From the NCBI GenBank assembly GCA_012840355.1, contig DULN01000009.1:322414-386413 (forward strand): a stretch of DNA of 64,000 bases, written 5' to 3'. The notes beneath the pieces were generated by a model, which had not been told where the DNA came from, ran no database searches, and saw only the letters and a program-made list of their open reading frames with translations. The stretch comes from Clostridiales bacterium (GTDB taxonomy: Bacteria; Bacillota; Clostridia; Oscillospirales; CAG-272). Made by a program: the position numbers and the translations under genes. Position 1 is the first letter of the stretch. Each line of letters begins with the position of its first letter. Below, piece after piece: positions 1 through 64,000 of the stretch.

Positions 1-1072
1 TTGCAATAGAAAGGGTCTGCGTCACGCCGCCGCAGTTGACCGTGAAAGTGTACGCAGAGGCATCAGGCAAATCCACCGAAATCGGGACAAGCGCGCGCAC
101 ATAGTCGCCGTCACGGTAGAATTTCGGCGTGTAGCCTATATCCGGGTCAGAAGAAAAGGTAATTTGCGAGATGTCGGTCACGTTTTTGCCCGTGAGCACT
201 ACAAATTCCCCGGGCTGGATCGAAGTTTCGCCGAGATAAAACACAGGCGCGGGCTTAACATTTGCCACAAACTCATATACCGCCTCGCCGAAAGCGCCGC
301 GCTCTTTATTCTCGTACCATTTTGCGGTAATGGTCACATTAAAGCTTGCGCCTTCTTCGAAATTAAACGAGGATATGTTCTCGTAAAGGTCGTCATAGAC
401 TGTCAGCCCGTCGCGCTTTATATTTACGAGCATATAATCAGGCTCCACCGTAAAGCGCAAATCGAGCCCGCCGAGTATTGTGATTTTCTGCGTCTGGGTG
501 GACGTCGGAACCTCTACCTCTTTATATACATTTCCATAGCTTAGGCACTGCCATGTCATCTCGGCAGGCAGTATCACCACCCCGCCATCGCCGAAATTCA
601 TCGTCGGCGGCGTCGATGCCGGGAACAGGCACATGCCGTATGACGACTGGATAAATTTCGAGGCTATATCCGCGGGGATTTTATATGCCTTGCCTGCGCC
701 GTCGACAAAATACGAGCTATCAGGGTCGGCTGAAAAATAATACCTATATGTAGTTGCAAGGTCGTAGCTGTAGTATACCGCCTTAAAATAGTCGGCGAAC
801 GTAAGCTGCTGCGGAAGGCTTCCCACAGGCTTTGATTTCTCGTTTAGGTTAAGAAAATACGTTAGCGCGCCGCCTTCGAATTCTTCTTCCAACGAGTCTG
901 TGGTGAAAGTAAATATAGTCCCATTAAGGTCCGTCAGCTCCAAGCGTGTGACGGCGCCCTCCCTAACAGGGGCGCGCCGGGCGGAGAAATATGACCATAC
1001 GCCTATATATGTTGGGACAAACAGCAGCACGACACAAATAGCCCAGATTAGTTTTTTCTTAAATCCAGCCAT
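1..1072 (-). CDS. Membrane-anchored protein, possible M23 peptidase N-terminal region (partial)
   Basis: An open frame starts at the ATG at 1070-1072 and runs off the left edge after about 357 codons without a stop. The first residues (MAGFKKKLIWAICVVLLF) form a positively charged N-terminus and one hydrophobic segment, so the protein is probably anchored with its bulk outside the cell. The rest is rich in aromatic and beta-forming residues; a stretch around residues 290-340 (PGEFVVLTGKNV, then DGDYVRALVPI) looks like a small beta-sandwich domain. From memory this layout resembles the N-terminal part of clostridial M23 metallopeptidases, whose catalytic domain would lie beyond the window; no catalytic motif is visible here, so the function is an inference. 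The ribosome site is weak (GGAGAGTGGATAAAATT before the ATG). Confidence 0.6.
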   Translation of the reverse strand, partial: MAGFKKKLIWAICVVLLFVPTYIGVWSYFSARRAPVREGAVTRLELTDLNGTIFTFTTDSLEEEFEGGALTYFLNLNEKSKPVGSLPQQLTFADYFKAVYYSYDLATTYRYYFSADPDSSYFVDGAGKAYKIPADIASKFIQSSYGMCLFPASTPPTMNFGDGGVVILPAEMTWQCLSYGNVYKEVEVPTSTQTQKITILGGLDLRFTVEPDYMLVNIKRDGLTVYDDLYENISSFNFEEGASFNVTITAKWYENKERGAFGEAVYEFVANVKPAPVFYLGETSIQPGEFVVLTGKNVTDISQITFSSDPDIGYTPKFYRDGDYVRALVPISVDLPDASAYTFTVNCGGVTQTLSIA

Positions 1073-1186
1073 AATTTTATCCACTCTCCGATATCGGAAA
1101 AAAGATCTATTGTTTCGGGCCTGTGCCGCGTATGGGGAATAAATACGCGCAAAAGATCCGAATAAGGCATTTTCACAAGGATGGGA

Positions 1187-1216
1187 GCTTGCCGGTTTAA
1201 TAAACGTCCGGCAAGC
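1187..1216 (-). terminator. Stem-loop downstream of the glycerol-1-phosphate dehydrogenase gene
   Basis: A perfect 9-bp inverted repeat (GCTTGCCGG and CCGGCAAGC) encloses a 12-base loop about 80 bases past the stop of the minus-strand gene. No clear T-run follows on the minus strand, so termination is plausible but not certain. Confidence 0.45.
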
Positions 1217-1294
1217 ATTTTGCGCTAATACCGGACAGATTTATGAATATTTATAATAACCTACAATTGATTATAACATACAGCATTTCTTATG

Positions 1295-2446
1295 TCAACC
1301 AATATGGCACAGTTTGAGCATTGTCACACGCCTACGCACATATGGCGCAAACTCAAGCGACTTTGATACAAACTCAGGCGTATCAGGCAAGCCGACCGAT
1401 GCAAGCGTCATCTTGCAGCCGCAGCTTGCCATAAGCCCACGCACAAAATCCGGCTCGGGCAGAAGGGATATAGCATTTTGAAGCTCGCCCTTTTTGTCGT
1501 CTAGCGTTTTTTGAGATAATCCCGAAAGCGGGTCTGGCAAGTTCTCGCGGATAATCCCATCCGTGAGCTTCCCGAATGCCGGCAAAAGGTACTCGCGCTC
1601 ATACCTGTTTTTACGCAGTATAAACTTCTCAAGCGACCTGTAACGATTAAGGAGCAAAAGGGTTGCGACCCCGACTTTTTCGCCATGCAGTGCAGCCGTC
1701 GGCTCGTTTATGCAGTGCATCTCCCAAAGGTGCGAGAGGTGGTGTTCCGAGCCGCTTGCCGGGCGGGAATTGCCGGCCGCCTGCATCGCAAGCCCGGACG
1801 TCACAAGCGCGCCCATAAGACGTACAGCGAATTCGCGCGAGCCGGGCTCGGCCTTTGCAACCTTTTCAAGCGCACTTTGCTCGAGGGCATAAATTTGGCC
1901 GTCTATCCGCTCGCCTATAACAATGTTAGCCACCCGCCAGTCGAAAAGGGATATGTATTTCCCAAGCATGTCCCCGACGCCGGCCGCCGAAAGGTTTGCC
2001 GGGGCGTGAGCAAATATTTCCGGCTCCGCGAAAAGCGCAACGGGAGGGGAAGAAGGGAAAGTCACCTTTTGCCCCGAGACCGTCATCGCTGCGACGCTAG
2101 AGGCGAACCCGTCGACGCTCGGCGCAGTGGGAAACGATATAAATGGAATCCCAAGTTCGTGCGCCGTATGCCGCACAAGGTCGTGAACGGTGCCCGAGCC
2201 TACCGCAATAAGGCATTTTTTCGCCGCGGCGCGCTCACTTAAGGGGGACGCAAGCTCGGGGTCGGCAATAACGTCGCCGGGGAAGGCAAAGCGTTCAATC
2301 CCGTCAAAAGCTTCTTTTGCGATCGGCTCGGTGTTTGTATCGCACACCGCAAGCACGGACTTTTCGGCAAAGTTTTGGCTTATGTACTTGCGTGCCGCGC
2401 GCGCGGCGCCGTCCCCTATCATAACTGGCGAGGTCGCGGTCTTCAT
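1295..2446 (-). CDS. sn-glycerol-1-phosphate dehydrogenase family protein (EgsA/AraM-like)
   Basis: The 383-residue protein belongs to the iron/zinc-dependent alcohol dehydrogenase-like superfamily. It carries the nucleotide-binding GSGTVHDLVR motif near residue 90, SVDGFASSVAAM, and the expected metal-ligand motifs: Asp in GVGDMLGKY, His in SEHHLSHLWEM and His in LHGEKVG. Family members reduce dihydroxyacetone phosphate to sn-glycerol-1-phosphate; in archaea this makes the lipid backbone, and in Firmicutes AraM/EgsA homologues make G1P for other lipids. An upstream in-frame ATG at 2464 exists, but the GGAGGG at 2454-2459 sits 7 bases before the ATG at 2446, which is therefore preferred. It is a single gene, facing away from the DUF4830 gene. 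The family call is firm; the physiological role is not shown by the neighbours. Confidence 0.88.
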   Translation of the reverse strand: MKTATSPVMIGDGAARAARKYISQNFAEKSVLAVCDTNTEPIAKEAFDGIERFAFPGDVIADPELASPLSERAAAKKCLIAVGSGTVHDLVRHTAHELGIPFISFPTAPSVDGFASSVAAMTVSGQKVTFPSSPPVALFAEPEIFAHAPANLSAAGVGDMLGKYISLFDWRVANIVIGERIDGQIYALEQSALEKVAKAEPGSREFAVRLMGALVTSGLAMQAAGNSRPASGSEHHLSHLWEMHCINEPTAALHGEKVGVATLLLLNRYRSLEKFILRKNRYEREYLLPAFGKLTDGIIRENLPDPLSGLSQKTLDDKKGELQNAISLLPEPDFVRGLMASCGCKMTLASVGLPDTPEFVSKSLEFAPYVRRRVTMLKLCHIG

Positions 2447-2553
2447 CTTGTTGCCCTCCAACATAAAAAATTTAAATAATCCTCACTGTTTATTCATAAA
2501 GTTGGGGTGCGAAAAATATATTTTTAGCAAACGATTATATCGGAGGATATGCC

Positions 2554-3051
2554 ATGTTTGTATATTCATTCAAAGCCTCGACGCTGAAATTTGCCGGTAT
2601 AGCGGCGCTTTCGCTTGTACTGCTCATAGTTTTGATTGCGGTAATACCCTCCGTAGGCTCGGGCTCGGCAGACAATTCCGAAGGTGTGAAGGCCGCAGCC
2701 GCCTCTATAAACTACGACAAAATCAAAACCAACGAGGACCGCATCGCATTTTTAGCGCAATTTGGCTGGGAAGTCGAGCCGGAGCCAGCCGAAGAGGCGA
2801 CGGTCACAATCCCGTCCGAGTTCGACAGGGTATTTGCTAGCTACAACGAGCTGCAAAAGCGCCAAGGGCTTGATCTGTCAAGGTATAAGCGCAAGGAACT
2901 GACGCGCTACACCTACATAGTTAAAAACTATCCAAACTATGACGGCGTCGTATACGCTAACCTGCTTATTTACCGCAACAGGGTGGTCGGCGGCGACATC
3001 TGCTCGGCCGACGTAAACGGGTTTTTGCACGGGTTTAGAAAAGAAGGCTAA
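2554..3051 (+). CDS. DUF4830-like membrane-anchored protein
   Basis: This 165-residue protein has one N-terminal membrane segment (about residues 13-34) followed by an extracytoplasmic domain. The soluble part has RIAFLAQFGWEVEPEP, an IPSEFD motif and YPNYDGVVYANLLIYRNRVVGGDI, which I recognise as the pattern of the DUF4830 family common in Clostridia. No enzymatic motif is visible and the function is unknown. The start is well supported: GGAGG at 2542-2546 lies 7 bases before the ATG. The gene stands alone, followed by an intrinsic terminator at 3143-3178, and divergent from the dehydrogenase gene to its left. Confidence 0.75.
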   Translation: MFVYSFKASTLKFAGIAALSLVLLIVLIAVIPSVGSGSADNSEGVKAAAASINYDKIKTNEDRIAFLAQFGWEVEPEPAEEATVTIPSEFDRVFASYNELQKRQGLDLSRYKRKELTRYTYIVKNYPNYDGVVYANLLIYRNRVVGGDICSADVNGFLHGFRKEG

Positions 3052-3142
3052 AAGAAATAGCCCTAAGGTTTCCCGTATTTTTTAAAATTTCCTCCTAAAC
3101 TATATTAGCACATCGGCATGCCGGCTGCAACAGCCGGCGCCG

Positions 3143-3178
3143 AAATCCGCCCGCCGGGCAAAAGTCCGGCGGATTTTT
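3143..3178 (+). terminator. Intrinsic terminator after the DUF4830-like gene
   Basis: AAATCCGCC at 3143-3151 pairs with GGCGGATTT at 3168-3176 and is followed by a T-run. A second small hairpin (GCCGGCTG, CAA, CAGCCGGC) lies just upstream at about 3120-3138. Confidence 0.75.
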
Positions 3179-3265
3179 CTGCAGCTTCGGAGCGCATATC
3201 GCCGGATAAGCCGGCATATATAATCATTGAAAAGCTGCAAAATCTATGCTTTTCGGAGGACGAGT

Positions 3266-4528
3266 ATGAAACGTCGCAAAAAGATAAAAATATTCTCACT
3301 GGCGCTTTGCGCGGTGATGCTTCTTTCCCTTCCTTCGGCCGTTTATGCGTCGCCGCCGGGCGAAGAAGCTTACATATCACAAGGCGAAATCGCGCTGCAT
3401 GCATACGCGGATGAAACAGGCGGAGCCGTGGAGGAAAACGCGCTGCCGGCGGCACAGCCTTTCACGCTCGAGCTCGAGACGCCTTCTTACATACTGATGG
3501 AAGCCGAAACCGGGCGGGTTCTTTGCGAGAAAAACGCCGACATGCAGCTACCCCCCGCGTCGGTCACAAAAATAATGACGCTGCTGCTCGTTATGGAAGC
3601 GCTCGACAGCGGCATGATAAAGCTTACCGACATGGTCCCGGTAAGCGAGGAAGCCGCGAGCAAAGGCGGCTCGCAGATTTACCTTGAGGTCGGCGAAGAG
3701 ATGTCTGTCGAAGAGTTGCTCAAGGCGGTGGTCATCGCCTCGGCAAACGACGCCTCGGTCGCGCTTGCCGAATACATCGCAGGAAGCGAGCAAGCCTTTG
3801 TCGACCGCATGAACAAGCGCGCACAGGAGCTCGGCATGGAAAACACGCATTTTGAAAACTGCACCGGGCTCGACGACACCGTCGTCAACCTTACCACCGC
3901 ACGCGATATTGCGATTATGTCGCGCGAGCTGCTAAAGCACAAAAAGATACTCGACTATACCACAATATGGATGGACACGGTGAGAAACGGCACGTTCGGG
4001 CTGACAAATACCAACCGGCTGATACGCTTCTACAACGGCGCGAACGGGCTGAAAACCGGCTCGACTGCGAAAGCCAAGTTCTGCATTAGCGCGACTGCGT
4101 TGCGCGACGGCATGCAGCTCATCGCGGTGATTATGGCCGCGCCCTCGCGCGACAGCCGCAACGAATCCGCAAAGAAGCTGCTTGATTACGGCTTTGCAAA
4201 CTACGCGTACCTCACCCGCGAAAAAGGGTCTGCCGGCCCCATTAGGGTGCTTGGCGGTATCGCATCCCAGTGCGACACGTCCTACGACTCGTTCGGCGTC
4301 GTCGTAGAAAAGTCAGCCGGCACAAACCTTGAAGCTAAAATCGAGCTTCCCGAGGCAATCCCCGCTCCTGTGAAAGAGGGCGAGATAATCGGCCGCATCG
4401 AGTACAGCCTAAATGGCGAGGTGCTCGGCGAGGTACCCATCCGCGCCGCCGAGTCGGTTGACAAGATCAGCTACTTCGGCGTGCTCGGCAGGCTCGCAGC
4501 GAAATTCTTCCTTAGCGGAAACAGCTAA
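3266..4528 (+). CDS. dacF: D-alanyl-D-alanine carboxypeptidase (DacF/PBP5 type)
   Basis: This is a serine DD-carboxypeptidase of 420 residues that trims the terminal D-Ala from peptidoglycan stem peptides outside the membrane. A signal peptide (MKRRKKIKIFSLALCAVMLL, cleavage near VYA-SP) leads into the transpeptidase fold with all three active-site motifs: S99-V-T-K102, S159-A-N161 and K263-T-G265. A smaller C-terminal beta domain follows, as in PBP5-like enzymes; the last residues (FGVLGRLAAKFFL) could form an amphipathic membrane-binding helix. The ATG at 3266 is chosen because CGGAGGA lies 5 bases upstream and a signal peptide begins there; an earlier frame-open start at 3227 has neither. 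The gene is monocistronic, ahead of pgi, which has its own promoter. Confidence 0.94.
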   Translation: MKRRKKIKIFSLALCAVMLLSLPSAVYASPPGEEAYISQGEIALHAYADETGGAVEENALPAAQPFTLELETPSYILMEAETGRVLCEKNADMQLPPASVTKIMTLLLVMEALDSGMIKLTDMVPVSEEAASKGGSQIYLEVGEEMSVEELLKAVVIASANDASVALAEYIAGSEQAFVDRMNKRAQELGMENTHFENCTGLDDTVVNLTTARDIAIMSRELLKHKKILDYTTIWMDTVRNGTFGLTNTNRLIRFYNGANGLKTGSTAKAKFCISATALRDGMQLIAVIMAAPSRDSRNESAKKLLDYGFANYAYLTREKGSAGPIRVLGGIASQCDTSYDSFGVVVEKSAGTNLEAKIELPEAIPAPVKEGEIIGRIEYSLNGEVLGEVPIRAAESVDKISYFGVLGRLAAKFFLSGNS

Positions 4529-4610
4529 GCAGCACCCGAGCGTAAATTTGCGTCAAAAATATGTTAATATATTGTGCATACACATTTTATAGATTATTCA
4601 TATATAGGAC

Positions 4611-4639
4611 TTGTTAAAAAGCTGTTTTTGAAATATAAT
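4611..4639 (+). promoter_or_regulatory. Sigma-A promoter for pgi
   Basis: TTGTTA at 4611-4616 and a perfect TATAAT at 4634-4639 are separated by 17 bases. The expected transcription start near 4646 excludes the in-frame upstream start at 4574 and supports translation from 4679. Confidence 0.8.
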
Positions 4640-4678
4640 AAGTTTGGAATAATATCAAAAAAGCGAAGGCAGCGAAAA

Positions 4679-6049
4679 ATGGCACTCAAATTAATTGACT
4701 TTTATACCCGTGGTTTTATATCCGGTGCGGATTTTGATGCCATCGCGCCGGAAATAGAGTCGGCGTGCGCAAAAATACGAGAAAGGTGCGGCGCCGGCTC
4801 TGATTTTCTGGGCTGGGTTGACCTGCCCGAACGCTATAAAACAGATCCCTCCGCGATAGAGGAGCTGGCGGAGATCAAAAAAGCGGCGGAAAAAATCCGC
4901 TCGATGTGCGATATTTTCATCGTCATCGGCATCGGCGGCTCGTATCTCGGAGCTAGGGCTGCGATCGAGTTTATCCGCTCGCAACAGTACAACATTCTCC
5001 CCGGCAGCGGGCCGCAAATCTATTTTGCGGGCAACAGTTTGTCGACTTTTGACACCACAAATCTAATAAAGCTCTGTTCCGACGAGAACAAAAACGTATG
5101 CGTAAACGTTATCTCTAAGTCCGGCAAAACCACCGAGCCAGCAGTCGCGTTCCGCATATTCAGGGAGCTGCTCGAGCGCCGCTACGGCGAAGAAGGCGCG
5201 CGCGAACGTATTTATGTGACGACCGACCGCGCCAAGGGCAAACTGTTGCAGCTTGCCCGCGAAAAAGGCTATAAGACCTTCGTCGTACCCGATGATGTAG
5301 GAGGACGCTATTCTGTCCTGACCCCCGTAGGGCTTTTGCCGATTGCGGTCGCCGGGATTGACATCGACGCCATGCTCGAAGGCGCCAGCGCGGCGCGCGA
5401 GGACGCGCTTAAGCCCGGCTCCGACGCCGTAAAATACGCGGCGCTGCGCAACCTGCTTTTGCGTTCCGGCAAGCAAGTTGAAATTTTCGCCTCGTATGAG
5501 AGCCGCATGGCGATGGTCGCCGAATGGTGGAAACAGCTTTACGGCGAAAGCGAAGGCAAAGACGGCAAAGGGCTTTACCCCGCCTCGGTCATTTTCTCCA
5601 CTGACCTGCACTCGCTTGGCCAATATATCCAAGAAGGCACACGCAATATATTTGAAACGGTGCTTTATATAAAAAATTCCGCACCAGATCTGCCTATACC
5701 AGCTGACCCGGGCGACGTTGACGGGCTGAGCTTCCTTGAAGGCAAGCCGCTCGAGTTTATCTCGAAAAACGCATTCCTCGCGACTTTGCTCGCGCATTAT
5801 GAAGGCGGAGTGCCCAACATAGTGCTCACGCTCGACTCAGCCGACGAGTATAACCTCGGCTACCTTTTCTACTTCTTCGAGTATGCCTGCGCGGTCTCCG
5901 GCTATATACTCGGCGTCAATCCGTTCGACCAGCCTGGCGTCGAAGCATACAAAAACAACATGTACGCGCTGCTCGGAATGCCCGGCGCAGAAAACGAGGC
6001 GCGCCGGCAGGCGCTTTTACAGCGGCTCGAGTCTGCCAGCATCTTTTGA
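4679..6049 (+). CDS. pgi: Glucose-6-phosphate isomerase
   Basis: The 456-residue protein interconverts glucose-6-phosphate and fructose-6-phosphate in cytosolic glycolysis. It has the SIS-type sugar-phosphate fold, with [10 protein letters not shown] around residues 80-90, [13 protein letters not shown], and the conserved [12 protein letters not shown] and QYIQEG segments seen in Firmicutes enzymes of about 450 residues. The ATG at 4679 gives the normal family length and lies downstream of the promoter; its ribosome site is weak (GCGAAGG). The small P-loop gene follows after 71 bases and may be co-transcribed, since no terminator is visible between them. Confidence 0.96.
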
Positions 6050-6120
6050 GCCCCGCGCGACGGCGCAACCATCCAAGCGTGCACCTCGCGTAATAATAAC
6101 ATTTTATGGAGGATATATCA

Positions 6121-6528
6121 ATGCTCAAATTAATTGTCGGCGTGAAAGGTTCCGGTAAGACCAAGACCCTGATCGAGCTTGCCAACGAAGCCGTATCTAA
6201 GTCAAACGGCGACGTTATCTGCATCGAGAAGGGTACTAAGCTTATCCACGAAATCAAATACCAAGCCAGGCTCATCGACACGGACGAGTTTGGTATCAGT
6301 TCTGCCGATGAACTATATGGCTTCATCGCCGGCGTCTATGCCTCCAATAGGGACGTAACCGATATCTTTATCGACTCGGCACTTAAAATTTGCGCCTGCC
6401 CGATTGACGTTTTTGAAGCATTTATCGACCGTGTCGCCGCATTCGCGGAAAAGCACGGCATAAACTTTGTCATAACATCATCTATCCCCGCCGGCGAGCT
6501 TACGCCCGGGCTTGCCAAGTACGTATAA
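6121..6528 (+). CDS. Small P-loop NTPase-like protein of unknown function
   Basis: The product is 135 residues with a clear Walker A motif (GVKGSGKT) near residues 6-13, followed by a short alpha/beta domain. An IDTDEF segment and FIDSALKI could include a Walker B-like acidic strand, but I cannot assign a partner motif with confidence. There is no signal peptide, so it is cytosolic. The start at 6121 is set by GGAGG at 6108-6112, 8 bases upstream. It could be a minimal kinase or a regulatory ATPase; I do not recognise the family. It lies between pgi and the cysteine-rich gene, which has a 140-base leader of its own. Confidence 0.7.
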   Translation: MLKLIVGVKGSGKTKTLIELANEAVSKSNGDVICIEKGTKLIHEIKYQARLIDTDEFGISSADELYGFIAGVYASNRDVTDIFIDSALKICACPIDVFEAFIDRVAAFAEKHGINFVITSSIPAGELTPGLAKYV

Positions 6529-6588
6529 CGAAAAACCGATAAACTTTTATAGCATCTCCCGCATATTATGTTATGGAAAGATACCGAT

Positions 6589-6657
6589 ACGCGGTAAAAC
6601 CGCGTGAGCGGAATCTCATCGCGGCAACCAGAAAGCCGCGGAAGTAATATGAGGGAG
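6589..6657 (+). promoter_or_regulatory. Structured leader of the cysteine-rich protein gene
   Basis: Two hairpins precede the start codon. The first is ACGCGG (6589-6594), loop TAAAA, CCGCGT (6600-6605). The second is nested: CTCAT (6615-6619) pairs with ATGAG (6649-6653), enclosing CGCGGC (6620-6625) paired with GCCGCG (6635-6640). The distal strand of the outer stem overlaps the start of the ribosome site GAGGGAG (6651-6657), so folding could limit translation. I do not match it to a known riboswitch class; the regulatory role is inference. Confidence 0.45.
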
Positions 6658-6668
6658 ATGAATAAATA

Positions 6669-7490
6669 ATGGCTGATAACAGAAGCTATCCGCCTGTAGG
6701 CGGCTCTGTCGGCCGCGAAGTCGTCTGCATCGACACTAACCGCGTGCTTGACAGCTGCCGCGATAAGGATTGCTTCGAAAACGTAAAGGTGTTTTTGACC
6801 AATTTCGGTCAAGATGTCATCAACAAAGCAAGCGACGTCCGCGTAAGGGACGCATGCATTATCGGGGCCGACGTTACGATTGAACCCATCCAGTTCAATC
6901 GCGGCTTTTATACCGTCAGATGCCGTTTTTACGTTAAAGTGTTCTGCGATGTCTGCGCCGGAGGGGGCAACCAAAACAAGGTCATTCCCATCGAAGGCAT
7001 CGCGGTATGCGAAAAGAAGGCGGTCCTTTACGGCGGCGAAGGCTGCGTAAACATTTTCAGAAGCGATGGGCTCTGCGGATTCTGCATGGGTACGAAGTTC
7101 GGCGAACCCGCAAACAACTTGCCTACCGCGATTGTCGAGACCGTCGACCCGGTTGTGCTTGACGCTAAAATCTGCGACAAGCCTCGCGAGTTCTATTGTT
7201 GCTGCTGCTGTGTGGGCGATATCCCCGACAGTGTATGCAGCACTGTCAGCGGTCCACTGGTAGACGCCACCGACGACGACCGTAACCTCTACGTGACGCT
7301 CGGATTCTTCACGGTCATTTTGGTCGTGCGTCCCGGCCAGTACTTGGTCAACGCGGCAGAGTACAGCGTGCCCGATAAGGTATGCCGCTCGTACGACGCC
7401 GAAGATCCGTGCGCGCTCTTCGAAAAGATGGCCTTCCCGGTGCAGGAGTTCACACCCTGCAACACCAAACCACTGGGCTACAATACATAA
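6669..7490 (+). CDS. Conserved cysteine-rich protein of unknown function
   Basis: The 273-residue protein has no signal peptide or membrane segment and is unusually rich in cysteine, including five in a row (FYCCCCCVGD) near residue 180 and CIDTNRVLDSCRDKDC near residues 20-35. Its even beta-rich texture (FYTVRCRFYVKVFCDVC) suggests a repeated beta-sandwich. The opening motif resembles cysteine-rich proteins I have seen in Ruminococcaceae genomes, which are unassigned; a role in a spore or cell envelope layer is possible but not shown. The ATG at 6669 follows GAGGGAG with 11 bases between, a little long; another ATG at 6658 is out of frame. A structured leader precedes it and a strong terminator at 7512-7542 follows. 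Confidence 0.75.
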   Translation: MADNRSYPPVGGSVGREVVCIDTNRVLDSCRDKDCFENVKVFLTNFGQDVINKASDVRVRDACIIGADVTIEPIQFNRGFYTVRCRFYVKVFCDVCAGGGNQNKVIPIEGIAVCEKKAVLYGGEGCVNIFRSDGLCGFCMGTKFGEPANNLPTAIVETVDPVVLDAKICDKPREFYCCCCCVGDIPDSVCSTVSGPLVDATDDDRNLYVTLGFFTVILVVRPGQYLVNAAEYSVPDKVCRSYDAEDPCALFEKMAFPVQEFTPCNTKPLGYNT

Positions 7491-7511
7491 AGTAGCTTGA
7501 CCTTTAATAAT

Positions 7512-7542
7512 GCGCGCCGCCAAACGGCGCGCTGCCTTTTTT
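7512..7542 (+). terminator. Intrinsic terminator after the cysteine-rich protein gene
   Basis: GCGCGCCG (7512-7519) pairs perfectly with CGGCGCGC (7525-7532) around a 5-base loop, followed by TGCC and six T residues. Confidence 0.9.
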
Positions 7543-7546
7543 GCGC

Positions 7547-7583
7547 AAAAAAGCGCCGGGACCGAACTTCGGTCACCGGCGCT
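7547..7583 (-). terminator. Intrinsic terminator after the SLH-like surface protein gene
   Basis: Read on the minus strand, AGCGCCGG (7576-7583) pairs with CCGGCGCT (7552-7559), enclosing an inner GACCGAA/TTCGGTC hairpin, and ends in a run of six T (A at 7547-7552). It converges with the terminator at 7512-7542. Confidence 0.88.
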
Positions 7584-7593
7584 GTCTTTTAGC

Positions 7594-8925
7594 TTAGTTT
7601 ATTTTATTGTAAACAAAGCCGAGCAAGTAGAACACGTATGCCCTTGTTACGGGCGCTTCGGGGTTAAAATCGAGCTTATAAAGCAGTCCGGCTTCGTAAA
7701 GCGAGATTATGCCCGCGCGCACCATTGCAGGCGCCTGCTTGACTACGTCGCCGTATTTAAGATTAGCGAACACTGTCTTCTCCGACTGCTGCGGCGTCCT
7801 TACAACTCCCGACTTGTTGTCTAAAAGCACGCGGTAGCAGATATATGCGAAATCTTCGTATGTCAGCTCGTCTTTGTTTGTTATATAGCTTTCATCAATT
7901 TTCGCAAGCCTCGTGTTCAGCCCGATTGCATCAAGCCAACCCAAAAGCTCGTCGTATGAAACCGGGCCTTCGGGATTGAGAGTTGCACTGTCGGGTATAA
8001 CTTTCGCCTGCACGAGCGTTATAAGAGAGGGCAGAAGGGCATCTGCGTGCGCGCCAAGGTCACTAAAGCTGACGGACGCTTTGGTCTTGTATGTAAAGGT
8101 CGCCACCTGGCTGTCCTTATACCCCTCTTTGACCGCTATCGCCTTTATTGTCATCTCGGTCTTGTTAATCGTTATGGGGCCGGTGTAGAGCTTCGCGCTG
8201 GTATCGGGCGTCGACCCGTCGGTTGTGTAGTAAATATGAGCGCCGGACGTGGTGGTCGAAAGCGCGACTGTAGAACCGAACTCTACCGTCGAGCCCGATT
8301 TCACGCTTGCGGTTGGCGCCGCGCAGGTCGGCGTGACAACATATGTATAGTAATACCAATAGGGGTAATAATCTTTCCACTCGTCCTCGTCTATGTAGCC
8401 GTTATTATAAAGCCACAAGAGATATAGGTAATAATTCTGTATGCTCTCGAAGTCATTGGGATCGGGCAAGGACGGGGGCGTTGGAATGTCGGGTATAAAA
8501 ATCGGCCAAGGCCACTGAATATCTTCATAATCGTAGCCGGGATAGGGCCAGTAAGGCAGATAATACGGATAGCCCGGATAATAATACGGGTACCCTGGGA
8601 GGAAGGGATATTCCGAATAATCTTGATAATACCCTCCATCTAATTTTATATTGTTACTGTTCTTTATAGTCCCGTAATTTATTAACGCGCCTTTTACCGT
8701 AAGCGTATTTTCAAGCGTCAGGGTCGCACCGGGATAGACATATACAATAATATCGCTTGGGATTGTTGTCGCTTTATCAACAGTAATGTCGTAGGTTATA
8801 TAGACTTTATTTGTAAAACGGCTCACCCACATCAGATAGTCCAAGTCAGCAGCCGAGGCGGACACCGGCAACGCCAAAAGCAGCATGATAACGGTTAAAA
8901 CCGTGGCTATAACTCTTTTCTTCAT
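7594..8925 (-). CDS. Secreted surface protein with CHB_HEX_C and S-layer-homology-like domains
   Basis: The product is 443 residues. A signal peptide (MKKRVIATVLTVIMLLLALP, cleavage after SASAA) is followed by a short beta region, a striking Tyr/Pro/Trp-rich low-complexity segment at roughly residues 110-180 (for example GYPYYYPGYPYYLPYWPYPG), a chitobiase/beta-hexosaminidase C-terminal type domain (IYYTTDGSTPDTSAKLYTGP) and a C-terminal region resembling SLH repeats (FSDLGAHADAL and RAYVFYLLGFVYN). SLH domains bind pyruvylated cell-wall polymer, so it is probably displayed on the wall. ATG 8925 is chosen for the signal peptide; GAGGGG lies only one base before it, so an in-frame GTG at 8934 is also possible. 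The promoter is at 9041-9069, leaving a leader of about 110 bases. Confidence 0.85.
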   Translation of the reverse strand: MKKRVIATVLTVIMLLLALPVSASAADLDYLMWVSRFTNKVYITYDITVDKATTIPSDIIVYVYPGATLTLENTLTVKGALINYGTIKNSNNIKLDGGYYQDYSEYPFLPGYPYYYPGYPYYLPYWPYPGYDYEDIQWPWPIFIPDIPTPPSLPDPNDFESIQNYYLYLLWLYNNGYIDEDEWKDYYPYWYYYTYVVTPTCAAPTASVKSGSTVEFGSTVALSTTTSGAHIYYTTDGSTPDTSAKLYTGPITINKTEMTIKAIAVKEGYKDSQVATFTYKTKASVSFSDLGAHADALLPSLITLVQAKVIPDSATLNPEGPVSYDELLGWLDAIGLNTRLAKIDESYITNKDELTYEDFAYICYRVLLDNKSGVVRTPQQSEKTVFANLKYGDVVKQAPAMVRAGIISLYEAGLLYKLDFNPEAPVTRAYVFYLLGFVYNKIN

Positions 8926-9040
8926 GCCCCTCACTATCCCTTTCTTGCTTTGGTTTGTTGAAATCGCCATCACATGCGCCGTCTGCCGCCGCATTCGACA
9001 CAGTTGGGGATTTCTCAGTTGTAAACTGCTTGTAAAACCC

Positions 9041-9069
9041 ATGATAGCATATCTTTCCCCGGTTGTCAA
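9041..9069 (-). promoter_or_regulatory. Sigma-A promoter for the SLH-like surface protein gene
   Basis: On the minus strand TTGACA (9064-9069) and TATCAT (9041-9046) are separated by 17 bases. The expected leader is about 110 bases. Confidence 0.8.
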
Positions 9070-9149
9070 TAGTTTCATATGTAATCAGGCTAAATTTTCC
9101 ATAACTTTTTTCATTGCAATACTCGACTAAAAATACCCGAAAACAGCAA

Positions 9150-9175
9150 TGCCCCTGCCAAAGCTTGCAGGGGCA
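9150..9175 (-). terminator. Stem-loop downstream of the HPr-like gene
   Basis: TGCCCCTGC (9150-9158) pairs perfectly with GCAGGGGCA (9167-9175). On the minus strand it is followed by TTGCTGTTTT, a moderate T-rich tail. Confidence 0.7.
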
Positions 9176-9193
9176 ACGTCGGAAACACACCGG

Positions 9194-9427
9194 TTATTCT
9201 TTTACGATAAACTTATCCACAGCCTTCAGCAGGTCATCGCAGTCGTCGGAGTGGATAATCATATCGATAGGCTTAAGCAGGTCAAGGCTGAAAATACCCA
9301 TTATGGACTTAGCGTCGACCACATAGCGGCCGGAGCTGAGGTCAACGTCTATTGTCTGGGTTGCCATGATATTTACAAAATCGCGAATATCCTGGATCGT
9401 TTCAAGCTTTATTTTTACCTTTTTCAT
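9194..9427 (-). CDS. HPr-family protein lacking the catalytic histidine
   Basis: This 77-residue protein has the HPr fold signature in its second half (DAKSIMGIFSLDL, then IHSDDC), matching PTS phosphocarriers. The N-terminal segment that normally reads GLHARPA, with the phosphorylated His15, is IQDIRDFVNIM here, so it cannot act as an ordinary HPr; the region around Ser46 (KSIMGI) is kept. Such His-less HPr-like proteins occur in Clostridia and their role is not established; a regulatory or Crh-like function is possible. AAAGGAT lies 9 bases before the ATG. It has its own near-perfect promoter and forms a single-gene unit. Confidence 0.88.
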   Translation of the reverse strand: MKKVKIKLETIQDIRDFVNIMATQTIDVDLSSGRYVVDAKSIMGIFSLDLLKPIDMIIHSDDCDDLLKAVDKFIVKE

Positions 9428-9484
9428 ATCGCACTTATCCTTTCGCGCGGGCTCGCCGCTATATTAGTGTTTTTAACCGTTTTC

Positions 9485-9513
9485 ATTATACCTTCTATGC
9501 TACAATTTGTCAA
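9485..9513 (-). promoter_or_regulatory. Sigma-A promoter for the HPr-like gene
   Basis: Consensus TTGACA (9508-9513) and consensus TATAAT (9485-9490) on the minus strand with a 17-base spacer. This is one of the strongest predicted promoters in the window. Confidence 0.88.
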
Positions 9514-9630
9514 TACAGTCAAGTCAAATTATTTTCGTCGCGCCAGAATAACCGGGGCAAGTCAATCCGAAAGGATTTCCTCGACGTCCGCCCGACTGTT
9601 TTCTGCTATATAATAGTTTCTTATACTCTG

Positions 9631-9819
9631 TCACAATAGCTCGCGCGGGCTTGGCGCCGCCGGCTTGGTCTCCCGCCCGCCTTCCGTGTTAGCCATAGTT
9701 TTTGCCGTAATGCTTACAGCGCCGGTAGTTTCGGCGGCAGTGCTTTCGTTTGTTCCTGAACACGAGAGCAGAGCCGGCAAAACTGCGGCACATAGCAATA
9801 TTAGCGCAAGTTTTCTCAT
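9631..9819 (-). CDS. Small putative lipoprotein
   Basis: A 62-residue product starts with a lipoprotein signal peptide (MRKLALILLCAAVLPALLSC, lipobox LLSC with Cys20), leaving only about 42 mature residues rich in Thr, Ala and Glu with no recognisable domain. It lies downstream of the DUF4430 lipoprotein gene on the same strand but beyond that gene's terminator, and its ribosome site is weak (GGCGGGTAG). It may be a genuine small lipoprotein or a decayed gene; the clean signal peptide argues for the former. Confidence 0.55.
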   Translation of the reverse strand: MRKLALILLCAAVLPALLSCSGTNESTAAETTGAVSITAKTMANTEGGRETKPAAPSPRELL

Positions 9820-9842
9820 ATAAGGCTACCCGCCTTATAAAT

Positions 9843-9877
9843 AAAAAAAGCGCCAGAGCGTTTACACAATCTGGCGC
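9843..9877 (-). terminator. Intrinsic terminator after the DUF4430 lipoprotein gene
   Basis: GCGCCAGA (9850-9857) pairs with TCTGGCGC (9870-9877); on the minus strand a run of seven T follows (A at 9843-9849). Confidence 0.88.
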
Positions 9878-9892
9878 ATTTTATATATAAGC

Positions 9893-10402
9893 TTATTCTG
9901 CTGCTTCCTCGGTTTCCTCAGCTGCTTCGGTTACTTCTTCCTCGGTGAAGAGCCCAAGTGAAGGATCGTATGGCTCATATACGAATTTATTGCCTACCGG
10001 GGTACCGACGTCAAATACATATTCTATTACATCGCCGTCTTTTACTGTGTTCGTGCTAGCTTTGCCGGTTTCCGGGAACTCACCGTTGATCTTGTACTCC
10101 CACAGGTATATTTTGCCATCAATCTCGGTATTGTAGTACTGATTGATCTTTACCACCTGGGTGTCGTCTTCGTCATACTGAACGCGGAACGCACCGGGGT
10201 AACGCAGCTCGGCTTCCTTCACTATCTGCAAAACTGTGGGGTTGGCGTTCGTTACCGTGATATCCCCGCTAAAAATCTGCTCCGAGCCAACGGTGATTTT
10301 TAGTGTAACCGTGGTTTCGACAATCTCGCCGGCGCAGGACACAAGCGCCGAGCCGAGCATCAAGACCACGAGCAAAACGGCAATGCGTGCCAAACGTTTC
10401 AT
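9893..10402 (-). CDS. DUF4430-domain lipoprotein
   Basis: The 169-residue protein has a lipoprotein signal peptide (lipobox LVSC, Cys23) and then a DUF4430-type domain, a beta-grasp-like module related to the C-terminal domain of transcobalamin-like binding proteins; the segments LWEYKINGEF and VKDGDVIEYVFD are typical. It ends in a Glu/Ala-rich tail. The protein should be tethered to the outer membrane face and may bind a ligand or partner, but none is indicated by the neighbours. GGAGGAAGACGTAAA precedes the ATG. It has its own promoter (10437-10465) and terminator. Confidence 0.8.
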   Translation of the reverse strand: MKRLARIAVLLVVLMLGSALVSCAGEIVETTVTLKITVGSEQIFSGDITVTNANPTVLQIVKEAELRYPGAFRVQYDEDDTQVVKINQYYNTEIDGKIYLWEYKINGEFPETGKASTNTVKDGDVIEYVFDVGTPVGNKFVYEPYDPSLGLFTEEEVTEAAEETEEAAE

Positions 10403-10436
10403 TTTACGTCTTCCTCCGACTCAATTTTATATTTGC

Positions 10437-10465
10437 AGTATACAGAATTACGGGTATCATTTCAA
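10437..10465 (-). promoter_or_regulatory. Sigma-A promoter for the DUF4430 lipoprotein gene
   Basis: On the minus strand TTGAAA (10460-10465) and TATACT (10437-10442) are spaced by 17 bases. Confidence 0.78.
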
Positions 10466-10522
10466 GTATATACCATTAACAAAATATGAATAATTTATAA
10501 ACCAAACTTTTTTTGTGCAAAA

Positions 10523-11029
10523 TTATACTACAATTATGCTGTTTATTAGCAATATAATACAAGCCGCTATGAAATATACTTCATAGATAAAATACACAAA
10601 TACGACCGCCGCTGAGAGTTTCGACAGCTTTGAAAACCACAGCGCTGTGGGGAGGGCGATGGCGGCGGCGAAGATGCCGGCGAAAAGCGCCGCTGCCGGA
10701 GCGTTTATGCCTACTATCTCGCGCGTGCCGAACAGCAGCGGCAGCTGTAAAAACGCCATGACCGTCATGCAGCAAAAACAGAGGATCCCTTTGTATTTTG
10801 CGTCCTCAAGCGCGACGCGCGAGTCTGCGCTCACAATGCCTGCCGCCGCGCCCAAAAGAGGGAAGGCGATAAGCTGAATTATGTAAAACCAATATGAATC
10901 AAGCAGTAAAGGGGCTTTGCCTGAGAAACTTCCTCCGCTTCCTATAAACGACGATAATATTGCCGCACCAAGCATTAAAGCGGCGCCCGTGCGAATTGTT
11001 CTGCTCGCTTGTGCGCCGTATCCTCGCAT
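10523..11029 (-). CDS. Five-TM integral membrane protein of unknown function
   Basis: The 168-residue product has five hydrophobic segments (roughly residues 15-35, 46-68, 82-102, 108-128 and 138-165) joined by short loops. The size and helix number recall TspO/MBR-like proteins, but I cannot see the diagnostic TspO tryptophan-rich loop, so I leave it unassigned. The ATG at 11029 is preferred over an in-frame ATG at 11059 because GGGGG lies 8 bases before it. It follows the GH125 gene on the same strand after a 68-base gap and could be expressed with it. Confidence 0.65.
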   Translation of the reverse strand: MRGYGAQASRTIRTGAALMLGAAILSSFIGSGGSFSGKAPLLLDSYWFYIIQLIAFPLLGAAAGIVSADSRVALEDAKYKGILCFCCMTVMAFLQLPLLFGTREIVGINAPAAALFAGIFAAAIALPTALWFSKLSKLSAAVVFVYFIYEVYFIAACIILLINSIIVV

Positions 11030-11097
11030 GTAAAATTCCCCCGATGGACTTTTTATCATTTGATAGATATGTCCACGGGGGAACTTTTATGCCGTTT

Positions 11098-12375
11098 TTA
11101 TTTTAGGCAGGTTTCGTACACCAGCTCTGCGAACAGGCTGTTTGCCCAAGCGAACCACTCGCGTGTGAAGCGTGCCGGGTCGTTTGCGTCGAAGCCTTCG
11201 TGGCAAACACCTTTGCCTGCGTCGGTCGCAAGGATGAGATCTATCATCTCGCGCGATTCGGCTTTGTCCGTTGCGGTAAGCCCTTGCATCGACAGCGCGA
11301 TATGCCATATATAGCCCTCCGGCGTATGCGGGCTTCCAATGCCTTTTGCAGCGGTACCTTCGTAGAAGTAGGGGTTTTCTTTGCTAAGCACAAACGCGCG
11401 GGTGTTTTTGTACAGCTTGTCGTCGGCGGTCGTGTAGCCGAGGTAGGGGATAGAAAGCAGGCTTGGGACATTCGCGTCGTCCATCAGCGTGTAGTTGCCA
11501 AAGCCGTCGGTCTCATAAGCGTACATGCTGCCAAACGTGGGGTGCCTATATATCGCGTACGCTTTTATGCCATAGTTTATCTCATGGCGCAGTTTGCGGG
11601 CTTTCTCGTACATATACTCGTCACCGTAGATTTGCTCGGCAAACTCCATTATATAACCGAGAATTACGACGGCGAACATATTGGAGGGGATAAGGTAACC
11701 GAAAGTGCACGCGTCGTCTGAGGGCCTAAAGCCCGACCACGTCATGCCGGTGTAGTTGACCGGCAAGCCGCGTCCCTCGTTTTGCAACGTTTCGGTATCG
11801 CGCCCACCCGTATACCGCTCCTCGCGTATAAACGTATAGGGCGATTTTTCAAAGTGGCGCTGCTCGGTTATAAACGTGTCGAGGATTGTATGGAGCGCGG
11901 CTTTGAAGGTGTCGGTGAAAATGCGCTTGCTGCCACTCGCCTTGTAATAAAGATACGCCAGCCATACGGGGTAGCAAAGTGAGTCGACCTCGTATTTACG
12001 CTCCCAAATCATCGCGTTTAGGATTGTCCGGTCATAGTGGACGCGGTTGTTGTTCGGGCTTTCGTTAAACGCGTTCGCGTATGGGTCGATTAAAATGCAC
12101 TTTGCTTGTCGCGCGATAAGCCCCTCGATTATTGCCTGAAGCTCGGGGTCGTCTTTTGTAAACGGCAAATAATGCTTAACCTGCGCCGAAGAGTCGCGCA
12201 GCCACATCGCCGGGATGTCGCCGGTTATAACGAATGTGTCGCCGTCAGGCAACCGCTTGACGGTGGTTTCAATTGTGCTGACAAAGCAGTTTTTGAAGTT
12301 TTCAAGCAGTTTCGGCTTGCCCGAAAGCTTAATTTCAGCGTCGGCAAGCACCTGTTTCAACGAAGGGGTAAGCAT
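11098..12375 (-). CDS. Glycoside hydrolase family 125 (exo-alpha-1,6-mannosidase type)
   Basis: The 425-residue protein matches GH125 throughout: GDIPAMWLRDSSAQV near residue 55, YANAFNESPNN, and the two motifs holding the catalytic acids of the family, SDDACTFGYL near residue 221 and TREWFAWANSLFAEL near residue 405. Characterised members release mannose from alpha-1,6-linked mannosides such as those in N-glycans. There is no signal peptide, so it probably works on imported oligosaccharides. The ATG at 12375 has GAGG 8 bases upstream; an in-frame TTG at 12396 is less likely. It lies 36 bases beyond the rpe stop in the same direction. Confidence 0.93.
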   Translation of the reverse strand: MLTPSLKQVLADAEIKLSGKPKLLENFKNCFVSTIETTVKRLPDGDTFVITGDIPAMWLRDSSAQVKHYLPFTKDDPELQAIIEGLIARQAKCILIDPYANAFNESPNNNRVHYDRTILNAMIWERKYEVDSLCYPVWLAYLYYKASGSKRIFTDTFKAALHTILDTFITEQRHFEKSPYTFIREERYTGGRDTETLQNEGRGLPVNYTGMTWSGFRPSDDACTFGYLIPSNMFAVVILGYIMEFAEQIYGDEYMYEKARKLRHEINYGIKAYAIYRHPTFGSMYAYETDGFGNYTLMDDANVPSLLSIPYLGYTTADDKLYKNTRAFVLSKENPYFYEGTAAKGIGSPHTPEGYIWHIALSMQGLTATDKAESREMIDLILATDAGKGVCHEGFDANDPARFTREWFAWANSLFAELVYETCLK

Positions 12376-12411
12376 ATACTTGTCCTCGCTTTTCAAATAT
12401 TTTTGTTACAT

Positions 12412-13056
12412 TTACCCTCTTATTTTGCGTATCGCCGCGGCGCGGTCGGTAGCGCCGAATATTGCCGAACCCGCGACAATGACATTTGCGCCCGCCTCGA
12501 TTACGGTTTTAGCGTTTTTCGCCGAGATGCCGCCGTCGACTTCAAGATTTATATCGCGGCCGCAAGCATTTATTTTCGCCCTCACCGCGCGGATATTTTC
12601 AAGCGTATGCGGGATAAGGCTCTGGCCGCCAAACCCCGGTTCGACCGTCATCACAAGCACGGTATCGACGATTGTGAGGAACTTATCTACAACGTCTGGG
12701 TGCGTATAAGGCTTTATCGAGATGCCCGCACGAACCCCAAGCTCCTTTATCGCATTTACCGCGGCGAGCGGGTCAAAGCAGCTTTCAACATGGATAGTAA
12801 TATTGTCGCAGCCCGCTTCGGCGAACTCTTTTATATAGCGAATCGGGTCGCGGATCATGAGGTGTGTGTCAAAAAACAGTTTCGAGCGCGGCCTTATCGC
12901 TTTTATCACCGCCGGGCCGAACGAGATGTTCGGCACAAAGCTGCCGTCCATAACGTCAAGGTGCAGCCAGTCGGCGCCCGCCGCTTCCACATCGGCAACC
13001 TCCTCGCCTATCCTTGTGTAGTCGCAGGCGAGCAGCGAAGGTGCTATAAGTACCAT
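12412..13056 (-). CDS. rpe: Ribulose-phosphate 3-epimerase
   Basis: The 214-residue TIM-barrel enzyme interconverts ribulose-5-phosphate and xylulose-5-phosphate in the pentose phosphate pathway. Motifs include APSLLACD at the N-terminus, LHLDVMDGSFVPN, FDTHLMI, TVEPGFGGQ and LEVDGGI, which hold the metal ligands and the phosphate site; the length is normal. No strong ribosome site is visible before the ATG (GGGGACCGAAA precedes it). The 319-base gap on its upstream side has no gene. Confidence 0.96.
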   Translation of the reverse strand: MVLIAPSLLACDYTRIGEEVADVEAAGADWLHLDVMDGSFVPNISFGPAVIKAIRPRSKLFFDTHLMIRDPIRYIKEFAEAGCDNITIHVESCFDPLAAVNAIKELGVRAGISIKPYTHPDVVDKFLTIVDTVLVMTVEPGFGGQSLIPHTLENIRAVRAKINACGRDINLEVDGGISAKNAKTVIEAGANVIVAGSAIFGATDRAAAIRKIRG

Positions 13057-13375
13057 TTTCGGTCCCCAAAATTTTTACTAGTTTTATATATTGTCGTTTT
13101 TGGCCGTCTTCTTAGCGAATAAATCGCCCAAAGCGGCAAAACATAGCGTTTTCTCACTCCCGGCTCATCGCTCCGGCAAGTAGCCAAAAGTCCGGGATTC
13201 CATATTATATTAATGGCGGTCGGCTGCCGGAAGTGCAAAAAACATGAAATCAACGCGATGCGGCTCCGGCAGGGAAGTCTAAAATAAAGGCAGTAAACCG
13301 TTTTACGCCGGGGCCGCACGCGAAGTGCAAACATTTTTAGATTTTTAGTCTGCTCCCGATTTTTGCCCCCAAATT
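13057..13375. other. Gene-free stretch with inverted repeats between ispF and rpe
   Basis: I see no credible gene. A 96-codon minus-strand frame exists but has no ribosome site and no recognisable sequence. On the minus strand CTGCCGG (in 13264-13276) can pair with CCGGCAG (13223-13231), and further along TCCCGG with CCGGGA (about 13157-13197), with a small GCGA/TCGC hairpin after that. This would allow a folded transcript or a long rpe leader. The family is not recognised. Confidence 0.35.
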
Positions 13376-13891
13376 TTACATCACCGGCGTGTCAGCCGGC
13401 CGCCCGGCGAGCAGAACCACCGCATGTGCCGCAATTCCGAGGCCCTCTCCGGTAAACCCCAGCCTTTCCTCCGTGGTGGCTTTGACGTTCACGGTGTCGA
13501 CCGCACAACTGAAGGCGCGCGCAATGTTCTCCCGCATCTGCGCAACAAACGGTGCAAGGCGCGGGGCTTGCGCGATTACTGTTGCGTCTATATTCACGAC
13601 ACTGTAGCCGCGCTCCCGCATGAGCGCGGCTACACGCTTTGCCAGCTCTAAACTGTCGGCATTAAGATACTCGTCGTCGCTGTCAGGGAAAAGGCGCCCG
13701 ATATCGCCTTCGCCCAGCGCGCCGAGCACAGCGTCCATCACCGCATGGACGAGCACGTCCGCATCGGAGTGCCCGTCTAGGCCTTTTTCATACTCCAGCT
13801 CGACGCCGCCAATAATCAGGCGGCGCCCTTCTTTTAGCCTATGGACATCATATCCGTGGCCGACACGGAAAAAAAAGCCCTCAAAGTTCAT
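13376..13891 (-). CDS. ispF: 2-C-methyl-D-erythritol 2,4-cyclodiphosphate synthase
   Basis: This 171-residue enzyme forms the cyclodiphosphate in the MEP isoprenoid pathway. It has the metal-binding GHGYDVHRL motif at residues 8-16, the LDGHSDADVLVHAVMDA signature, and KATTEERLGFTGEG-type substrate residues near the C-terminus. The N-terminal MNFEGFFFR is a few residues longer than usual. Its ATG overlaps the ispD stop codon by 4 bases (ATGA), so the two are translationally coupled. Confidence 0.96.
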   Translation of the reverse strand: MNFEGFFFRVGHGYDVHRLKEGRRLIIGGVELEYEKGLDGHSDADVLVHAVMDAVLGALGEGDIGRLFPDSDDEYLNADSLELAKRVAALMRERGYSVVNIDATVIAQAPRLAPFVAQMRENIARAFSCAVDTVNVKATTEERLGFTGEGLGIAAHAVVLLAGRPADTPVM

Positions 13892-14664
13892 TCGACACCT
13901 CTGCGCGCGCGTGCCGCAAGTATTGCGCGCGCTATGTCAAAGTCTTCGGGAGTGGTGATTTTGATGTTCTCGTAGCCACAGTCCACCAGTTTGATTTTAA
14001 AACCGAGGTTTTCCGCGAGCATGCAATCGTCGGTCGCCTCAAGCCCGTTCTCCAGCGCGATATACGCGGCGGCACGGTAAAGCTCGGTTTTGAATATCTG
14101 CGGCGTTTGGGCATGCCAAATCACCGAACGGTCTATTGTCTCTTCGATAAAACCGCTGCCGTCGGCCTTTTTTATAGTATCCTTTGCGCGCTCGGCTGCG
14201 GTAGCCGCCCCGTATATATACGCCTCGCGCGTGACTTTTTCTATTATCTCAGGCGTCACAAGGCAACGCGCTCCGTCGTGGATAATTACATACTCGCTGC
14301 GGTCGTCGATTACCTTAAAGCCTTCGAACACTGATTTTTGGCGGGTTTCGCCGCCGGGCACAACGTGCCTGACATTTTTCCAGCCGTATTTTTTCGCAAA
14401 CTCGTCGTAATACGCAAGCTCGTCGGCGCGGCCAACCACTATTATTTCATTTATAAAATCGCAACGCTCAAAGGCGTTCACCGTGCGCACGATGACCGGA
14501 ATGCCCTCAAGTTCGGTCATCTGCTTGGTTTTTAGGCTTTTGCCCATCCGAACGCCGTTGCCCGCTGCGACAATTATTGCGGAATTAAAATGTTTATGCG
14601 GGTCGACGCCGTCGCCGGTGATCGCCCGGATTATTTCGCTCAGCTTACCCGCAAATATGCTCAT
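13888..14664 (-). CDS. ispD: 2-C-methyl-D-erythritol 4-phosphate cytidylyltransferase
   Basis: The 258-residue protein transfers CMP to methylerythritol phosphate, two steps before IspF. The cytidylyltransferase motif IIVAAGNGVRMG lies near residue 30, followed by PVIVRTVNAF, the HDGARCLVTP motif and TPEDFDIA. About 25 extra residues precede the usual domain start. ATG 14664 is preferred since GGGAG lies 4 bases upstream; an ATG at 14682 has only A-rich sequence before it. The ispD-ispF pair overlaps by 4 bases. Confidence 0.95.
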   Translation of the reverse strand: MSIFAGKLSEIIRAITGDGVDPHKHFNSAIIVAAGNGVRMGKSLKTKQMTELEGIPVIVRTVNAFERCDFINEIIVVGRADELAYYDEFAKKYGWKNVRHVVPGGETRQKSVFEGFKVIDDRSEYVIIHDGARCLVTPEIIEKVTREAYIYGAATAAERAKDTIKKADGSGFIEETIDRSVIWHAQTPQIFKTELYRAAAYIALENGLEATDDCMLAENLGFKIKLVDCGYENIKITTPEDFDIARAILAARARRGVE

Positions 14665-14731
14665 CTGACTCCCAAAAGACATTTTTTATTATTTTAGCCG
14701 GCGCCGCCCTTTTTAATCCCGAAACCAAACC

Positions 14732-14783
14732 GCGGCGGCGGCTTTTTGTAATACCAGATAATTATATTACAAACCGCCGCCGC
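14732..14783 (-). terminator. Long GC-rich hairpin downstream of the GH95 gene
   Basis: GCGGCGGCGGC (14732-14742) and CCGCCGCCGC (14774-14783) pair, and the stem continues with TTTGTAATA against TATTACAAA. There is no immediate T-run; a short one lies about 20 bases further on. It probably ends the fucosidase transcript before ispD. Confidence 0.55.
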
Positions 14784-14861
14784 ATCTATGAACGCCTTAT
14801 TAACAATGCGTGTAGCAACCGAAAATTTTATCGTTTTTCGATAAACTCTTTTAATTTCGGC

Positions 14862-17048
14862 TCAATTTAACACTCCAGGCTCAAGCGGCTTGCTTCTAAA
14901 TGTCACCGGCCTGCCGTCGCCGCCGCGCACTTTGACCGAAACCGGCACGCCGTCCTTCCATTTGATGTCAATTTCCGCTCCGCCGCGCGCGCGCAAGCCA
15001 TACACCTCGCCGTCCTTCCACTCTGGTGGAAGCGCTGGGAGTATGTCATATGTTTCCCCCTGCGACTGAAGCAGCGCCTCTGCGATGCCGGCGATACCGC
15101 CGAAGTTGCCGTCAATCTGGAACGGCGGATGGCTGTCGAAGAGGTTGTCGTATGTCGACTTTCCGAGCAAGAGCCGCACGTTCTCGCCGACTTTCTCTCC
15201 GTCGCGCAGCCTTGCCCACATGCAGATTATCCACGCGCGGCTCCAGCCGGTGTGCCCGCCGCCATGCGCGAGCCTGCGCTCGAGAGTCTTCCTCGCCGCC
15301 GTAAAGTAAGGCTCTTTGCCAAGCTGCCAGGAGGGGTAAAGGCCATAAAGGTGCGATATATGCCTGTGTCCTGGCTCAGCCTCGTCGTAATCCTCGGGCC
15401 ATTCCATAATCTGGCCGTGCTTTCCAATTTGGGGCTTCGGCAGCTTCTCGCGCATCGTAATTATCTGCTCTGCAAAATCTTCGTCCACGCCGAGGATCTT
15501 TGACGACTCGGCAACGGCGGTGAACAGGTCGTAAATTATCATCGAGTCCATCGTCGCGCCCCAGCAAAGGCATCCCCGCTCGCCTGACGGCAAAATATAG
15601 GTGTTCTCGGGCGACACCGAAGGGCAGGTGACGAGCATGCCGTCATGTTCGACAAGAAAATCGACGAAAAACTCCGCCGCGCTCTTTAAGACCGGGTAAG
15701 CGCGTTTTAAGAACTCTTTGTCGGACGGGTTATACTCATAGCGGTACCAAAAATGGAGCGCCAGCCACGCGCCGCCCATAACCCAATACGAGCCGGGGAT
15801 ATAGCGGTCCTGCGGCGCTGTGTCCGCCCATATGTCCGTATTGTGGTGCGCCACAAAGCCGCGGCAGCCGTACATCTCCTGCGCGGTCTGTTTGCCGCGC
15901 TCAGCCATGCGCTCAACAAGCTCAAACAACGGCTCGGCGCATTCGGAGAGGTTGCAGCACTCCGCCGGCCAGTAGTTCATCTCGGTGTTGATGTTGATTG
16001 TATATTTGCTATCCCACGGTGGCAAAAAGTCGCGGTTCCAAATGCCTTGAAGCGTAGCGGGGAGCGTGCCGGGCCGGCTGCAGCATATCAGCAGGTATCG
16101 CCCAAACGCAAAGTATAGCTCCGAAGCAGCGCGCATCGCGTCGGCGCAGCCTTCGCGCACGTCGGCGAGCAGCTTGTCTGTCGGGTAGCTTGCAAATTTT
16201 TCGCGCTCCTCGTCGGAAAGCAAACTCAGCGAGGCGCGGTTATAAAGCCGCCCATAGTCTGCAATATGCTCCGAAAGCAAGCATTCCCAATCTTTTTCGA
16301 GCGCTGCGCGGATTTTCGCCAGCGCTGCCTCAAGCGGGTCTTTTTCTCGGAAAGTCGTCTCGCCGTCGAAAACGACAATGAGCTCTTTCACATCGCGCGC
16401 GATGAGGTACTCTCCGATTGTATAAACCTCGCCGCCGCCAACAGCCTTTGCTGTCGCCGCAGCCGCAAAGCAGACGCCTCCGCCACCGGTTTCACCCACA
16501 AGCCATATCGCGCCTTCTTTTGAGCCGCATGAGTCGAAATACCTGCCGCGGTCGAGCCGCATCTCAAACGAAAACGGCTCGTCGCCTACATACCGCATTA
16601 CAATAACGCCCGCGGGCGCAGAGGCGATTATCTCACGCCGGTATGCCGCGCCGCCTATTTTGTACGACACAGCCGCGACGGCGCACTCCAGGTCCAGCGT
16701 ACGCTCATAGTCCGAAGGCTCGCCCGGGCGCGCATGACGTATGTTTATATAGGCGTCGCAAAGCGTCTGATACGGGCGCATCGTTTCGGGCAGAGCCGTA
16801 AACGCACGCACCGTGAGCCGTTCAGCTTCGGCAATTTTGCCTTCGAAAATCAGCCGGCGGATTTCGGGAAGGTATTTTTTCGCGTCGGGGTTAATGCGGT
16901 TTTGCGGCCCGCCGTACCAAACGCTGTCTTCGTTAAACTGGATCCGCTCATCCCTTATGCCTCCGAAGACCATGGCGCCTAGCCGCCCGTTGCCAATCGG
17001 CAACGCCTTGTTCCAATCGTTTGCGGGAGAGGTATAATATGTGCGCAT
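14862..17048 (-). CDS. Glycoside hydrolase family 95 (alpha-L-fucosidase type)
   Basis: The 728-residue protein has the GH95 architecture: N-terminal beta domain (ALPIGNGRLGAMVFGG, IQFNEDSVWYGGP), an (alpha/alpha)6 catalytic barrel, and a short C-terminal beta domain. Motifs corresponding to known catalytic positions are visible: the NINTEMNYW segment near residue 350, PSVSPENTY near 478 and DGNFGGIAGI near 645. Family members remove alpha-1,2-linked fucose or, in some cases, L-galactose. No signal peptide is present, so it should act in the cytosol on imported glycans. GGAGG lies 7 bases before the ATG. It fits with fucI and fucA elsewhere in the window. Confidence 0.93.
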   Translation of the reverse strand: MRTYYTSPANDWNKALPIGNGRLGAMVFGGIRDERIQFNEDSVWYGGPQNRINPDAKKYLPEIRRLIFEGKIAEAERLTVRAFTALPETMRPYQTLCDAYINIRHARPGEPSDYERTLDLECAVAAVSYKIGGAAYRREIIASAPAGVIVMRYVGDEPFSFEMRLDRGRYFDSCGSKEGAIWLVGETGGGGVCFAAAATAKAVGGGEVYTIGEYLIARDVKELIVVFDGETTFREKDPLEAALAKIRAALEKDWECLLSEHIADYGRLYNRASLSLLSDEEREKFASYPTDKLLADVREGCADAMRAASELYFAFGRYLLICCSRPGTLPATLQGIWNRDFLPPWDSKYTININTEMNYWPAECCNLSECAEPLFELVERMAERGKQTAQEMYGCRGFVAHHNTDIWADTAPQDRYIPGSYWVMGGAWLALHFWYRYEYNPSDKEFLKRAYPVLKSAAEFFVDFLVEHDGMLVTCPSVSPENTYILPSGERGCLCWGATMDSMIIYDLFTAVAESSKILGVDEDFAEQIITMREKLPKPQIGKHGQIMEWPEDYDEAEPGHRHISHLYGLYPSWQLGKEPYFTAARKTLERRLAHGGGHTGWSRAWIICMWARLRDGEKVGENVRLLLGKSTYDNLFDSHPPFQIDGNFGGIAGIAEALLQSQGETYDILPALPPEWKDGEVYGLRARGGAEIDIKWKDGVPVSVKVRGGDGRPVTFRSKPLEPGVLN

Positions 17049-17115
17049 TTTAATACCTCCGATATATGTCGCGGGGCAGGGAACTTTCCCGCTTATTAAA
17101 ATCTATTATTACGCG

Positions 17116-17907
17116 CTACCGCGCTTTTTCCTTTTCCAAAATCTCGATAAGGTCAGCTATCGCGCCACCGTCGCAGCTGCCAAGCACAATGTCGCACACG
17201 GCTTTAACGCTATCCAGAGCATTTGACGGGCAGCAGGCGACATCCGCCGAGCGCAGCATGTCGATGTCGTTGTCAAAGTCGCCGACCGCATAGAGCGTTA
17301 CCGGCTTTCCCCGCGCGGCGTAATACTCTTTTAGCCTTTTTAACATCCTGCCTTTTGTCGAGCCGGGCGGCAATAGCTCAAAAAGCACTGGGCTTGACCG
17401 CGAATATGCAAACTTCCCCGGCATTTGCGCGCGCATTGTTTCCTCAAGTTTATCAATTATATCTGCCGGGCATTGCACTAGCACCTTGTGCCACCCGCGC
17501 CCCTTTTGCCTTAGCAGCCCCTCGTCGCCTTCGGTGTCACGGTACTGAAAATAATTTTCGCCAACATACACGATGCGGGTTGTTTCGGGGAAAAGGTTTC
17601 TTATTAGCCTTACCGCGGCGACAGTGCTGTCCTCGTCGAGCAGGTCATTATATATGTCTTTACCGGCTACCGGGTCATGGAGCGTCGCGCCGTTGCATAG
17701 CACCATCGGCGTATTTACAATCTCTTTATATAATGGCACGATGCTCGCCATCGACCATATCACGCGGCCGGTGGCAAATGTAAAAAGCCCTCCGCCCGCC
17801 TTAAAGCGCTCTATCGCCTCAAGGTTGCGCGGGACAAGCTCGGCTTTACTTGAGACGAACGTGCCGTCAAGGTCGGTCGCAATTAGAATTCCGCTAAAGC
17901 TACACAT
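17116..17907 (-). CDS. Cof-type HAD-family phosphatase
   Basis: The 263-residue protein has HAD motif I DLDGTF (residues 11-16) with the nucleophilic Asp, a type IIB cap, and motif IV GDFDNDIDML near residue 210. Family members dephosphorylate sugar phosphates and similar cytosolic metabolites; the substrate cannot be read from the sequence. Its start overlaps the end of the pseudouridine synthase gene by 8 bases, so they are probably co-translated. Confidence 0.92.
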   Translation of the reverse strand: MCSFSGILIATDLDGTFVSSKAELVPRNLEAIERFKAGGGLFTFATGRVIWSMASIVPLYKEIVNTPMVLCNGATLHDPVAGKDIYNDLLDEDSTVAAVRLIRNLFPETTRIVYVGENYFQYRDTEGDEGLLRQKGRGWHKVLVQCPADIIDKLEETMRAQMPGKFAYSRSSPVLFELLPPGSTKGRMLKRLKEYYAARGKPVTLYAVGDFDNDIDMLRSADVACCPSNALDSVKAVCDIVLGSCDGGAIADLIEILEKEKAR

Positions 17908-18823
17908 TTTTTAAGATTCTAACCGTTTCAACAAAATATTCCGGTAGCGGCGAGTCAAACCGCATATGCTCGCCGGTTTTGGGATGAACAAGCTCGAGCG
18001 TTTTCGCATGCAGGCATTGCCCGCATAAAAGTTCGGAATGCGCAGCCTCCCATTTCGTATGCCGACCATAAACAGGGTCGCCAAGCACTGGATGGCCTAT
18101 ATGGGCCATATGCACGCGTATCTGATGCGTGCGTCCGGTCTCGAGGCTCAGCTCAAGCTGCGTATAGCCACCATAGCGCTCGACGACTTTGTAATGCGTG
18201 ACCGCAGGGCGGCCGGATTGAACAACAGCCATTTTCTTACGGTCGGTCGGGTGCCTGCCTATTGGCGCCTTTACCGTGCCGGAGTCGTCTTTGATATTTC
18301 CGAGCACTATCGCCCTGTACTGACGCTTTAACGTGCGTTCGGCGAGCTGACGCGCAAGCGCCTCATGCGCTTCGTCGGTCTTCGCGACGCATAAAAGCCC
18401 CGAGGTGTCGCGGTCAATCCGATGCACGATTCCCGGCCTCATCACGCCGCCGATTCCCGAAAGCGAGCTGCCGCAGTGGTAAAGGAGCGCGTTCACAAGC
18501 GTGCCCGAAGGATGGCCGGGCGCCGGGTGGACGACGAGTCCTTTCGGCTTGTTTACCACAAGCATGCAGTCGTCCTCCCAAACAATATCCAGCGGTATCG
18601 GCTCGGGCTGCGCGTCGGCAGGCACGGGGTCGGGCAGCTCGCACTCCACGACATCACCCTCACGCAGCCGGTAGCTTTTCGGCCTCTCCTCGCCGTTGAC
18701 TGTGACGGCGCCGCACTCGATAAGCCGCTGCGCCGCCGAGCGCGATATTCCCTCGAGCACTGCTATATAAACGTCGAGCCTTTGTCCCGCAACCACCGGA
18801 TATTGAAAAGAAATCTCTTCCAT
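17900..18823 (-). CDS. RluA-family 23S rRNA pseudouridine synthase
   Basis: The 307-residue enzyme converts specific rRNA uridines to pseudouridine. An N-terminal S4 RNA-binding domain (LDVYIAVLEGISRSAAQRLI) is followed by the catalytic domain with the HRIDRDTSGLL signature containing the active Asp, and ETGRTHQIRVHM. Length and layout match RluD-type enzymes. In many Firmicutes this gene follows lspA; here lspA lies about 4 kb away with other genes between. It overlaps the HAD gene by 8 bases. Confidence 0.93.
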   Translation of the reverse strand: MEEISFQYPVVAGQRLDVYIAVLEGISRSAAQRLIECGAVTVNGEERPKSYRLREGDVVECELPDPVPADAQPEPIPLDIVWEDDCMLVVNKPKGLVVHPAPGHPSGTLVNALLYHCGSSLSGIGGVMRPGIVHRIDRDTSGLLCVAKTDEAHEALARQLAERTLKRQYRAIVLGNIKDDSGTVKAPIGRHPTDRKKMAVVQSGRPAVTHYKVVERYGGYTQLELSLETGRTHQIRVHMAHIGHPVLGDPVYGRHTKWEAAHSELLCGQCLHAKTLELVHPKTGEHMRFDSPLPEYFVETVRILKNV

Positions 18824-18873
18824 AACTAAAATTATACTTTTGCGAAAATTTATAGCAATACTTTTATGCCGAA

Positions 18874-18913
18874 ATGCCGCCCCTCTTAGGTATTAGGCCT
18901 CAAGGGGCGGCAT
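18874..18913 (-). terminator. Strong hairpin after the GGGtGRT gene
   Basis: ATGCCGCCCCT (18874-18884) pairs perfectly with AGGGGCGGCAT (18903-18913). The minus-strand tail is only weakly T-rich (TTCGGCATAAAAG), while T5 lies on the plus-strand side. Confidence 0.65.
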
Positions 18914-18950
18914 CTTGCTGTTTTTATTATACCTTAAAACTCGGCAAATT

Positions 18951-19955
18951 TTATTTGCTTGTGGCGACCGCGACCGCCAGCGCGACCGACGCACCGACCA
19001 TCGGGTTGTTGCCCATGCCTATAAGGCCCATCATTTCGACATGCGCGGGAACCGAGGAGCTGCCAGCGAACTGGGCGTCGCTATGCATGCGGCCCATCGA
19101 GTCTGTAAGGCCGTAAGATGCGGGGCCGGCTGCCATATTGTCGGGATGCAGCGTGCGGCCGGTACCGCCGCCGGAAGCGACCGAGAAATATTTTTTACCG
19201 TTTTCGATCGCCCATTTCTTATATGTGCCGGCCACAAGGTGCTGGAAGCGGGTCGGGTTTGTGGAGTTGCCGGTTATCGACACGTCGACCTGCTCGTGCT
19301 TCATTATCGCGACGCCTTCGAGCACGTCGTTTGCGCCGTAGACTTTAACCTTCGACTTCTCGCCTTCCGAGAACTTGACCTCACCCAGTATTTTGAGCTC
19401 GTCGGTGTAGAAGTCGTACTCGGTCTTTACATATGTAAACCCGTTGATGCGGGAGATTATATAGGCTGCGTCTTTGCCAAGCCCGTTAAGGATGACGCGC
19501 AGCGGATCTTTGCGCACTTTGTTTGCAGTGCGCGCGATGCCTATCGCGCCTTCGGCGGCGGCGAAGGACTCATGCCCGGCAAGGAAGCAGAAGCATTTTG
19601 TCTCTTCGCGCAAGAGCATTGCGGCGAGGTTGCCGTGGCCGAGGCCGACTTTGCGGCTTTCGGCAACTGAGCCGGGCACGCAAAATGCCTGAAGTCCTAT
19701 GCCGATTGCTTCGGCGGCGTCGGCCGCGGTCTGGACATTCTTCTTTAACGCTATCGCAGTGCCAAGCGTGTAAGCCCAAACGGCGTTGTCAAACGCGATG
19801 GGCTGGACTCCGCGCACGATGGACTCGACATTTATGCCTTTGCTCTCGCATATCGCGCGAGCTTCCTCAAGGTTCGCAATCCCATACTCGGCGAGACACT
19901 TATTTATTTTATCGATGCGCCTTTCGTAGCCTTCAAACCTGATTTTATCCGACAT
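18951..19955 (-). CDS. GGGtGRT protein (conserved, uncharacterised)
   Basis: The 334-residue cytosolic protein carries the motif GGGTGRTLHPDN near residue 255 that gives the family its name, and near the C-terminus GLIGMGNNPMVGASVALAVA. Other conserved-looking segments are GLGHGNLAAMLLREETKCFCFLAGHESFA (quoted in part) near residue 110 and DVSITGNSTNPTRFQHLV near 220. No known catalytic motif is evident. Its gene lies 18 bases after the NifU-like scaffold gene; these two families are, to my knowledge, regularly neighbours in anaerobes, which implies a joint function in Fe-S cluster or redox chemistry. GGGAGG 8 bases before the ATG gives a strong start. Confidence 0.88.
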   Translation of the reverse strand: MSDKIRFEGYERRIDKINKCLAEYGIANLEEARAICESKGINVESIVRGVQPIAFDNAVWAYTLGTAIALKKNVQTAADAAEAIGIGLQAFCVPGSVAESRKVGLGHGNLAAMLLREETKCFCFLAGHESFAAAEGAIGIARTANKVRKDPLRVILNGLGKDAAYIISRINGFTYVKTEYDFYTDELKILGEVKFSEGEKSKVKVYGANDVLEGVAIMKHEQVDVSITGNSTNPTRFQHLVAGTYKKWAIENGKKYFSVASGGGTGRTLHPDNMAAGPASYGLTDSMGRMHSDAQFAGSSSVPAHVEMMGLIGMGNNPMVGASVALAVAVATSK

Positions 19956-19973
19956 TATAAGTGCCTCCCCTCA

Positions 19974-20693
19974 TTACTCTTTGCGCGGATCTATGTACTT
20001 TACGGCTTCGTCGTATCTGCCGTATGTGCCGATTGCGTTCTCAAACGCCTCTTTGTGCGGTACGCCCGCCTTGATCGCGTCAAGCATCTTGCCGATATTT
20101 ATGAATTTATAGCCTATAACCTCGTTGTTTTCATCGAGTCCCATCGAAAGGACATATCCTTCGGTCATCTCAAGGTAGCGCACGCCTTTAGCTTTGGTGC
20201 CGAACATGGTGCCGACCTGCGAGCGCAGGTGCTTGCCGAGGTCTTCAAGCGAGGCGCCGATAGGCAGTCCGTTTTCGGAGAATGCGGTCTGCGAGCGGCC
20301 GTATGCAATCTGCAGGAAAAGCTCGCGCATCGCGACGTTGATCGCGTCGCAGACAAGGTCGGTGTTGAGCGCTTCAAGCAGCGTTTTGCCCTGCAGGATT
20401 TCGGCCGCCATAGCCGCCGAGTGGGTCATTCCGGAGCAGCCGATGGTTTCGACCAATGCTTCTTCTATAATGCCGTTTTTAACATTGAGCGTCAGCTTGC
20501 ATGCGCCCTGCTGAGGCGCGCAGTAGCCTACGCCGTGCGTAAGGCCGCTTATGTCTTTTATGTCATAGGCAAGCACCCATTTACCCTCTTCGGGAATGGG
20601 AGCCGGGCCGTGATGCGGGCCTTTTGCGACAGTGCACATGCGCTCCACTTCATGGGAATATGCGTACTGGCAATGGCACGATTCGCAATTCAT
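19974..20693 (-). CDS. NifU-like iron-sulfur cluster scaffold protein with extended C-terminus
   Basis: The 239-residue protein has a NifU N-terminal-like domain: GYCAPQQGACKLTL and IGCSGMTHSAAMAAEIL match the cysteine-bearing strand and helix of IscU/NifU scaffolds. It differs from IscU by an N-terminal cysteine cluster (CESCHC within the first eight residues, then C19) and about 90 extra C-terminal residues ending in GTYGRYDEAVKYIDP. No iscS or suf gene is in the window. It is the first gene of the operon with the GGGtGRT gene. AAAGGAGA 7 bases before the ATG and a clear promoter (20728-20756) support the start. Confidence 0.88.
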   Translation of the reverse strand: MNCESCHCQYAYSHEVERMCTVAKGPHHGPAPIPEEGKWVLAYDIKDISGLTHGVGYCAPQQGACKLTLNVKNGIIEEALVETIGCSGMTHSAAMAAEILQGKTLLEALNTDLVCDAINVAMRELFLQIAYGRSQTAFSENGLPIGASLEDLGKHLRSQVGTMFGTKAKGVRYLEMTEGYVLSMGLDENNEVIGYKFINIGKMLDAIKAGVPHKEAFENAIGTYGRYDEAVKYIDPRKE

Positions 20694-20727
20694 CTTTACG
20701 TCTCCTTTACGATATAGTCACTCCTAT

Positions 20728-20756
20728 ATTGTAGACAAACAAGAGTATAAATTCAA
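20728..20756 (-). promoter_or_regulatory. Sigma-A promoter for the NifU-like/GGGtGRT operon
   Basis: On the minus strand TTGAAT (20751-20756) and TACAAT (20728-20733) with a 17-base spacer, about 35 bases before the start codon. Confidence 0.78.
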
Positions 20757-20843
20757 TAAAAAGTTGTAAATATTTTGCCTGTTTGCGTAGAAATATCTTA
20801 TTTGCATAAACTATTTTAGGTTATTATTGACAATTGTGGCATA

Positions 20844-20872
20844 TTGACATCAATATATTAAAGTGTTATAAT
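20844..20872 (+). promoter_or_regulatory. Consensus promoter for the solute-binding lipoprotein gene
   Basis: TTGACA (20844-20849) and TATAAT (20867-20872), both consensus, spaced by 17 bases. A second TTGACA starts 17 bases upstream at 20827. The leader is about 110 bases. Confidence 0.88.
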
Positions 20873-20989
20873 AATTTTTGCGATTTTAGAAGCCCGCAAT
20901 ATCCAAATTGCACAAAAAATTACATTTACTAGAAAATTCCCTGTACTGAACGTAATAATTTTTATGAATAAACTTTATGGAGGTCGGCT

Positions 20990-22483
20990 ATGAACAGTAT
21001 AGCCCTAAAAAGATTCTTCGCGGCATTCCTCGCTGCCGCCACCGCCGTCTCGATTGCCGCATGCTCGGCGCGTACCGGATCGGACGGCACGGACGATACT
21101 AAACAAGCCACAATAGATACGTCCGAAGCCGCCGATGAAACCGAGGTTACCCCAGATCTTCCCAGCAATCTAAACTTCAACGGCGAGCAGATCAATATTT
21201 GGTATTTTACTAAGAACTCCGACGCAGCCGAGCGGTTTGTCGACATCGAAGGCGACTTAAACGGCGACGTGGTCGACGAAGCGCTGTACAACCGGAACCT
21301 GCGCGTTGAGGAGAAACTAAACGTTGACCTTGTATTCACCGATCCCGGCGTATACTCAAGCGATGTCGGAAACCATCTGCGCTCGATGGTGATGACCGGC
21401 GACACCACTTACGATATTTACAACATCATCCAATGGAACAGCGCCATACTTGTCACCGAGGGCATGTACCGCAACCTCATCGATTTGCCCTATGTCGACG
21501 TTGAAAAGCCCTGGTGGTCGGAGTACTACATAAAAGAAGTCAACATCGGTAAAAACAACAGGTATTTCCTTTGCGGCGACATCTCTATCGATATGATTCG
21601 ATGCATCGGCTGCATGTACTTTAACAAAGTCATTTACAACGACTACTACGGCGACCCAGACGAGCTTTATAGGCTTGTGCTCGACGGCAAATGGACGCTT
21701 GACAAGCTGCACAATTACACCAAGGAAGTGTATGCGGACCTCAATACCAACGACAGGGTCGACCAGGACGACCAGTTCGGCCTTTTGCTCAACAACTATA
21801 ACAACATCGACATACTGTTCTATGCAGCCGGCCTTCGCGTAACGGCTCGTGACGAAGATGACATCCCCTACCTGGTATTGAATAATGAGCGGACCGCAAG
21901 CGCCATCGAGGCTATCTATAACCTCTGCTATGACAATCAGGGGACGTGGATCGGCGACCCAGCCAACAACAACCTCGCGTTCAACAACGGGTACAGCCTC
22001 TTCTTGATGGGCTTCCTTTACACTTCTGAGCAGCTGCGCAATATGCAGCAGGACTACGGCATAATCCCCGCCCCCAAGTTTGATGAGGCTCAGAAGGATT
22101 ACGCCGCGGTCGTGCACGACATAGCGATACTCGTCTGCTTGCCGCAGAGCGTCCCGAACGAAAAGCTCGAGCCGATCGGCGCGGTGCTTGAGCTCATGGG
22201 CTACGAAAGCTACAAAACAGTAACGCCCGCTTACTATGAGATCGCTATGAAGACCAAATACACGCGCGACGCTCTCTCCTCGCAGATTATCGACCTGCTG
22301 CACGACAGCTACATGACCGACATCGCCTATGTCTTCGGCGATTCGTTCTATCGCTTCGGTTATATCGGCAGGGAAATGATTGCCAACAAGCAAAACAACT
22401 TCGCGTCCTACTATTCAAAGCGAGAGAAAGCCGCTCTTAAGAACATGGAAAAGCTCATCGAGGCTTACCAGGCACTTGGCTAA
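20990..22483 (+). CDS. Extracellular solute-binding lipoprotein
   Basis: The 497-residue protein begins with a lipoprotein signal peptide (lipobox IAAC, Cys25), an acidic Ser/Thr-rich linker of about 35 residues, then a family 1-type solute-binding fold. Motifs such as INIWYFTKNSDAAERF, NRNLRVEEKLNVDL and the DxNxNDRVDQDDQFG segment are typical of sugar-binding lipoproteins from uncultured Clostridia. No ABC permease or ATPase gene accompanies it, so it must share a transporter encoded elsewhere or have a different role. It has the strongest promoter seen here, GGAGG 6 bases before the ATG, and two tandem terminators. Confidence 0.88.
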   Translation: MNSIALKRFFAAFLAAATAVSIAACSARTGSDGTDDTKQATIDTSEAADETEVTPDLPSNLNFNGEQINIWYFTKNSDAAERFVDIEGDLNGDVVDEALYNRNLRVEEKLNVDLVFTDPGVYSSDVGNHLRSMVMTGDTTYDIYNIIQWNSAILVTEGMYRNLIDLPYVDVEKPWWSEYYIKEVNIGKNNRYFLCGDISIDMIRCIGCMYFNKVIYNDYYGDPDELYRLVLDGKWTLDKLHNYTKEVYADLNTNDRVDQDDQFGLLLNNYNNIDILFYAAGLRVTARDEDDIPYLVLNNERTASAIEAIYNLCYDNQGTWIGDPANNNLAFNNGYSLFLMGFLYTSEQLRNMQQDYGIIPAPKFDEAQKDYAAVVHDIAILVCLPQSVPNEKLEPIGAVLELMGYESYKTVTPAYYEIAMKTKYTRDALSSQIIDLLHDSYMTDIAYVFGDSFYRFGYIGREMIANKQNNFASYYSKREKAALKNMEKLIEAYQALG

Positions 22484-22501
22484 TAATAGCGCATAAAATG
22501 A

Positions 22502-22527
22502 AAAAGGCGCCTTATCCGGCGCCTTTT
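22502..22527 (+). terminator. First terminator after the solute-binding lipoprotein gene
   Basis: AAAAGGCGCC (22502-22511) pairs with GGCGCCTTTT (22518-22527) around TTATCC. Confidence 0.85.
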
Positions 22528-22533
22528 GTATTG

Positions 22534-22571
22534 AAAAAAATCCCTTACCGAAACCGGTAAGGGATTTTTTT
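22534..22571 (+). terminator. Bidirectional terminator between the solute-binding gene and lspA
   Basis: TCCCTTACCG (22541-22550) pairs with CGGTAAGGGA (22555-22564), flanked by an A-run on the left and a T-run on the right, so it can stop both the plus-strand gene and the converging lspA transcript. Confidence 0.9.
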
Positions 22572-23094
22572 ATTTTTCGCTAGCCGCCGCTCTTTTTTTA
22601 GCCTTTGACTCTTTTATTTCCGAGGCGACAAGGTACGCTATCATTAGCGCCGCGCCCACCGTCACGCAGCTGTCGGCTACATTAAACACTGCAAAGTTTA
22701 TAAGCGTAAAATCGAAGAAGTCGACAACAAAGCCGTCCTTTAAGCGGTCTATCATGTTGCCGATGCCGCCCGCCGTTATAAGCGAGAGCATTATACCCTC
22801 GAACATTGAGGTTTGCTTGCACCGGGCGACAAGGTAACCGATGATGCCAACAACCGCTACAGCCGACAGCAGCATGAAAACCCATCTGTGCTCACGCAAA
22901 ATTCCGAACGCCGCGCCGGTGTTCTCCACATATGTGAGGTGGAAAACCCCTTCCCATAGCGGGTACGAGCCTATCGGCTTGAGTTTTTCGACGGCAAGGC
23001 GCTTTGTGTATTGGTCGAGCGTAACGGATGCCGCTATTACAGCAGCCCAGACGAAAAGCTTTAGCAGCCGATTATTTTCATGCAGCGGGCGCAT
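22570..23094 (-). CDS. lspA: Lipoprotein signal peptidase (signal peptidase II)
   Basis: The 174-residue aspartic membrane protease removes signal peptides from lipidated prolipoproteins. Four membrane segments are visible, with the family motifs [20 protein letters not shown] (first catalytic Asp) and [11 protein letters not shown] (second Asp), and a lysine-rich tail. The ATG lies 34 bases inside the end of ileS, with GAGGGT about 8 bases upstream. This ileS-lspA linkage and overlap imply translational coupling. Confidence 0.96.
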
Positions 23095-25850
23095 AAATGG
23101 CTACCCTCGACATCCGCGCCGTCGGTCGTGTACATCCAGCAGCGGTCGCACTTTTCGCCGTCGGCAGCCGACACTTTTATCTCGTTATGGTCGCCAAGGC
23201 TTAGCTCGACCTGTGAAACAATATATATCGTGGCCAGATGCTCGAAGTTTTCCGATAGCAGCTTGTATTGCGTCTCATCGGAGGTGACAATCGAAACTTT
23301 CGCGTCGAGCGATTTGCCGATGAGCTTCGCGGCGCGTGCCTCCTCGAGCTTGAGCAGCACGTCGTCGCGGTGCTCGAACAGCGCGTCCCAAACATCCGCG
23401 CGCTCGAACTGCAGCTCGGGGCGTACTTTGGGCATGTCGTTTAGCATCGGGCTGCGAGGATCGTCATTTGCCCTGTGAGGCATCATCGCCCAAACTTCAT
23501 CTGCCGTGAAAGAAAGGATCGGCGTTATAAGGCGAACCAGCGTGTCGAGGATTATAAACATTGTCGTCTGAGCCGAGCGGCGAGCTATACTGTCTGCCCG
23601 CTCGACATACACGCGGTCCTTTGTGATGTCAATATACAGCTTCGAGAGGTCTATCGTGCAGAAGTTGTTTACGTCGTGGAATATATAGTGGAACTCGTAA
23701 TTCTCGTATGACTCGGTCGCGCGTGCGACAAGGTCGTTGAGCCTGTGCAGCACCCAGCGGTCGATCTCGTATAGGCTCTCGATCGGCAGCGAGTCGCGGT
23801 CTGGGTCAAAGTCGTAGAGGTTTGCAAGCAAAATACGCATCGTGTTGCGTATCTTGCGGTATACCTCGGAAAGCTGCTTTAAGATGTCCTGCGAAATCCG
23901 GACGTCCGAGGTAAAGTCGACGCTTGACACCCAGAGTCTCAGGATGTCGCCGCCGTACTTATCTATTACTTCAAGCGGCGAGATCGCGTTGCCGAGCGAC
24001 TTATGCATCGCCCTGCCTTCGCCGTCGACAGTCCAGCCGTGTGTAATAACGGTTCTAAACGGCGCTTTACCTTTCGCCGCAATCGAGGTAAGCATCGACG
24101 ACTGGAACCAGCCGCGATACTGGTCGCCGCCTTCAAGGTAAATATCTGCCGGGAAATGCAGCTCGGGCCGCCTGTCCAACACGCCGGCGTGGGTCGAGCC
24201 GGAGTCGAACCAGACGTCCATTATGTCGCTCTCTTTGCGGAACTTCGCCGCGCCGCATTTCGGGCACTTTGTGCCTGCCGGCAAAATCTCATTAGCCGAG
24301 TATTTATACCAAGCGTTCGAGCCTTCGCGCGCGAACAGGCTTGCGACCGACTCTATCGTATCGTCGCTTATGATGTGCTGGCCGCACTCCTCGCAGTAGA
24401 AGATCGGGATAGGCACGCCCCAATGGCGCTGGCGGGAGATGCACCAGTCGTTGCGCTCGGTTATCATCGCGACCATGCGCTCGCGGCCCCATTTCGGCAC
24501 CCAGCGGATATTGTCGCAGGCGTTTACAGCCGCCTCTTTGAGCACCGAAACGTCGGCAAACCACTGCTCGGTCGCGCGGTAGATTATCGGGTTTTTACAG
24601 CGCCAGCAGTGCGGATACTGGTGGGTTATATGCTCGCTCGCAAGCAGCGCGCCGCTTTCTTTGAGGTCCGCGAATATCGCGTCGCTCGCCTTGTCAAACC
24701 GCAAGCCGGCATATTTGCCTGCTTCGGCAGTCATGACGCCTTTCGCGTCGACAGGCACAACAACGCCGAGCTTTGGATGTCCAACTTTGTCCATTACATT
24801 CTCGTCGTAGTATTGACAAATATCAAAGTCTTCGGCGCCGTGGCCAGGAGCGGTGTGAACGCAGCCGGTACCAGCGTCGAGCGTGACGTGGTCGCCGCAA
24901 AGCACGGTGGAAAGCCTGTCGAGGAACGGGTGATATGTTTCCATCAGCTCAAGCTCGGAGCCGGGAAGCGTCGCCACAATCTCATAGCTTTCGATGCCGG
25001 CGGCTTTAGCAACACGCTCTGCAAGCTCTTTAGCAACAATATAAACCTCGCCGTTCGGAACCTTCATGAGTGAGTACTCAAAGTCCGCGTTGACGCATAT
25101 AGCAAGGTTCCCGGGCAGCGTCCATGTCGTCGTGGTCCAAATCACAAAATATGTCCGGGACAAATCCACATACTTCGACAGTTTGCCCTTGTCATCGGCG
25201 ACCTTGAATTTAACGTATATGGAATCGCACTCGTCGTCGCTGTACTCGATTTCAGCCTCGGCAAGCGCAGTCTCGTCGTCGGGGCACCAGTAAACGGTCT
25301 TAAACCTTCGGTAAATAACCCCGCATTTTGCCATCTCCCCGAAAATGCGAATCTGCTCCGCTTCAAATTCCGGGTCGAGCGTAAGATACGGGTTATCCCA
25401 ATCGCCGAGCACGCCAAGTCTTTTGAACTCCTCGCGCTGGCGTCCGACATACGAAAGCGCGAAATCGCGGCACTTGTCGCGGAATTCGGTGACAGAGAGC
25501 TTCGTCCTGTCGAGTTTCGTCTGCTTAATTATCGCGCTCTCGATCGGCAGGCCATGGCAGTCCCAGCCGGGCACATATGGCGAATCGTAGCCCGACATAT
25601 TTTTGTAGCGGACTATAAAGTCCTTTAGTATTTTGTTGAGTGCGGTTCCTATATGAATGTCGCCGTTTGCATATGGAGGACCGTCGTGCAGCACAAATTT
25701 AGGCTTGCCCGCATTGCGCTTCCTAATTAGCCCGTAAAGGTCCTCGTCATACCACTTCTTTAAAGTTTCCGGTTCACGCTGCGGCAGATTTGCGCGCATC
25801 GGGAAGTCGGTTACAGGAAGATTTAGCGTTTTTGCAAAATCCTGCGGCAT
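23061..25850 (-). CDS. ileS: Isoleucyl-tRNA synthetase
   Basis: The 929-residue class I enzyme charges tRNA-Ile. Seen in order: [17 protein letters not shown] with the HIGH motif near residue 65, the inserted editing domain ([12 protein letters not shown]), the KMSKS-equivalent in the variant form AMHKSLGN near residue 615, the anticodon-binding domain, and a C-terminal zinc finger (CDRCWMY...CARC). The ATG at 25850 has GGAG 9 bases upstream; a TTG two codons earlier is not needed. No T-box leader is possible because divIVA ends only about 50 bases upstream. Confidence 0.97.
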
Positions 25851-25899
25851 TGTCAACTACTCCGGTCAAACAGATTTGGTCTTTTATTCGTCTTAGCCG

Positions 25900-27198
25900 T
25901 TAGTTGCTGCCCGTTTGGCTTTCGTCTTCCGATATAAGATCGAATTCCTCGGTCAGCGTGAGCGGCTTTTTCTTGTTCTTCTTTTTGCTTTTATATTCCT
26001 TATTTTTCTCTTCCGCGGCGCTTGAAACGCTGCGTATCAGCGACAAAAGCTCTTCATCCTCGGCGTCCGGCGCAAACTCGTCGGCTGGTTTTGCGTCTTG
26101 GCTTGCTTCCGCTTCAGCCGGCTCGCCGGATACAAATCGCTTATTTAACTCGCGTATCGTTTCCTTAACGCTTGCGCTACGGTATGAGCCCTGCGCGCCG
26201 CCTTTTTGCACGCTCCGGCTTGCTTCTGCTGCCGCTGCTATGGTCGAAGGCCTGTCCCCAGGTTTAATAGTATCTATAGGCAGCGTATCGCCATGCCGGC
26301 TGTCGGTCATGTCGGTTTCTTGCGGTTCAACCTCATCAGCTTTATCGCCAAGGTCAGGCGTTTCGGGAATATCTATTGCCTCGTCGAGAGCCTCGTCGAG
26401 GTATCCTCCGCCATCTTCTTCGCCTCCGCCTTCGCCTTCGCCGTCGGGCATTTCTGCTAGGCTATCGGCAAAAGCCTCCTCTTCATCCGCGCGCGCCGGC
26501 TCGCCAGTATCCATGCTTTGCTTTTCTTCGCTCTGTTCGGATTTTGGCTGCGGGCGCAATATCTCGCGGATTGCCGGCTCGTCTTTGTAGGAAGAAGCTC
26601 TCAGCGTTATTATCGACTCCTCTTCCTGCACATTATTCGCGCCTATGCCGGAAGTTTCAACTGGAATGTTGCCTGCCGCAATATCCGCCTTGACCTGCTC
26701 GACGACCCGGCGGACATAAACATCGTCGGGCGTGTCAAGGTCAAGCCCTTGCCCGTCGGGAGAAATCTGCTCTATGTAAGTTATATGCTGCTGGTACTGC
26801 TCAAAAAGCCTCGTTTTAAACTCAGCGACGGCACGGCGCAAAGCCAAAAGCTCCTGGCGCTGCTTTTGCAGCTCGCGCTTAAACGACGCTATAATCTTGT
26901 TGCAGTTGCTCTTTGCCGAGCGCAAAATCATGTCGGCGCGCTCGTTTGCCTCGCTAATAATTTTTGCGCTTGCCTTCTGTGCATTGACAAGCGCACTGCG
27001 AATCGACTCTTCGTCGGCGCGGAACTCGGCAAGCTGTGCTTCCGCTAGCTTAAGCCGCCGCTCAAGCTCATCGTTTTGCCTGTAGAGTTCCGTGTATTGC
27101 TCAATAATAAAATTTATATGCTCGTCGACTTCGACGGAATTGTAGCCGCGAAGCACCCGGCTGAAAGTTTTATTTTTTAGCTCGTGCGGAGGCAGCAT
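25900..27198 (-). CDS. divIVA: DivIVA-domain cell division protein
   Basis: The 432-residue protein opens with the membrane-curvature-binding DivIVA segment (FSRVLRGYNSVEVDEHINFI), then a long coiled coil to about residue 170, as in pole- and septum-localised DivIVA. It is longer than usual: residues 200-400 are acidic, Glu/Asp/Ala-rich and probably disordered, and the end has a lysine-rich patch (KEYKSKKKNKKKPL). That tail is likely a partner-binding region, by inference. AAGGGAGAG lies before the ATG. It sits between yggT and ileS, the standard position in the clostridial division cluster; ylmH is absent. Confidence 0.93.
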   Translation of the reverse strand: MLPPHELKNKTFSRVLRGYNSVEVDEHINFIIEQYTELYRQNDELERRLKLAEAQLAEFRADEESIRSALVNAQKASAKIISEANERADMILRSAKSNCNKIIASFKRELQKQRQELLALRRAVAEFKTRLFEQYQQHITYIEQISPDGQGLDLDTPDDVYVRRVVEQVKADIAAGNIPVETSGIGANNVQEEESIITLRASSYKDEPAIREILRPQPKSEQSEEKQSMDTGEPARADEEEAFADSLAEMPDGEGEGGGEEDGGGYLDEALDEAIDIPETPDLGDKADEVEPQETDMTDSRHGDTLPIDTIKPGDRPSTIAAAAEASRSVQKGGAQGSYRSASVKETIRELNKRFVSGEPAEAEASQDAKPADEFAPDAEDEELLSLIRSVSSAAEEKNKEYKSKKKNKKKPLTLTEEFDLISEDESQTGSN

Positions 27199-27237
27199 TA
27201 TTATCTCTCCCTTAAAGCTGAAAGTTTCAACATATTA

Positions 27238-27555
27238 TCAAACCGCAACCGTCGGCAGGGCATTCTGCAGGATAACAAGAATCAAAAAAGTCACAAAAAA
27301 CGATAGGTCAAATGGCAGCCCGCGCACAAATTCAAAATGCTCGAGCAGCCCGCGCACGGGCGCAATTATCGGCTCTGTGGCGGTATATACGAATTCCGAA
27401 AGGACGTTGTCATCATCGGGCATTAACCATGACAATGCCGCCCGCAGAAACATCAGCATCTGCAGCACGACAAGTCCGAAATATACCGTTTTTGTGATAA
27501 TATAAAGCACTATTGACAAGGCGCAGTAACAACTCCACTTCGCGGGACATCCCAT
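27238..27555 (-). CDS. YggT-family membrane protein
   Basis: The protein has two hydrophobic segments around a conserved loop: ITKTVYFGLVVLQMLMFLRAALSW, then TEPIIAPVRGLLE, then a second membrane helix, as in YggT/YlmG proteins linked to division-site and osmotic functions. The family is clear but the start is not. ATG at 27555 gives 105 residues; TTG at 27519 would give a more typical length of about 93 and has GGAG 13 bases upstream. An overlapping second frame (MSREVELLLRLVNSAL) is open over the N-terminal region and is best explained as chance. Confidence 0.85.
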   Translation of the reverse strand: MGCPAKWSCYCALSIVLYIITKTVYFGLVVLQMLMFLRAALSWLMPDDDNVLSEFVYTATEPIIAPVRGLLEHFEFVRGLPFDLSFFVTFLILVILQNALPTVAV

Positions 27556-27761
27556 TACAGGAGCCGGTTTTTGCCTTTTTATAATTATACGCGCATTTCG
27601 CCGACACTGCGCCATCGCAGACTATAACGGCTTATGCCGTAACGCCACTTCCATAATAAGGTAATCAAATTCAGGGCATGCCGGCATAGCCGCACTAAGT
27701 CGTGTCGACCGCGCGCAAAAAGCTGCCGGAGAGCATGTTTCCGCAATTAAGCACGGCAGGC

Positions 27762-27810
27762 AAAAACGCCCGGCCGGAAAACGCCTTTTGCGGCAGGTGC
27801 GGTTTCCGGC
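27762..27810 (-). terminator. Possible terminator after sepF
   Basis: On the minus strand GCCGGAAA (27803-27810) pairs with TTTCCGGC (27773-27780), and five T follow six bases later (A at 27762-27766). Confidence 0.5.
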
Positions 27811-27815
27811 TTTAT

Positions 27816-28307
27816 TTAAAATATGTCGTCGGTATCGATTTGGCGCTGAGACTGCGAAGACTGAAGCTGTTCGCCGGAAATATCGACATTGTTCGGCACT
27901 ATCACAAACGTGTTGTTCGCCACACGCTGCATGTAACCGTCAATCGAGTATGCGACCCCGCTAAGGAAGTCTATAAGCCGGCGAGCCGATTCTTTGTTCG
28001 TAAGCTCAAGGTTCAAAACGACGGTACGGTGGTTAAGAAGGTGGTCTGCAATCTTTTGAGCGGTCTGGACGTCGTAGCGCTCGGGCTTTACCACCTTCAG
28101 CTCAAGCGCGGCGGAATTTATGCTCACGCCGCCGCCCGGAGCCTGCGCACCCCGGCCCTCCGGATTCTGTTGCTGCCGGAATACGGGTCCCGGGTCTTCG
28201 TAACCGTATCCATCGGCATCGTCGGCGTCAAAATCATAATCGTTATCGAAGTTTTCATCAATATGATCAGGGTTTACGATACCCTTGATCTTATCCATTA
28301 AGCCCAT
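27816..28307 (-). CDS. sepF: Cell division protein SepF
   Basis: The 163-residue protein anchors and bundles FtsZ at the septum. An N-terminal amphipathic membrane-targeting helix (MGLMDKIKGIV) is followed by an acidic, Gly/Gln-rich linker and the SepF core (VKPERYDVQTAQKIADHL, TVVLNLELTNKESARRLIDFLSG, partly quoted, and NTFVIVPNNVDI). GGAGGGCACAC precedes the ATG. It has its own promoter at 28390-28418 although it also lies downstream of yggS. Confidence 0.95.
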   Translation of the reverse strand: MGLMDKIKGIVNPDHIDENFDNDYDFDADDADGYGYEDPGPVFRQQQNPEGRGAQAPGGGVSINSAALELKVVKPERYDVQTAQKIADHLLNHRTVVLNLELTNKESARRLIDFLSGVAYSIDGYMQRVANNTFVIVPNNVDISGEQLQSSQSQRQIDTDDIF

Positions 28308-28389
28308 GTGTGCCCTCCGTAGGATAATAGCATCTATAAATCGATTACAGACGCGGTCTGATAATCGCTTATAAATCTAACCGATTGAC

Positions 28390-28418
28390 ATTGTATCACA
28401 TATCGATAAAAATTGCAA
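28390..28418 (-). promoter_or_regulatory. Sigma-A promoter for sepF
   Basis: On the minus strand TTGCAA (28413-28418) and TACAAT (28390-28395) spaced by 17 bases, about 80 bases before sepF. Confidence 0.72.
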
Positions 28419-28500
28419 ATACTTAATTATGATTTCAGATGGAAAAAGTCGTATTTTATGTAAAAAGTTCGATTTTCTTATTTTCGCTTCGCGGCTAAAG

Positions 28501-29193
28501 TCAGCTGCGCGCGCCAAAGATTGCGGTGCCAACCCTGATTAGGTTTGATCCGCACATAAGCGCCTGCTGGTATGAGCCGGACATACCCATCGAAAGGATG
28601 TCGCCGGGCTTTCCAAAATAGCGGTCGAAAATGCTTTTCCCCATCCAGAAGTATTTTTTATAGTCCTCCGGGTCGCTGCATATCGGCTCCATTGTCATTA
28701 TCCCGCGCACGCGGATATTTTCAAATTGCGAAAGGCTGGCTAAAAACTCCTCAATATCTTCGGGATTGATTCCGCCTTTTGATTCCTCCTTGCCGGTGTT
28801 TATCTCAACCAGTACGTCGGTAATAACGCCCGCGGCTTGGGAACGCTTGTCAATCTCGCGCGCCAACTCGATGCTGTCGACCGAATGTATCAGCGCCACT
28901 TTTCCGATGAGGTATTTGACTTTGTTTTTCTGAAGCCTTCCGATAAAATGTATCTCAAGGCGCTCGCGGTCGAGGTGCGGGTATTTGTCAAGCAGCTCTT
29001 GGACTCGGTTTTCACCAATAACACTAAGCCCGCACTCGCGCGCGGCGTAGTTTATGACATCGGGCGGCACAGTTTTTGTAGCTCCGAGCAGCACCACGTC
29101 CCTGCCGGGCGCAAGCGCTTTTATTTTTTCCCTAATCCGGCTGATGTTCTCGCGCAGAGCAGCTAAATTTTCAGTCGACAATCTTTCCGTCAT
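28501..29193 (-). CDS. yggS: YggS-family pyridoxal phosphate-binding protein
   Basis: The 230-residue PLP homeostasis protein (PLPBP family) has the PLP-lysine motif LLGATKTVPPD near residue 35, GENRVQEL, HFIGRLQKNK, and the phosphate-binding SMGMSGSYQQA and GTAIFGAR at the C-terminus. It has a single PLP-barrel domain and no known enzymatic activity. ATG 29193 is chosen because it fits the family start and lies after GAAGGG; it overlaps the end of the HlyD-like gene by 23 bases. It is in the division cluster, as often seen. Confidence 0.94.
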   Translation of the reverse strand: MTERLSTENLAALRENISRIREKIKALAPGRDVVLLGATKTVPPDVINYAARECGLSVIGENRVQELLDKYPHLDRERLEIHFIGRLQKNKVKYLIGKVALIHSVDSIELAREIDKRSQAAGVITDVLVEINTGKEESKGGINPEDIEEFLASLSQFENIRVRGIMTMEPICSDPEDYKKYFWMGKSIFDRYFGKPGDILSMGMSGSYQQALMCGSNLIRVGTAIFGARS

Positions 29194-30448
29194 AGAGCTT
29201 TTTTCCCTTCGTGATGACAAGGTCGTGTAACGCGAGGTATCCGGCTCCGCCGTTTTCAAGCGCAGCGGCGCGCTTTTCCTCGCTCACTTTTTCATACTCG
29301 CTCACTATAAAGTAGCCCTCGGATTCGAACAGCGGCTCGATAAGCTTGAATCTCACAAAGTTGCCGTTTAAAACGTAAACCCCCTGTTTGCCGTCCACAA
29401 TGCGCACTGCCGATACAGGAACCCTGTAGCCCGTATAAGTATCGCGCACTATGTGGATCGTCTGCTTGCGCAGGAAGTTGAAGTTTTCTGGTATCATACC
29501 CGTGCCGAAAACAAGCACGGCGCGGCTGTCGTCAGTCTGCTCTACGATTTTTGAGAGAGTCATCTCGATTTCCGTGTCGCCGCTGTACGGGAACACGACG
29601 CTGTATTTTGCACCATGCACGAAAAAGCGGAGCTTGTCCTTTGTGACGGGGCAAGCTATATACCAATAGTAGTCTGACACAAGCTTGCCGATGCCGTAGC
29701 CGCTACCGGACGACCTTGCAGGCTCAGCTTCAAACATCGCGTAAAATTCGTCAAGTGTAAGGTGCGGCAGCTTTGACGCGCTAAACACCGATTCGTAGCC
29801 GTCAAGCCCTGAGTAAAAATACCCCGATATGGGCGTATACACTGTTTCGGTAATGTTTGTCATCTGGGAAGTCAGGCTGTTTCTCGCTGCGGCAAGCGAC
29901 TGGATTTTGTCGTCGTAGCTTTTTACGTTTTGCACTATAATGCGCCGCTTATTTAGCAGCACCAAAAGCTCGTCCTTTTTCCGCAGCGCATATTCAAGAT
30001 CGCCGATTCTGACCCGCTCGCGGATAACCGAAAACAGCTTTGCTATCTGTGCGTCAATCGCTTTTGTATCTGATACCGTAATATTTTCGCCAAGGTTGCT
30101 CGCCTCTAGCAGGTCTATTTTGCGGTCGAGCTCTATAATTTGGGCGCGTACATTTTCGCCGCCGCTCGCGTACACATTCGCGACGGCCGCGCCTTTTTTA
30201 ACTTTTGAGCCGTCGTCGTAAAGATAGTTGACGTCGCCCTGCTTTGACGCGTAAAGCACAATCTCGCTGCGCATTATATAGCCGTCGAGCGTCACGGTCT
30301 CGCGGCCTTTAACTATCTCAGCCGCCATCGTCTCTATTTCCGAGTCGATGTTGCCGAACATATGGTATAGGATATAAGCTATAAGCAGCAGCGATATAAT
30401 CGCGGAAATTATATACCTTGCGACGCTTTTTAAAAAATCTTTATCCAT
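29171..30448 (-). CDS. HlyD/membrane-fusion-like anchored protein
   Basis: The 425-residue protein has an N-terminal membrane helix (IISAIISLLLIAYILYHMFG), then a lipoyl-like half motif (YASKQGDVNYLYDDGSKVKKGAAVANV), a coiled-coil stretch at residues 105-200, a matching second half (TVYTPISGYFYSGLDGYE) and C-terminal beta-barrel regions. This is the membrane-fusion/HlyD layout, but no ABC transporter or inner-membrane partner is adjacent. Clostridial genomes often place this gene beside yggS and sepF, hinting at a division or envelope role; that is inference. A TGGTATAAT extended -10 lies at 30470-30478. Confidence 0.82.
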   Translation of the reverse strand: MDKDFLKSVARYIISAIISLLLIAYILYHMFGNIDSEIETMAAEIVKGRETVTLDGYIMRSEIVLYASKQGDVNYLYDDGSKVKKGAAVANVYASGGENVRAQIIELDRKIDLLEASNLGENITVSDTKAIDAQIAKLFSVIRERVRIGDLEYALRKKDELLVLLNKRRIIVQNVKSYDDKIQSLAAARNSLTSQMTNITETVYTPISGYFYSGLDGYESVFSASKLPHLTLDEFYAMFEAEPARSSGSGYGIGKLVSDYYWYIACPVTKDKLRFFVHGAKYSVVFPYSGDTEIEMTLSKIVEQTDDSRAVLVFGTGMIPENFNFLRKQTIHIVRDTYTGYRVPVSAVRIVDGKQGVYVLNGNFVRFKLIEPLFESEGYFIVSEYEKVSEEKRAAALENGGAGYLALHDLVITKGKKLYDGKIVD

Positions 30449-30470
30449 GGGCGGTGAAATTAATTATAAA

Positions 30471-31439
30471 TTATACCACACTTTTTGCGGCATTGACAAT
30501 ATCAATGACGCTATTTACAATATTTTTAAAATTTTCAGCGCCGCCGTCGCCCTCGTCGATATAAAACCACTTTATCTCCGGGTCTCGGCGGAACCATGTG
30601 AGCTGCCGTTTGGCATAGTTGCGCGTGTCTTTTTTTATCAGCTCGGCTACAAGCGGCACATTGTCAAACCCGTGCTCGAAAAACTCTTTATATCCAATCG
30701 CCTGCGCCGCGGTCTTGCATATCGGCACGGGCAATTTTTTCACTTCTTCCACAAGCCCCGCGGCAATCATCTGGTCGACGCGGGCATTTATACGCTCATA
30801 AAGCTTTGCCCTATCGTGAAAATCAAGCCCTATTTTTATCGCCCTGTAGCTCTTTTTACCCGTCTGCGTGCGGCGGTCCCATTCGGATTTCGGGATACCC
30901 GTGCCGATGTATATCTCAAGCGCGCGGATGACCCGCCTTACGTTGTTTTTATGCGTTTTCGCCGCCGTTTCGGGGTCGAATTCTTTAAGCTTTCTGTAAA
31001 GCTCGTCGGGCGATAGCTTTTTCAGCTCCTCGCGAATGCTTTTGTCAACGTCGGGCGCGAAACGCTCCTCCTCGAGCGCGCTGTCAAGGTAAAGCCCGGT
31101 GCCGCCGCAGAATATCGGAAGCTTCCCACGCGAAACTATGTCAGCCACCGCTTGGCGGGCGAGCACCCTATAGTCGGCGCAGGAAAACTCCACCGACGGC
31201 GGCACGATATCGATGAGGTGGTGCGGCACCTCGGCGCGCTCCTCTTCTGTCGGCTTTGCGGTACCAATATCCATGCCTCGATAAATCTGCATCGAGTCGC
31301 AGGAGATAATCTCGCCGCCGGTCCGGCGCGCCACCTCCATTGCGAGCGCCGACTTGCCGGACGCCGTCGGCCCGACAATAGCCAAAACCAGCGGCAAATC
31401 AGATGGTTTTTGCAAGGTATCGGTCGGTTTCTCGCTCAT
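30471..31439 (-). CDS. miaA: tRNA dimethylallyltransferase
   Basis: The 322-residue enzyme adds dimethylallyl to A37 of tRNAs reading UNN codons. The P-loop IVGPTASGKSALA lies near residue 17, followed by ISCDSMQIYRGMDIGTAKP and HHLIDIV, GGTGLYLDSAL, and the C-terminal RNYAKRQLTWFRRD. AGGGGGAAAA before the ATG. Located between the GxGYxYP lipoprotein gene (28 bases downstream of it) and the HlyD-like gene, probably in one transcript. Confidence 0.96.
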   Translation of the reverse strand: MSEKPTDTLQKPSDLPLVLAIVGPTASGKSALAMEVARRTGGEIISCDSMQIYRGMDIGTAKPTEEERAEVPHHLIDIVPPSVEFSCADYRVLARQAVADIVSRGKLPIFCGGTGLYLDSALEEERFAPDVDKSIREELKKLSPDELYRKLKEFDPETAAKTHKNNVRRVIRALEIYIGTGIPKSEWDRRTQTGKKSYRAIKIGLDFHDRAKLYERINARVDQMIAAGLVEEVKKLPVPICKTAAQAIGYKEFFEHGFDNVPLVAELIKKDTRNYAKRQLTWFRRDPEIKWFYIDEGDGGAENFKNIVNSVIDIVNAAKSVV

Positions 31440-31467
31440 TTTTCCCCCTATGCCGCGACGCTTTCCA

Positions 31468-33162
31468 TCAGTGCTTCACGTTATCAGCCACAAGCTTTAT
31501 TAGCTGGTCCACGCGCACAAACTTGACTTTGTCGTCAAGCTCCATTAGCTTGCGAGCAAAAAGCACCGCGTCCGAGTAGGTATGCGACCAGCAGTGCACG
31601 ACTATAACAGAGTAGGCGTCAGGCGTGGTTATGTCGTATCCAAGCCTTTTTATATCGCGCGCTACCTCCTTCGCGAACGCGGTGATGTCTTTTACTTCCC
31701 AAAGTGAGTTTCGCACCGATACGAACGGCTTGTCATTTACCCAATATATTTTACCTTTTGCGCCCTTATATTTTTCAGGATATGTAAAAAGCACGCCGCC
31801 GCGCAGCCGCTCAACAGACGCATATTTGCCGAGCGCTTTTTTCGTCGGCACAAAGTTGTCCATTATTACAATGGTGTCAAGATCGCAGGCGTCCATGTAA
31901 AACTCAAGCTTCTCAAGCTGCCTGTCGAACGCCTCCTCGGGCAGCTCCGATGGGTAAAAATATCCCGTACCCGAAAGCGCATTCATGAACATGTCGTTTT
32001 TAGTCTGCTGCAGGTACAGCCATTTCGCGGTCTGCGGCGACACATCAAGCAACGTCGGCGGGAACATCCACGCCATTGGTATCTTGCCGCGCTCGGGGCT
32101 CCCGAACCATTTTGGGCCGGAAAAATCGTTTACAATCCACTGCACGTTGTCGCCGTCGGTCATTATCATCGCAACATAGTGCTTGCCATCCAACGCCTCC
32201 GCGCCTTCGCCATACTCATTTATCTGCTCAAGCTGCTCGCGCGGTAAAGCGGAATATAGGCTGAGGTTCCACGCATGGTCGCTCGGCACTGTCACAAGCC
32301 CGTGGTTCGCCTTTGTTTTTACATGGGTGTACTCGTCGCCTGGGCCCCATCCGAAAACCGGCGCGCCGGAGTCTATATAGCCATGTATCTCCGCCGTTTC
32401 GTCTAGCTGTTTTTTTCCGCTTTCGGTATAATAGTAAAACCCAAGCCCGTACGCGATGCCGAAGTCGCGCAGCGCAAAGTTTTTCGGGTCCTGCTGCACA
32501 AGCGCTATGGTGCTTAGCTTGTCTTTGTACCGGCGTATCGCGTCGGCGTCGGAGAGGCCGCGCGCGTCGGCAAGCTTTGTATATCCAAGCTGCTCAAGCT
32601 TTCTCGCCCCAGACTCAAACGCGACAAGCACGCCTTCAGCCGCGGCAATCGTGCAGGCGGCATTGACGCTCCCAGTGTCGCAAAGCACGTATTCTTTGCG
32701 CGGGACGCAGTCGGCGTATTTTTCAAGCGCCGCCCAGACATCGGAAATATATGATATGCACACTTTTTCGCCGAGCTGCTTTTTTATTGCCGCAAGCCAC
32801 TTTTCGGAGTTGCCACCCGAGAGGCACAAAAATGCCTTTTCGCGGGCGGTGACGCCCTGCAGGCTTTCTGCAAGGAGCTTTTCGCCGTCGTTTGCAAAGC
32901 TGTTTATCACTACAATTTCGTCGGGCGTCTCCCCAAGCTTTGGCATATAGCCGAGCCAGTCTTTAATCTCATTTATCCCTTCCATGCGGGGCTCCTCATC
33001 GCTTTTTTCCATGTCGCTTTCGCCCGTGGCAGGCTTTGTATTATCCTCGGGTTCCGTGCTTTCCTCGGTTTCTGCATTATCAAGGCTTTTATGCTCACTG
33101 CACGATGTTGCAAGCCCTAAGATTAAAAGCATGACAAAAAACAACGCGAGAAGTCTTTTCAT
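31468..33162 (-). CDS. GxGYxYP-domain putative glycoside-processing lipoprotein
   Basis: The 564-residue protein has a lipoprotein signal peptide (LATSC, Cys21), an acidic linker to about residue 60, and a large extracellular region. The motif SGTGYFYP near residue 395 is the diagnostic GxGYxYP signature of a family annotated as putative glycoside hydrolases; MIMTDGDNVQW near residue 335 is another conserved segment of it. The enzymatic activity of the family is not established to my knowledge. AAAGGACGG precedes the ATG. Its place next to fucI suggests surface glycan handling. Confidence 0.87.
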   Translation of the reverse strand: MKRLLALFFVMLLILGLATSCSEHKSLDNAETEESTEPEDNTKPATGESDMEKSDEEPRMEGINEIKDWLGYMPKLGETPDEIVVINSFANDGEKLLAESLQGVTAREKAFLCLSGGNSEKWLAAIKKQLGEKVCISYISDVWAALEKYADCVPRKEYVLCDTGSVNAACTIAAAEGVLVAFESGARKLEQLGYTKLADARGLSDADAIRRYKDKLSTIALVQQDPKNFALRDFGIAYGLGFYYYTESGKKQLDETAEIHGYIDSGAPVFGWGPGDEYTHVKTKANHGLVTVPSDHAWNLSLYSALPREQLEQINEYGEGAEALDGKHYVAMIMTDGDNVQWIVNDFSGPKWFGSPERGKIPMAWMFPPTLLDVSPQTAKWLYLQQTKNDMFMNALSGTGYFYPSELPEEAFDRQLEKLEFYMDACDLDTIVIMDNFVPTKKALGKYASVERLRGGVLFTYPEKYKGAKGKIYWVNDKPFVSVRNSLWEVKDITAFAKEVARDIKRLGYDITTPDAYSVIVVHCWSHTYSDAVLFARKLMELDDKVKFVRVDQLIKLVADNVKH

Positions 33163-33190
33163 TTTCCGTCCTTTAAAATACGAACCCTTC

Positions 33191-33218
33191 AGCCCGGGAG
33201 CATTTTAGCTCCCGGGCT
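33191..33218 (-). terminator. Strong hairpin between fucI and the GxGYxYP lipoprotein gene
   Basis: AGCCCGGGAGC (33191-33201) pairs perfectly with GCTCCCGGGCT (33208-33218) around ATTTTA. No strong T-run on the minus strand; it may attenuate rather than stop fucI transcripts. Confidence 0.6.
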
Positions 33219-33261
33219 GCATTTCGGGCTGATTTGCAAAATTTATGCGTAAGCTTATGTT

Positions 33262-35031
33262 TTATTTGTAAAGCGGGCCGTAAGTGGCGCAGGCGCGGTA
33301 GTCGGCGCCTTCTAGGTCCGCGGTGCCGAATGCCGACCAAGCATGCGGGCGGAAGATTCGCTCCCTCGGCACGTTGTGCATCGAGACCGGAATGCGTAGC
33401 ATCGAGGCAAGCGTTATAATGTCGGCGCCCACATGGCCGTATGTGAACGCGCCGTGGTTCGCGCCCCAGTTCGCCATGACGCTGTAAACGTCTGTGAACG
33501 CGCCGCTGCCGGTGAGTATCGGAGCAAAATATGTCGACGGCCAAGTCGGGTCTGTGCGGTTCAAAATCGTCGAATCGACCTCATCGGGCAGGTTGACGGT
33601 GTAGCCTTCGGCAATCTGCAAAACCGGACCGAGCCCGTCGACAATGTTGACGCGCACCATCGTGACCGGCATCTCGCACTTCGTCGAGAACTGCGAGGAG
33701 AATCCACCGCCGCGGAAATAGAATTTATTCGCCGGCGCCCACTTTGTCGCTGCTACCATCGCGGAGATGTCCTCGTCGGTCAGCTTCCACCAAGGCTTCA
33801 TGACGTTGTTGCCCTGCTCGTCTTTCGCGCAACCTGTCCCGTCAAGCGCCGCGGCGCCCGAGTTTATTAGGTGTATAAACCCGCCTGCCGCGCGCCCGGT
33901 AAGCTCATAGCCAGTCACGCGCTTTACCGCAGCAGGGCTCCAATACGTGCGCACGTCGGCAAATACAGCCGAAAGGTTCGTGACGAGATGCAACATCAGC
34001 ATCGAAACGGCGTTGCCGTTGTCGTTTTCGGTCGCAAGCATAAACGGCTGGCGCTTGCCGTTCCAGTCGAAGCCGGTGTTGAGTATCGCCTCTGTAAAGT
34101 CGGCGTTGGGCCTAAAGTCCGTCCACATGCGCTGGCCTTGGAAGCCGCCGAAAATTGCGTTGCGGCCCAGCGCCTCTTCCTCGTAGCCCATTTCGGCGAG
34201 CTTCGGGTTGCCGAGCATTATGTCGCGAATAATCAGCGTCATCTTCGCGATAAACTTCCACTGCTCTTCCTCTTCTTCGGGCGTGCTCTGCAGCTCGGGC
34301 GGGTTGGGGTCAAGCCCGCGCTTGCAATTCGCCTTTATCCACGCAAGCTCGCGCTCGTATTCCTCGTGGTCGTATATTCCAAGCTCAATGCGGCGCAGAA
34401 TCTCGGTCATGTCGACCCATTCGGCGCGAACGCCAAGGTATTTCTGCATGAAAATCGGGTCAAGGAACGAGCCGGCAATGCCCATCGACACCGAGCCGAT
34501 GCCGACATATGCTTTGCCGCGCATAAGACCCACAGCAATGGCGCAGCGGGCGAAGCGCAAAATTTTCTCGCGTACGTCGGCGGGAATCTCGGTATTGTCC
34601 TTATCCTGAACGTCGCGCCCGTAAATTGCGAACGCCGGCAAACCGCGCTGCGCATGTGCCGCCATGACCGCCGCAAGGTACACGGCGCCGGGGCGCTCGG
34701 TGCCATTGAAGCCCCATACCGCCTTTATTGTCAGCGGGTCGATGTCCATTGTCTCGCTGCCGTAGCACCAGCAGGGGGTAACCGAGAGCGTCGCGCAGAC
34801 ATTTTCTTTTGAGAACTGCTCTGCGCACATCGCGGCTTCCGCTCCGCCGCCAATCGTCCAGTTTGAAATTACGCATTGGACGGGCGTCCCGTCGGGATAA
34901 AACACGTTCTCTTCAATCAGCTTTTTAGCCGCAAGCGCCATCGCGCGGGTCTGGTCCTCAAGCGCCTCGCGCACGCCGCGGCGTCGCCCGTCGATTATCG
35001 GCCGTATCCCTATTTTCGGATAATTTGCCAT
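33262..35031 (-). CDS. fucI: L-fucose isomerase
   Basis: The 589-residue enzyme converts L-fucose to L-fuculose (and often D-arabinose to ribulose); the length nearly equals the 591-residue E. coli enzyme. Motifs include [21 protein letters not shown] at the N-terminus (partly quoted), a [10 protein letters not shown] segment, [16 protein letters not shown] and the C-terminal [17 protein letters not shown]. Mn-binding residues lie in the central [13 protein letters not shown] region and the C-terminal His segment, by family knowledge. GGAGGG 8 bases before the ATG. It follows the ABC exporter gene on the same strand after 50 bases. FucA is encoded about 5 kb away on the same strand; no fuculokinase is present. 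Confidence 0.95.
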
Positions 35032-35081
35032 TTCATATTCCCTCCATCTATATTAACTCTCGATATAAACTGACAATCTAC

Positions 35082-36821
35082 TTACAGCCCGGCTTCGCAA
35101 AGGCGTGCGTATTCCCCGCCTTTTTTCAGCAATTCTTCATGCTTTCCGCACTCGACTATCCTGCCGCCGGACAACACGATTATCTTGTCGGCGGAGCGGA
35201 CTGTCGAAAGCCGGTGCGCGATGACAATCATCGTGCGCTTGCCCATGATGTTTTCCATCGCCACTTTTATCTTTTGCTCGGTTTCAGTGTCGACCGCCGA
35301 GGTCGCCTCGTCGAGTATCAGGACCGGTGAGCGGCGCAGCAGCGCGCGGGCTATGCAAATCCTCTGCTTTTGCCCGCCCGACAGCCGCAAGCCGCGCTCC
35401 CCAACGACCGTATCAAACCCGTCGGGCATCGCTGCGATAAAATCGTAAGCGCACGCGGCGCGTGCGGCTTCCTCAACCTCCTCGCGTGTGACGGTGCGGC
35501 CTTCCTCCGCGCCGTAAGCTATGTTTTCCGCTATGGTACCGCTCCAAAGGGTCGTGTCCTGCATTACCATAGCGATGGCATTTCGCAGCGTTTTAATCGG
35601 TATAGTCTTTATGTCCCGCCCGTCAAGGCGTATGGTGCCTGAGTCGGGGTCGAAAAACCGCTCGAGCAGCGCAGTTATTGTGGTTTTGCCAACGCCCGTT
35701 GCGCCGACAATCGCCACCATCTCGCCCGGCTCAGCCGTAAAGCTTATATTCTCGAGCACCGGCTCGCCCGGCACGTAGGAGAAGCTGACGTCGTCAAACT
35801 CGATTTTACCGCGGAACTGTTCGGCTGCCAGCAGCTCTTTTTGTTCTGCAGTATCTTTTATATCAGGCTCGGTGTCGAGCACTTCAAACACGCGGCGCGC
35901 GCTCGCAAGCGCCGACTGGACATCCTCTACGAGCCTCGCGAGCACCGTCAACGGCTGGTAAAACAGCGAAAGGTACATAAAAAAGCCGACCAAATCCGCC
36001 ACTCTTAGCCGCTGGCCAAGTATAAACATGCCACCGAAGCCAAGAACAAACGCCGAGCCGAGCGAGGTGAAAAACTCCACCGAAGGCTGGAATACCGCGT
36101 TTGCATAGTTTGCGCGGATGTTAACGAAGCTGTAGTGCTTGCAAGCCTTTTGCATCCGCTCGTACTCGTAGCTCTCCCGGCCGAAAGCCTGGATTTCGCG
36201 CACGCAGGAGAGATGCTCCTGCACATCGCCCGAAAGCTCACCCAGTACTTTTGCGTTTATATTAAACAGCGGGACGACACGCTTTGAAAACTGCGTGCTA
36301 ATAAGCAGCACTATCGGAACGGGGATAAGCGACAGCGCCGCGAGCAATGGGTTTATGATGAATATTACAAGCGTTACGAATAGAAGTACGAGCACGTTTG
36401 TGAAAAAATCGGGGAGCGAGTGGGCGATAAGCACCTCGAGCGCGCGCGTGTCGTTTATCACTCTTGATAAAAGCTGGCCGGTCTGCTTGTCTTTATAATA
36501 TCTTGGCGAAAGTTTTTGCAGCTTGTCGTATACCGCAAGGGTCATCTCGCCGACGAAGTTCCACGCGGCGACATGCGCCTGCGAAAGCGACGTATACCTG
36601 CACAGCGCGCGAAGGAGGTATGCTACGACAAGCGCCGCCGTATAAATCGCGATTTTTTCAACTGTCAGCTCACCGGGCGTGCTGATGACCGCCGTAAAGC
36701 GCCGTACTACCTCGGGTGTGACAAGCCCGAGCAGCGCCGTGCCGAGCACTCCAAGCGTCGCGAGTATCAGCGGCCCCCACCAGCGGCGCGCCATCTTTAC
36801 AAGCCTTAAAATCGTCTGCAT
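35082..36821 (-). CDS. ABC transporter, fused permease and ATP-binding domains
   Basis: This 579-residue half-transporter has six predicted membrane helices in residues 15-300 and an ATP-binding domain with Walker A GATGVGKTT near residue 373, signature LSGGQKQR near 478 and Walker B VLILDEATSAVD. It is of the MsbA/LmrA-like multidrug or lipid exporter type; the substrate is unknown. Exporters of this form work as homodimers or with a second half-transporter; none lies beside it. GGAG 6 bases before the ATG. It sits between a URO-D-like gene and fucI, so a link to sugar use cannot be excluded. Confidence 0.93.
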   Translation of the reverse strand: MQTILRLVKMARRWWGPLILATLGVLGTALLGLVTPEVVRRFTAVISTPGELTVEKIAIYTAALVVAYLLRALCRYTSLSQAHVAAWNFVGEMTLAVYDKLQKLSPRYYKDKQTGQLLSRVINDTRALEVLIAHSLPDFFTNVLVLLFVTLVIFIINPLLAALSLIPVPIVLLISTQFSKRVVPLFNINAKVLGELSGDVQEHLSCVREIQAFGRESYEYERMQKACKHYSFVNIRANYANAVFQPSVEFFTSLGSAFVLGFGGMFILGQRLRVADLVGFFMYLSLFYQPLTVLARLVEDVQSALASARRVFEVLDTEPDIKDTAEQKELLAAEQFRGKIEFDDVSFSYVPGEPVLENISFTAEPGEMVAIVGATGVGKTTITALLERFFDPDSGTIRLDGRDIKTIPIKTLRNAIAMVMQDTTLWSGTIAENIAYGAEEGRTVTREEVEEAARAACAYDFIAAMPDGFDTVVGERGLRLSGGQKQRICIARALLRRSPVLILDEATSAVDTETEQKIKVAMENIMGKRTMIVIAHRLSTVRSADKIIVLSGGRIVECGKHEELLKKGGEYARLCEAGL

Positions 36822-36893
36822 TCAAAACTCCGTCTTTTATGTAATTTTCACTCAAATATATCGTATCCGGCAAAGAGTTTCATCGCTGCCGGG

Positions 36894-37985
36894 TTACTCA
36901 ATCATTTCGCACCCGGCGGCTCGCATAAGCTCAAAGGCGTTATGCTTTTGTTCCTGCGGGTACCAATGCGTGCCCAAAAACAGCGTGTCGGGCGAAGGGA
37001 GCATCGACAGCGCCGCGCCAAGGTTTTCAAGCCTCGCATAAACATTGTGCAGCTTTTTGCCCGATTCGCCGATACGCCTGTAAACATCTGTCCAGTCCAG
37101 CCGCTCCGGCATGCCGCTGCCGGGCACCCACTGTATGCCTTTTATGTTCTTTGATTTTAAGAGCATATCAAGGTGAGCAAGCTGCCCCACGCCGTCAAGA
37201 TGGTAAAACGTGCGGTCGAGCTTTGCAGCCGTCGACTCAAGCTCGGGCAGCACGAACCGCTCGAACATCTCTGGGCTTATCATATACGAAAAGTCGCTTT
37301 GGAGTATATATGTCGGCCGCTCGCAGTATATTGCGTCCCAATGAGAGAAACCTTTTGCCACCGGCGCGATTATTGAGGTGAAATCGTCAAAGTATCGCAG
37401 CCACGCGGCCTGTATCTCGCGCACGCACCGCATGACTTCCTCCGGCTCGTCGTAAAGGTCGCAAAGCAGGTTCTCGGTGCCGCGGAAGGAGGCGAGTATA
37501 TCCATCACTCCGCCAAGGTCCGCCATCGAAATTATCGCGCGCGAGGCGTATTTTTGCGCGAACACCATATAAAACTCGCGCACGCGGCGGTAGTATTTCG
37601 TGTCGGTGCGATACTCAAAATGCAGCTCCTTCAAAGGCGGCTTATACGGGCAGTCGAACCAGATTGTATACGGCGCCACATTTACCTCTGCCCCCATGAA
37701 CGCCGCGGCGACGCCCGGCCCGAAAACGTTGAGGTTTACCATCGGGAACGCCTCGCCGAAATACTCAGAGCATGAAAGGTCATAGTCAGCCCTGTCAAGC
37801 AGCTCTTCGGGCGAGTATCGCTCGTCAAAAGCTGTCGCAAAGCTCAGCGGGGGCACTTTCGGCATTGGCCTACCTGGGTCTGCGCCGCCGATTACCACCG
37901 GTATAATCGGCCTTCCAAGCTCTCCGCGCCACCACTTTCCATAGCGTTTCGCCAGCGCATCGAAGTCGATTTCACCATATCTCAT
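36894..37985 (-). CDS. URO-D superfamily protein of unknown substrate
   Basis: The 363-residue protein resembles the uroporphyrinogen decarboxylase/cobalamin-dependent methyltransferase (MtaA/CmuA) fold: a TIM barrel with FSHWDAIYCERPTYILQSDFSYMISPEMF and the FYHLDGVGQLAHLDMLL segment, where MtaA-type enzymes have zinc ligands. No heme or corrinoid genes are nearby, so it is not an obvious heme-pathway enzyme. The ATG at 37985 has GGAGGG 7 bases before it; an in-frame start at 38057 lies within the promoter and is rejected. It leads the minus-strand group that includes the ABC exporter and fucI. Confidence 0.8.
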   Translation of the reverse strand: MRYGEIDFDALAKRYGKWWRGELGRPIIPVVIGGADPGRPMPKVPPLSFATAFDERYSPEELLDRADYDLSCSEYFGEAFPMVNLNVFGPGVAAAFMGAEVNVAPYTIWFDCPYKPPLKELHFEYRTDTKYYRRVREFYMVFAQKYASRAIISMADLGGVMDILASFRGTENLLCDLYDEPEEVMRCVREIQAAWLRYFDDFTSIIAPVAKGFSHWDAIYCERPTYILQSDFSYMISPEMFERFVLPELESTAAKLDRTFYHLDGVGQLAHLDMLLKSKNIKGIQWVPGSGMPERLDWTDVYRRIGESGKKLHNVYARLENLGAALSMLPSPDTLFLGTHWYPQEQKHNAFELMRAAGCEMIE

Positions 37986-38047
37986 GCGTTTGCCCTCCAA
38001 ATATGGGGTAATGCGCCGGTGCATCAAAATGGCACTATTCGAAAGAT

Positions 38048-38076
38048 ATAATAACACGCTGCGTGCCCGAATTCAA
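38048..38076 (-). promoter_or_regulatory. Sigma-A promoter for the URO-D-like gene
   Basis: On the minus strand TTGAAT (38071-38076) and TATTAT (38048-38053) spaced by 17 bases. It fires away from the plus-strand promoter at 38142. Confidence 0.75.
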
Positions 38077-38141
38077 GTACAGGCAGCGAAATTATAAAGG
38101 AGCTTTCCAAAGCCGCTATCGACGGCAAAGGAACTTAAGCC

Positions 38142-38170
38142 TTGACAATAAAGCCCACAGCGGATAAAAT
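38142..38170 (+). promoter_or_regulatory. Sigma-A promoter for the phosphodiesterase-like gene
   Basis: TTGACA (38142-38147) and TAAAAT (38165-38170) with a 17-base spacer. The -35 TTG is not a start codon, which fixes the gene start at 38202. Confidence 0.82.
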
Positions 38171-38201
38171 TAGCTTAACAAACTCAAGGAAAGGAAATAT
38201 T

Positions 38202-38981
38202 ATGGGCGGCAAAGCTTTGCTTATACTTGTCGACGGCATGCGCCCCGACGCCGTCATAGAGTGCGGGCACCCCGCGGTAAAAGAGTTTCTAGAATCCTCG
38301 CTTTACACCCTCTCGGCGCGGACCGTTATGCCTTCGGTCACGCTGCCTACGCATATGTCGCTGTTTCACAGCGTGCCAGCCGAAAGGCATGGGATATTGT
38401 CAAACACATACACCCCGTTGGTGCGCCCGCTCGACGGGCTTTGCGAGCGGCTGAAAGCGGCGGAAAAAAGCTGCGCTTTCTTTTACAACTGGGAGCCGCT
38501 GCGAGACCTTGCGAGGCCTGGCTCGATCAGCGAGGCGGCGTACTATAACCAATCGATGCTCGGTTATGAAGAGACAAACGAGCTTGTAACGCTCGCCGCA
38601 ATCGAAAGCATTACCCGCCGGTCGCCCGATTTTATCTTTGTCTATCTCGGATGGGTAGATGAGCAGGGCCATGCCACCGGTTGGCTTTCCGACGAGTATA
38701 TGCGCTCGGTCCGCGTATCGTGGGACGAAATCGCGCGTTTGTCCGAAGCTGCGCTTTGCCGCGGCTACAACGTCTTTGTCACCGCCGACCACGGCGGGCA
38801 CAGCCGCTCCCACGGCTCCGATATGGACGAAGACATGCTTATCCCGCTGTTTATCCGCGGGGAAGGCATTGCGCCCGGCACGCTGCCCGAGGGTACGTCC
38901 ATCATGGACATAGCACCTACAATTGTTAGGCTCTTAGGCGCGCAGCCCGCCCGCGAGTGGGAAGGCAAGCCTCTTATATAG
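38202..38981 (+). CDS. Alkaline phosphatase/nucleotide pyrophosphatase-like hydrolase
   Basis: The 259-residue cytosolic-looking protein has the AP-superfamily metal motifs: LLILVDGMRPD near residue 10, the nucleophile segment PSVTLPTHMSLFH near residue 47, VDEQGHATG near 155 and TADHGGHSRSHG near 200. The Thr nucleophile is typical of phosphodiesterases and nucleotide pyrophosphatases rather than Ser-type monoesterases. The ATG is set by AAGGAAAGG upstream and by the promoter position. It is single-gene, with a terminator at 38989-39017, opposite the URO-D-like gene. Confidence 0.88.
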   Translation: MGGKALLILVDGMRPDAVIECGHPAVKEFLESSLYTLSARTVMPSVTLPTHMSLFHSVPAERHGILSNTYTPLVRPLDGLCERLKAAEKSCAFFYNWEPLRDLARPGSISEAAYYNQSMLGYEETNELVTLAAIESITRRSPDFIFVYLGWVDEQGHATGWLSDEYMRSVRVSWDEIARLSEAALCRGYNVFVTADHGGHSRSHGSDMDEDMLIPLFIRGEGIAPGTLPEGTSIMDIAPTIVRLLGAQPAREWEGKPLI

Positions 38982-38988
38982 CCATTTT

Positions 38989-39017
38989 TCGCAGCGATAA
39001 AACCGCTGCGATATTTT
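38989..39017 (+). terminator. Intrinsic terminator after the phosphodiesterase-like gene
   Basis: TCGCAGCG (38989-38996) pairs with CGCTGCGA (39004-39011), then a T-run. Confidence 0.85.
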
Positions 39018-39126
39018 TGACCTTTGCGCATCCTTTTTATGGCTTATTCCCCGTTTATTTCCCCGGCATAACCGCCACGGCGAAAACCATATATTTATAT
39101 ACAAAATAAAATAAAGGGGGATTGAC

Positions 39127-39897
39127 ATGAAAAAACTGTGGTCGATACTACTTGCCGCCTTTATAGCCGCGACGTTTGCAACAGCCACCTCCGCGCAATC
39201 GGACAAGATTTTGATGGGTACGCCCGTTGTCGACGGAGTGCTCGACGAGATATACCTGCAAAGCGTCGCGGTTCCGCTTGGGGAGCCGTTTCACACCACC
39301 GGCGACTCGCTCGAAAGCGACGCGAAGGCAACCGCATACCTGCTTTACGACGCCGAAAAGCTTTACGTCTGCGTGGTTGTCAGCGACAACGACATCCTTA
39401 TGCGCGAAAAAGATTACATAGAAAGCAGCGACAACCCATGGGAGAACGATGTAGTTGAAATTTGGGTCGACGAGGATATGCTCGGCAGCAAGACAAAAAT
39501 TTCGCTTGACTCGGAGGCGACAAAGCTGTTCGGCACTCCCGACCCGTATGGGCTTGTAGAGCAGACAAAAGGTGCGGTAACTAAAGGCGACGGGACCTAC
39601 ACCGTGGAGTTTGCTATCCCTCTGCTTGAGCCCGGTGTGGAAGGCAAAACCTACGGGTTTTCGCTGCAAGTAAACGACCTGTTCCCCGACAGCCATGTTG
39701 TTGCGCTCGGCTCGCAAGCGCCTGAAGAATATGTCTTCGGCGGGCCTGTCGTGATGCCCGAGCCCGAACCAGAGCCAGAACTTGATGAAACAGCAGGAGC
39801 AACGCCGCCCGCTCCCGCTACTTTCGACTTTACGCCGGCAGCATTTATGCTCCTTATAGCCGCGTCGGCAGCCTTGGCGGCAAGAAAGAAACGCTAA
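39127..39897 (+). CDS. Surface protein with CBM9-like domain and C-terminal membrane anchor
   Basis: The 256-residue protein starts with a signal peptide (cleavage near TATSA), then a family 9 carbohydrate-binding-module-like/DOMON beta-sandwich: PVVDGVLDEIYL, YDAEKLYVCVVVSDND, and DVVEIWVDED are the usual motifs. A Pro/Glu linker (EPEPEPELDE) leads to a C-terminal membrane helix with a basic end (ALAARKKR). It is thus exposed and anchored, and could bind xylan-, cellulose- or host-glycan-like sugars; the ligand is not shown. AAAGGGGG precedes the ATG. Confidence 0.85.
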   Translation: MKKLWSILLAAFIAATFATATSAQSDKILMGTPVVDGVLDEIYLQSVAVPLGEPFHTTGDSLESDAKATAYLLYDAEKLYVCVVVSDNDILMREKDYIESSDNPWENDVVEIWVDEDMLGSKTKISLDSEATKLFGTPDPYGLVEQTKGAVTKGDGTYTVEFAIPLLEPGVEGKTYGFSLQVNDLFPDSHVVALGSQAPEEYVFGGPVVMPEPEPEPELDETAGATPPAPATFDFTPAAFMLLIAASAALAARKKR

Positions 39898-39913
39898 GCT
39901 GCCCCTTTATATT

Positions 39914-39945
39914 GCCCGCTATCTCAATTTGGTGGCGGGCTTTTT
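39914..39945 (+). terminator. Terminator after the CBM9-like gene
   Basis: GCCCGC (39914-39919) pairs with GCGGGC (39935-39940), followed by five T. Confidence 0.8.
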
Positions 39946-39946
39946 A

Positions 39947-40567
39947 TTAGCCTTCCGTTTTCAGCTCGTTTATCTCTTTTTGCGTGAGCGGCTTTACGAT
40001 GCCCATCACATATTTTGTTAGTAGTATAATGCGCGCATATCCTTCGGCCGCCTCCATGCGGTGCCACGCTTCAGTCAGGTCGCGGCCCCATGCGACAAGC
40101 CCATGATGGGCGAGCAGCACGGCGCGGTGGGTTTTACAGTACGGAGCGACCGAGTCACCGACTGCAGGCGTGCCGGGCTTTGCATAAGGCGCGCATGGCA
40201 CCTCGCCAAGCAGCACTAAAGCTTCGGGGTATATCGGCAAATCCAGCGGCTGCTCGGCTACCGCGAATGCGGTTGAGTAAGGCGGGTGCGCGTGAACGAC
40301 GGCGCATATCTCGGTGTTTTCTTTGTATATCCTCAGGTGCATGCCTGTTTCGGATGACTTTTTGCCGCTGCCGGACAGTATTTTCCCCTCAAGGTTAACG
40401 CGCAACAGCATATCGGCCGTCATATCGCCCTTTGAAACTCCCGTCGGGGTTATAAGGATGCTGCCGTCGGGGAGCCGGGCGCTTATGTTGCCGTCGTTTG
40501 CGGCGACAAAGCCGCGCTCGTACATTTTTTTGCCAATCTCTATAATTTTCTCCGCAATGCCGTTCAT
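39947..40567 (-). CDS. fucA: L-fuculose-phosphate aldolase
   Basis: The 206-residue class II aldolase splits L-fuculose-1-phosphate into dihydroxyacetone phosphate and L-lactaldehyde. Residue numbering matches E. coli FucA closely: the proton-transfer Glu (SSETGMH, near 73), zinc ligands HAH at 92 and 94, and a third His in LLAHHGL near 155; the GNISARL and TPTGVSKGDM motifs are also present. Related class II aldolases (rhamnulose, ribulose-phosphate) share these, but the presence of fucI and a GH95 fucosidase favours fucA. CGGAGC lies before the ATG, and its promoter is at 40591-40619. Confidence 0.88.
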   Translation of the reverse strand: MNGIAEKIIEIGKKMYERGFVAANDGNISARLPDGSILITPTGVSKGDMTADMLLRVNLEGKILSGSGKKSSETGMHLRIYKENTEICAVVHAHPPYSTAFAVAEQPLDLPIYPEALVLLGEVPCAPYAKPGTPAVGDSVAPYCKTHRAVLLAHHGLVAWGRDLTEAWHRMEAAEGYARIILLTKYVMGIVKPLTQKEINELKTEG

Positions 40568-40590
40568 TTTATTGCTCCGTTTTTTACGTT

Positions 40591-40619
40591 ATGATACCAC
40601 CTGCCCCGCGTTTTTTCAA
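40591..40619 (-). promoter_or_regulatory. Sigma-A promoter for fucA
   Basis: On the minus strand TTGAAA (40614-40619) and TATCAT (40591-40596) with a 17-base spacer. Confidence 0.78.
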
Positions 40620-40630
40620 GCTATAAAATT

Positions 40631-40654
40631 CCCGGCCGCCGACCGGCAGCCGGG
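40631..40654 (-). terminator. Hairpin after noc
   Basis: CCCGGC (40631-40636) pairs with GCCGGG (40649-40654); AATTTTAT follows on the minus strand. It lies just ahead of the fucA promoter. Confidence 0.5.
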
Positions 40655-40673
40655 TCTGATGTGTGTTTCCATA

Positions 40674-41468
40674 TTACTTCGGCACCCTTATGAGAATTTC
40701 TATAGCGTCGGGAAGCTCCCTTTTTTGCTTTGTCACTTTTATGCCCGCTCCCATTACAGTCTCGATGGCGCGGTCGATTGTGTTAAACAGTATGCGAATG
40801 TCCTTTAGTATCATCTTGCGCCTGCCGCGGCGCGTTTCGGGCTGGCAGTTTTGCTCGCTCAGCTTTTTTTCCACATAAGCTTCGGTCTGCGACACGTTGA
40901 GGCTATGCTTTATCACATGTTCAATCGCGCCCATCCGCATCTCTTGCGGAAGCCTTAATATAGCGCGCGCGTGGCGCTCCGTCAGCCCGCCCTTTAGTAT
41001 CGCCTCGCGTTCGTCTGCGTCGTACCGGAGCAGTCTTAGTTTGTTTGCCACATACGATTGGCTTGTCGACAGCCTGCGCGCAACTTGTTCCTGCGTGTAC
41101 TTGTAAATGAATATCAGTTCCGCTATTGCCGAGGCTTCTTCGAACATGTTCAGGTTTTCCCGCTGAATGTTCTCGATTATCGACAGCTCGGCGGACCGCA
41201 GCCCGTCGACATTGAGTATAAGGCATGGCACGCTTTGCAGCCCAAGCATCTTCGCCGCGCGCAGCCTGCGTTCGCCCGCCACCAGTTCATATTTGCCCTC
41301 GGCTTCGGGCGAGCGGCGCACCGTCAGCGGCTGAAGGATGCCGTACTGCGCGATGCTGTCGGCAAGCCTTGCGATTGCTTCCTCGTCGAACTCCTTCCTC
41401 GGCTGCGAAGGGTTGGGAATAATAGCGTCGCACGCAATTTCGTATACGGTATCTACTCCGCTCAGCAC
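40674..41468 (-). CDS. noc: ParB-family nucleoid occlusion protein
   Basis: The 264-residue protein has the ParB/Noc layout: N-terminal CTPase/ParB box (IIPNPSQPRKEFDEEAI, LVAGERRLRAAKMLG, SIIENIQRENLN), a helix-turn-helix (YTQEQVARRLSTSQSYVANKLRLL) quoted in part, and a C-terminal dimerisation region. Location beside rsmG and mnmG is the classical place for noc, which keeps division away from the nucleoid; chromosomal parB normally pairs with parA, absent here. The start is GTG at 41468 (in-frame stop upstream, no ATG). The ribosome site GGAGG lies 9 bases upstream within a hairpin. Confidence 0.9.
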   Translation of the reverse strand: MLSGVDTVYEIACDAIIPNPSQPRKEFDEEAIARLADSIAQYGILQPLTVRRSPEAEGKYELVAGERRLRAAKMLGLQSVPCLILNVDGLRSAELSIIENIQRENLNMFEEASAIAELIFIYKYTQEQVARRLSTSQSYVANKLRLLRYDADEREAILKGGLTERHARAILRLPQEMRMGAIEHVIKHSLNVSQTEAYVEKKLSEQNCQPETRRGRRKMILKDIRILFNTIDRAIETVMGAGIKVTKQKRELPDAIEILIRVPK

Positions 41469-41474
41469 AACATT

Positions 41475-41522
41475 AAACCTCCGTGATTTTTAGTATGTAA
41501 CCAAATCATATCACGGAGGTTT
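41475..41522 (-). promoter_or_regulatory. 13-bp perfect inverted repeat covering the noc ribosome binding site
   Basis: AAACCTCCGTGAT (41475-41487) and ATCACGGAGGTTT (41510-41522) are perfectly complementary, 22 bases apart. In the noc transcript the downstream arm holds the GGAGG, so the hairpin would mask it. An upstream small hairpin (GCACGA/TCGTGC, 41530-41544) precedes it. The repeat could also be a protein operator. A three-codon ATG TTG TGC TGA reading frame starts at 41473 and overlaps the noc GTG. Confidence 0.6.
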
Positions 41523-41619
41523 ATTTCCCGCACGAAAATCGTGCCAGAGAATAATATTTTGTTTTGTCCCGGAGTATCACCCAATAAAAGTTTTAGGCGT
41601 ACCCTGAAGTAAACGCTCG

Positions 41620-42345
41620 TTATAAGGGGTTTTTAGTTATTTGCGAGTAGCGGCGCGGGTAGATTTTTGGGGTAGGTGCAACTTTTTGTATTATTATCAG
41701 CACTCGCGTTAGGTCTTCCTCCCCGCCCCGCAGCGTTAATGTTATATTTTCCGCGATTTCCCCGCCGGTCTCTGTCAGCGCATGTCGAGCTTGCTCTATT
41801 TCCTCGGCTGCCGAGATGCTTTTCATGGCGATAAACCTTCCGCCCACGCGAACGAATGGCAGGCAAAGCTCGCAAAGCACGTTCAGCCTGCCGACAGCGC
41901 GTGCCGTAACCACATCGTACCGTTCGCGGTAAGGCGGCCCGGCGCCAAGGTCCTCGGCGCGCCCGCACAGCGCCGAGAAGTTGCGCAGTCCAAGCTCATG
42001 CGCCGCGTCGGCAGCGAACGTCACTTTTTTCTGCGTCGCGTCAAGTGCGGTGACCCGCACCTCGGGCATTGCTATCGCCACCGGCAACGCGGGGAATCCT
42101 GCGCCGCTCCCCACGTCGAGCAACGTCTCGCCGGGGTTAAGGTAGGGGAGCAGGGTGAGCGAGTCGGCGAAATGCATAAGCGCCACGCCTTCCGGCGTGT
42201 CGATAGAGGTCAGGTTGACAAGTTCGTTTGCCGCAAGTAATCGTTCCGAAAGGCGCGCAAGCAAAAGTTCGGCGCCCTCCCACAGCTTAATACCATTTGC
42301 CGTGAGAGTATCGCTTATAAGATTTACGTTTTCTTCCAAATTCAT
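41620..42345 (-). CDS. rsmG: 16S rRNA (guanine-N7) methyltransferase G
   Basis: The 241-residue S-adenosylmethionine-dependent enzyme methylates G527 of 16S rRNA. The SAM loop LLDVGSGAGFPALPVAI is near residue 73, with VTALDATQKKV and VTARAVGRLNVL following. ATG 42345 (MNLEEN) matches the usual start; ATG 42357 and TTG 42363 are alternatives with only weak ribosome sites. It is followed by noc and preceded by mnmG, the order seen in many Firmicutes. Confidence 0.95.
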   Translation of the reverse strand: MNLEENVNLISDTLTANGIKLWEGAELLLARLSERLLAANELVNLTSIDTPEGVALMHFADSLTLLPYLNPGETLLDVGSGAGFPALPVAIAMPEVRVTALDATQKKVTFAADAAHELGLRNFSALCGRAEDLGAGPPYRERYDVVTARAVGRLNVLCELCLPFVRVGGRFIAMKSISAAEEIEQARHALTETGGEIAENITLTLRGGEEDLTRVLIIIQKVAPTPKIYPRRYSQITKNPL

Positions 42346-42457
42346 CGCTATACCCATATCCAATCCGTAATCCGTTATTGTACTAATCGCGCATAGCTGT
42401 CAATTGCGAGGTCACGGCCATTACCTGGCGCGATGGCGCCGGCGGTAGGATGCGCGA

Positions 42458-44380
42458 TTATTTGATGCCAAAAAAGATAAGCAAAACGCCTATATCGGCT
42501 GGCGATACTCCGCTGATTCTCGACGCCTGGCCTATATCGGCCGGTTTTATTTTGTTAAGCTTTTGGACCGCTTCGTTGCTGAGCCCTTTTATAGCCGAGT
42601 AGTCAAAATCGGGCGGGAGCTTTTTTTCGGCGAGCTTTTTCATGCGCTCGGCTTCGGCGAGCTGGCGCTTGATATAACCCTCGTATTTCAGCTCTATCTC
42701 GGCTTTCCTTCGCAGCGACTCGGGGATATCGGTGCGGGTGGGGTCAAAGGCAGCGAGAAGTTCGCAGTCTACGCCCGGTCTGCGCAAAAGGTCGGCAAGC
42801 TTAACCGGCACCGTTATCGGGCCGCCGCCTTTTTCTTCAAGCAGGCGGTTCAGCTCCGGCGAGGGCCTTATGGTCGTGCGCTCAAAGCGTTCGCGCTCTT
42901 TTTTCACCATCTCGGCGCGTTCAATATAATCCTTGTACCGCTCTTCGGAGAGCAGCCCCACTTCCCGCCCTATCGGGGCGAGACGGTCGTATGCGTTGTC
43001 CTGCCTGAGCAGCAGCCTGAACTCCGAGCGCGAAGTCATAACACGGTACGGCTCGTTTGTGCCTTTTGTGACAAGGTCGTCTATCAGCATCCCAATATAG
43101 CTCGACTCGCGCGTTAGCACTATCTGCTTTTGCCCCAAAAGCTTGCGCGCGGCGTTAATCCCAGCGACGAGCCCCTGCACGGCGGCTTCCTCATAGCCCG
43201 AGGTGCCGTTGAACTGCCCCGCCCCGTAGAGGTTTTCAATCTCTTTAAACTCCAGCGTCGGGTAAAGCTGCGTCGGGTCGGCGCAGTCGTATTCAATCGC
43301 ATAAGCGGTGCGCGTCATGCGTGCGTTTTCAAATCCTTCAAGCGAGTGCAGCATTTCAATTTGCACATCCTCGGGCAAAGACGACGAGAATCCCTGCAGG
43401 TAAAGCTCTTTCGTATCGCGGCCGAGCGGCTCCACAAATAGCTGGTGCCGCTCCTTGTCGGCGAACCTTACGACCTTATCCTCAATGCTCGGGCAATAGC
43501 GTGGGCCAACGCCTTCTATCACGCCCGAGTAGAGCGGCGAGCGGTGCAGGTTCTCGCGAATGATCGCATGCGTTTTCGCGTTGGTGTAAACTATGCGGCA
43601 GGGTATCTGCTCCCGCGAGTTGAGCTCCTCTTCGTCGGTAAGCGTTGAAAACGGCGTTATATGCTTTTCGCCGTACTGGATCTCGAGCCGCTCAAGGTCG
43701 ACGGTATCGGCATGCACGCGCGGGGGCGTGCCTGTCTTAAAGCGCATGAGGCTTATCCCAGCCTCGCGCAGCGATTTTGAAAGCCCTTCCGACGGCAGCA
43801 TCCCGTCCGGGCCTGAAGGGTAAACGGCTTCGCCGACCACCACGCGGCTATCGAGGAAAGTGCCGGTGCACAAAATCACCGCACGGGCGCTCCACTCGGC
43901 GCCGAGCCGCGTGCGCAGGCCAACGACCCTTCTTTTCCCGCCGGGCGCAGGTTCCGTGACAAGTTCTGTTATCTCGGCTTGCACTAGTATTAAGTTCGGC
44001 TGGCTTTCAAGCACCGACTTCATTATCTGCCTGTACAGGAATCGGTCGGCTTGGACGCGCTTCGACTGCACCGCCGGCCCTTTGCTCTCATTTAGCGTTC
44101 TCGACTGTAGCGTCACGATATCGGCGACGCGGGCCATTTCGCCGCCCAGCGCGTCAAGCTCAAACACAAGCTGGCCTTTGCCGGTGCCGCCTATCGAGGG
44201 ATTGCATGGCATGTTGCCGACGGCGTCGAGGTTAAGCGTAAAAAGCACAGTCGAAAGGCCAAGCCGGGCGGCTGCAAGTGCCGCTTCAATCCCGGCGTGG
44301 CCGGCTCCGACCACAGCGATGTCGGCTGAATAGTATTTCCTAAGATTCTCTTCTCTTGTTTCATTTATATGTGTAAGCAT
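42458..44380 (-). CDS. mnmG: tRNA uridine 5-carboxymethylaminomethyl modification enzyme MnmG
   Basis: The 640-residue FAD enzyme, with MnmE, modifies U34 of tRNAs. It has the dinucleotide motif VVGAGHAGIEAALAAA near residue 25, PCNPSIGGTGKG, DALGGEM, GPRYCPSIEDK and the second FAD motif (YEEAAVQGLVAGINAA) near 400, with the helical C-terminal tRNA-binding domain. Length is normal. mnmE is not in the window. Confidence 0.96.
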   Translation of the reverse strand: MLTHINETREENLRKYYSADIAVVGAGHAGIEAALAAARLGLSTVLFTLNLDAVGNMPCNPSIGGTGKGQLVFELDALGGEMARVADIVTLQSRTLNESKGPAVQSKRVQADRFLYRQIMKSVLESQPNLILVQAEITELVTEPAPGGKRRVVGLRTRLGAEWSARAVILCTGTFLDSRVVVGEAVYPSGPDGMLPSEGLSKSLREAGISLMRFKTGTPPRVHADTVDLERLEIQYGEKHITPFSTLTDEEELNSREQIPCRIVYTNAKTHAIIRENLHRSPLYSGVIEGVGPRYCPSIEDKVVRFADKERHQLFVEPLGRDTKELYLQGFSSSLPEDVQIEMLHSLEGFENARMTRTAYAIEYDCADPTQLYPTLEFKEIENLYGAGQFNGTSGYEEAAVQGLVAGINAARKLLGQKQIVLTRESSYIGMLIDDLVTKGTNEPYRVMTSRSEFRLLLRQDNAYDRLAPIGREVGLLSEERYKDYIERAEMVKKERERFERTTIRPSPELNRLLEEKGGGPITVPVKLADLLRRPGVDCELLAAFDPTRTDIPESLRRKAEIELKYEGYIKRQLAEAERMKKLAEKKLPPDFDYSAIKGLSNEAVQKLNKIKPADIGQASRISGVSPADIGVLLIFFGIK

Positions 44381-44429
44381 TAAAAATCTTCCGTTTTATA
44401 AAGGATTGCGCAAAAGGTTTCTCTATGTT

Positions 44430-44456
44430 AAAAAACCGCGCCAGCACGCGGCGCGG
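44430..44456 (-). terminator. Intrinsic terminator after the metallophosphoesterase gene
   Basis: CCGCGCC (44436-44442) pairs with GGCGCGG (44450-44456), followed on the minus strand by six T (A at 44430-44435). The plus-strand side also has a T-run, so it may work both ways. Confidence 0.85.
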
Positions 44457-44485
44457 CTATATTTTTTTGCGCGCGCAAATACCCG

Positions 44486-45310
44486 TCAGGTGAGCTCTGC
44501 AGCGTCCTGACGGTGAGAGTCTATTTTAACTTCGCCGGCGCCAAAATTGACCATGCTCTCGGGCACTACATATGCGGTCGTAACTTTGTCGCCGTCAATT
44601 TTAATCTCGCGCCAGCCCCACATAGAGTCCTCGGGGTTTGGCATCGACGAGTACGAGTAGTTGCCGGCTCGGCACAAAGGCTTGCTACCATACTCGTCGT
44701 TTGTCCATATAATCTCGGACTTGTGCGTGTGGCCCGCAAACATTGCAATTATCGCGTCCTCCTCGCGCACGAGTGTTTTAAACTCGTCGCGCTCGGATCC
44801 GAGCGCAAAATCGTGGGCGCACAGAAATACCATTTTGCCTGGGTTTTGCTTTATCGCATTCCTTATCAGCCCGGTATCAGAAAAAGAATACGTCCCGTGG
44901 TTGTGCACGGGCGCATTCAAATTCTCACCGAAATTGTCGAGCATCACGAACACGGCGTCGCCAATCGTTACTACAAAGCTTCGTTTGGCGCCCGTTATCC
45001 TTTCCCAATCTTCGTGCGTGTACTGCTCGTGGTTGCCCGGGATAAAATATGCCGGGCAGGGGAATCTTTTTACATAATCGCGCAAAAACCTTGCGGTATT
45101 GCTCACCCCGCCGTTTGAATACGAGCCGTACAGCGGCCCGACCTCCCAATAGTCGAGAGAGTAGTCGCCGAGCATCAGTACCGCTTCATATGGCTCGCGC
45201 TCGTACTCGTCGCAAAGGTCGCGTACCAGCTTTTCCATCCTAGCCTCGGGGCTCATCCCGTACCAAGGGATATGGCAAAGGTGAATGTCCGATAAAAGCA
45301 AAACCTTCAA
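44486..45310 (-). CDS. Calcineurin-like metallophosphoesterase
   Basis: The 274-residue protein has the five metallophosphoesterase motifs in order: SDIHLCH near residue 7, GDYSLDYW near 48, PGNHEQYTH near 95, CAHDFAL near 165 and GHTHKSEI near 193. There is no signal peptide. The substrate cannot be inferred. It starts with TTG at 45308-45310: all upstream in-frame codons to the first stop lack ATG or GTG, and GGACGG lies nearby. Its promoter is at 45346-45373. Confidence 0.88.
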   Translation of the reverse strand: MKVLLLSDIHLCHIPWYGMSPEARMEKLVRDLCDEYEREPYEAVLMLGDYSLDYWEVGPLYGSYSNGGVSNTARFLRDYVKRFPCPAYFIPGNHEQYTHEDWERITGAKRSFVVTIGDAVFVMLDNFGENLNAPVHNHGTYSFSDTGLIRNAIKQNPGKMVFLCAHDFALGSERDEFKTLVREEDAIIAMFAGHTHKSEIIWTNDEYGSKPLCRAGNYSYSSMPNPEDSMWGWREIKIDGDKVTTAYVVPESMVNFGAGEVKIDSHRQDAAELT

Positions 45311-45345
45311 TGGCGTAAACCGTCCGTACTATATGTTTCGATTTT

Positions 45346-45373
45346 ATTATAACAAATAAAAATTTTTTGTCAA
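45346..45373 (-). promoter_or_regulatory. Sigma-A promoter for the metallophosphoesterase gene
   Basis: On the minus strand consensus TTGACA (45368-45373) and consensus TATAAT (45346-45351) with a 16-base spacer. It overlaps the region just after azlD. Confidence 0.82.
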
Positions 45374-45377
45374 CACG

Positions 45378-45701
45378 CTAAAAAATTCGCAAAATCAGCT
45401 CGGTCGCAAGCACAGCCAAAACGGATGCGCCGCTGACTATGAGCAGCTTTCCGCCCGCCAGCGACAGTCCAAGCGCCACGGTACCCCCGATTAAAGACGG
45501 AATCATCGACTCGGTGCTGTATAGCACTCCGGGAAAGACGAGCGCCGCGAGCACACCGTATGGGACATATGTAAAAAACGAGCGCACATATGCGTTTTTA
45601 AACTTGCCGCGCCAAACTGCAAGCGGGACGATACGAACCAGATATGTCACCGCGGCTGTGACTGCCGCCAATACGCATAGATGAAAAATGCTCGGCCTCA
45701 T
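45378..45701 (-). CDS. azlD: AzlD-family branched-chain amino acid export subunit
   Basis: The 107-residue membrane protein has three to four hydrophobic segments and the AzlD pattern (TYLVRIVPLAVWRGK, FFTYVPYGVLAALVFPGVL). It is the small partner of AzlC in exporters of branched-chain amino acids and analogues. Its ATG overlaps the azlC stop by 4 bases, so the two are coupled. Confidence 0.92.
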   Translation of the reverse strand: MRPSIFHLCVLAAVTAAVTYLVRIVPLAVWRGKFKNAYVRSFFTYVPYGVLAALVFPGVLYSTESMIPSLIGGTVALGLSLAGGKLLIVSGASVLAVLATELILRIF

Positions 45702-46468
45702 TCGGCTGCAGCCTCCTTTCCGCCTTGGTGTCTGCTAGAAGTGTTGGTGCTGCCGCCGTGCTCCATGCTTTCTTCATTCACCGGGAACAAAGCCGCGCAT
45801 ACTGCCGCCGCAGCAATGCCGCTTATTATCACCCGCCATCCGTCGCCCAAAAAGCCAAGAGCGGGTACAAAGGCGAGCGCGCAGCTTATCGCCGCCGCCA
45901 GAATCACGACCGATAGAACCGGCTTTGATTTTTTCGCGGGCGGCACGATCAATGCTATGAACATCGCGTAAAGCGCAATGCCTAGCGCCGAGAGTATCGT
46001 GTCCGGTATAATCCCGCTCGCAAGCCCGCCGACCACTGTGCCCGACACCCAGCCCGAGTACGAGCAGAGTATCAGCCCCAGCAGGTATTTGAAGTTTAGC
46101 GGCTCGTCGCGCGTCATCGCGATAGCAAACACCTCGTCGGTGTTGCCGAAGCCAATTATAAGCCGCTGCCAAAGCGTTATGTCAGCCGGTAGCTTTTGCG
46201 AGTATGAGAGCGACATAAGAAAATACCTCGCGTTTATGACAAGCATTGTCAGCGCAGTTTCAATTATCGCCGCGCCCGCTGCGACAAGGTCTAAAAATAC
46301 GAATTGGCCCGTGCCGGTAAATGCGGTCATCGAAACCGCCGCCGCAAGCCAAACCGGCACGCCGCGCGACGCGGCAAGTATCCCAAATGCGATTGCGACC
46401 GAAAAATAACCGAAAAATATTGGTAACGCGTCTATTAAGCCTTGCCTGAAAGTCAGCCGGGTATTCAC
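45698..46468 (-). CDS. azlC: AzlC-family branched-chain amino acid export permease
   Basis: The 256-residue protein has multiple membrane helices and AzlC motifs GLIDALPIFFGYFSVAIAFG, FTGTGQFVFLDL and GFGNTDEVFAIA. With AzlD it would export branched-chain amino acids. The C-terminus (residues 230-256) is hydrophilic and low-complexity, not needed for the fold. No regulator gene is adjacent. Confidence 0.93.
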   Translation of the reverse strand: MNTRLTFRQGLIDALPIFFGYFSVAIAFGILAASRGVPVWLAAAVSMTAFTGTGQFVFLDLVAAGAAIIETALTMLVINARYFLMSLSYSQKLPADITLWQRLIIGFGNTDEVFAIAMTRDEPLNFKYLLGLILCSYSGWVSGTVVGGLASGIIPDTILSALGIALYAMFIALIVPPAKKSKPVLSVVILAAAISCALAFVPALGFLGDGWRVIISGIAAAAVCAALFPVNEESMEHGGSTNTSSRHQGGKEAAAE

Positions 46469-46496
46469 AAAGCTACTCTCCTAAGGGGTAATATGC

Positions 46497-46522
46497 AAGC
46501 CGGGAGCAGCCGCCCCCGGCTT
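46497..46522 (-). terminator. Hairpin between folD and azlC
   Basis: AAGCCGGG (46497-46504) pairs with CCCGGCTT (46515-46522). No T-run follows on the minus strand, so it is a weak terminator candidate. Confidence 0.4.
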
Positions 46523-46556
46523 GACACTTATTTTGACACATATTTTTTAGTTGGCT

Positions 46557-47393
46557 TTACACTCGCTGCTTTGCAGCAACGAGGGTGTTTTTGAGGAGCA
46601 TCGTTATTGTCATCGGGCCGACGCCGCCCGGGACCGGCGTAATGTATGAGGCTTTCGGCTCGACGGCGGCGAAATCCACATCGCCGCAGAGCTTGCCGTC
46701 CGGCCCACGGTTTATTCCCACGTCGATAACGACCGCTCCGGTCGATACCATGTCGGCGGTTATAAAGCCAGCCCTGCCGACAGCCGAAACTAGGATTTCA
46801 GCCCTCCTGCACTCTTCAGCGAGGTCTTTTGTCTTCGAGTGGCAAACCGTAACCGTGCCATTCGCGTGCAGAAGCATTATTGCAATCGGTTTGCCGACTA
46901 TGTTTGAGCGCCCGACTACTACGCAGCGCTTACCCGCCACCTCAATGCCCGAGCGGGAAAGCAGCTCCATAATTCCCGCCGGCGTGCAGGGCAAAAATAC
47001 CGGCTCGCCAATAGTCAGCCTGCCCACGTTATAGGGGTGGAAGCAGTCGACATCCTTGCCCGGGTCGATGCTTTTTATCACCGCTGATTCGTTTATATGC
47101 GCGGGCAGCGGGAGCTGCACTAGTATCCCGTGGATTTTCTCGTCTCGGTTGAGCTTTTCTATAAGCTCGAGCAGCTCGCTCTCCGTTGTCTCGCCCGGCA
47201 AATAGTGGACCTCCGAATACATCCCGACCTCTTCGCAGGCGGCTTTCTTGTTTCTCACATATGTATGAGAAGCCAAGTCGTCGCCCACGAGTATTACCGC
47301 AAGGCCGGGCTTTGTATTCATTTTTGAAACCTCTTCGCGCAGCTCGGCCCGAATCTGCGCAGAAATCGCTTTTCCGTCAATTATTTTCGCCAT
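46557..47393 (-). CDS. folD: Bifunctional methylenetetrahydrofolate dehydrogenase/cyclohydrolase
   Basis: The 278-residue enzyme oxidises 5,10-methylene-THF and hydrolyses the methenyl product. Motifs: YVRNKKAACEEVG near residue 50 (catalytic Lys), QLPLPAHI, the NADP-binding VVVGRSNIVGKP near 160, and the signature PVPGGVGPMT near 260. ATG 47393 is chosen for family fit; an in-frame open extension upstream lies inside the lgt tail and is not used. It overlaps the lgt stop by 17 bases, with GGAGAG 10 bases upstream. Confidence 0.95.
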   Translation of the reverse strand: MAKIIDGKAISAQIRAELREEVSKMNTKPGLAVILVGDDLASHTYVRNKKAACEEVGMYSEVHYLPGETTESELLELIEKLNRDEKIHGILVQLPLPAHINESAVIKSIDPGKDVDCFHPYNVGRLTIGEPVFLPCTPAGIMELLSRSGIEVAGKRCVVVGRSNIVGKPIAIMLLHANGTVTVCHSKTKDLAEECRRAEILVSAVGRAGFITADMVSTGAVVIDVGINRGPDGKLCGDVDFAAVEPKASYITPVPGGVGPMTITMLLKNTLVAAKQRV

Positions 47394-48429
47394 CTGTCGT
47401 ATTCTCTCCGCCGTCTTTGCTATCAGAGTTGCCATCTGCCGGCGCATCGTCGGCACCAGCTTTCCCATCGGCACCGGCGCCCTCGCCCTCTTTTGCTCCG
47501 CCATCCGCTTCGCCTTCGCCAGTCGGCTCAGATGCGTTTTCACCTGCATTTTGCGAGCCTGGCGCTTCTGCCGCCTTCATAAAAGCGGTAGGTGCAAACC
47601 TGCCGCGGCGCGCGAGCGCGGACATAACTATAAGCAGCGCCGTGGCTACCACAAACGACACGAACGCCACAAGCTGCGAGATGCGCACGTCGCCAACGTA
47701 TAGGCTGTCAGTCCGCAAGCCCTCGATGAACATGCGCCCGAAGCCATACCATGCGAGATACATTAGGAGTATCTGACCGTCGAATTTTTTCTTTTTGTAA
47801 AGGAGGTTTATAATTATAAACCCAATAAGGTTCCACAGCGACTCGTAAAGGAATGTGGGGTGCACATATATCGTTTGGGGATGATACTTATTGCGTATGC
47901 CCATCCGCCACGGGAGGGTAGTCGGTTCGCCGTATGCCTCGGCGTTTGTAAAGTTCCCCCAGCGGCCGATTATCTGCCCAAGCATTGTCGCCGGGCCAAG
48001 CATATCGAAAATCCGCCAGATTTTCAGCTTTTTTATTTTTATAAACAACGCCGCCGCGATTGATCCGCCGATAATGCCGCCGTAAATGGCAAGCCCGCCT
48101 TTCCAAATCGCCGCTATGTTCATTAGCGTCTCGCTGACCGTATCGCCTATATAAGAGGGCAGATTAGTCAGCACATAGTACAGCCGCGCGCCGACAAGGC
48201 CGGCGAGCACCACGTATATCGCAAGGTCGAGCACGTCGTCGGAGCTCACTTTCTCCTGACGCGCGCGGTACAAAACATAGCATACGGCCGCCACAATGCC
48301 GAGCGTTATTAAGATGCCGTACCAGACGATCTCAAGCGACCCGATTTTTATCGCAACCGAGTTTATTTTAAACTCGCCAATACCAAGCCCCGGGAACGAT
48401 ATATAGCTTTCAAGATTGCGGGAACTCAT
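47377..48429 (-). CDS. lgt: Prolipoprotein diacylglyceryl transferase
   Basis: The 350-residue membrane enzyme adds diacylglycerol to lipobox cysteines, the first step for the lipoproteins in this window. Seven membrane segments, with the signature GRWGNFTNAEAYG near residue 160 and HPTFLYESLWNL. An unusual hydrophilic tail of about 70 residues, rich in Gly, Ala, Glu and Asp, follows the last helix. Its ATG overlaps the yfmH-like stop by 4 bases. Confidence 0.95.
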   Translation of the reverse strand: MSSRNLESYISFPGLGIGEFKINSVAIKIGSLEIVWYGILITLGIVAAVCYVLYRARQEKVSSDDVLDLAIYVVLAGLVGARLYYVLTNLPSYIGDTVSETLMNIAAIWKGGLAIYGGIIGGSIAAALFIKIKKLKIWRIFDMLGPATMLGQIIGRWGNFTNAEAYGEPTTLPWRMGIRNKYHPQTIYVHPTFLYESLWNLIGFIIINLLYKKKKFDGQILLMYLAWYGFGRMFIEGLRTDSLYVGDVRISQLVAFVSFVVATALLIVMSALARRGRFAPTAFMKAAEAPGSQNAGENASEPTGEGEADGGAKEGEGAGADGKAGADDAPADGNSDSKDGGENTTDGENN

Positions 48430-49736
48430 ACTTTTTCGGCTTCCTCAAGAGGGTAAACTGTCGCAAGCGCGTAGTGGCTGTCCTGGAACACCGACCTGAA
48501 AATTTTATCGGTATACTCAAAATCAAGCTCACGGATTACCTCGGCGTAATCGAGCATGTCGGCGCCCTCGAACACGAAATTGCCGAGGAAGTTATTCACT
48601 ATCTCGGAGGTGCTGTCAAACCCCTTGATGAAGTTTGAAAACATCACCCTGCGGCAGCGCTCGAAATCGTCTTTTGATAGCCCGTCGCGCTTTTGCTTAT
48701 CAATATATTTGAGGAACCGGCTGTAGACCTCTTCGGGGCGGTCGGATTCGCCTTGGACGCAGAACATCGACATGCTGTGGTTGTGGTCGTGCCATGCGCC
48801 AAAACTCTTTGTAATCAGCCCCTCTTCATAGAGCTTGTTGTAAAACTCGCTAGCTCCACCGAACAGCATGTTCTCGAGCACCGTCATCGCGGCGTTCTTT
48901 TTCATGCGCTCGTACGGGTTGCTTGAAATCTCAACGTCTTTGACGCCTATCGCAAAAAGCGGCTTTGCGACCTGCATCCTGCAGGTGAAATTTGGCCTAT
49001 TTACCTCCGGATCCTCCGCAGGCTCTATGCACTCCACCTCATGCGTGGCCTGGGGCTTTAGCACCTTGTCGGCTACGGCGATGACCTCTTCGGGCGTCAC
49101 GTCTCCGCTAACGCAGAGCGCCATATTGCCGAGGTTGTAGAAGGTGTTATAGCATTTGTAAAGCAAATGATGGTCGATTTTTGCTATCGACTCCACCGTG
49201 CCCGCAATGTCGATCCTCGCGTTGTGGTTTTTGTACATCGCGCGCATCAAGCCGAAAAACAGCGCCCTGCCGGGGTTGTCCTCGCCCATGCGTATCTCCT
49301 GAGCGATTATGCCCTGCTCCTTTTGCACCGACTGCTCTGTAAAATAGGGCTTTGTCACATAGTCGAGCAGAATCTCCAGTGATTCATAGAACTTATCGGT
49401 GCACGAGAAAAGGTACATCGTGCAGAGGAACGAGGTGTAAGCGTTTGCCGAAGCGCCGGTCCGCGCAAACTTTGCAAACGTGTCCTCGCCGTCCTCGTTC
49501 TCGAACATTTTGTGCTCAAGGAAGTGCGCGATGCCGTCTGGCACCTCAGTGTACTCTGCCTCGCCTTTGATGCGGAACTTGTTATGCACCGAGCCGTATT
49601 TTGTCCCGAACATCGCATAGTAAGTAGACAGCTTCTTCGGGATTACGTATATATCAAGCCCGCTTTTGTGCTTTACATAGTAATACTTTTCGCCAATCGC
49701 GGGGTTTTCTTTCACGTTCACCCTGCTTTCGATCAT
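48426..49736 (-). CDS. yfmH: M16-family zinc peptidase, YfmH-like
   Basis: The 436-residue protein has the inverted zinc-binding motif HFLEHKMFE (HxxEH) near residue 70 and the second-domain Glu region expected of active pitrilysins. The YfmF/YfmH pair is linked in Firmicutes to elongation factor P modification and competence-related processing. It overlaps the partner yfmF-like gene by 4 bases and lgt by 4 bases, so this is a tightly coupled operon. Confidence 0.92.
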   Translation of the reverse strand: MIESRVNVKENPAIGEKYYYVKHKSGLDIYVIPKKLSTYYAMFGTKYGSVHNKFRIKGEAEYTEVPDGIAHFLEHKMFENEDGEDTFAKFARTGASANAYTSFLCTMYLFSCTDKFYESLEILLDYVTKPYFTEQSVQKEQGIIAQEIRMGEDNPGRALFFGLMRAMYKNHNARIDIAGTVESIAKIDHHLLYKCYNTFYNLGNMALCVSGDVTPEEVIAVADKVLKPQATHEVECIEPAEDPEVNRPNFTCRMQVAKPLFAIGVKDVEISSNPYERMKKNAAMTVLENMLFGGASEFYNKLYEEGLITKSFGAWHDHNHSMSMFCVQGESDRPEEVYSRFLKYIDKQKRDGLSKDDFERCRRVMFSNFIKGFDSTSEIVNNFLGNFVFEGADMLDYAEVIRELDFEYTDKIFRSVFQDSHYALATVYPLEEAEKV

Positions 49737-51028
49737 TCTTCATCGCTCCCTTCGTCGGGCTTCAGCGTTCCGTTGAGGAAATAGATTGTATCAAGCGTCA
49801 CGCGCTTTGCCATATTGGCTATATCCTCTGCGGTGACCGTCTCAATTGCAGCCGCCGCGTCCTCGGGCGAGTCGTCGCGCCCCACAAGCATGCGGGAGGT
49901 GTACCAAGACTTTATCGAGTCAGCGTTGTCGTAAAGCTCGCGGTAGCTGTTTTTAAGCGAGTTGCGCGCGGCGGCAAGCTCCGCCTCGGTTATCTCGCCC
50001 GCGCGCGTAAGCTCCAGCTGGCGCAAAATCTCGTCTTGGGCCTTCTGCTTGTTCGCCACGTCTATGCCGCTTGAGACTATCATAATGCCCTTATGCGCTT
50101 CTCCCATAGCGCTGCAGTAATAGCAAAGGCTGAGCTTTTCGCGCACGTTCACAAACAGCTTTGACGTCGGCGAGCCGCCGTAAAGCTCGCGGAACATCGC
50201 GAACACATGATAGTCGCGGTCGGCAAGCGTGCAGTCGGTGCGGAAGCCAAGCGAAAGCTTGCCCTGCTTGACCGGCTGATCCTCGATTACTTCCTTAACC
50301 TTTTCGGCGCGGCGGATGACCTCGGTCTTCAGCTCCGGAGCCGAGATGTTCGCGCAGCGCCCGAATATATCGCGCAGCTGCTCGGTCAGCTTGCCAATGT
50401 CAAAGCTTCCCACAAAATAAAGCTCGACCCGCGTGCCCGAGATTATCCATTTGTAAAACTCATAAAGCGACTCGGGCGTTACAGCCTGCACGTCCTCTAT
50501 TTCGCCAAGCTCCGAGACTGCATAAGCTTCGCCGCGGCACATCTCGTCACGGCAGCGCTTTACGGCGTAGTAGTTCTTATTGTTTATCTGCGCCTTGATT
50601 CGGTCGATAAGGTTTCGCTTTTCGCCTTCCACATAATCGGCGCGGAACACTCCGCCTTCGGTGACAGGGCTAAACACTATCTCCTCCATTACGCCGAGCA
50701 GCTCAGACATAATCGGCGTCGGCTCAAGCGCGTATTTGTCGGCGAGCACATAGGAGGAAAACCCGATGACCTGCGTTTCGCCCAGCTTGTAGTTGCGAGG
50801 CCAGATATACGAGCCGTAAAGGTAGTCGAACTGCCTGTTTAAGGAAGCCATGTCGGGGTACTTTTTCGTCCCGCGCAATAACACCGAGGGCAACAGCGCC
50901 GCTTTAGCCGCGGTCTCGGCGCGAAGGGGGATGAAAAACTCTGCCGATATGAAGTTCGTTTTAAATTTGTCGGTTTCTATTACGTTGAGGTAAACCGAAT
51001 CGGCGAGCTTAATTCTAGTAGGCGGCAT
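49733..51028 (-). CDS. yfmF: M16-family peptidase-like protein, YfmF-like (no zinc motif)
   Basis: The 431-residue protein is an M16-fold homologue of its neighbour but lacks an HxxEH motif; the equivalent region reads PSVLLRGTKKYPDM. It carries YLYGSYIWPRNYKLGETQVI and YVEGEKRNLIDRIKAQINNK typical of YfmF. It is probably the non-catalytic subunit of the pair. GAAGGAG lies before the ATG. Confidence 0.9.
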   Translation of the reverse strand: MPPTRIKLADSVYLNVIETDKFKTNFISAEFFIPLRAETAAKAALLPSVLLRGTKKYPDMASLNRQFDYLYGSYIWPRNYKLGETQVIGFSSYVLADKYALEPTPIMSELLGVMEEIVFSPVTEGGVFRADYVEGEKRNLIDRIKAQINNKNYYAVKRCRDEMCRGEAYAVSELGEIEDVQAVTPESLYEFYKWIISGTRVELYFVGSFDIGKLTEQLRDIFGRCANISAPELKTEVIRRAEKVKEVIEDQPVKQGKLSLGFRTDCTLADRDYHVFAMFRELYGGSPTSKLFVNVREKLSLCYYCSAMGEAHKGIMIVSSGIDVANKQKAQDEILRQLELTRAGEITEAELAAARNSLKNSYRELYDNADSIKSWYTSRMLVGRDDSPEDAAAAIETVTAEDIANMAKRVTLDTIYFLNGTLKPDEGSDEE

Positions 51029-51053
51029 GCAAACACTCCTTCCCTATGTAAAT

Positions 51054-51082
51054 GCCCGCCGGTAACGGCATGTCCGACGGGC
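51054..51082 (-). terminator. Hairpin after the cyclic-glucan-synthase-like gene
   Basis: GCCCGCCGG (51054-51062) pairs, with one wobble, with CCGACGGGC (51074-51082). The T-rich tail is poor, so termination is uncertain. Confidence 0.4.
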
Positions 51083-51130
51083 GTCAATTGTTTTTTCTCA
51101 ACTCAAATAGAAAATATCAGGTATATTATA

Positions 51131-54100
51131 CTACCCAGACTGTTTATTTTCAACCGTTATTTCAAGATTATGCCGTTTTTTATCAAAGGGGAAGAACTTA
51201 TCCGCCACAGGCTCACCGTCAAGCCTGTACTCGGTGCGATCACCAAGCTGCGCGCGGATTGTGTACTGCGTGCCGTGCCGCTGCACCTGCAGGGTGAAGC
51301 CCGGAAAGCGCGCCGACAGCTTCGGCGTGATGCTAAACCCGTCCGCACGCTCGTCATACCCAAGCAGGTACTCAAGCACAGCCTTGTAGTACCACGCAGC
51401 TGCGCCGGTATACAGCGACCATCCGCAGCGTCCGGCGAAGTCGGGGTTTGAGTAAACGTCGCCGGCCATAGCATACGGCTCGCCGCCGTAAATTTCGGCA
51501 AGCTCGGGGTCAGTGCAGCGCTCGGCAGGGTTGAGCGCGAAAAGCAGCTCGGTGCCTTGGTCTATCATGCCCGCATCGAGCATCGCAATCGCCGCCCAAA
51601 CCGCCGCATGCGTGTATTGGCCTCCGTTTTCGCGCACGCCCGGCACATAGCCTTGTATATACCCGGGGTTCCTGCCTGTGCCCGGCACGAACGGGGGCGT
51701 AAACAGCTTCATAATCCGGTAATCGCGGTCGTACAGAGCCCCAAACATCGTCTCAAGCGCCGTGCGCGTGCGGCTATGGCCATCAGTGTTACCTTTGCCC
51801 ATGCCCGAAAGCTGCGCAAATGCCTGCGGCAGGATGTCTATCTGGCAGCCGCCTTCGGTAGTGGCGGCACCGAGCACAAGACCGTCGCCATAAAATGCGC
51901 GGACATAGCGGTCGGTCGCCCACGCGTACTTCTCCACCGCGAGAAGGAGCGACGCAGCCGCGGCTTTGTACTTCTCACTGCCGTCAAAATCGCCGCGCAG
52001 CTCGGAGAGCTTTGAAAATTTCTCAAGAGTTATCGCTAAAAACTGCGCGAGCCATACGCTTTCGCCGCCGGTTTCGTTGCCCTGCTGGTCAATGCCGACG
52101 CGGTTTAAGCCGTCGTTCCAGTCGCAGCTGCCAATATAAGGCAGCCCGCGCGGCGATAGCCTGTCGAGCGCGCGCTCGAGCGCACGCGCGCAGTGGGTAT
52201 AGATGTCCTCTTTAAACTCGGTCCTGCCAACCTCGCTATATCGCTCGTGCTCGCCCGGGCGCAATATTGGCGCGTCGGCATAGCGTATTTTGACCGAAAG
52301 CACGCTTGTGTCACCTGTGCGGGTTACATACTCGGCTACGGCGTACGGTAGCCATATATAGTCGTCCGAGCAGAGCGAGCGCACGCCTTTTGTCACGACG
52401 GTATCCCGCGCGGGCAGATGGTGCCACCAGTGCATGGCGTCGCCGTGCGCGAACTGGTTGAACGCAGCACGGATAATATGCACGCGCGCTTTTTTCGGAT
52501 GCGAGTAAAGAACCGCGAGGCAGTCCTGAAGCTGGTCGCGGAAGCCGTACGCGCCACCCGACTGGTAAAACCCGGTCCGCGCGAGCAGCCTTGCGGACAG
52601 CACTTGGTATGGGATATAGAAGTTAAACATCTCGTCGAGCGCGCGGTTTTGCGACTCGAGCATAAACCCGCCGGCTACCCGCTCAGCGCGTGCCGCATAG
52701 AGAGCAAACCCTGCCTCTACGTCGGAGATGTCCTTATACTTTTCGCGTATATAGGACCCGCAGAGGTCGTTTTGCTCGCCGGTAATGCCTAAAAGAAATA
52801 TAAATCCCCTCTCGACCCGCCTTACGGTCACAAATATCCGCTTGTGCGTAAACTCGCCGTAAAGGCACCTATATACCGCTGTGTCGCCTATGCACTCGCG
52901 GACAACCGCGTCCGGGTCGGCAGGCTCCGAGCCGAAGCAGAGGGTTAGCTCAAACGCCAGCTTTGCGCCTCCCGTGCCGGCTGAAGAGCCGTCCGGCGAA
53001 AACTTGCCAGCCGCATTGTCGCGCACCTCGGCGCGCGTTATGGCGTCCTCGCGGTCGAATGTCACAGCTATAATTTTAACCGGCAAAAGCGGATCGACGC
53101 CTACGGCAATCTCGTAATCGGCCGCAAAGCCCCCGTACTCTATTTTGCCTTTGTACACCGCGTTGCCTCGCCCAAAGCTTACCGTATGCGCCGAGGCCGC
53201 AAGGTCCCAGCTTGCTCCGGGCATGCAAAGCACTAGCCGCTCTCCGCGCATGCCCTCATGCGCTACGCCATTCCACGGCGTGAGCCTTCGCTCGCGCGAG
53301 TTGCCAAACCATGTATAACCGAGGCTGTTGTGCGTAATCAGCGTACCGAACGCGTTGCCGGTGTAGATATACGACTGCGGGAGCACCTGCTCGCGGGATT
53401 TAACCGTGAAGTTATCCACACCGAAAAAACCGCCTCGGACAGGCAATCTCACATCCGTTTCCACAGAGTTTTCCACTTGTTGTGGATAAACCCTGCGGAC
53501 TTTCGGCTCGCTGTGGAAAACCAGCTCAGGACGCTCTCGCATTATGCGCAAGTAAACGTTTGAGAGGGTGTTTGTGCCGTCGAGCACAATGTCAAGACGC
53601 GAGAGCATGCGGAGCAGCGCGGTGTCGGGCGACGAGCGCAAAAGGTACACGCCGCCGGGCGCGCCAAGCATTCGCACATCGCCGTACTCACGCACAAGGT
53701 CGATAAGCATCGTCCGCACAGGCTCGCCGTATGCTGCGATTTCGCCATAGCAGATTATAAGCTCTGTCTTTATGCCCATCACGCGCAGCCACCTGTGGGC
53801 CGATATAAACGCCGCTATAAGGTGGCAGCTAGCGTCGCCGGGCATCAACCGCGTGCTGATGCTTATAACCGTAAACGGCAAGTCGCCTGAGATAGCGTTT
53901 CGCCAAAGCGAAGTCCTGGGCTGAGGCTGGCTAGGCAATATTAGCTTGCCTGCTTCGCTGTCGTCTTCGTAGTCTTTTTTCAGCTTGTGGAAAGTCGCGG
54001 CAAGGAGTAGCTCAGCCGCGCGCATCGAGTCTGGCGCCGAAAGCACGCCCATGCCAGCTTGCGACCAGCGCCGCAGGCTTGCTATAGCCGAGTCCGCATA

Positions 54101-57100
54101 GCTGCGCTCGCGGGTAGCGCGAACGTAGCGTATCGTTTGTATCGCGTCCGCCCTTGATTTTGCAGGCGCGATGAGGAAAGTGCAAGCATAGCGCCCGCTT
54201 TTGGTCTCGGAGCGCTTCTTTATTGCGCAGAAAGGCGTAATGCATGCGCCTGTCGCGTTACCGAGCGGCAGCTCGGTAAGCTGGGCAAGCTCGCGGTCGC
54301 CGTACATTAGCGGCAGCGCGCCCTCACGCCTCGTTGTGAACGACACCCCGCCGCTTGAAGTTTCAAGAGTTACCGCAAGCCACCGCTCTTTGTCGCCGGT
54401 TTTAGAGAGCGCCCTGTAAAGCAGTATATTCTCTTCTGCGAAATACTCGGATTCAACTGAAAGGTCATGGTATGCCGGGTGTGAATTATACTCATTTTCA
54501 GGGCGAATCGCCGGCACGAAGCACAAAAGCGGACAAACTTCGGCGGCAGGGCCTTCGTATGCGAGCGTAATCACAAAACATGTGCAGTCACCGCGCACTG
54601 TCAGTATCGCGGCGGTTTTCATCCGAGAGCCGCCAGACGAGGTTTCGTTTATATATTTTACCGAAGTCGAAGAAGCCGACCTGCAAAAACCGCCGTCAAG
54701 CGCGTTTATAACGCGCGAGCCGCGCTTGTCTTTGACCTCGAGGAAAAGCTTCAGCCCGCCGTCGCCGTTTTGCCCGAACGGCGACGTAGTTATAATGCTA
54801 TTGCCATTGTAGAGGCACACTTTGCCTGCTGCCGTGGCGACAATCCTTGTCCCGCCATTTGATACGACTGCGGTGCGAGGTACGGCTTTGTTGTCCTCGC
54901 GGTAAGGCTCGGGCGCAGGCAAAGTGTGCGTGCGCACAGGGATATCCCTGCGGTATGGCACAGTCTTGTGGATAACCGCGTCGACCGGGATTTTCTCGCA
55001 AAGCAGGCTATCTGCAGCAGCGCCCATACGCGGGTCGCTCATAAAGTATTTTACAAAGATGTTGTCAAGCAAGAAGTTCGCCGCCGATATTATGCTCATG
55101 CCCACATGGTGAGCCATAAAGGTGCGGATTATCGCGCAACCTGAGCCGACGCGCGAGGGTGTGAAGTCCACCGCCTCGTAAAAGCCGTATTTACCGTACA
55201 TCCCGAACTTTTTCAGCCGCTCGAGGTTGCGCAGCGAGGCGACCGGCGCGTAGGTCAATGTCAAAAACGACGCATACGGAGCGAGTACTGCTTCGGCGTC
55301 GAGCCCGCGCTTCATCGCAAGCTTTTGGACGCCGTACGCTGCGTACTGATAGTTCATCGCCGCGTCGAACGCGAAATAGCACGACTCTGACTTGCCCCAC
55401 ATGCCGCGCAGCCGCTCTTTCTTTTGCTGCGTGAACGCAAACGCGAGCGCCTCATCTATCAGCGAGCCTTTGTAGACCGGTAAGAACAACGAGGCCATGA
55501 AGTACTCGAACATCGTGCCCGACCAAGACAGAAGCCCGATGTGCCCGTCGGCGCTTATCACCGGACGGCCAAGCCGCCTCCAGTGAACGCGCGGCACCAT
55601 GCCCGCCGCGACGGCATAATAGCTTGTTATTCGCGACTCGCTCATAAGCAAGTCGTAGCCGCCGCCGGGCTTTTGCGCAGCTGTATCGTAACCAAGGTAA
55701 AACAGGTCCCTGTCGGGATTGTACAGCACCGAAAAATCCATCGAGTCGAGCAGGGCTTTTATGCGCGCGCGCAGCCGCTCGGCCCTCTCGCCGCGCAAAC
55801 TTTTTTCAACCGTGAGCCCTTGCGAGAGCACCAGCAAGCACACCGCATAGTTGCCGCTGTCGACTGTCGACACATATGGCGTACCGAGCACATTGAGCGT
55901 CGCGGTGTCGTACCAGTTGTAAAGATGCCCGCGCCATTTTGGCATCGACTCTAGCGAGTCCAGGGCTTTTTCAAGCCGCCGGAAAAGCTCGTCGGACTTT
56001 ATTATGCTGAGCTTATAGGCCGCAAGGCATGAGACCAAATATAGCCCTATGTTTGTCGGGGAAGTGCGCCTTGCGACCATCTCGGACGGCGCAAGCTGCA
56101 AGTTGTCGGGCGGGAGCCAATGGTCGGCTGCAGTGACGGTTTCGGAGAAGTATTTCCACATATCGTAAACATACTTCGTCACTGCCGCGCGGCGAGCGGG
56201 AGTTATCGCCGACTCTGCTTCGGTAACCGTCTCGCGCCCCGATAGCGTGAAAAACAGCGGCAACCCAAGCCACAACAGACCAAGCAGCTTGTAAAGCGCG
56301 TACGGCGAAAAGACCACGAGCAGCGCGCCCGCGATAAACGTCGGCAGCGTGAGCTTAAGGTTGTAGCCAAACGAGTCGCGGCGCATTTTTTCAGCTTCCG
56401 CAGCCGTGACCCATTCTAGCAGGTGCTGGCGCGATACCGTCATGCGCCATAGCGCCCTTATCATCGCGTCAGCCGCGCACATCGCTGTATGCAGCAACGT
56501 CGCAAGATTCCACAAAGCGAGCCCGAGCGACTGCCACACGCCGCTTGTCACCGACGAGTAGAACCTGCGAGGGAGGCTGCGCGTCGCCGTTGCCGACGCG
56601 ATTATGACGGGCATCGCAATATAAAGCGTTGAGAATATTATCGCAACAATCGCGGCGGCGGGGCCGATTGCCAGCCCATAAGCCATCGCCAATACTGCGC
56701 ACACCGGAAGCAGCGCGCGCCTGATGTTGTCAAACAGCTTATAGCGCGAAAGGATGCTAATAGGGTTTTTCACCCTCACAAGCCGGCGGTACTCGGAAAT
56801 CTCCGCGCTGCCTGTAATGCCCATAGCCGATGCCGAAGGCACGCCAACGCTGCTGCCGGTTACAATCGTGTCGCCGGCATATGCCATCGCCTGCGTGTCG
56901 CCGCGTATCCAGCGGTGCAGTCGCTTGAAATATGAGTCCGCGGTCTTAGGGCAGCTGTCGGTCGCCGTTATACCCGAAAGATAGGCGCAGCGCAGCCTTG
57001 TGCCCTCTAGCAAGTCGTGGCTGAGCACCGTTTCGGGCGCAAACGCGTCTTTAAGCAGCTCCCAGTAAAGACGGACGTCGAAAATGCCTTTGCCGCAGAA

Positions 57101-58702
57101 GTTGCCCTCACCGAATATCGTCTGATAAGTTTCGTATGAAGCCGAGGCATAAATGTCGCTGCCGCCGGCTCCCGAAATCAGCCGCGCGAATGGGGTTTTG
57201 CCCGCAGCTTCTAGCGAGGTTTCCATCCTTGGCTGCATTATCGCATAGCCTTCTGTCACCACACCGTTTTTGACCACGGGGTGGTTTGCGGGGTGGAGCA
57301 TCGCGCCTATAAGGTCGCACGCACCGCCAAGCCCGAGCCGGGTGTCCGAGTCGAGCGTTATGACATATTTGACGCGGGAAAGGTAGCTTTCGTCGCCGAC
57401 GACCGTAAGCGTCCCGCGTTCGCCGGCGGCAATAAGCCCCGCAAGCTCGAGCAGCGCGCCGCGTTTGCGCTCCCGGCCCATATAGCGCTCCTCGGTCGCC
57501 GAATATGTCCTTGAGCGCGTAAAGAGGTAAAAGCCGCCGCCGTATTTCTTGTTGAGCGCATTTATGCGGTTCTTAGCATTTTTAAGCGTCGCTGCGTCGC
57601 CGGGCGCTTCGGGCGAGGCTGAGTCGGGCAAATCGCCCAGTATGCCGAACGCGATATTGCCGTTTTTATCGCGGTTGGCATGATAGCAGCGCTCGAGCGC
57701 ATCGAATAGCGCGTCGTCGCTTTTGCCGCCGAAAAGGAGCGTGGTGATAACCACCAGCGTCTCGGGCACGTCGTCACAGCGCTCAAGCCTGTAGCGCGGC
57801 ACGGCTCCTGGCGGGACGAACCTCGAGAGCGCAAAATCAAGGCACTGGCGCACAAGCTCGGTCAGTGGGAAATACAAAAGCAGCGCGAGGAAAAGGTCGC
57901 CATCCGTAAGCGCCGCCGCTAATACTGAAAGCAGGAACGCGGCGGTATACATAATTGGGAAATATACCGCCCTAAGTATCGGGTGCTCTTTTACCGGCGA
58001 GCGCATCGCGAGGACAAGCTCAGCCGCCTGCCTTTGGGTGACTTTATGTTTTTTCGCGTACTCGGCTGCGGCTTGCCTGTAGAGCTGCTTTGTCTCCTCG
58101 TCGCAGCGCGGGTATATGCCGCGCTTGTCAGCCATTAAGGTGCGCTCTATTACCGATGCTTTCTCGAGGAAACGCTCGAATGATATTTCCTCAAAGCCGC
58201 GCAAAAGTTCGGCGCCAATGGACGCCGCATCAGCGGCAAGCTCCTCGGCGCTTTTTTCTTTTGGCGTGGCTTTAGCCTCGTCGGCGCGCCTTTTCTCATG
58301 CCGGGCTTCCCTAAACCTGTCAAGCGTGAAAAGCAGCGAGAGCGCTATGCAGTCGGGCACGCTGCAGAGCTCCTCAAGCGTGAAGCCGTCGTCGTCGCCG
58401 CCCGGCTTATAGCTGTCGAGCTTTGAGGCAATATAATCGGGAGTCAGCTTCTCCTCGGGCGGGATGTCAGCCGACTCCGTAAAGCCGCGTACTATCTCGT
58501 CTACCGCTTTGAAAATCCGCGGCTTTATTTTTTTTCTCCTGTAGTGCTCGCAAGCCGCCGTAGCTTTGCGGAGTATATAGTCCACGTTGCCGTCGTCGCT
58601 TACATACTCCGTTCGCAGCCTGCGAAGCACATTGCCACACTCACGCAAATCTCGTAAGGGTTTATGACCAGTGCTTTGCAAGTTATAAGCCCTCTTTTTC
58701 AT
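51131..58702 (-). CDS. Giant cyclic beta-1,2-glucan synthase-like protein (GT84 plus GH94)
   Basis: At 2523 residues this is by far the largest gene here. Domains, in order: N-terminal region to about 240; membrane helices near 245-305; a glycosyltransferase-like segment with LDSDTRLGLGGA near 452; more helices near 660-700 and 785-825; a glycoamylase-like domain with LMSESRITSYYA near 1017 and LSWSGTMFEYFM near 1060; and C-terminal GH94-type phosphorylase domains with the catalytic-Asp motif GSCDWNDGLNRVG near 2195. This matches NdvB/Cgs, which make and size cyclic beta-1,2-glucan at the membrane. The ribosome site is weak. It is monocistronic. Whether a cyclic product is made cannot be told from sequence. 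Confidence 0.88.
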   Translation of the reverse strand: MKKRAYNLQSTGHKPLRDLRECGNVLRRLRTEYVSDDGNVDYILRKATAACEHYRRKKIKPRIFKAVDEIVRGFTESADIPPEEKLTPDYIASKLDSYKPGGDDDGFTLEELCSVPDCIALSLLFTLDRFREARHEKRRADEAKATPKEKSAEELAADAASIGAELLRGFEEISFERFLEKASVIERTLMADKRGIYPRCDEETKQLYRQAAAEYAKKHKVTQRQAAELVLAMRSPVKEHPILRAVYFPIMYTAAFLLSVLAAALTDGDLFLALLLYFPLTELVRQCLDFALSRFVPPGAVPRYRLERCDDVPETLVVITTLLFGGKSDDALFDALERCYHANRDKNGNIAFGILGDLPDSASPEAPGDAATLKNAKNRINALNKKYGGGFYLFTRSRTYSATEERYMGRERKRGALLELAGLIAAGERGTLTVVGDESYLSRVKYVITLDSDTRLGLGGACDLIGAMLHPANHPVVKNGVVTEGYAIMQPRMETSLEAAGKTPFARLISGAGGSDIYASASYETYQTIFGEGNFCGKGIFDVRLYWELLKDAFAPETVLSHDLLEGTRLRCAYLSGITATDSCPKTADSYFKRLHRWIRGDTQAMAYAGDTIVTGSSVGVPSASAMGITGSAEISEYRRLVRVKNPISILSRYKLFDNIRRALLPVCAVLAMAYGLAIGPAAAIVAIIFSTLYIAMPVIIASATATRSLPRRFYSSVTSGVWQSLGLALWNLATLLHTAMCAADAMIRALWRMTVSRQHLLEWVTAAEAEKMRRDSFGYNLKLTLPTFIAGALLVVFSPYALYKLLGLLWLGLPLFFTLSGRETVTEAESAITPARRAAVTKYVYDMWKYFSETVTAADHWLPPDNLQLAPSEMVARRTSPTNIGLYLVSCLAAYKLSIIKSDELFRRLEKALDSLESMPKWRGHLYNWYDTATLNVLGTPYVSTVDSGNYAVCLLVLSQGLTVEKSLRGERAERLRARIKALLDSMDFSVLYNPDRDLFYLGYDTAAQKPGGGYDLLMSESRITSYYAVAAGMVPRVHWRRLGRPVISADGHIGLLSWSGTMFEYFMASLFLPVYKGSLIDEALAFAFTQQKKERLRGMWGKSESCYFAFDAAMNYQYAAYGVQKLAMKRGLDAEAVLAPYASFLTLTYAPVASLRNLERLKKFGMYGKYGFYEAVDFTPSRVGSGCAIIRTFMAHHVGMSIISAANFLLDNIFVKYFMSDPRMGAAADSLLCEKIPVDAVIHKTVPYRRDIPVRTHTLPAPEPYREDNKAVPRTAVVSNGGTRIVATAAGKVCLYNGNSIITTSPFGQNGDGGLKLFLEVKDKRGSRVINALDGGFCRSASSTSVKYINETSSGGSRMKTAAILTVRGDCTCFVITLAYEGPAAEVCPLLCFVPAIRPENEYNSHPAYHDLSVESEYFAEENILLYRALSKTGDKERWLAVTLETSSGGVSFTTRREGALPLMYGDRELAQLTELPLGNATGACITPFCAIKKRSETKSGRYACTFLIAPAKSRADAIQTIRYVRATRERSYADSAIASLRRWSQAGMGVLSAPDSMRAAELLLAATFHKLKKDYEDDSEAGKLILPSQPQPRTSLWRNAISGDLPFTVISISTRLMPGDASCHLIAAFISAHRWLRVMGIKTELIICYGEIAAYGEPVRTMLIDLVREYGDVRMLGAPGGVYLLRSSPDTALLRMLSRLDIVLDGTNTLSNVYLRIMRERPELVFHSEPKVRRVYPQQVENSVETDVRLPVRGGFFGVDNFTVKSREQVLPQSYIYTGNAFGTLITHNSLGYTWFGNSRERRLTPWNGVAHEGMRGERLVLCMPGASWDLAASAHTVSFGRGNAVYKGKIEYGGFAADYEIAVGVDPLLPVKIIAVTFDREDAITRAEVRDNAAGKFSPDGSSAGTGGAKLAFELTLCFGSEPADPDAVVRECIGDTAVYRCLYGEFTHKRIFVTVRRVERGFIFLLGITGEQNDLCGSYIREKYKDISDVEAGFALYAARAERVAGGFMLESQNRALDEMFNFYIPYQVLSARLLARTGFYQSGGAYGFRDQLQDCLAVLYSHPKKARVHIIRAAFNQFAHGDAMHWWHHLPARDTVVTKGVRSLCSDDYIWLPYAVAEYVTRTGDTSVLSVKIRYADAPILRPGEHERYSEVGRTEFKEDIYTHCARALERALDRLSPRGLPYIGSCDWNDGLNRVGIDQQGNETGGESVWLAQFLAITLEKFSKLSELRGDFDGSEKYKAAAASLLLAVEKYAWATDRYVRAFYGDGLVLGAATTEGGCQIDILPQAFAQLSGMGKGNTDGHSRTRTALETMFGALYDRDYRIMKLFTPPFVPGTGRNPGYIQGYVPGVRENGGQYTHAAVWAAIAMLDAGMIDQGTELLFALNPAERCTDPELAEIYGGEPYAMAGDVYSNPDFAGRCGWSLYTGAAAWYYKAVLEYLLGYDERADGFSITPKLSARFPGFTLQVQRHGTQYTIRAQLGDRTEYRLDGEPVADKFFPFDKKRHNLEITVENKQSG

Positions 58703-58847
58703 ATTTTGTCGTTTCTTTATCTTTTCCCCTCATTTGTCTTTTTATGCGCATGCGCCTATTGCAAGGGTCTTGCCGGCGTTTTAGCCTTTGCGGCAAAGCC
58801 TGCCATATTTCACATACTGCCTTTAGCTCGCGCCGATAAAATAAAAA

Positions 58848-58874
58848 CCGCCGCAGGCATAAGCCTTGCGGCGG
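58848..58874 (-). terminator. Terminator after the aspartate kinase gene
   Basis: CCGCCGCAGGC (58848-58858) pairs with GCCTTGCGGCGG (58863-58874) with one bulge, followed on the minus strand by TTTTTATTTT. Confidence 0.85.
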
Positions 58875-58890
58875 TGTTATTAAATATTCT

Positions 58891-60225
58891 TCATTTTGTC
58901 GGCTTTTCGCAGAACTCTTCATATATGGCGCGCATTGCTTCTTCAAAGTCGCTGTCGTCCACGCCGATTATTATATTCAGCTCGCTTGAGCCTTGGTCGA
59001 TCATCCTGACGTTAATGCCGCGGCTTGCCACAGCGGTCAATATCCTCGCAGCGGTGCCTTTTTTCCTTATCATGCCGCGGCCGACAACGGCAATGAGCGC
59101 AAGTCCGTCCTCTATGTAGACAGACTCAGGCTCGGTCACGGCGCAGATGCCGTTTACGATTGTTTCCCGGCACTTTTCAAGCGCGCTTGTCGCGACGACG
59201 ACGCACATTGTGTCTATGCCGGAGGGCAGATGCTCGAATGATATCTGGTTTTTCTCAAGCACTTCGAGCACGCGGCGGCCGAAGCCTAGCTCCGAGTTCA
59301 TCATGTCTTTCTCTATTGTTATGACGGAGAAGCCCTTTTTGCCCGCGATGCCCGTGATTATATACTCGCTGGGCGAGGAAGTCTGCGGGACGATCATCGT
59401 GCCAGCCGCTGAGGGGTCGTTGGTATTGCGTATGTTGATTGGTATGCCCGCAAACCGCACGGGGAATATAGAATCCTCGTGCAGCACGGTCGCGCCCATG
59501 TACGAAAGCTCGCGCAGCTCGCGGTAGGTGATTATATCGATCACGCGCGGGTTTTTGACCACGCGCGGGTCTGCCATAAGGAATCCCGAAACGTCGGTCC
59601 AGTTCTCGTAGAGGTCCGCTTGAACGGCGCGCGCGACGATAGCGCCGGTGATGTCGGAACCGCCGCGTGGGAAGGTTTTTATTGTGTCGTTCGGCATCGA
59701 GCCGTAAAAGCCGGGTATCACCGCGGTCTTGTGCTTTGACAGACGCTCGCTTAGCAACTCGTTGGTGCGTTCGGCGTCAAATGTCCCGTTGTCGTTAAAG
59801 AATATGACTTCCGCCGCATCGATAAAGTCATAGCCGAGGTATTTAGAAAGTATAAGGCCCGACAGATACTCGCCCCGGCTCGCCGCATAGTCGCGGCCCG
59901 CTTTGTGCAAGAGGGCGTACTTTATCGTATCGTACTCTTCTTTGAGCGACAAATCGAGCCCTAGCCCCGCGATTATCCCGTCAAAGCGCTCCGTTATCTT
60001 TGTGAATATCGGCTCGATGTCCTGGCCCTTGGTTGCGGCGTCGTAGCAGGCATAAAGAAGGTCGGTGATCTTCTCGTCGTCCGGAAACCTTTTTCCCGGC
60101 GCCGATGGCACGACATACCTCCTGCTCTCGTCCGAGAGTATTATATCCCTTACTTTCTTGAACTGTCCGGCGTCGGCAAGCGAGGTTCCGCCGAATTTTA
60201 CGACCTTGACTGATTCAACGTACAC
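58891..60225 (-). CDS. Aspartate kinase
   Basis: The 444-residue enzyme phosphorylates aspartate, the first step to lysine, threonine, methionine and diaminopimelate. N-terminal kinase motif VKFGGTSLADAGQF at residues 9-22, TFPRGGSDITGAIVA near 195, then two ACT domains from about 300 (ITIEKDMMNSELGF and LIAVVGRGMIRKKG) that would bind an allosteric amino acid. It is a monofunctional class. The start is GTG at 60223-60225 with GGAG 11 bases upstream. No other lysine-pathway gene is adjacent. Confidence 0.94.
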   Translation of the reverse strand: MYVESVKVVKFGGTSLADAGQFKKVRDIILSDESRRYVVPSAPGKRFPDDEKITDLLYACYDAATKGQDIEPIFTKITERFDGIIAGLGLDLSLKEEYDTIKYALLHKAGRDYAASRGEYLSGLILSKYLGYDFIDAAEVIFFNDNGTFDAERTNELLSERLSKHKTAVIPGFYGSMPNDTIKTFPRGGSDITGAIVARAVQADLYENWTDVSGFLMADPRVVKNPRVIDIITYRELRELSYMGATVLHEDSIFPVRFAGIPINIRNTNDPSAAGTMIVPQTSSPSEYIITGIAGKKGFSVITIEKDMMNSELGFGRRVLEVLEKNQISFEHLPSGIDTMCVVVATSALEKCRETIVNGICAVTEPESVYIEDGLALIAVVGRGMIRKKGTAARILTAVASRGINVRMIDQGSSELNIIIGVDDSDFEEAMRAIYEEFCEKPTK

Positions 60226-60311
60226 AGCTGTTAGCGCTCCTAAAACTTAGATTAGAGTAGATGTCAATTTTTCACGCCGCGGACTCTCTATATAAAGTTT
60301 ATGCCACAGCG

Positions 60312-61172
60312 TTATTTATCGTCCGGCTTTACCCACCGGACGCCGTTTTTATCACAAAATTTTGCGGCAGCCGAACCCTCCGGCGTCACTACCGTGACGT
60401 TCGGCGAGCCGTGGAATAGCCCCTCCCCGACCTTTTGCACTTCTTTGGGGATTATAACAGTCTCAAGCGAAGTGCATCCGGCAAACGCATACTCGCCAAT
60501 TTCGGTTACGTTTTTCGGGATTTCGACATTTTTCAGCGAAGTACAGTTGTAGAACATGCGTTCCGGCAACTTTTCGAGCCGCTGGTTAAGCGTAACCGAC
60601 TCGAGCGTCGTGTTGCCGTAAAACGCATATTTGCCGATCGAGATCACGCGGGAAGGGATTACGAGCTCTTTGAAGCCCACGCAATGCGAGAAGCTGTATT
60701 TCCCTATCGAAGCAAGCGATACCGGCAGCTTCAGTTCGGTTAATGCGGTTTCGGCGAACGCGTAGTCGTCGATGGTTTCTAGCCTTTGGTTGAACTCCAC
60801 AATCTCAAGAGAGGTGCACTTTTGGAATGCGAAACGGTCTATATACCGCAAATTTTCCGGGAGCTTGACGCTTTTTAGTGTCTTGTTGCCCCAAAAGGCT
60901 TTCTCGCCAATCTTGAGCACGTCTTTGCCGCCGGCTTCTTTGGGAATAATAAGTTCGGTGTCGTCGCCCTCGTAGCCGGCGAGCTCCGCGTACGAGTTGT
61001 AGATATTGAATACGAAATCGTTTATTTTAATCGTTTCGACGAGTTTTTCCTTTTCCGGTATGCCTAAAGTTACCACCGGTTCAAGTTTCGGCTCCGCAGC
61101 GCATCCGGCGGTTAGGGGTAGCATTAGCGCCGTAAATATCAAAGCAAAAACCGTGATTTTACGCTTTTTCAT
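60312..61172 (-). CDS. BspA-type leucine-rich-repeat lipoprotein
   Basis: The 286-residue protein has a lipoprotein signal peptide (lipobox LTAGC, Cys about residue 24), then about seven BspA-type leucine-rich repeats of roughly 23 residues, e.g. TSLKNVEIPKNVTEIGEYAFAGC (shortened: IPKNVTEIGEYAFAGC), and VTEIGEYAF/IGKYAFYGN motifs. Such repeats mediate binding to proteins or surfaces. ATG 61172 is set by GAGAGG 7 bases upstream; it overlaps the end of the GT4-CsaB gene by 14 bases, so it is translated with it. Confidence 0.9.
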   Translation of the reverse strand: MKKRKITVFALIFTALMLPLTAGCAAEPKLEPVVTLGIPEKEKLVETIKINDFVFNIYNSYAELAGYEGDDTELIIPKEAGGKDVLKIGEKAFWGNKTLKSVKLPENLRYIDRFAFQKCTSLEIVEFNQRLETIDDYAFAETALTELKLPVSLASIGKYSFSHCVGFKELVIPSRVISIGKYAFYGNTTLESVTLNQRLEKLPERMFYNCTSLKNVEIPKNVTEIGEYAFAGCTSLETVIIPKEVQKVGEGLFHGSPNVTVVTPEGSAAAKFCDKNGVRWVKPDDK

Positions 61173-63411
61173 CTTTAAGCCTCTCCATAAGACTTGCAAG
61201 CAGCTTTGCGTTCATCCCGGCTTTGTCGGCAAGCGCTTTCGCGGCCGCAGAAATGCCTTGCGCCATTGCTTTTCGGTTTGCAATCAAGCGCTCGGCCTCC
61301 GAGACCAGCGCCTCGGAGGTAAAACTCCCAACCGGTATCGGCCTTAAGGCTTCCGGATCGCCGATCTCTTTGCAGAGGCAGCTTGCTAGCGCGTCCACTT
61401 TTACGTCATACGAGAGCGGCACTACCGGCGTGCCCGCCACAGCCGAGTATATTAGCGAGTGCAGCCTCATACCCACGGTGAACTCGCAAGCTGACAAAAC
61501 TCCAATCAGCTCCGACGCCGTGAGCTCCGATATAAAGCGCCCGCCGGTTTTAGCGGCAAGGCTTTTCGCAAGCCCGGTATCGCTTGGCCGCTGCATTGCG
61601 TAAAATACCGGCACAAGCCCGTACCGGCTTTGCAATACCTTGCATGCTTTTACCACTTCGTCTTCGAAATTTTTCGTCAAGCCCTCGCAACGTCGCAGCG
61701 CAAACGCGACATACCGCGCATTTTGATCGAGGCCCTCGCGCAACAGCAGGTGCGCGAGCCACTCCGGGTCGCATGGCTCAAGCATAAACGCGGGGTCGGC
61801 TGTGACAATCACGTTTTCGTTTTTCACGTCTAGCCGTTCAAGCTCGGAAAGCGACAGCTCTTCGCGCAGCGAAATAACATCGCAATCCTCAAGCGCAGCC
61901 TTTGCGATCCGCGAGCCAAGCTCGCCTACCACCGGCCCGACTCCATTTGCGTAGAGCATGACTCCAAGTCCGAGCTTTTTCGCCAACCGCATTAGCGAAG
62001 CATAATACCAAAGCGACCTCGTGGAGGTCATCGCGTTTGTTATAAGCGTCCCGCCGCCATTTACAAACAGCTTTGAGCGGCGCATCAGCCTTATTATGCT
62101 TAAAAGGTTAAACCGCCACACGCTTTCTATGCCATAGCGGAGCGCCGTTTGCTTTGGCGTTTTTGATAGCGCAACAACCGGCATATCGGGCAATACGCTC
62201 CTTATCGCGCCGACAATAACGCCTAGCAGCGCGTCGTCGCCGCTGTTGCGGTAGCCATAATATCCGCTGAGTATTATTCCGCCTTGCTTTGCGGGGTGAT
62301 AAGGCTTTAGTTTTGCATACGCCGCCTCGTAATCGTCCGCCATGCGGCTCACCGAATAGTGCCGCATTATAACCCCGCGATTATATGCGCCAAGCTTTGC
62401 CAGCCCCTTTTTTTCGGTAAAAAGCAGCGCGGCAAGGTCGCGCTCGAGCGCTTCGGCTGTCGTAGGCTCGCAGCCTCGGCAGCAGAAGTTGGTGTTTATC
62501 GCCAACTCGAGCTTGCTTTCGTCAAATATCCCAAGGTATCCCTCGTTGCCCGCCAATATACAGGGCTTTTCAGCTGCCATAGCTTCAAGTGCCGAACGAG
62601 ATACCCCGACGACCACATCAGCCGACGCAATCGCAAGGTTGATGTCGGTGCGGGCGCCGCAAAGTATGACAAACCGCTCCCCGGCCGCCGCGTTTGCCTC
62701 TTCGGCAGCCTCCTTTAGCCTATCAAAATCGTTCCCGCCGCCGACGATAACAATTTCAAGCTGCGGGATTTTCTTTTTCAGCGCCGGCGCTGCCCGGCAA
62801 AGCATTATCGGCGCACGGCTGCGGTCGCGGTCTATGCGGCTGACGCATACGACCCTTTTCGCAGAAGGGTTAAGACCAAGCTCTTTAATAAAAGGCGCAG
62901 GGTCGATGCTGGAGCTAAATTTTTCAGTATCGATGCCGTTTATGGTTATTGAAATATTATCTGAACAAATGCTGTAGTTGTCAATTAGGTATTGCTTTAT
63001 ATCGGCGCTTACTGCCACGCAGCGCTCGCCCCAGTCAGCTATTGCCCGCCACAGCGCGTTGACTTTGAACACCCAATGCGCGGTGGTGATGAACCTAAAG
63101 CCGAGCTGTTTTTTCAGCCTTCCGCAGATGAAAGCCGGAATGCGGGCATGCGCGTGGACAATATCGAAATTTTCGGCTTTTATCAGCTTTTTAAGCCCCA
63201 AATACGAGCGCAAAACCGAGGATGCCCTCTTGTTATGCAGCGGGAGCTTGACATGGCGGATGCCGCACTCCTCGAGCGTTTTGACATATACCCCGCCGTT
63301 TGAAGCGACGACAATCTGGTGACCCCGCCTTGCAAGCTCCCTACACAGCTCGACAATATGCGTTTCGGCGCCGCCTATGTCGAGCTTCATCGTTGCCATC
63401 AGGATTTTCAT
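61159..63411 (-). CDS. csaB: GT4 glycosyltransferase fused to CsaB polysaccharide pyruvyl transferase
   Basis: The 750-residue protein joins two enzymes. Residues 1 to about 375 are a GT-B family 4 glycosyltransferase (DIGGAETHIVELCREL, IVHAHARIP, VCVSRIDRDRS, EAMAAEKPCILAGNEG). Residues 378-745 are a CsaB pyruvyl transferase (SGYYGYRNSGDDALLG, VNGGGTLI, LYANGVGPVV, VGMRLHSLIYSAVAGTPVVPLSYD, shortened). CsaB adds ketal-linked pyruvate to a secondary cell-wall polymer, the ligand for SLH domains. Its ATG overlaps the MORN gene stop by 4 bases. Whether fusion is common in relatives I cannot check here. Confidence 0.93.
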   Translation of the reverse strand: MKILMATMKLDIGGAETHIVELCRELARRGHQIVVASNGGVYVKTLEECGIRHVKLPLHNKRASSVLRSYLGLKKLIKAENFDIVHAHARIPAFICGRLKKQLGFRFITTAHWVFKVNALWRAIADWGERCVAVSADIKQYLIDNYSICSDNISITINGIDTEKFSSSIDPAPFIKELGLNPSAKRVVCVSRIDRDRSRAPIMLCRAAPALKKKIPQLEIVIVGGGNDFDRLKEAAEEANAAAGERFVILCGARTDINLAIASADVVVGVSRSALEAMAAEKPCILAGNEGYLGIFDESKLELAINTNFCCRGCEPTTAEALERDLAALLFTEKKGLAKLGAYNRGVIMRHYSVSRMADDYEAAYAKLKPYHPAKQGGIILSGYYGYRNSGDDALLGVIVGAIRSVLPDMPVVALSKTPKQTALRYGIESVWRFNLLSIIRLMRRSKLFVNGGGTLITNAMTSTRSLWYYASLMRLAKKLGLGVMLYANGVGPVVGELGSRIAKAALEDCDVISLREELSLSELERLDVKNENVIVTADPAFMLEPCDPEWLAHLLLREGLDQNARYVAFALRRCEGLTKNFEDEVVKACKVLQSRYGLVPVFYAMQRPSDTGLAKSLAAKTGGRFISELTASELIGVLSACEFTVGMRLHSLIYSAVAGTPVVPLSYDVKVDALASCLCKEIGDPEALRPIPVGSFTSEALVSEAERLIANRKAMAQGISAAAKALADKAGMNAKLLASLMERLKDEKA

Positions 63412-64000
63412 TGGTTACCGCCGTTATTCTCCGTATCAGAGCCGCCGGCTTGCGGCTCGCTTTCATTCGGCTGAGCAGTACGCACAATCTTGCCGTTTTC
63501 GAAATAGCCTTCATACACCCTGCCCTGGGGCCAGGTGTATTTGCCTTTGCCGTTCATCATGTTGCCGGCGAACTCGCCCTCATAGGTTTCGCCGTTCGCC
63601 CATGTGTATTTGCCATAACCCGAGCGCACGTCCTCGACAAAATTGCCCTCGTATACGTCGCCGTTTGAAAATTTATAGACTCCGTAGCCGTGCTTGAGAT
63701 CTTCTTTATATTCGCCCTCGTACGACGAGCCGTCGGACCACATGTATTTGCCTTTGCCGTGTTTTTTATCGTTGTGGAACTCGCCTATATACATTGAACC
63801 GTCGGCCCATATATAGGTACCGTAGCCTTCCTTGACGCCGTTTACCAGGTCGCCCTCGTAGACGTCGCCGTTTGCGAAGCTGAATTTGCCCCTGCCGGTG
63901 ATGGTGTCTTCCACAAACTCGCCCTCATACACGTCGCCGGTGGCAAACTCCAGTTTGCCTTTGCCATGCTTGAGTAGATTTTTAAGCTCGCCTACATAGA
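63408..64000 (-). CDS. MORN-repeat protein (partial, cut by the right edge)
   Basis: The minus-strand frame is open from the right edge to the stop at 63408-63410 and holds seven complete MORN repeats of 23 residues plus part of an eighth; each has the pattern YEGEF-x6-G-x-G-x-Y-x-x-x-x-G (for example YEGNFVEDVRSGYGKYTW). A Ser/Asn/Gly-rich tail of about 20 residues follows. MORN repeats bind membranes or proteins in eukaryotes and are often of unknown role in bacteria. The start and any signal peptide are outside the window. It couples to the GT4-CsaB gene by a 4-base overlap. Confidence 0.88.
   Translation of the reverse strand, partial: YVGELKNLLKHGKGKLEFATGDVYEGEFVEDTITGRGKFSFANGDVYEGDLVNGVKEGYGTYIWADGSMYIGEFHNDKKHGKGKYMWSDGSSYEGEYKEDLKHGYGVYKFSNGDVYEGNFVEDVRSGYGKYTWANGETYEGEFAGNMMNGKGKYTWPQGRVYEGYFENGKIVRTAQPNESEPQAGGSDTENNGGNQ

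Follow-up and report, generated by a model that had tools for sequence, protein, structure and literature searches.

A NifU-like protein and a GGGtGRT protein form a widespread gene pair with a possible iron-dependent function

The gene pair and its signals

The window, i.e. the whole stretch of 64,000 nucleotides from a Clostridiales bacterium that was analysed here, carries on its minus strand a gene for a NifU-like protein and, 18 bases downstream of it, a gene for a GGGtGRT protein (Table 1). An earlier reading of the sequence alone had described both genes with this spacing, which is correct, but had given no strand. It had also placed the pair behind its own promoter and in front of a strong hairpin, and here the outcome is mixed. 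A consensus-like site matching in nine of twelve positions does lie upstream, but it is only one of eight such sites on both strands of a 2.2 kb region, where shuffled sequences contain 2.7 +/- 1.7, and it is therefore at best a weak indication of a promoter belonging to the pair. The hairpin is indeed strong (a 101 nt fold of -36.5 kcal/mol, z -4.15, equalled by none of 200 shuffles), but as its U-rich tail sits on the other strand it is, judged by its sequence, no textbook terminator for a NifU-like/GGGtGRT operon; it is also absent from the list given by the terminator scan.

Table 1. Features of the gene pair, in window positions
Feature	Position	Strand	Remarks
NifU-like gene, 239 aa	19974..20693	-	predicted IscU-type fold at residues ~34-135, conserved C-terminal part ~136-239
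GGGtGRT gene (PF14057), 334 aa	18951..19955	-	N-terminal helical part, Rossmann-like C-terminal half (predicted)
Intergenic gap of 18 bases, with GGGAGG ribosome-binding-like site at 19964-19969	19956..19973	-	sequence reading
AAGGAGA ribosome-binding-like site of the NifU-like gene	20701..20707	-	sequence reading
Promoter-like site TTGAAT-17-TACAAT, 9/12	20728..20756	-	consensus match only
GC-rich strong hairpin 3' of the GGGtGRT gene	18873..18914	-	U-rich tail on opposite strand
Final 30 codons of the GGGtGRT gene	18954..19043	-	approximate attachment site in other genomes, putative in the window

The closest neighbours on the same strand encode an RluA-type pseudouridine synthase and a HAD hydrolase, and an open reading frame without family match lies on the opposite strand; going by these family matches, none of the flanking genes has an evident connection to the pair. 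A GH95-type glycoside hydrolase gene is also situated close by (14862-17048). No Rfam family was matched in the window at gathering scores.

Pairing across genomes

Among 148 genomes sampled evenly from the class of the host, 66 contain the GGGtGRT gene, 67 the long NifU-like gene and 66 both, and 66 of the 68 NifU-like copies are located upstream of a GGGtGRT gene on the same strand. Measured from the profile match, 60 of these pairs are spaced by at most 45 bases and six by 57 to 788. For the two remaining copies, in genomes G007 and G126, the match is truncated and the draft assembly fragmented; a piece of the GGGtGRT gene of G126 begins at base 2 of a separate contig. The long NifU-like proteins are distinct from ordinary NifU, their weakest match scoring 315.9 bits and the next protein 32.1. 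The supposition of the sequence-only reading that both families go together and make up a dedicated system of two genes is thus borne out, with co-occurrence in 66 of 66 genomes and an adjacency that is conserved across genomes; a lack of such adjacency, which that reading had named as refuting it, was not observed.

The same arrangement is found outside the class. In the phylum as a whole the family is rarer (19 of 299 genomes), and all 15 loci retrieved from the 14 pair-bearing genomes outside the class show both genes adjacent. In data with one genome per species we examined the best 80 loci of at least 589 relatives, and the genes adjoin in 79 of them, while in the last one (L076) the contig ends 63 bases upstream. 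According to the record titles these 80 loci include Treponema, Elusimicrobiales, Succinivibrio and Gastranaerophilales, mostly as metagenome bins whose individual organism labels may be wrong. In a plasmid collection, where several records are megabase replicons or assembly pieces labelled as plasmids, the NifU-like gene is placed just upstream of GGGtGRT in all eight examined of ten matches (Vibrio, two Persicobacter, Parabacteroides, Bacteroides, Phocaeicola, Collinsella and Subdoligranulum); the two remaining matches come from Vibrio as well. Since one carrier is Vibrio sp. THAF191d from a marine aquarium, with the pair on a 1.85-Mb replicon, the system is not confined to gut anaerobes. 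Searches with either family scored at least 8000 members each. The pair in the window is a typical representative of a two-gene system that is widespread and uncharacterised, and compared with other PF14057 genes that have a NifU neighbour, such as BT0173-BT0174 of B. thetaiotaomicron, it belongs to the same family with the same gene order and spacing and differs in nothing of substance, a variable Cys-bearing tail at the N-terminus of the NifU-like protein aside.

Around the 80 loci (open reading frames of at least 80 aa) no other gene cluster was present in more than seven, except for an opposite-strand cluster in 21 which we take for shadow frames. One of the clusters found in seven loci resembles an ABC ATPase. 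In Parabacteroides distasonis (L260:2400-6948) a hypothetical gene of 63 aa lies between both members, a nitroreductase-family gene comes after the pair and OsmC and TlpA-type genes come before it, which is a possible redox context.

Fusions, a second pair and co-inheritance

With both proteins joined into one query, 76 of the 120 matches listed cover at least 92% of it. Going by an inspection of 21 proteins, some of them outside this class, most of the fused frames are found on single contigs and look like the result of stop loss, deletions or assembly errors, and they were discounted. Two fused proteins of 582 aa each, P0319 and P0321, are however present on four and two contigs and are 86% identical. 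As they diverged from each other while the frame stayed open we take them for a true natural fusion; P0321 retains a methionine at the junction.

One genome (G349) harbours two pairs, one ordinary and one divergent, the latter adjacent as well (L252 and L257). The proteins of the divergent pair (L257, G349:C94) are 70 and 61% identical to those of the window; the motif reads GGGIGRT and H270 and H291 are replaced, possibly pointing to a new specificity. Over 109 loci the distances within both families are correlated (r 0.598, reached by none of 999 permutations), which is partly expected from common ancestry by itself.

The 3' end of the GGGtGRT gene as an integration site

Four of the 66 genomes with the pair (G017, G018, G114 and G128; loci L113-L116) have a second copy of the final 24 to 28 GGGtGRT codons 1.8 to 14.9 kb downstream. 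At the DNA level these repeats measure 83 to 98 bases with 93.5 to 100% identity, the one in L114 being exact over 83 bp. At the start of the L113 and L114 intervals are tyrosine integrases that resemble each other in sequence, and the intervals contain a type III restriction system and a SEFIR-domain gene (PADLOC bSEFIR), respectively. In L115 an integrase is found just beyond the second copy, and in the interval of L116 none was seen.

A collection of phage contigs gave 64 matching stretches, and 25 loci in them (L217-L241) encode GGGtGRT sequence. Three of these are near-complete with a NifU-like gene and 22 are partial, all extending to the 3' end; the patterns used, VPAHVEM and GNNPMVG, sit near that end, so that pieces lacking it were undetectable and the count is biased. 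For 11 of the 25, a tyrosine integrase, identified by similarity or motif, is encoded in the retrieved flanks. A protein search of phage records, which is free of this bias, gave six hits, namely two near-complete genes, three 3' fragments with which a record begins and one 5' fragment with which a record ends. L263:6143-6304 is a further locus for integration at the 3' end.

Tyrosine-integrase elements, including islands with defence genes, thus have a recurrent attachment site at the 3' end of GGGtGRT. Because the phage-contig scan is biased by its patterns, the DNA repeats are the main evidence. A search of the whole genome detected no second copy of the 3' end of the window gene, and no paper was found in which GGGtGRT occurs together with attB and 'integration site'.

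The NifU-like protein

The NifU-like protein has a weak but acceptable match to NifU_N (PF01592; 22.7 bits at a cut-off of 22, residues 65-111 on profile positions 38-88 of 127). All 73 aligned relatives match the same profile at E values up to 1, the best at 5.7e-5. Scores against the NCBIfam scaffold equivalogs are far under the cut-offs (27.1 against 187.9, 23 against 192.4 and 19.6 against 92.5), the last being SufU (TIGR01994), the Zn-dependent sulfurtransferase with which the protein shares the fold class. Modelling predicts that the IscU fold is kept at residues ~34-135 (single-chain pTM 0.52). Compared with the scaffolds proper (PF01592; TIGR01999, TIGR03419) the core fold is common, whereas about 100 residues are added at the C-terminus, and the genomic partner is GGGtGRT instead of a desulfurase. 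This extension had been recognised in the sequence-only reading, and it is real: the protein has 239 aa and the canonical NifU of the same genome 145 aa.

The cysteines C58, C86 and C115 are kept in 98 of 98 sequences and H53 is invariant too. In sequence alignments C86 corresponds to Cys63 of IscU, whereas C58, C65 and C115 align with neither Cys37 nor Cys106, and the position of Cys37 falls between C58 and C65. The near-invariant C65, conserved in 73 of 73 sequences at first, was considered as a fourth Cys ligand and dropped after it turned out to be absent in three of the 98 (L256, the Vibrio protein L258 and one Persicobacter protein, L264). An unusual N-terminal Cys cluster, which had been pointed out before, exists in the window protein but is no conserved feature, as Cys residues occupy these positions in only one to three of 73 aligned rows, the window included, and this short tail varies even between close relatives.

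The motif LPPxK next to the third Cys is characteristic of IscU and NifU, and in IscU it is the chaperone-binding motif for cluster release. It is present in none of the 73 aligned NifU-like proteins; the NifU of the same genome reads LPPAK where the window protein has a gap.

The GGGtGRT protein

The GGGtGRT protein matches PF14057 over nearly its entire length (650.9 bits at a gathering threshold of 27, residues 7-332 on profile positions 1-326 of 327). In 96 sequences 103 of the 334 positions are invariant, among them His, Asp, Glu, Lys, Arg and Asn residues, many of which are predicted to lie in loops of the Rossmann-like half. The motif GGGTGRT occupies residues 262-268, with R267 in all 96 sequences, and the loop 263-280 has a pLDDT below 50 in the single-chain prediction. 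None of the cysteines is invariant (C121 92/96, C92 88/96, C36 86/96), and a CxxC is found in only three of 71 sequences. Since invariant Cys residues are absent, the protein is, as far as its sequence tells, no conventional Fe-S acceptor.

A motif and one VIA row had prompted us to consider GGGtGRT as a SIS-type phosphosugar isomerase. This identity is no longer claimed after hhalign comparisons with SIS_2, SIS, SDR, Fe-ADH and PFK (17, 20, 19, 18 and 19 sequences, selected from 20 loci each) gave probabilities of 0.3, 0.2, 0.2, 1.2 and 0.5%, with the SIS profiles no better than three column-shuffled controls (0.1-0.9%).

Relation to the iron-sulfur assembly machinery

The host genome encodes NifS, NifU and MnmA in a cluster on contig C9, separate from the pair, this other NifU scoring 209.7 on TIGR03419, and has no SUFBD match at E 1e-10. 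A canonical NifU_N (E 1e-12) is present in 56 of the 66 GGGtGRT genomes and in 75 of the 82 others (Fisher 0.30), and SUFBD in 28 of 66 and 29 of 82 (Fisher 0.40). Ten pair-bearing genomes lack the canonical NifU_N, and nine of these have SUFBD. SUF genes adjoin the pair in one examined record, from Collinsella. Because canonical NifU_N and SUFBD are about equally frequent with and without the pair, i.e. the pair is not associated with any single assembly system, a role as general scaffold was dropped.

Iron response and abundance

Expression data exist in the literature, and the values given here come from the accessible parts of the papers cited. In B. thetaiotaomicron, BT0173-BT0174 drop 11 to 12.8-fold on iron depletion (PMC10434189). 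In C. pasteurianum, iron excess raises GGGtGRT 7.1-fold in the early and 2.2-fold in the late phase, the former being the top early value for iron excess in the table as we read it, and raises a NifU-related protein, a neighbour by its locus tag, 1.6 to 3.7-fold (PMC5395762); a study of substrates has the same protein 2.1-fold down in one of its comparisons (PMC4916542). These responses fit a role of the pair with an iron cofactor. Upstream of the genes no enrichment of a Fur box was observed in 105 regions, the mean best score of 11.12 of 19 being the same in real and shuffled sequences. A palindrome search upstream of the 105 relatives gave a GC-rich motif with a score of 124, versus 41 and 34 in two shuffled sets, which may represent terminators of upstream genes or an operator.

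'Nitrogen-fixing protein NifU' appears in the list of the top 25 protein families of the rumen for three of three cows, with 0.28, 1.72 and 1.47%, which seem to be shares of the list and not of the whole proteome, as the percentages of cow 1 total ~99 over the 25 families (PMC6043501). We infer that this entry stands for the long NifU-like family, because the same label is attached to the neighbour of GGGtGRT in Parabacteroides and Collinsella, so that metaproteome tables of the rumen may carry 'nitrogen fixation' as a wrong label. According to further reports, again as far as accessible, GGGtGRT is highly expressed in chicken gut anaerobes (PMC11204068), GGGtGRT and a NifU N-terminal-domain protein of unstated kind are lower in colorectal-cancer metaproteomes (PMC13041051), both names change with feeding in the rumen (PMC7035244), and GGGtGRT of Clostridium innocuum is flagged by software as a putative virulence factor (PMC9942572). 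The accessible literature naming GGGtGRT, in which few subscription papers are covered, assigns no activity to it.

Possible function of the pair

Near-strict pairing, natural fusion, ligands of a metal type, an invariant polar pocket and iron dependence lead us to favour, tentatively and with less than even confidence, the reading that both proteins form one heteromeric iron enzyme, composed of a subunit with a resident iron cofactor and a Rossmann-like catalytic subunit, instead of a scaffold and its client. The remodelled IscU-fold subunit would hold an iron or iron-sulfur centre by C58, C86 and C115, and the GGGtGRT subunit would supply the substrate pocket. The metal site more likely belongs to the NifU-like subunit itself, since the three cysteines are strictly kept there while its partner has no invariant Cys. 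Its cluster would first be assembled by the ordinary NifS-NifU or SUF-type machinery of the cell and would then remain in place as working cofactor without being handed on, the two subunits would bind stoichiometrically, and an open ligand position of the centre would face the GGGtGRT pocket. As a guess from the set of conserved residues, the metal might assist a lyase, isomerase or redox reaction whose substrate is a small metabolite, either polar or phosphorylated.

Transfer scaffolds likewise have three cysteines and one more ligand, hence the Cys count is compatible with a dedicated scaffold as well, i.e. with a NifU-like protein that builds a cluster and passes it to GGGtGRT as the enzyme, and iron-dependent expression is expected of a scaffold or a store too. 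The IscU fold, the strict pairing and the iron response would all agree with such a loading of the partner, which the sequence-only reading had proposed. However, this part of its proposal is weakened by an acceptor without invariant Cys (even C121 is missing in some sequences and CxxC is rare), by the consistent lack of LPPxK and by the rank among the top families in three rumen samples, which, as far as that report is accessible, suits a subunit better than a trace scaffold. We regard a scaffold with its client as somewhat unlikely. None of the observations speaks for or against the radical enzyme that the sequence-only reading had also considered.

Rather improbable is a buffer that stores iron and sulfide in plenty and frees them in shortage. 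The accessible reports of a pair made mostly in iron plenty, in one Bacteroidota and one Clostridium, and of high expression or abundance would agree with it, but the cysteines are few and the many invariant positions of GGGtGRT look like an active site and not like a store. About equally improbable is sulfur transfer, with the NifU-like protein as a Zn persulfide carrier like SufU and GGGtGRT as a sulfurtransferase making a thio-metabolite, given the SufU score far below its cut-off, the lack of a desulfurase among the neighbour clusters present in at least four of the 80 loci and an iron response that is left unexplained.

A more far-reaching possibility, unlikely in our estimate, is that a former carrier with the IscU fold became the catalytic cofactor subunit of an enzyme, its three-Cys centre with an open iron site acting as Lewis-acid or redox centre at the interface with the GGGtGRT pocket. 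If true, this would constitute a new class of iron-sulfur enzyme, in gut anaerobes and beyond.

Conclusion

The label 'nitrogen-fixing protein NifU' can mislead, as in two annotated genomes it marks the pair and not nitrogen fixation. Naming the protein that likely holds the metal, together with the residues of the pocket, makes a pair of 'function unknown' directly testable. A system that extends over several phyla, is reported as highly expressed in gut anaerobes, responds to iron in two species and has about a third of one partner invariant probably carries weight in anaerobic life.
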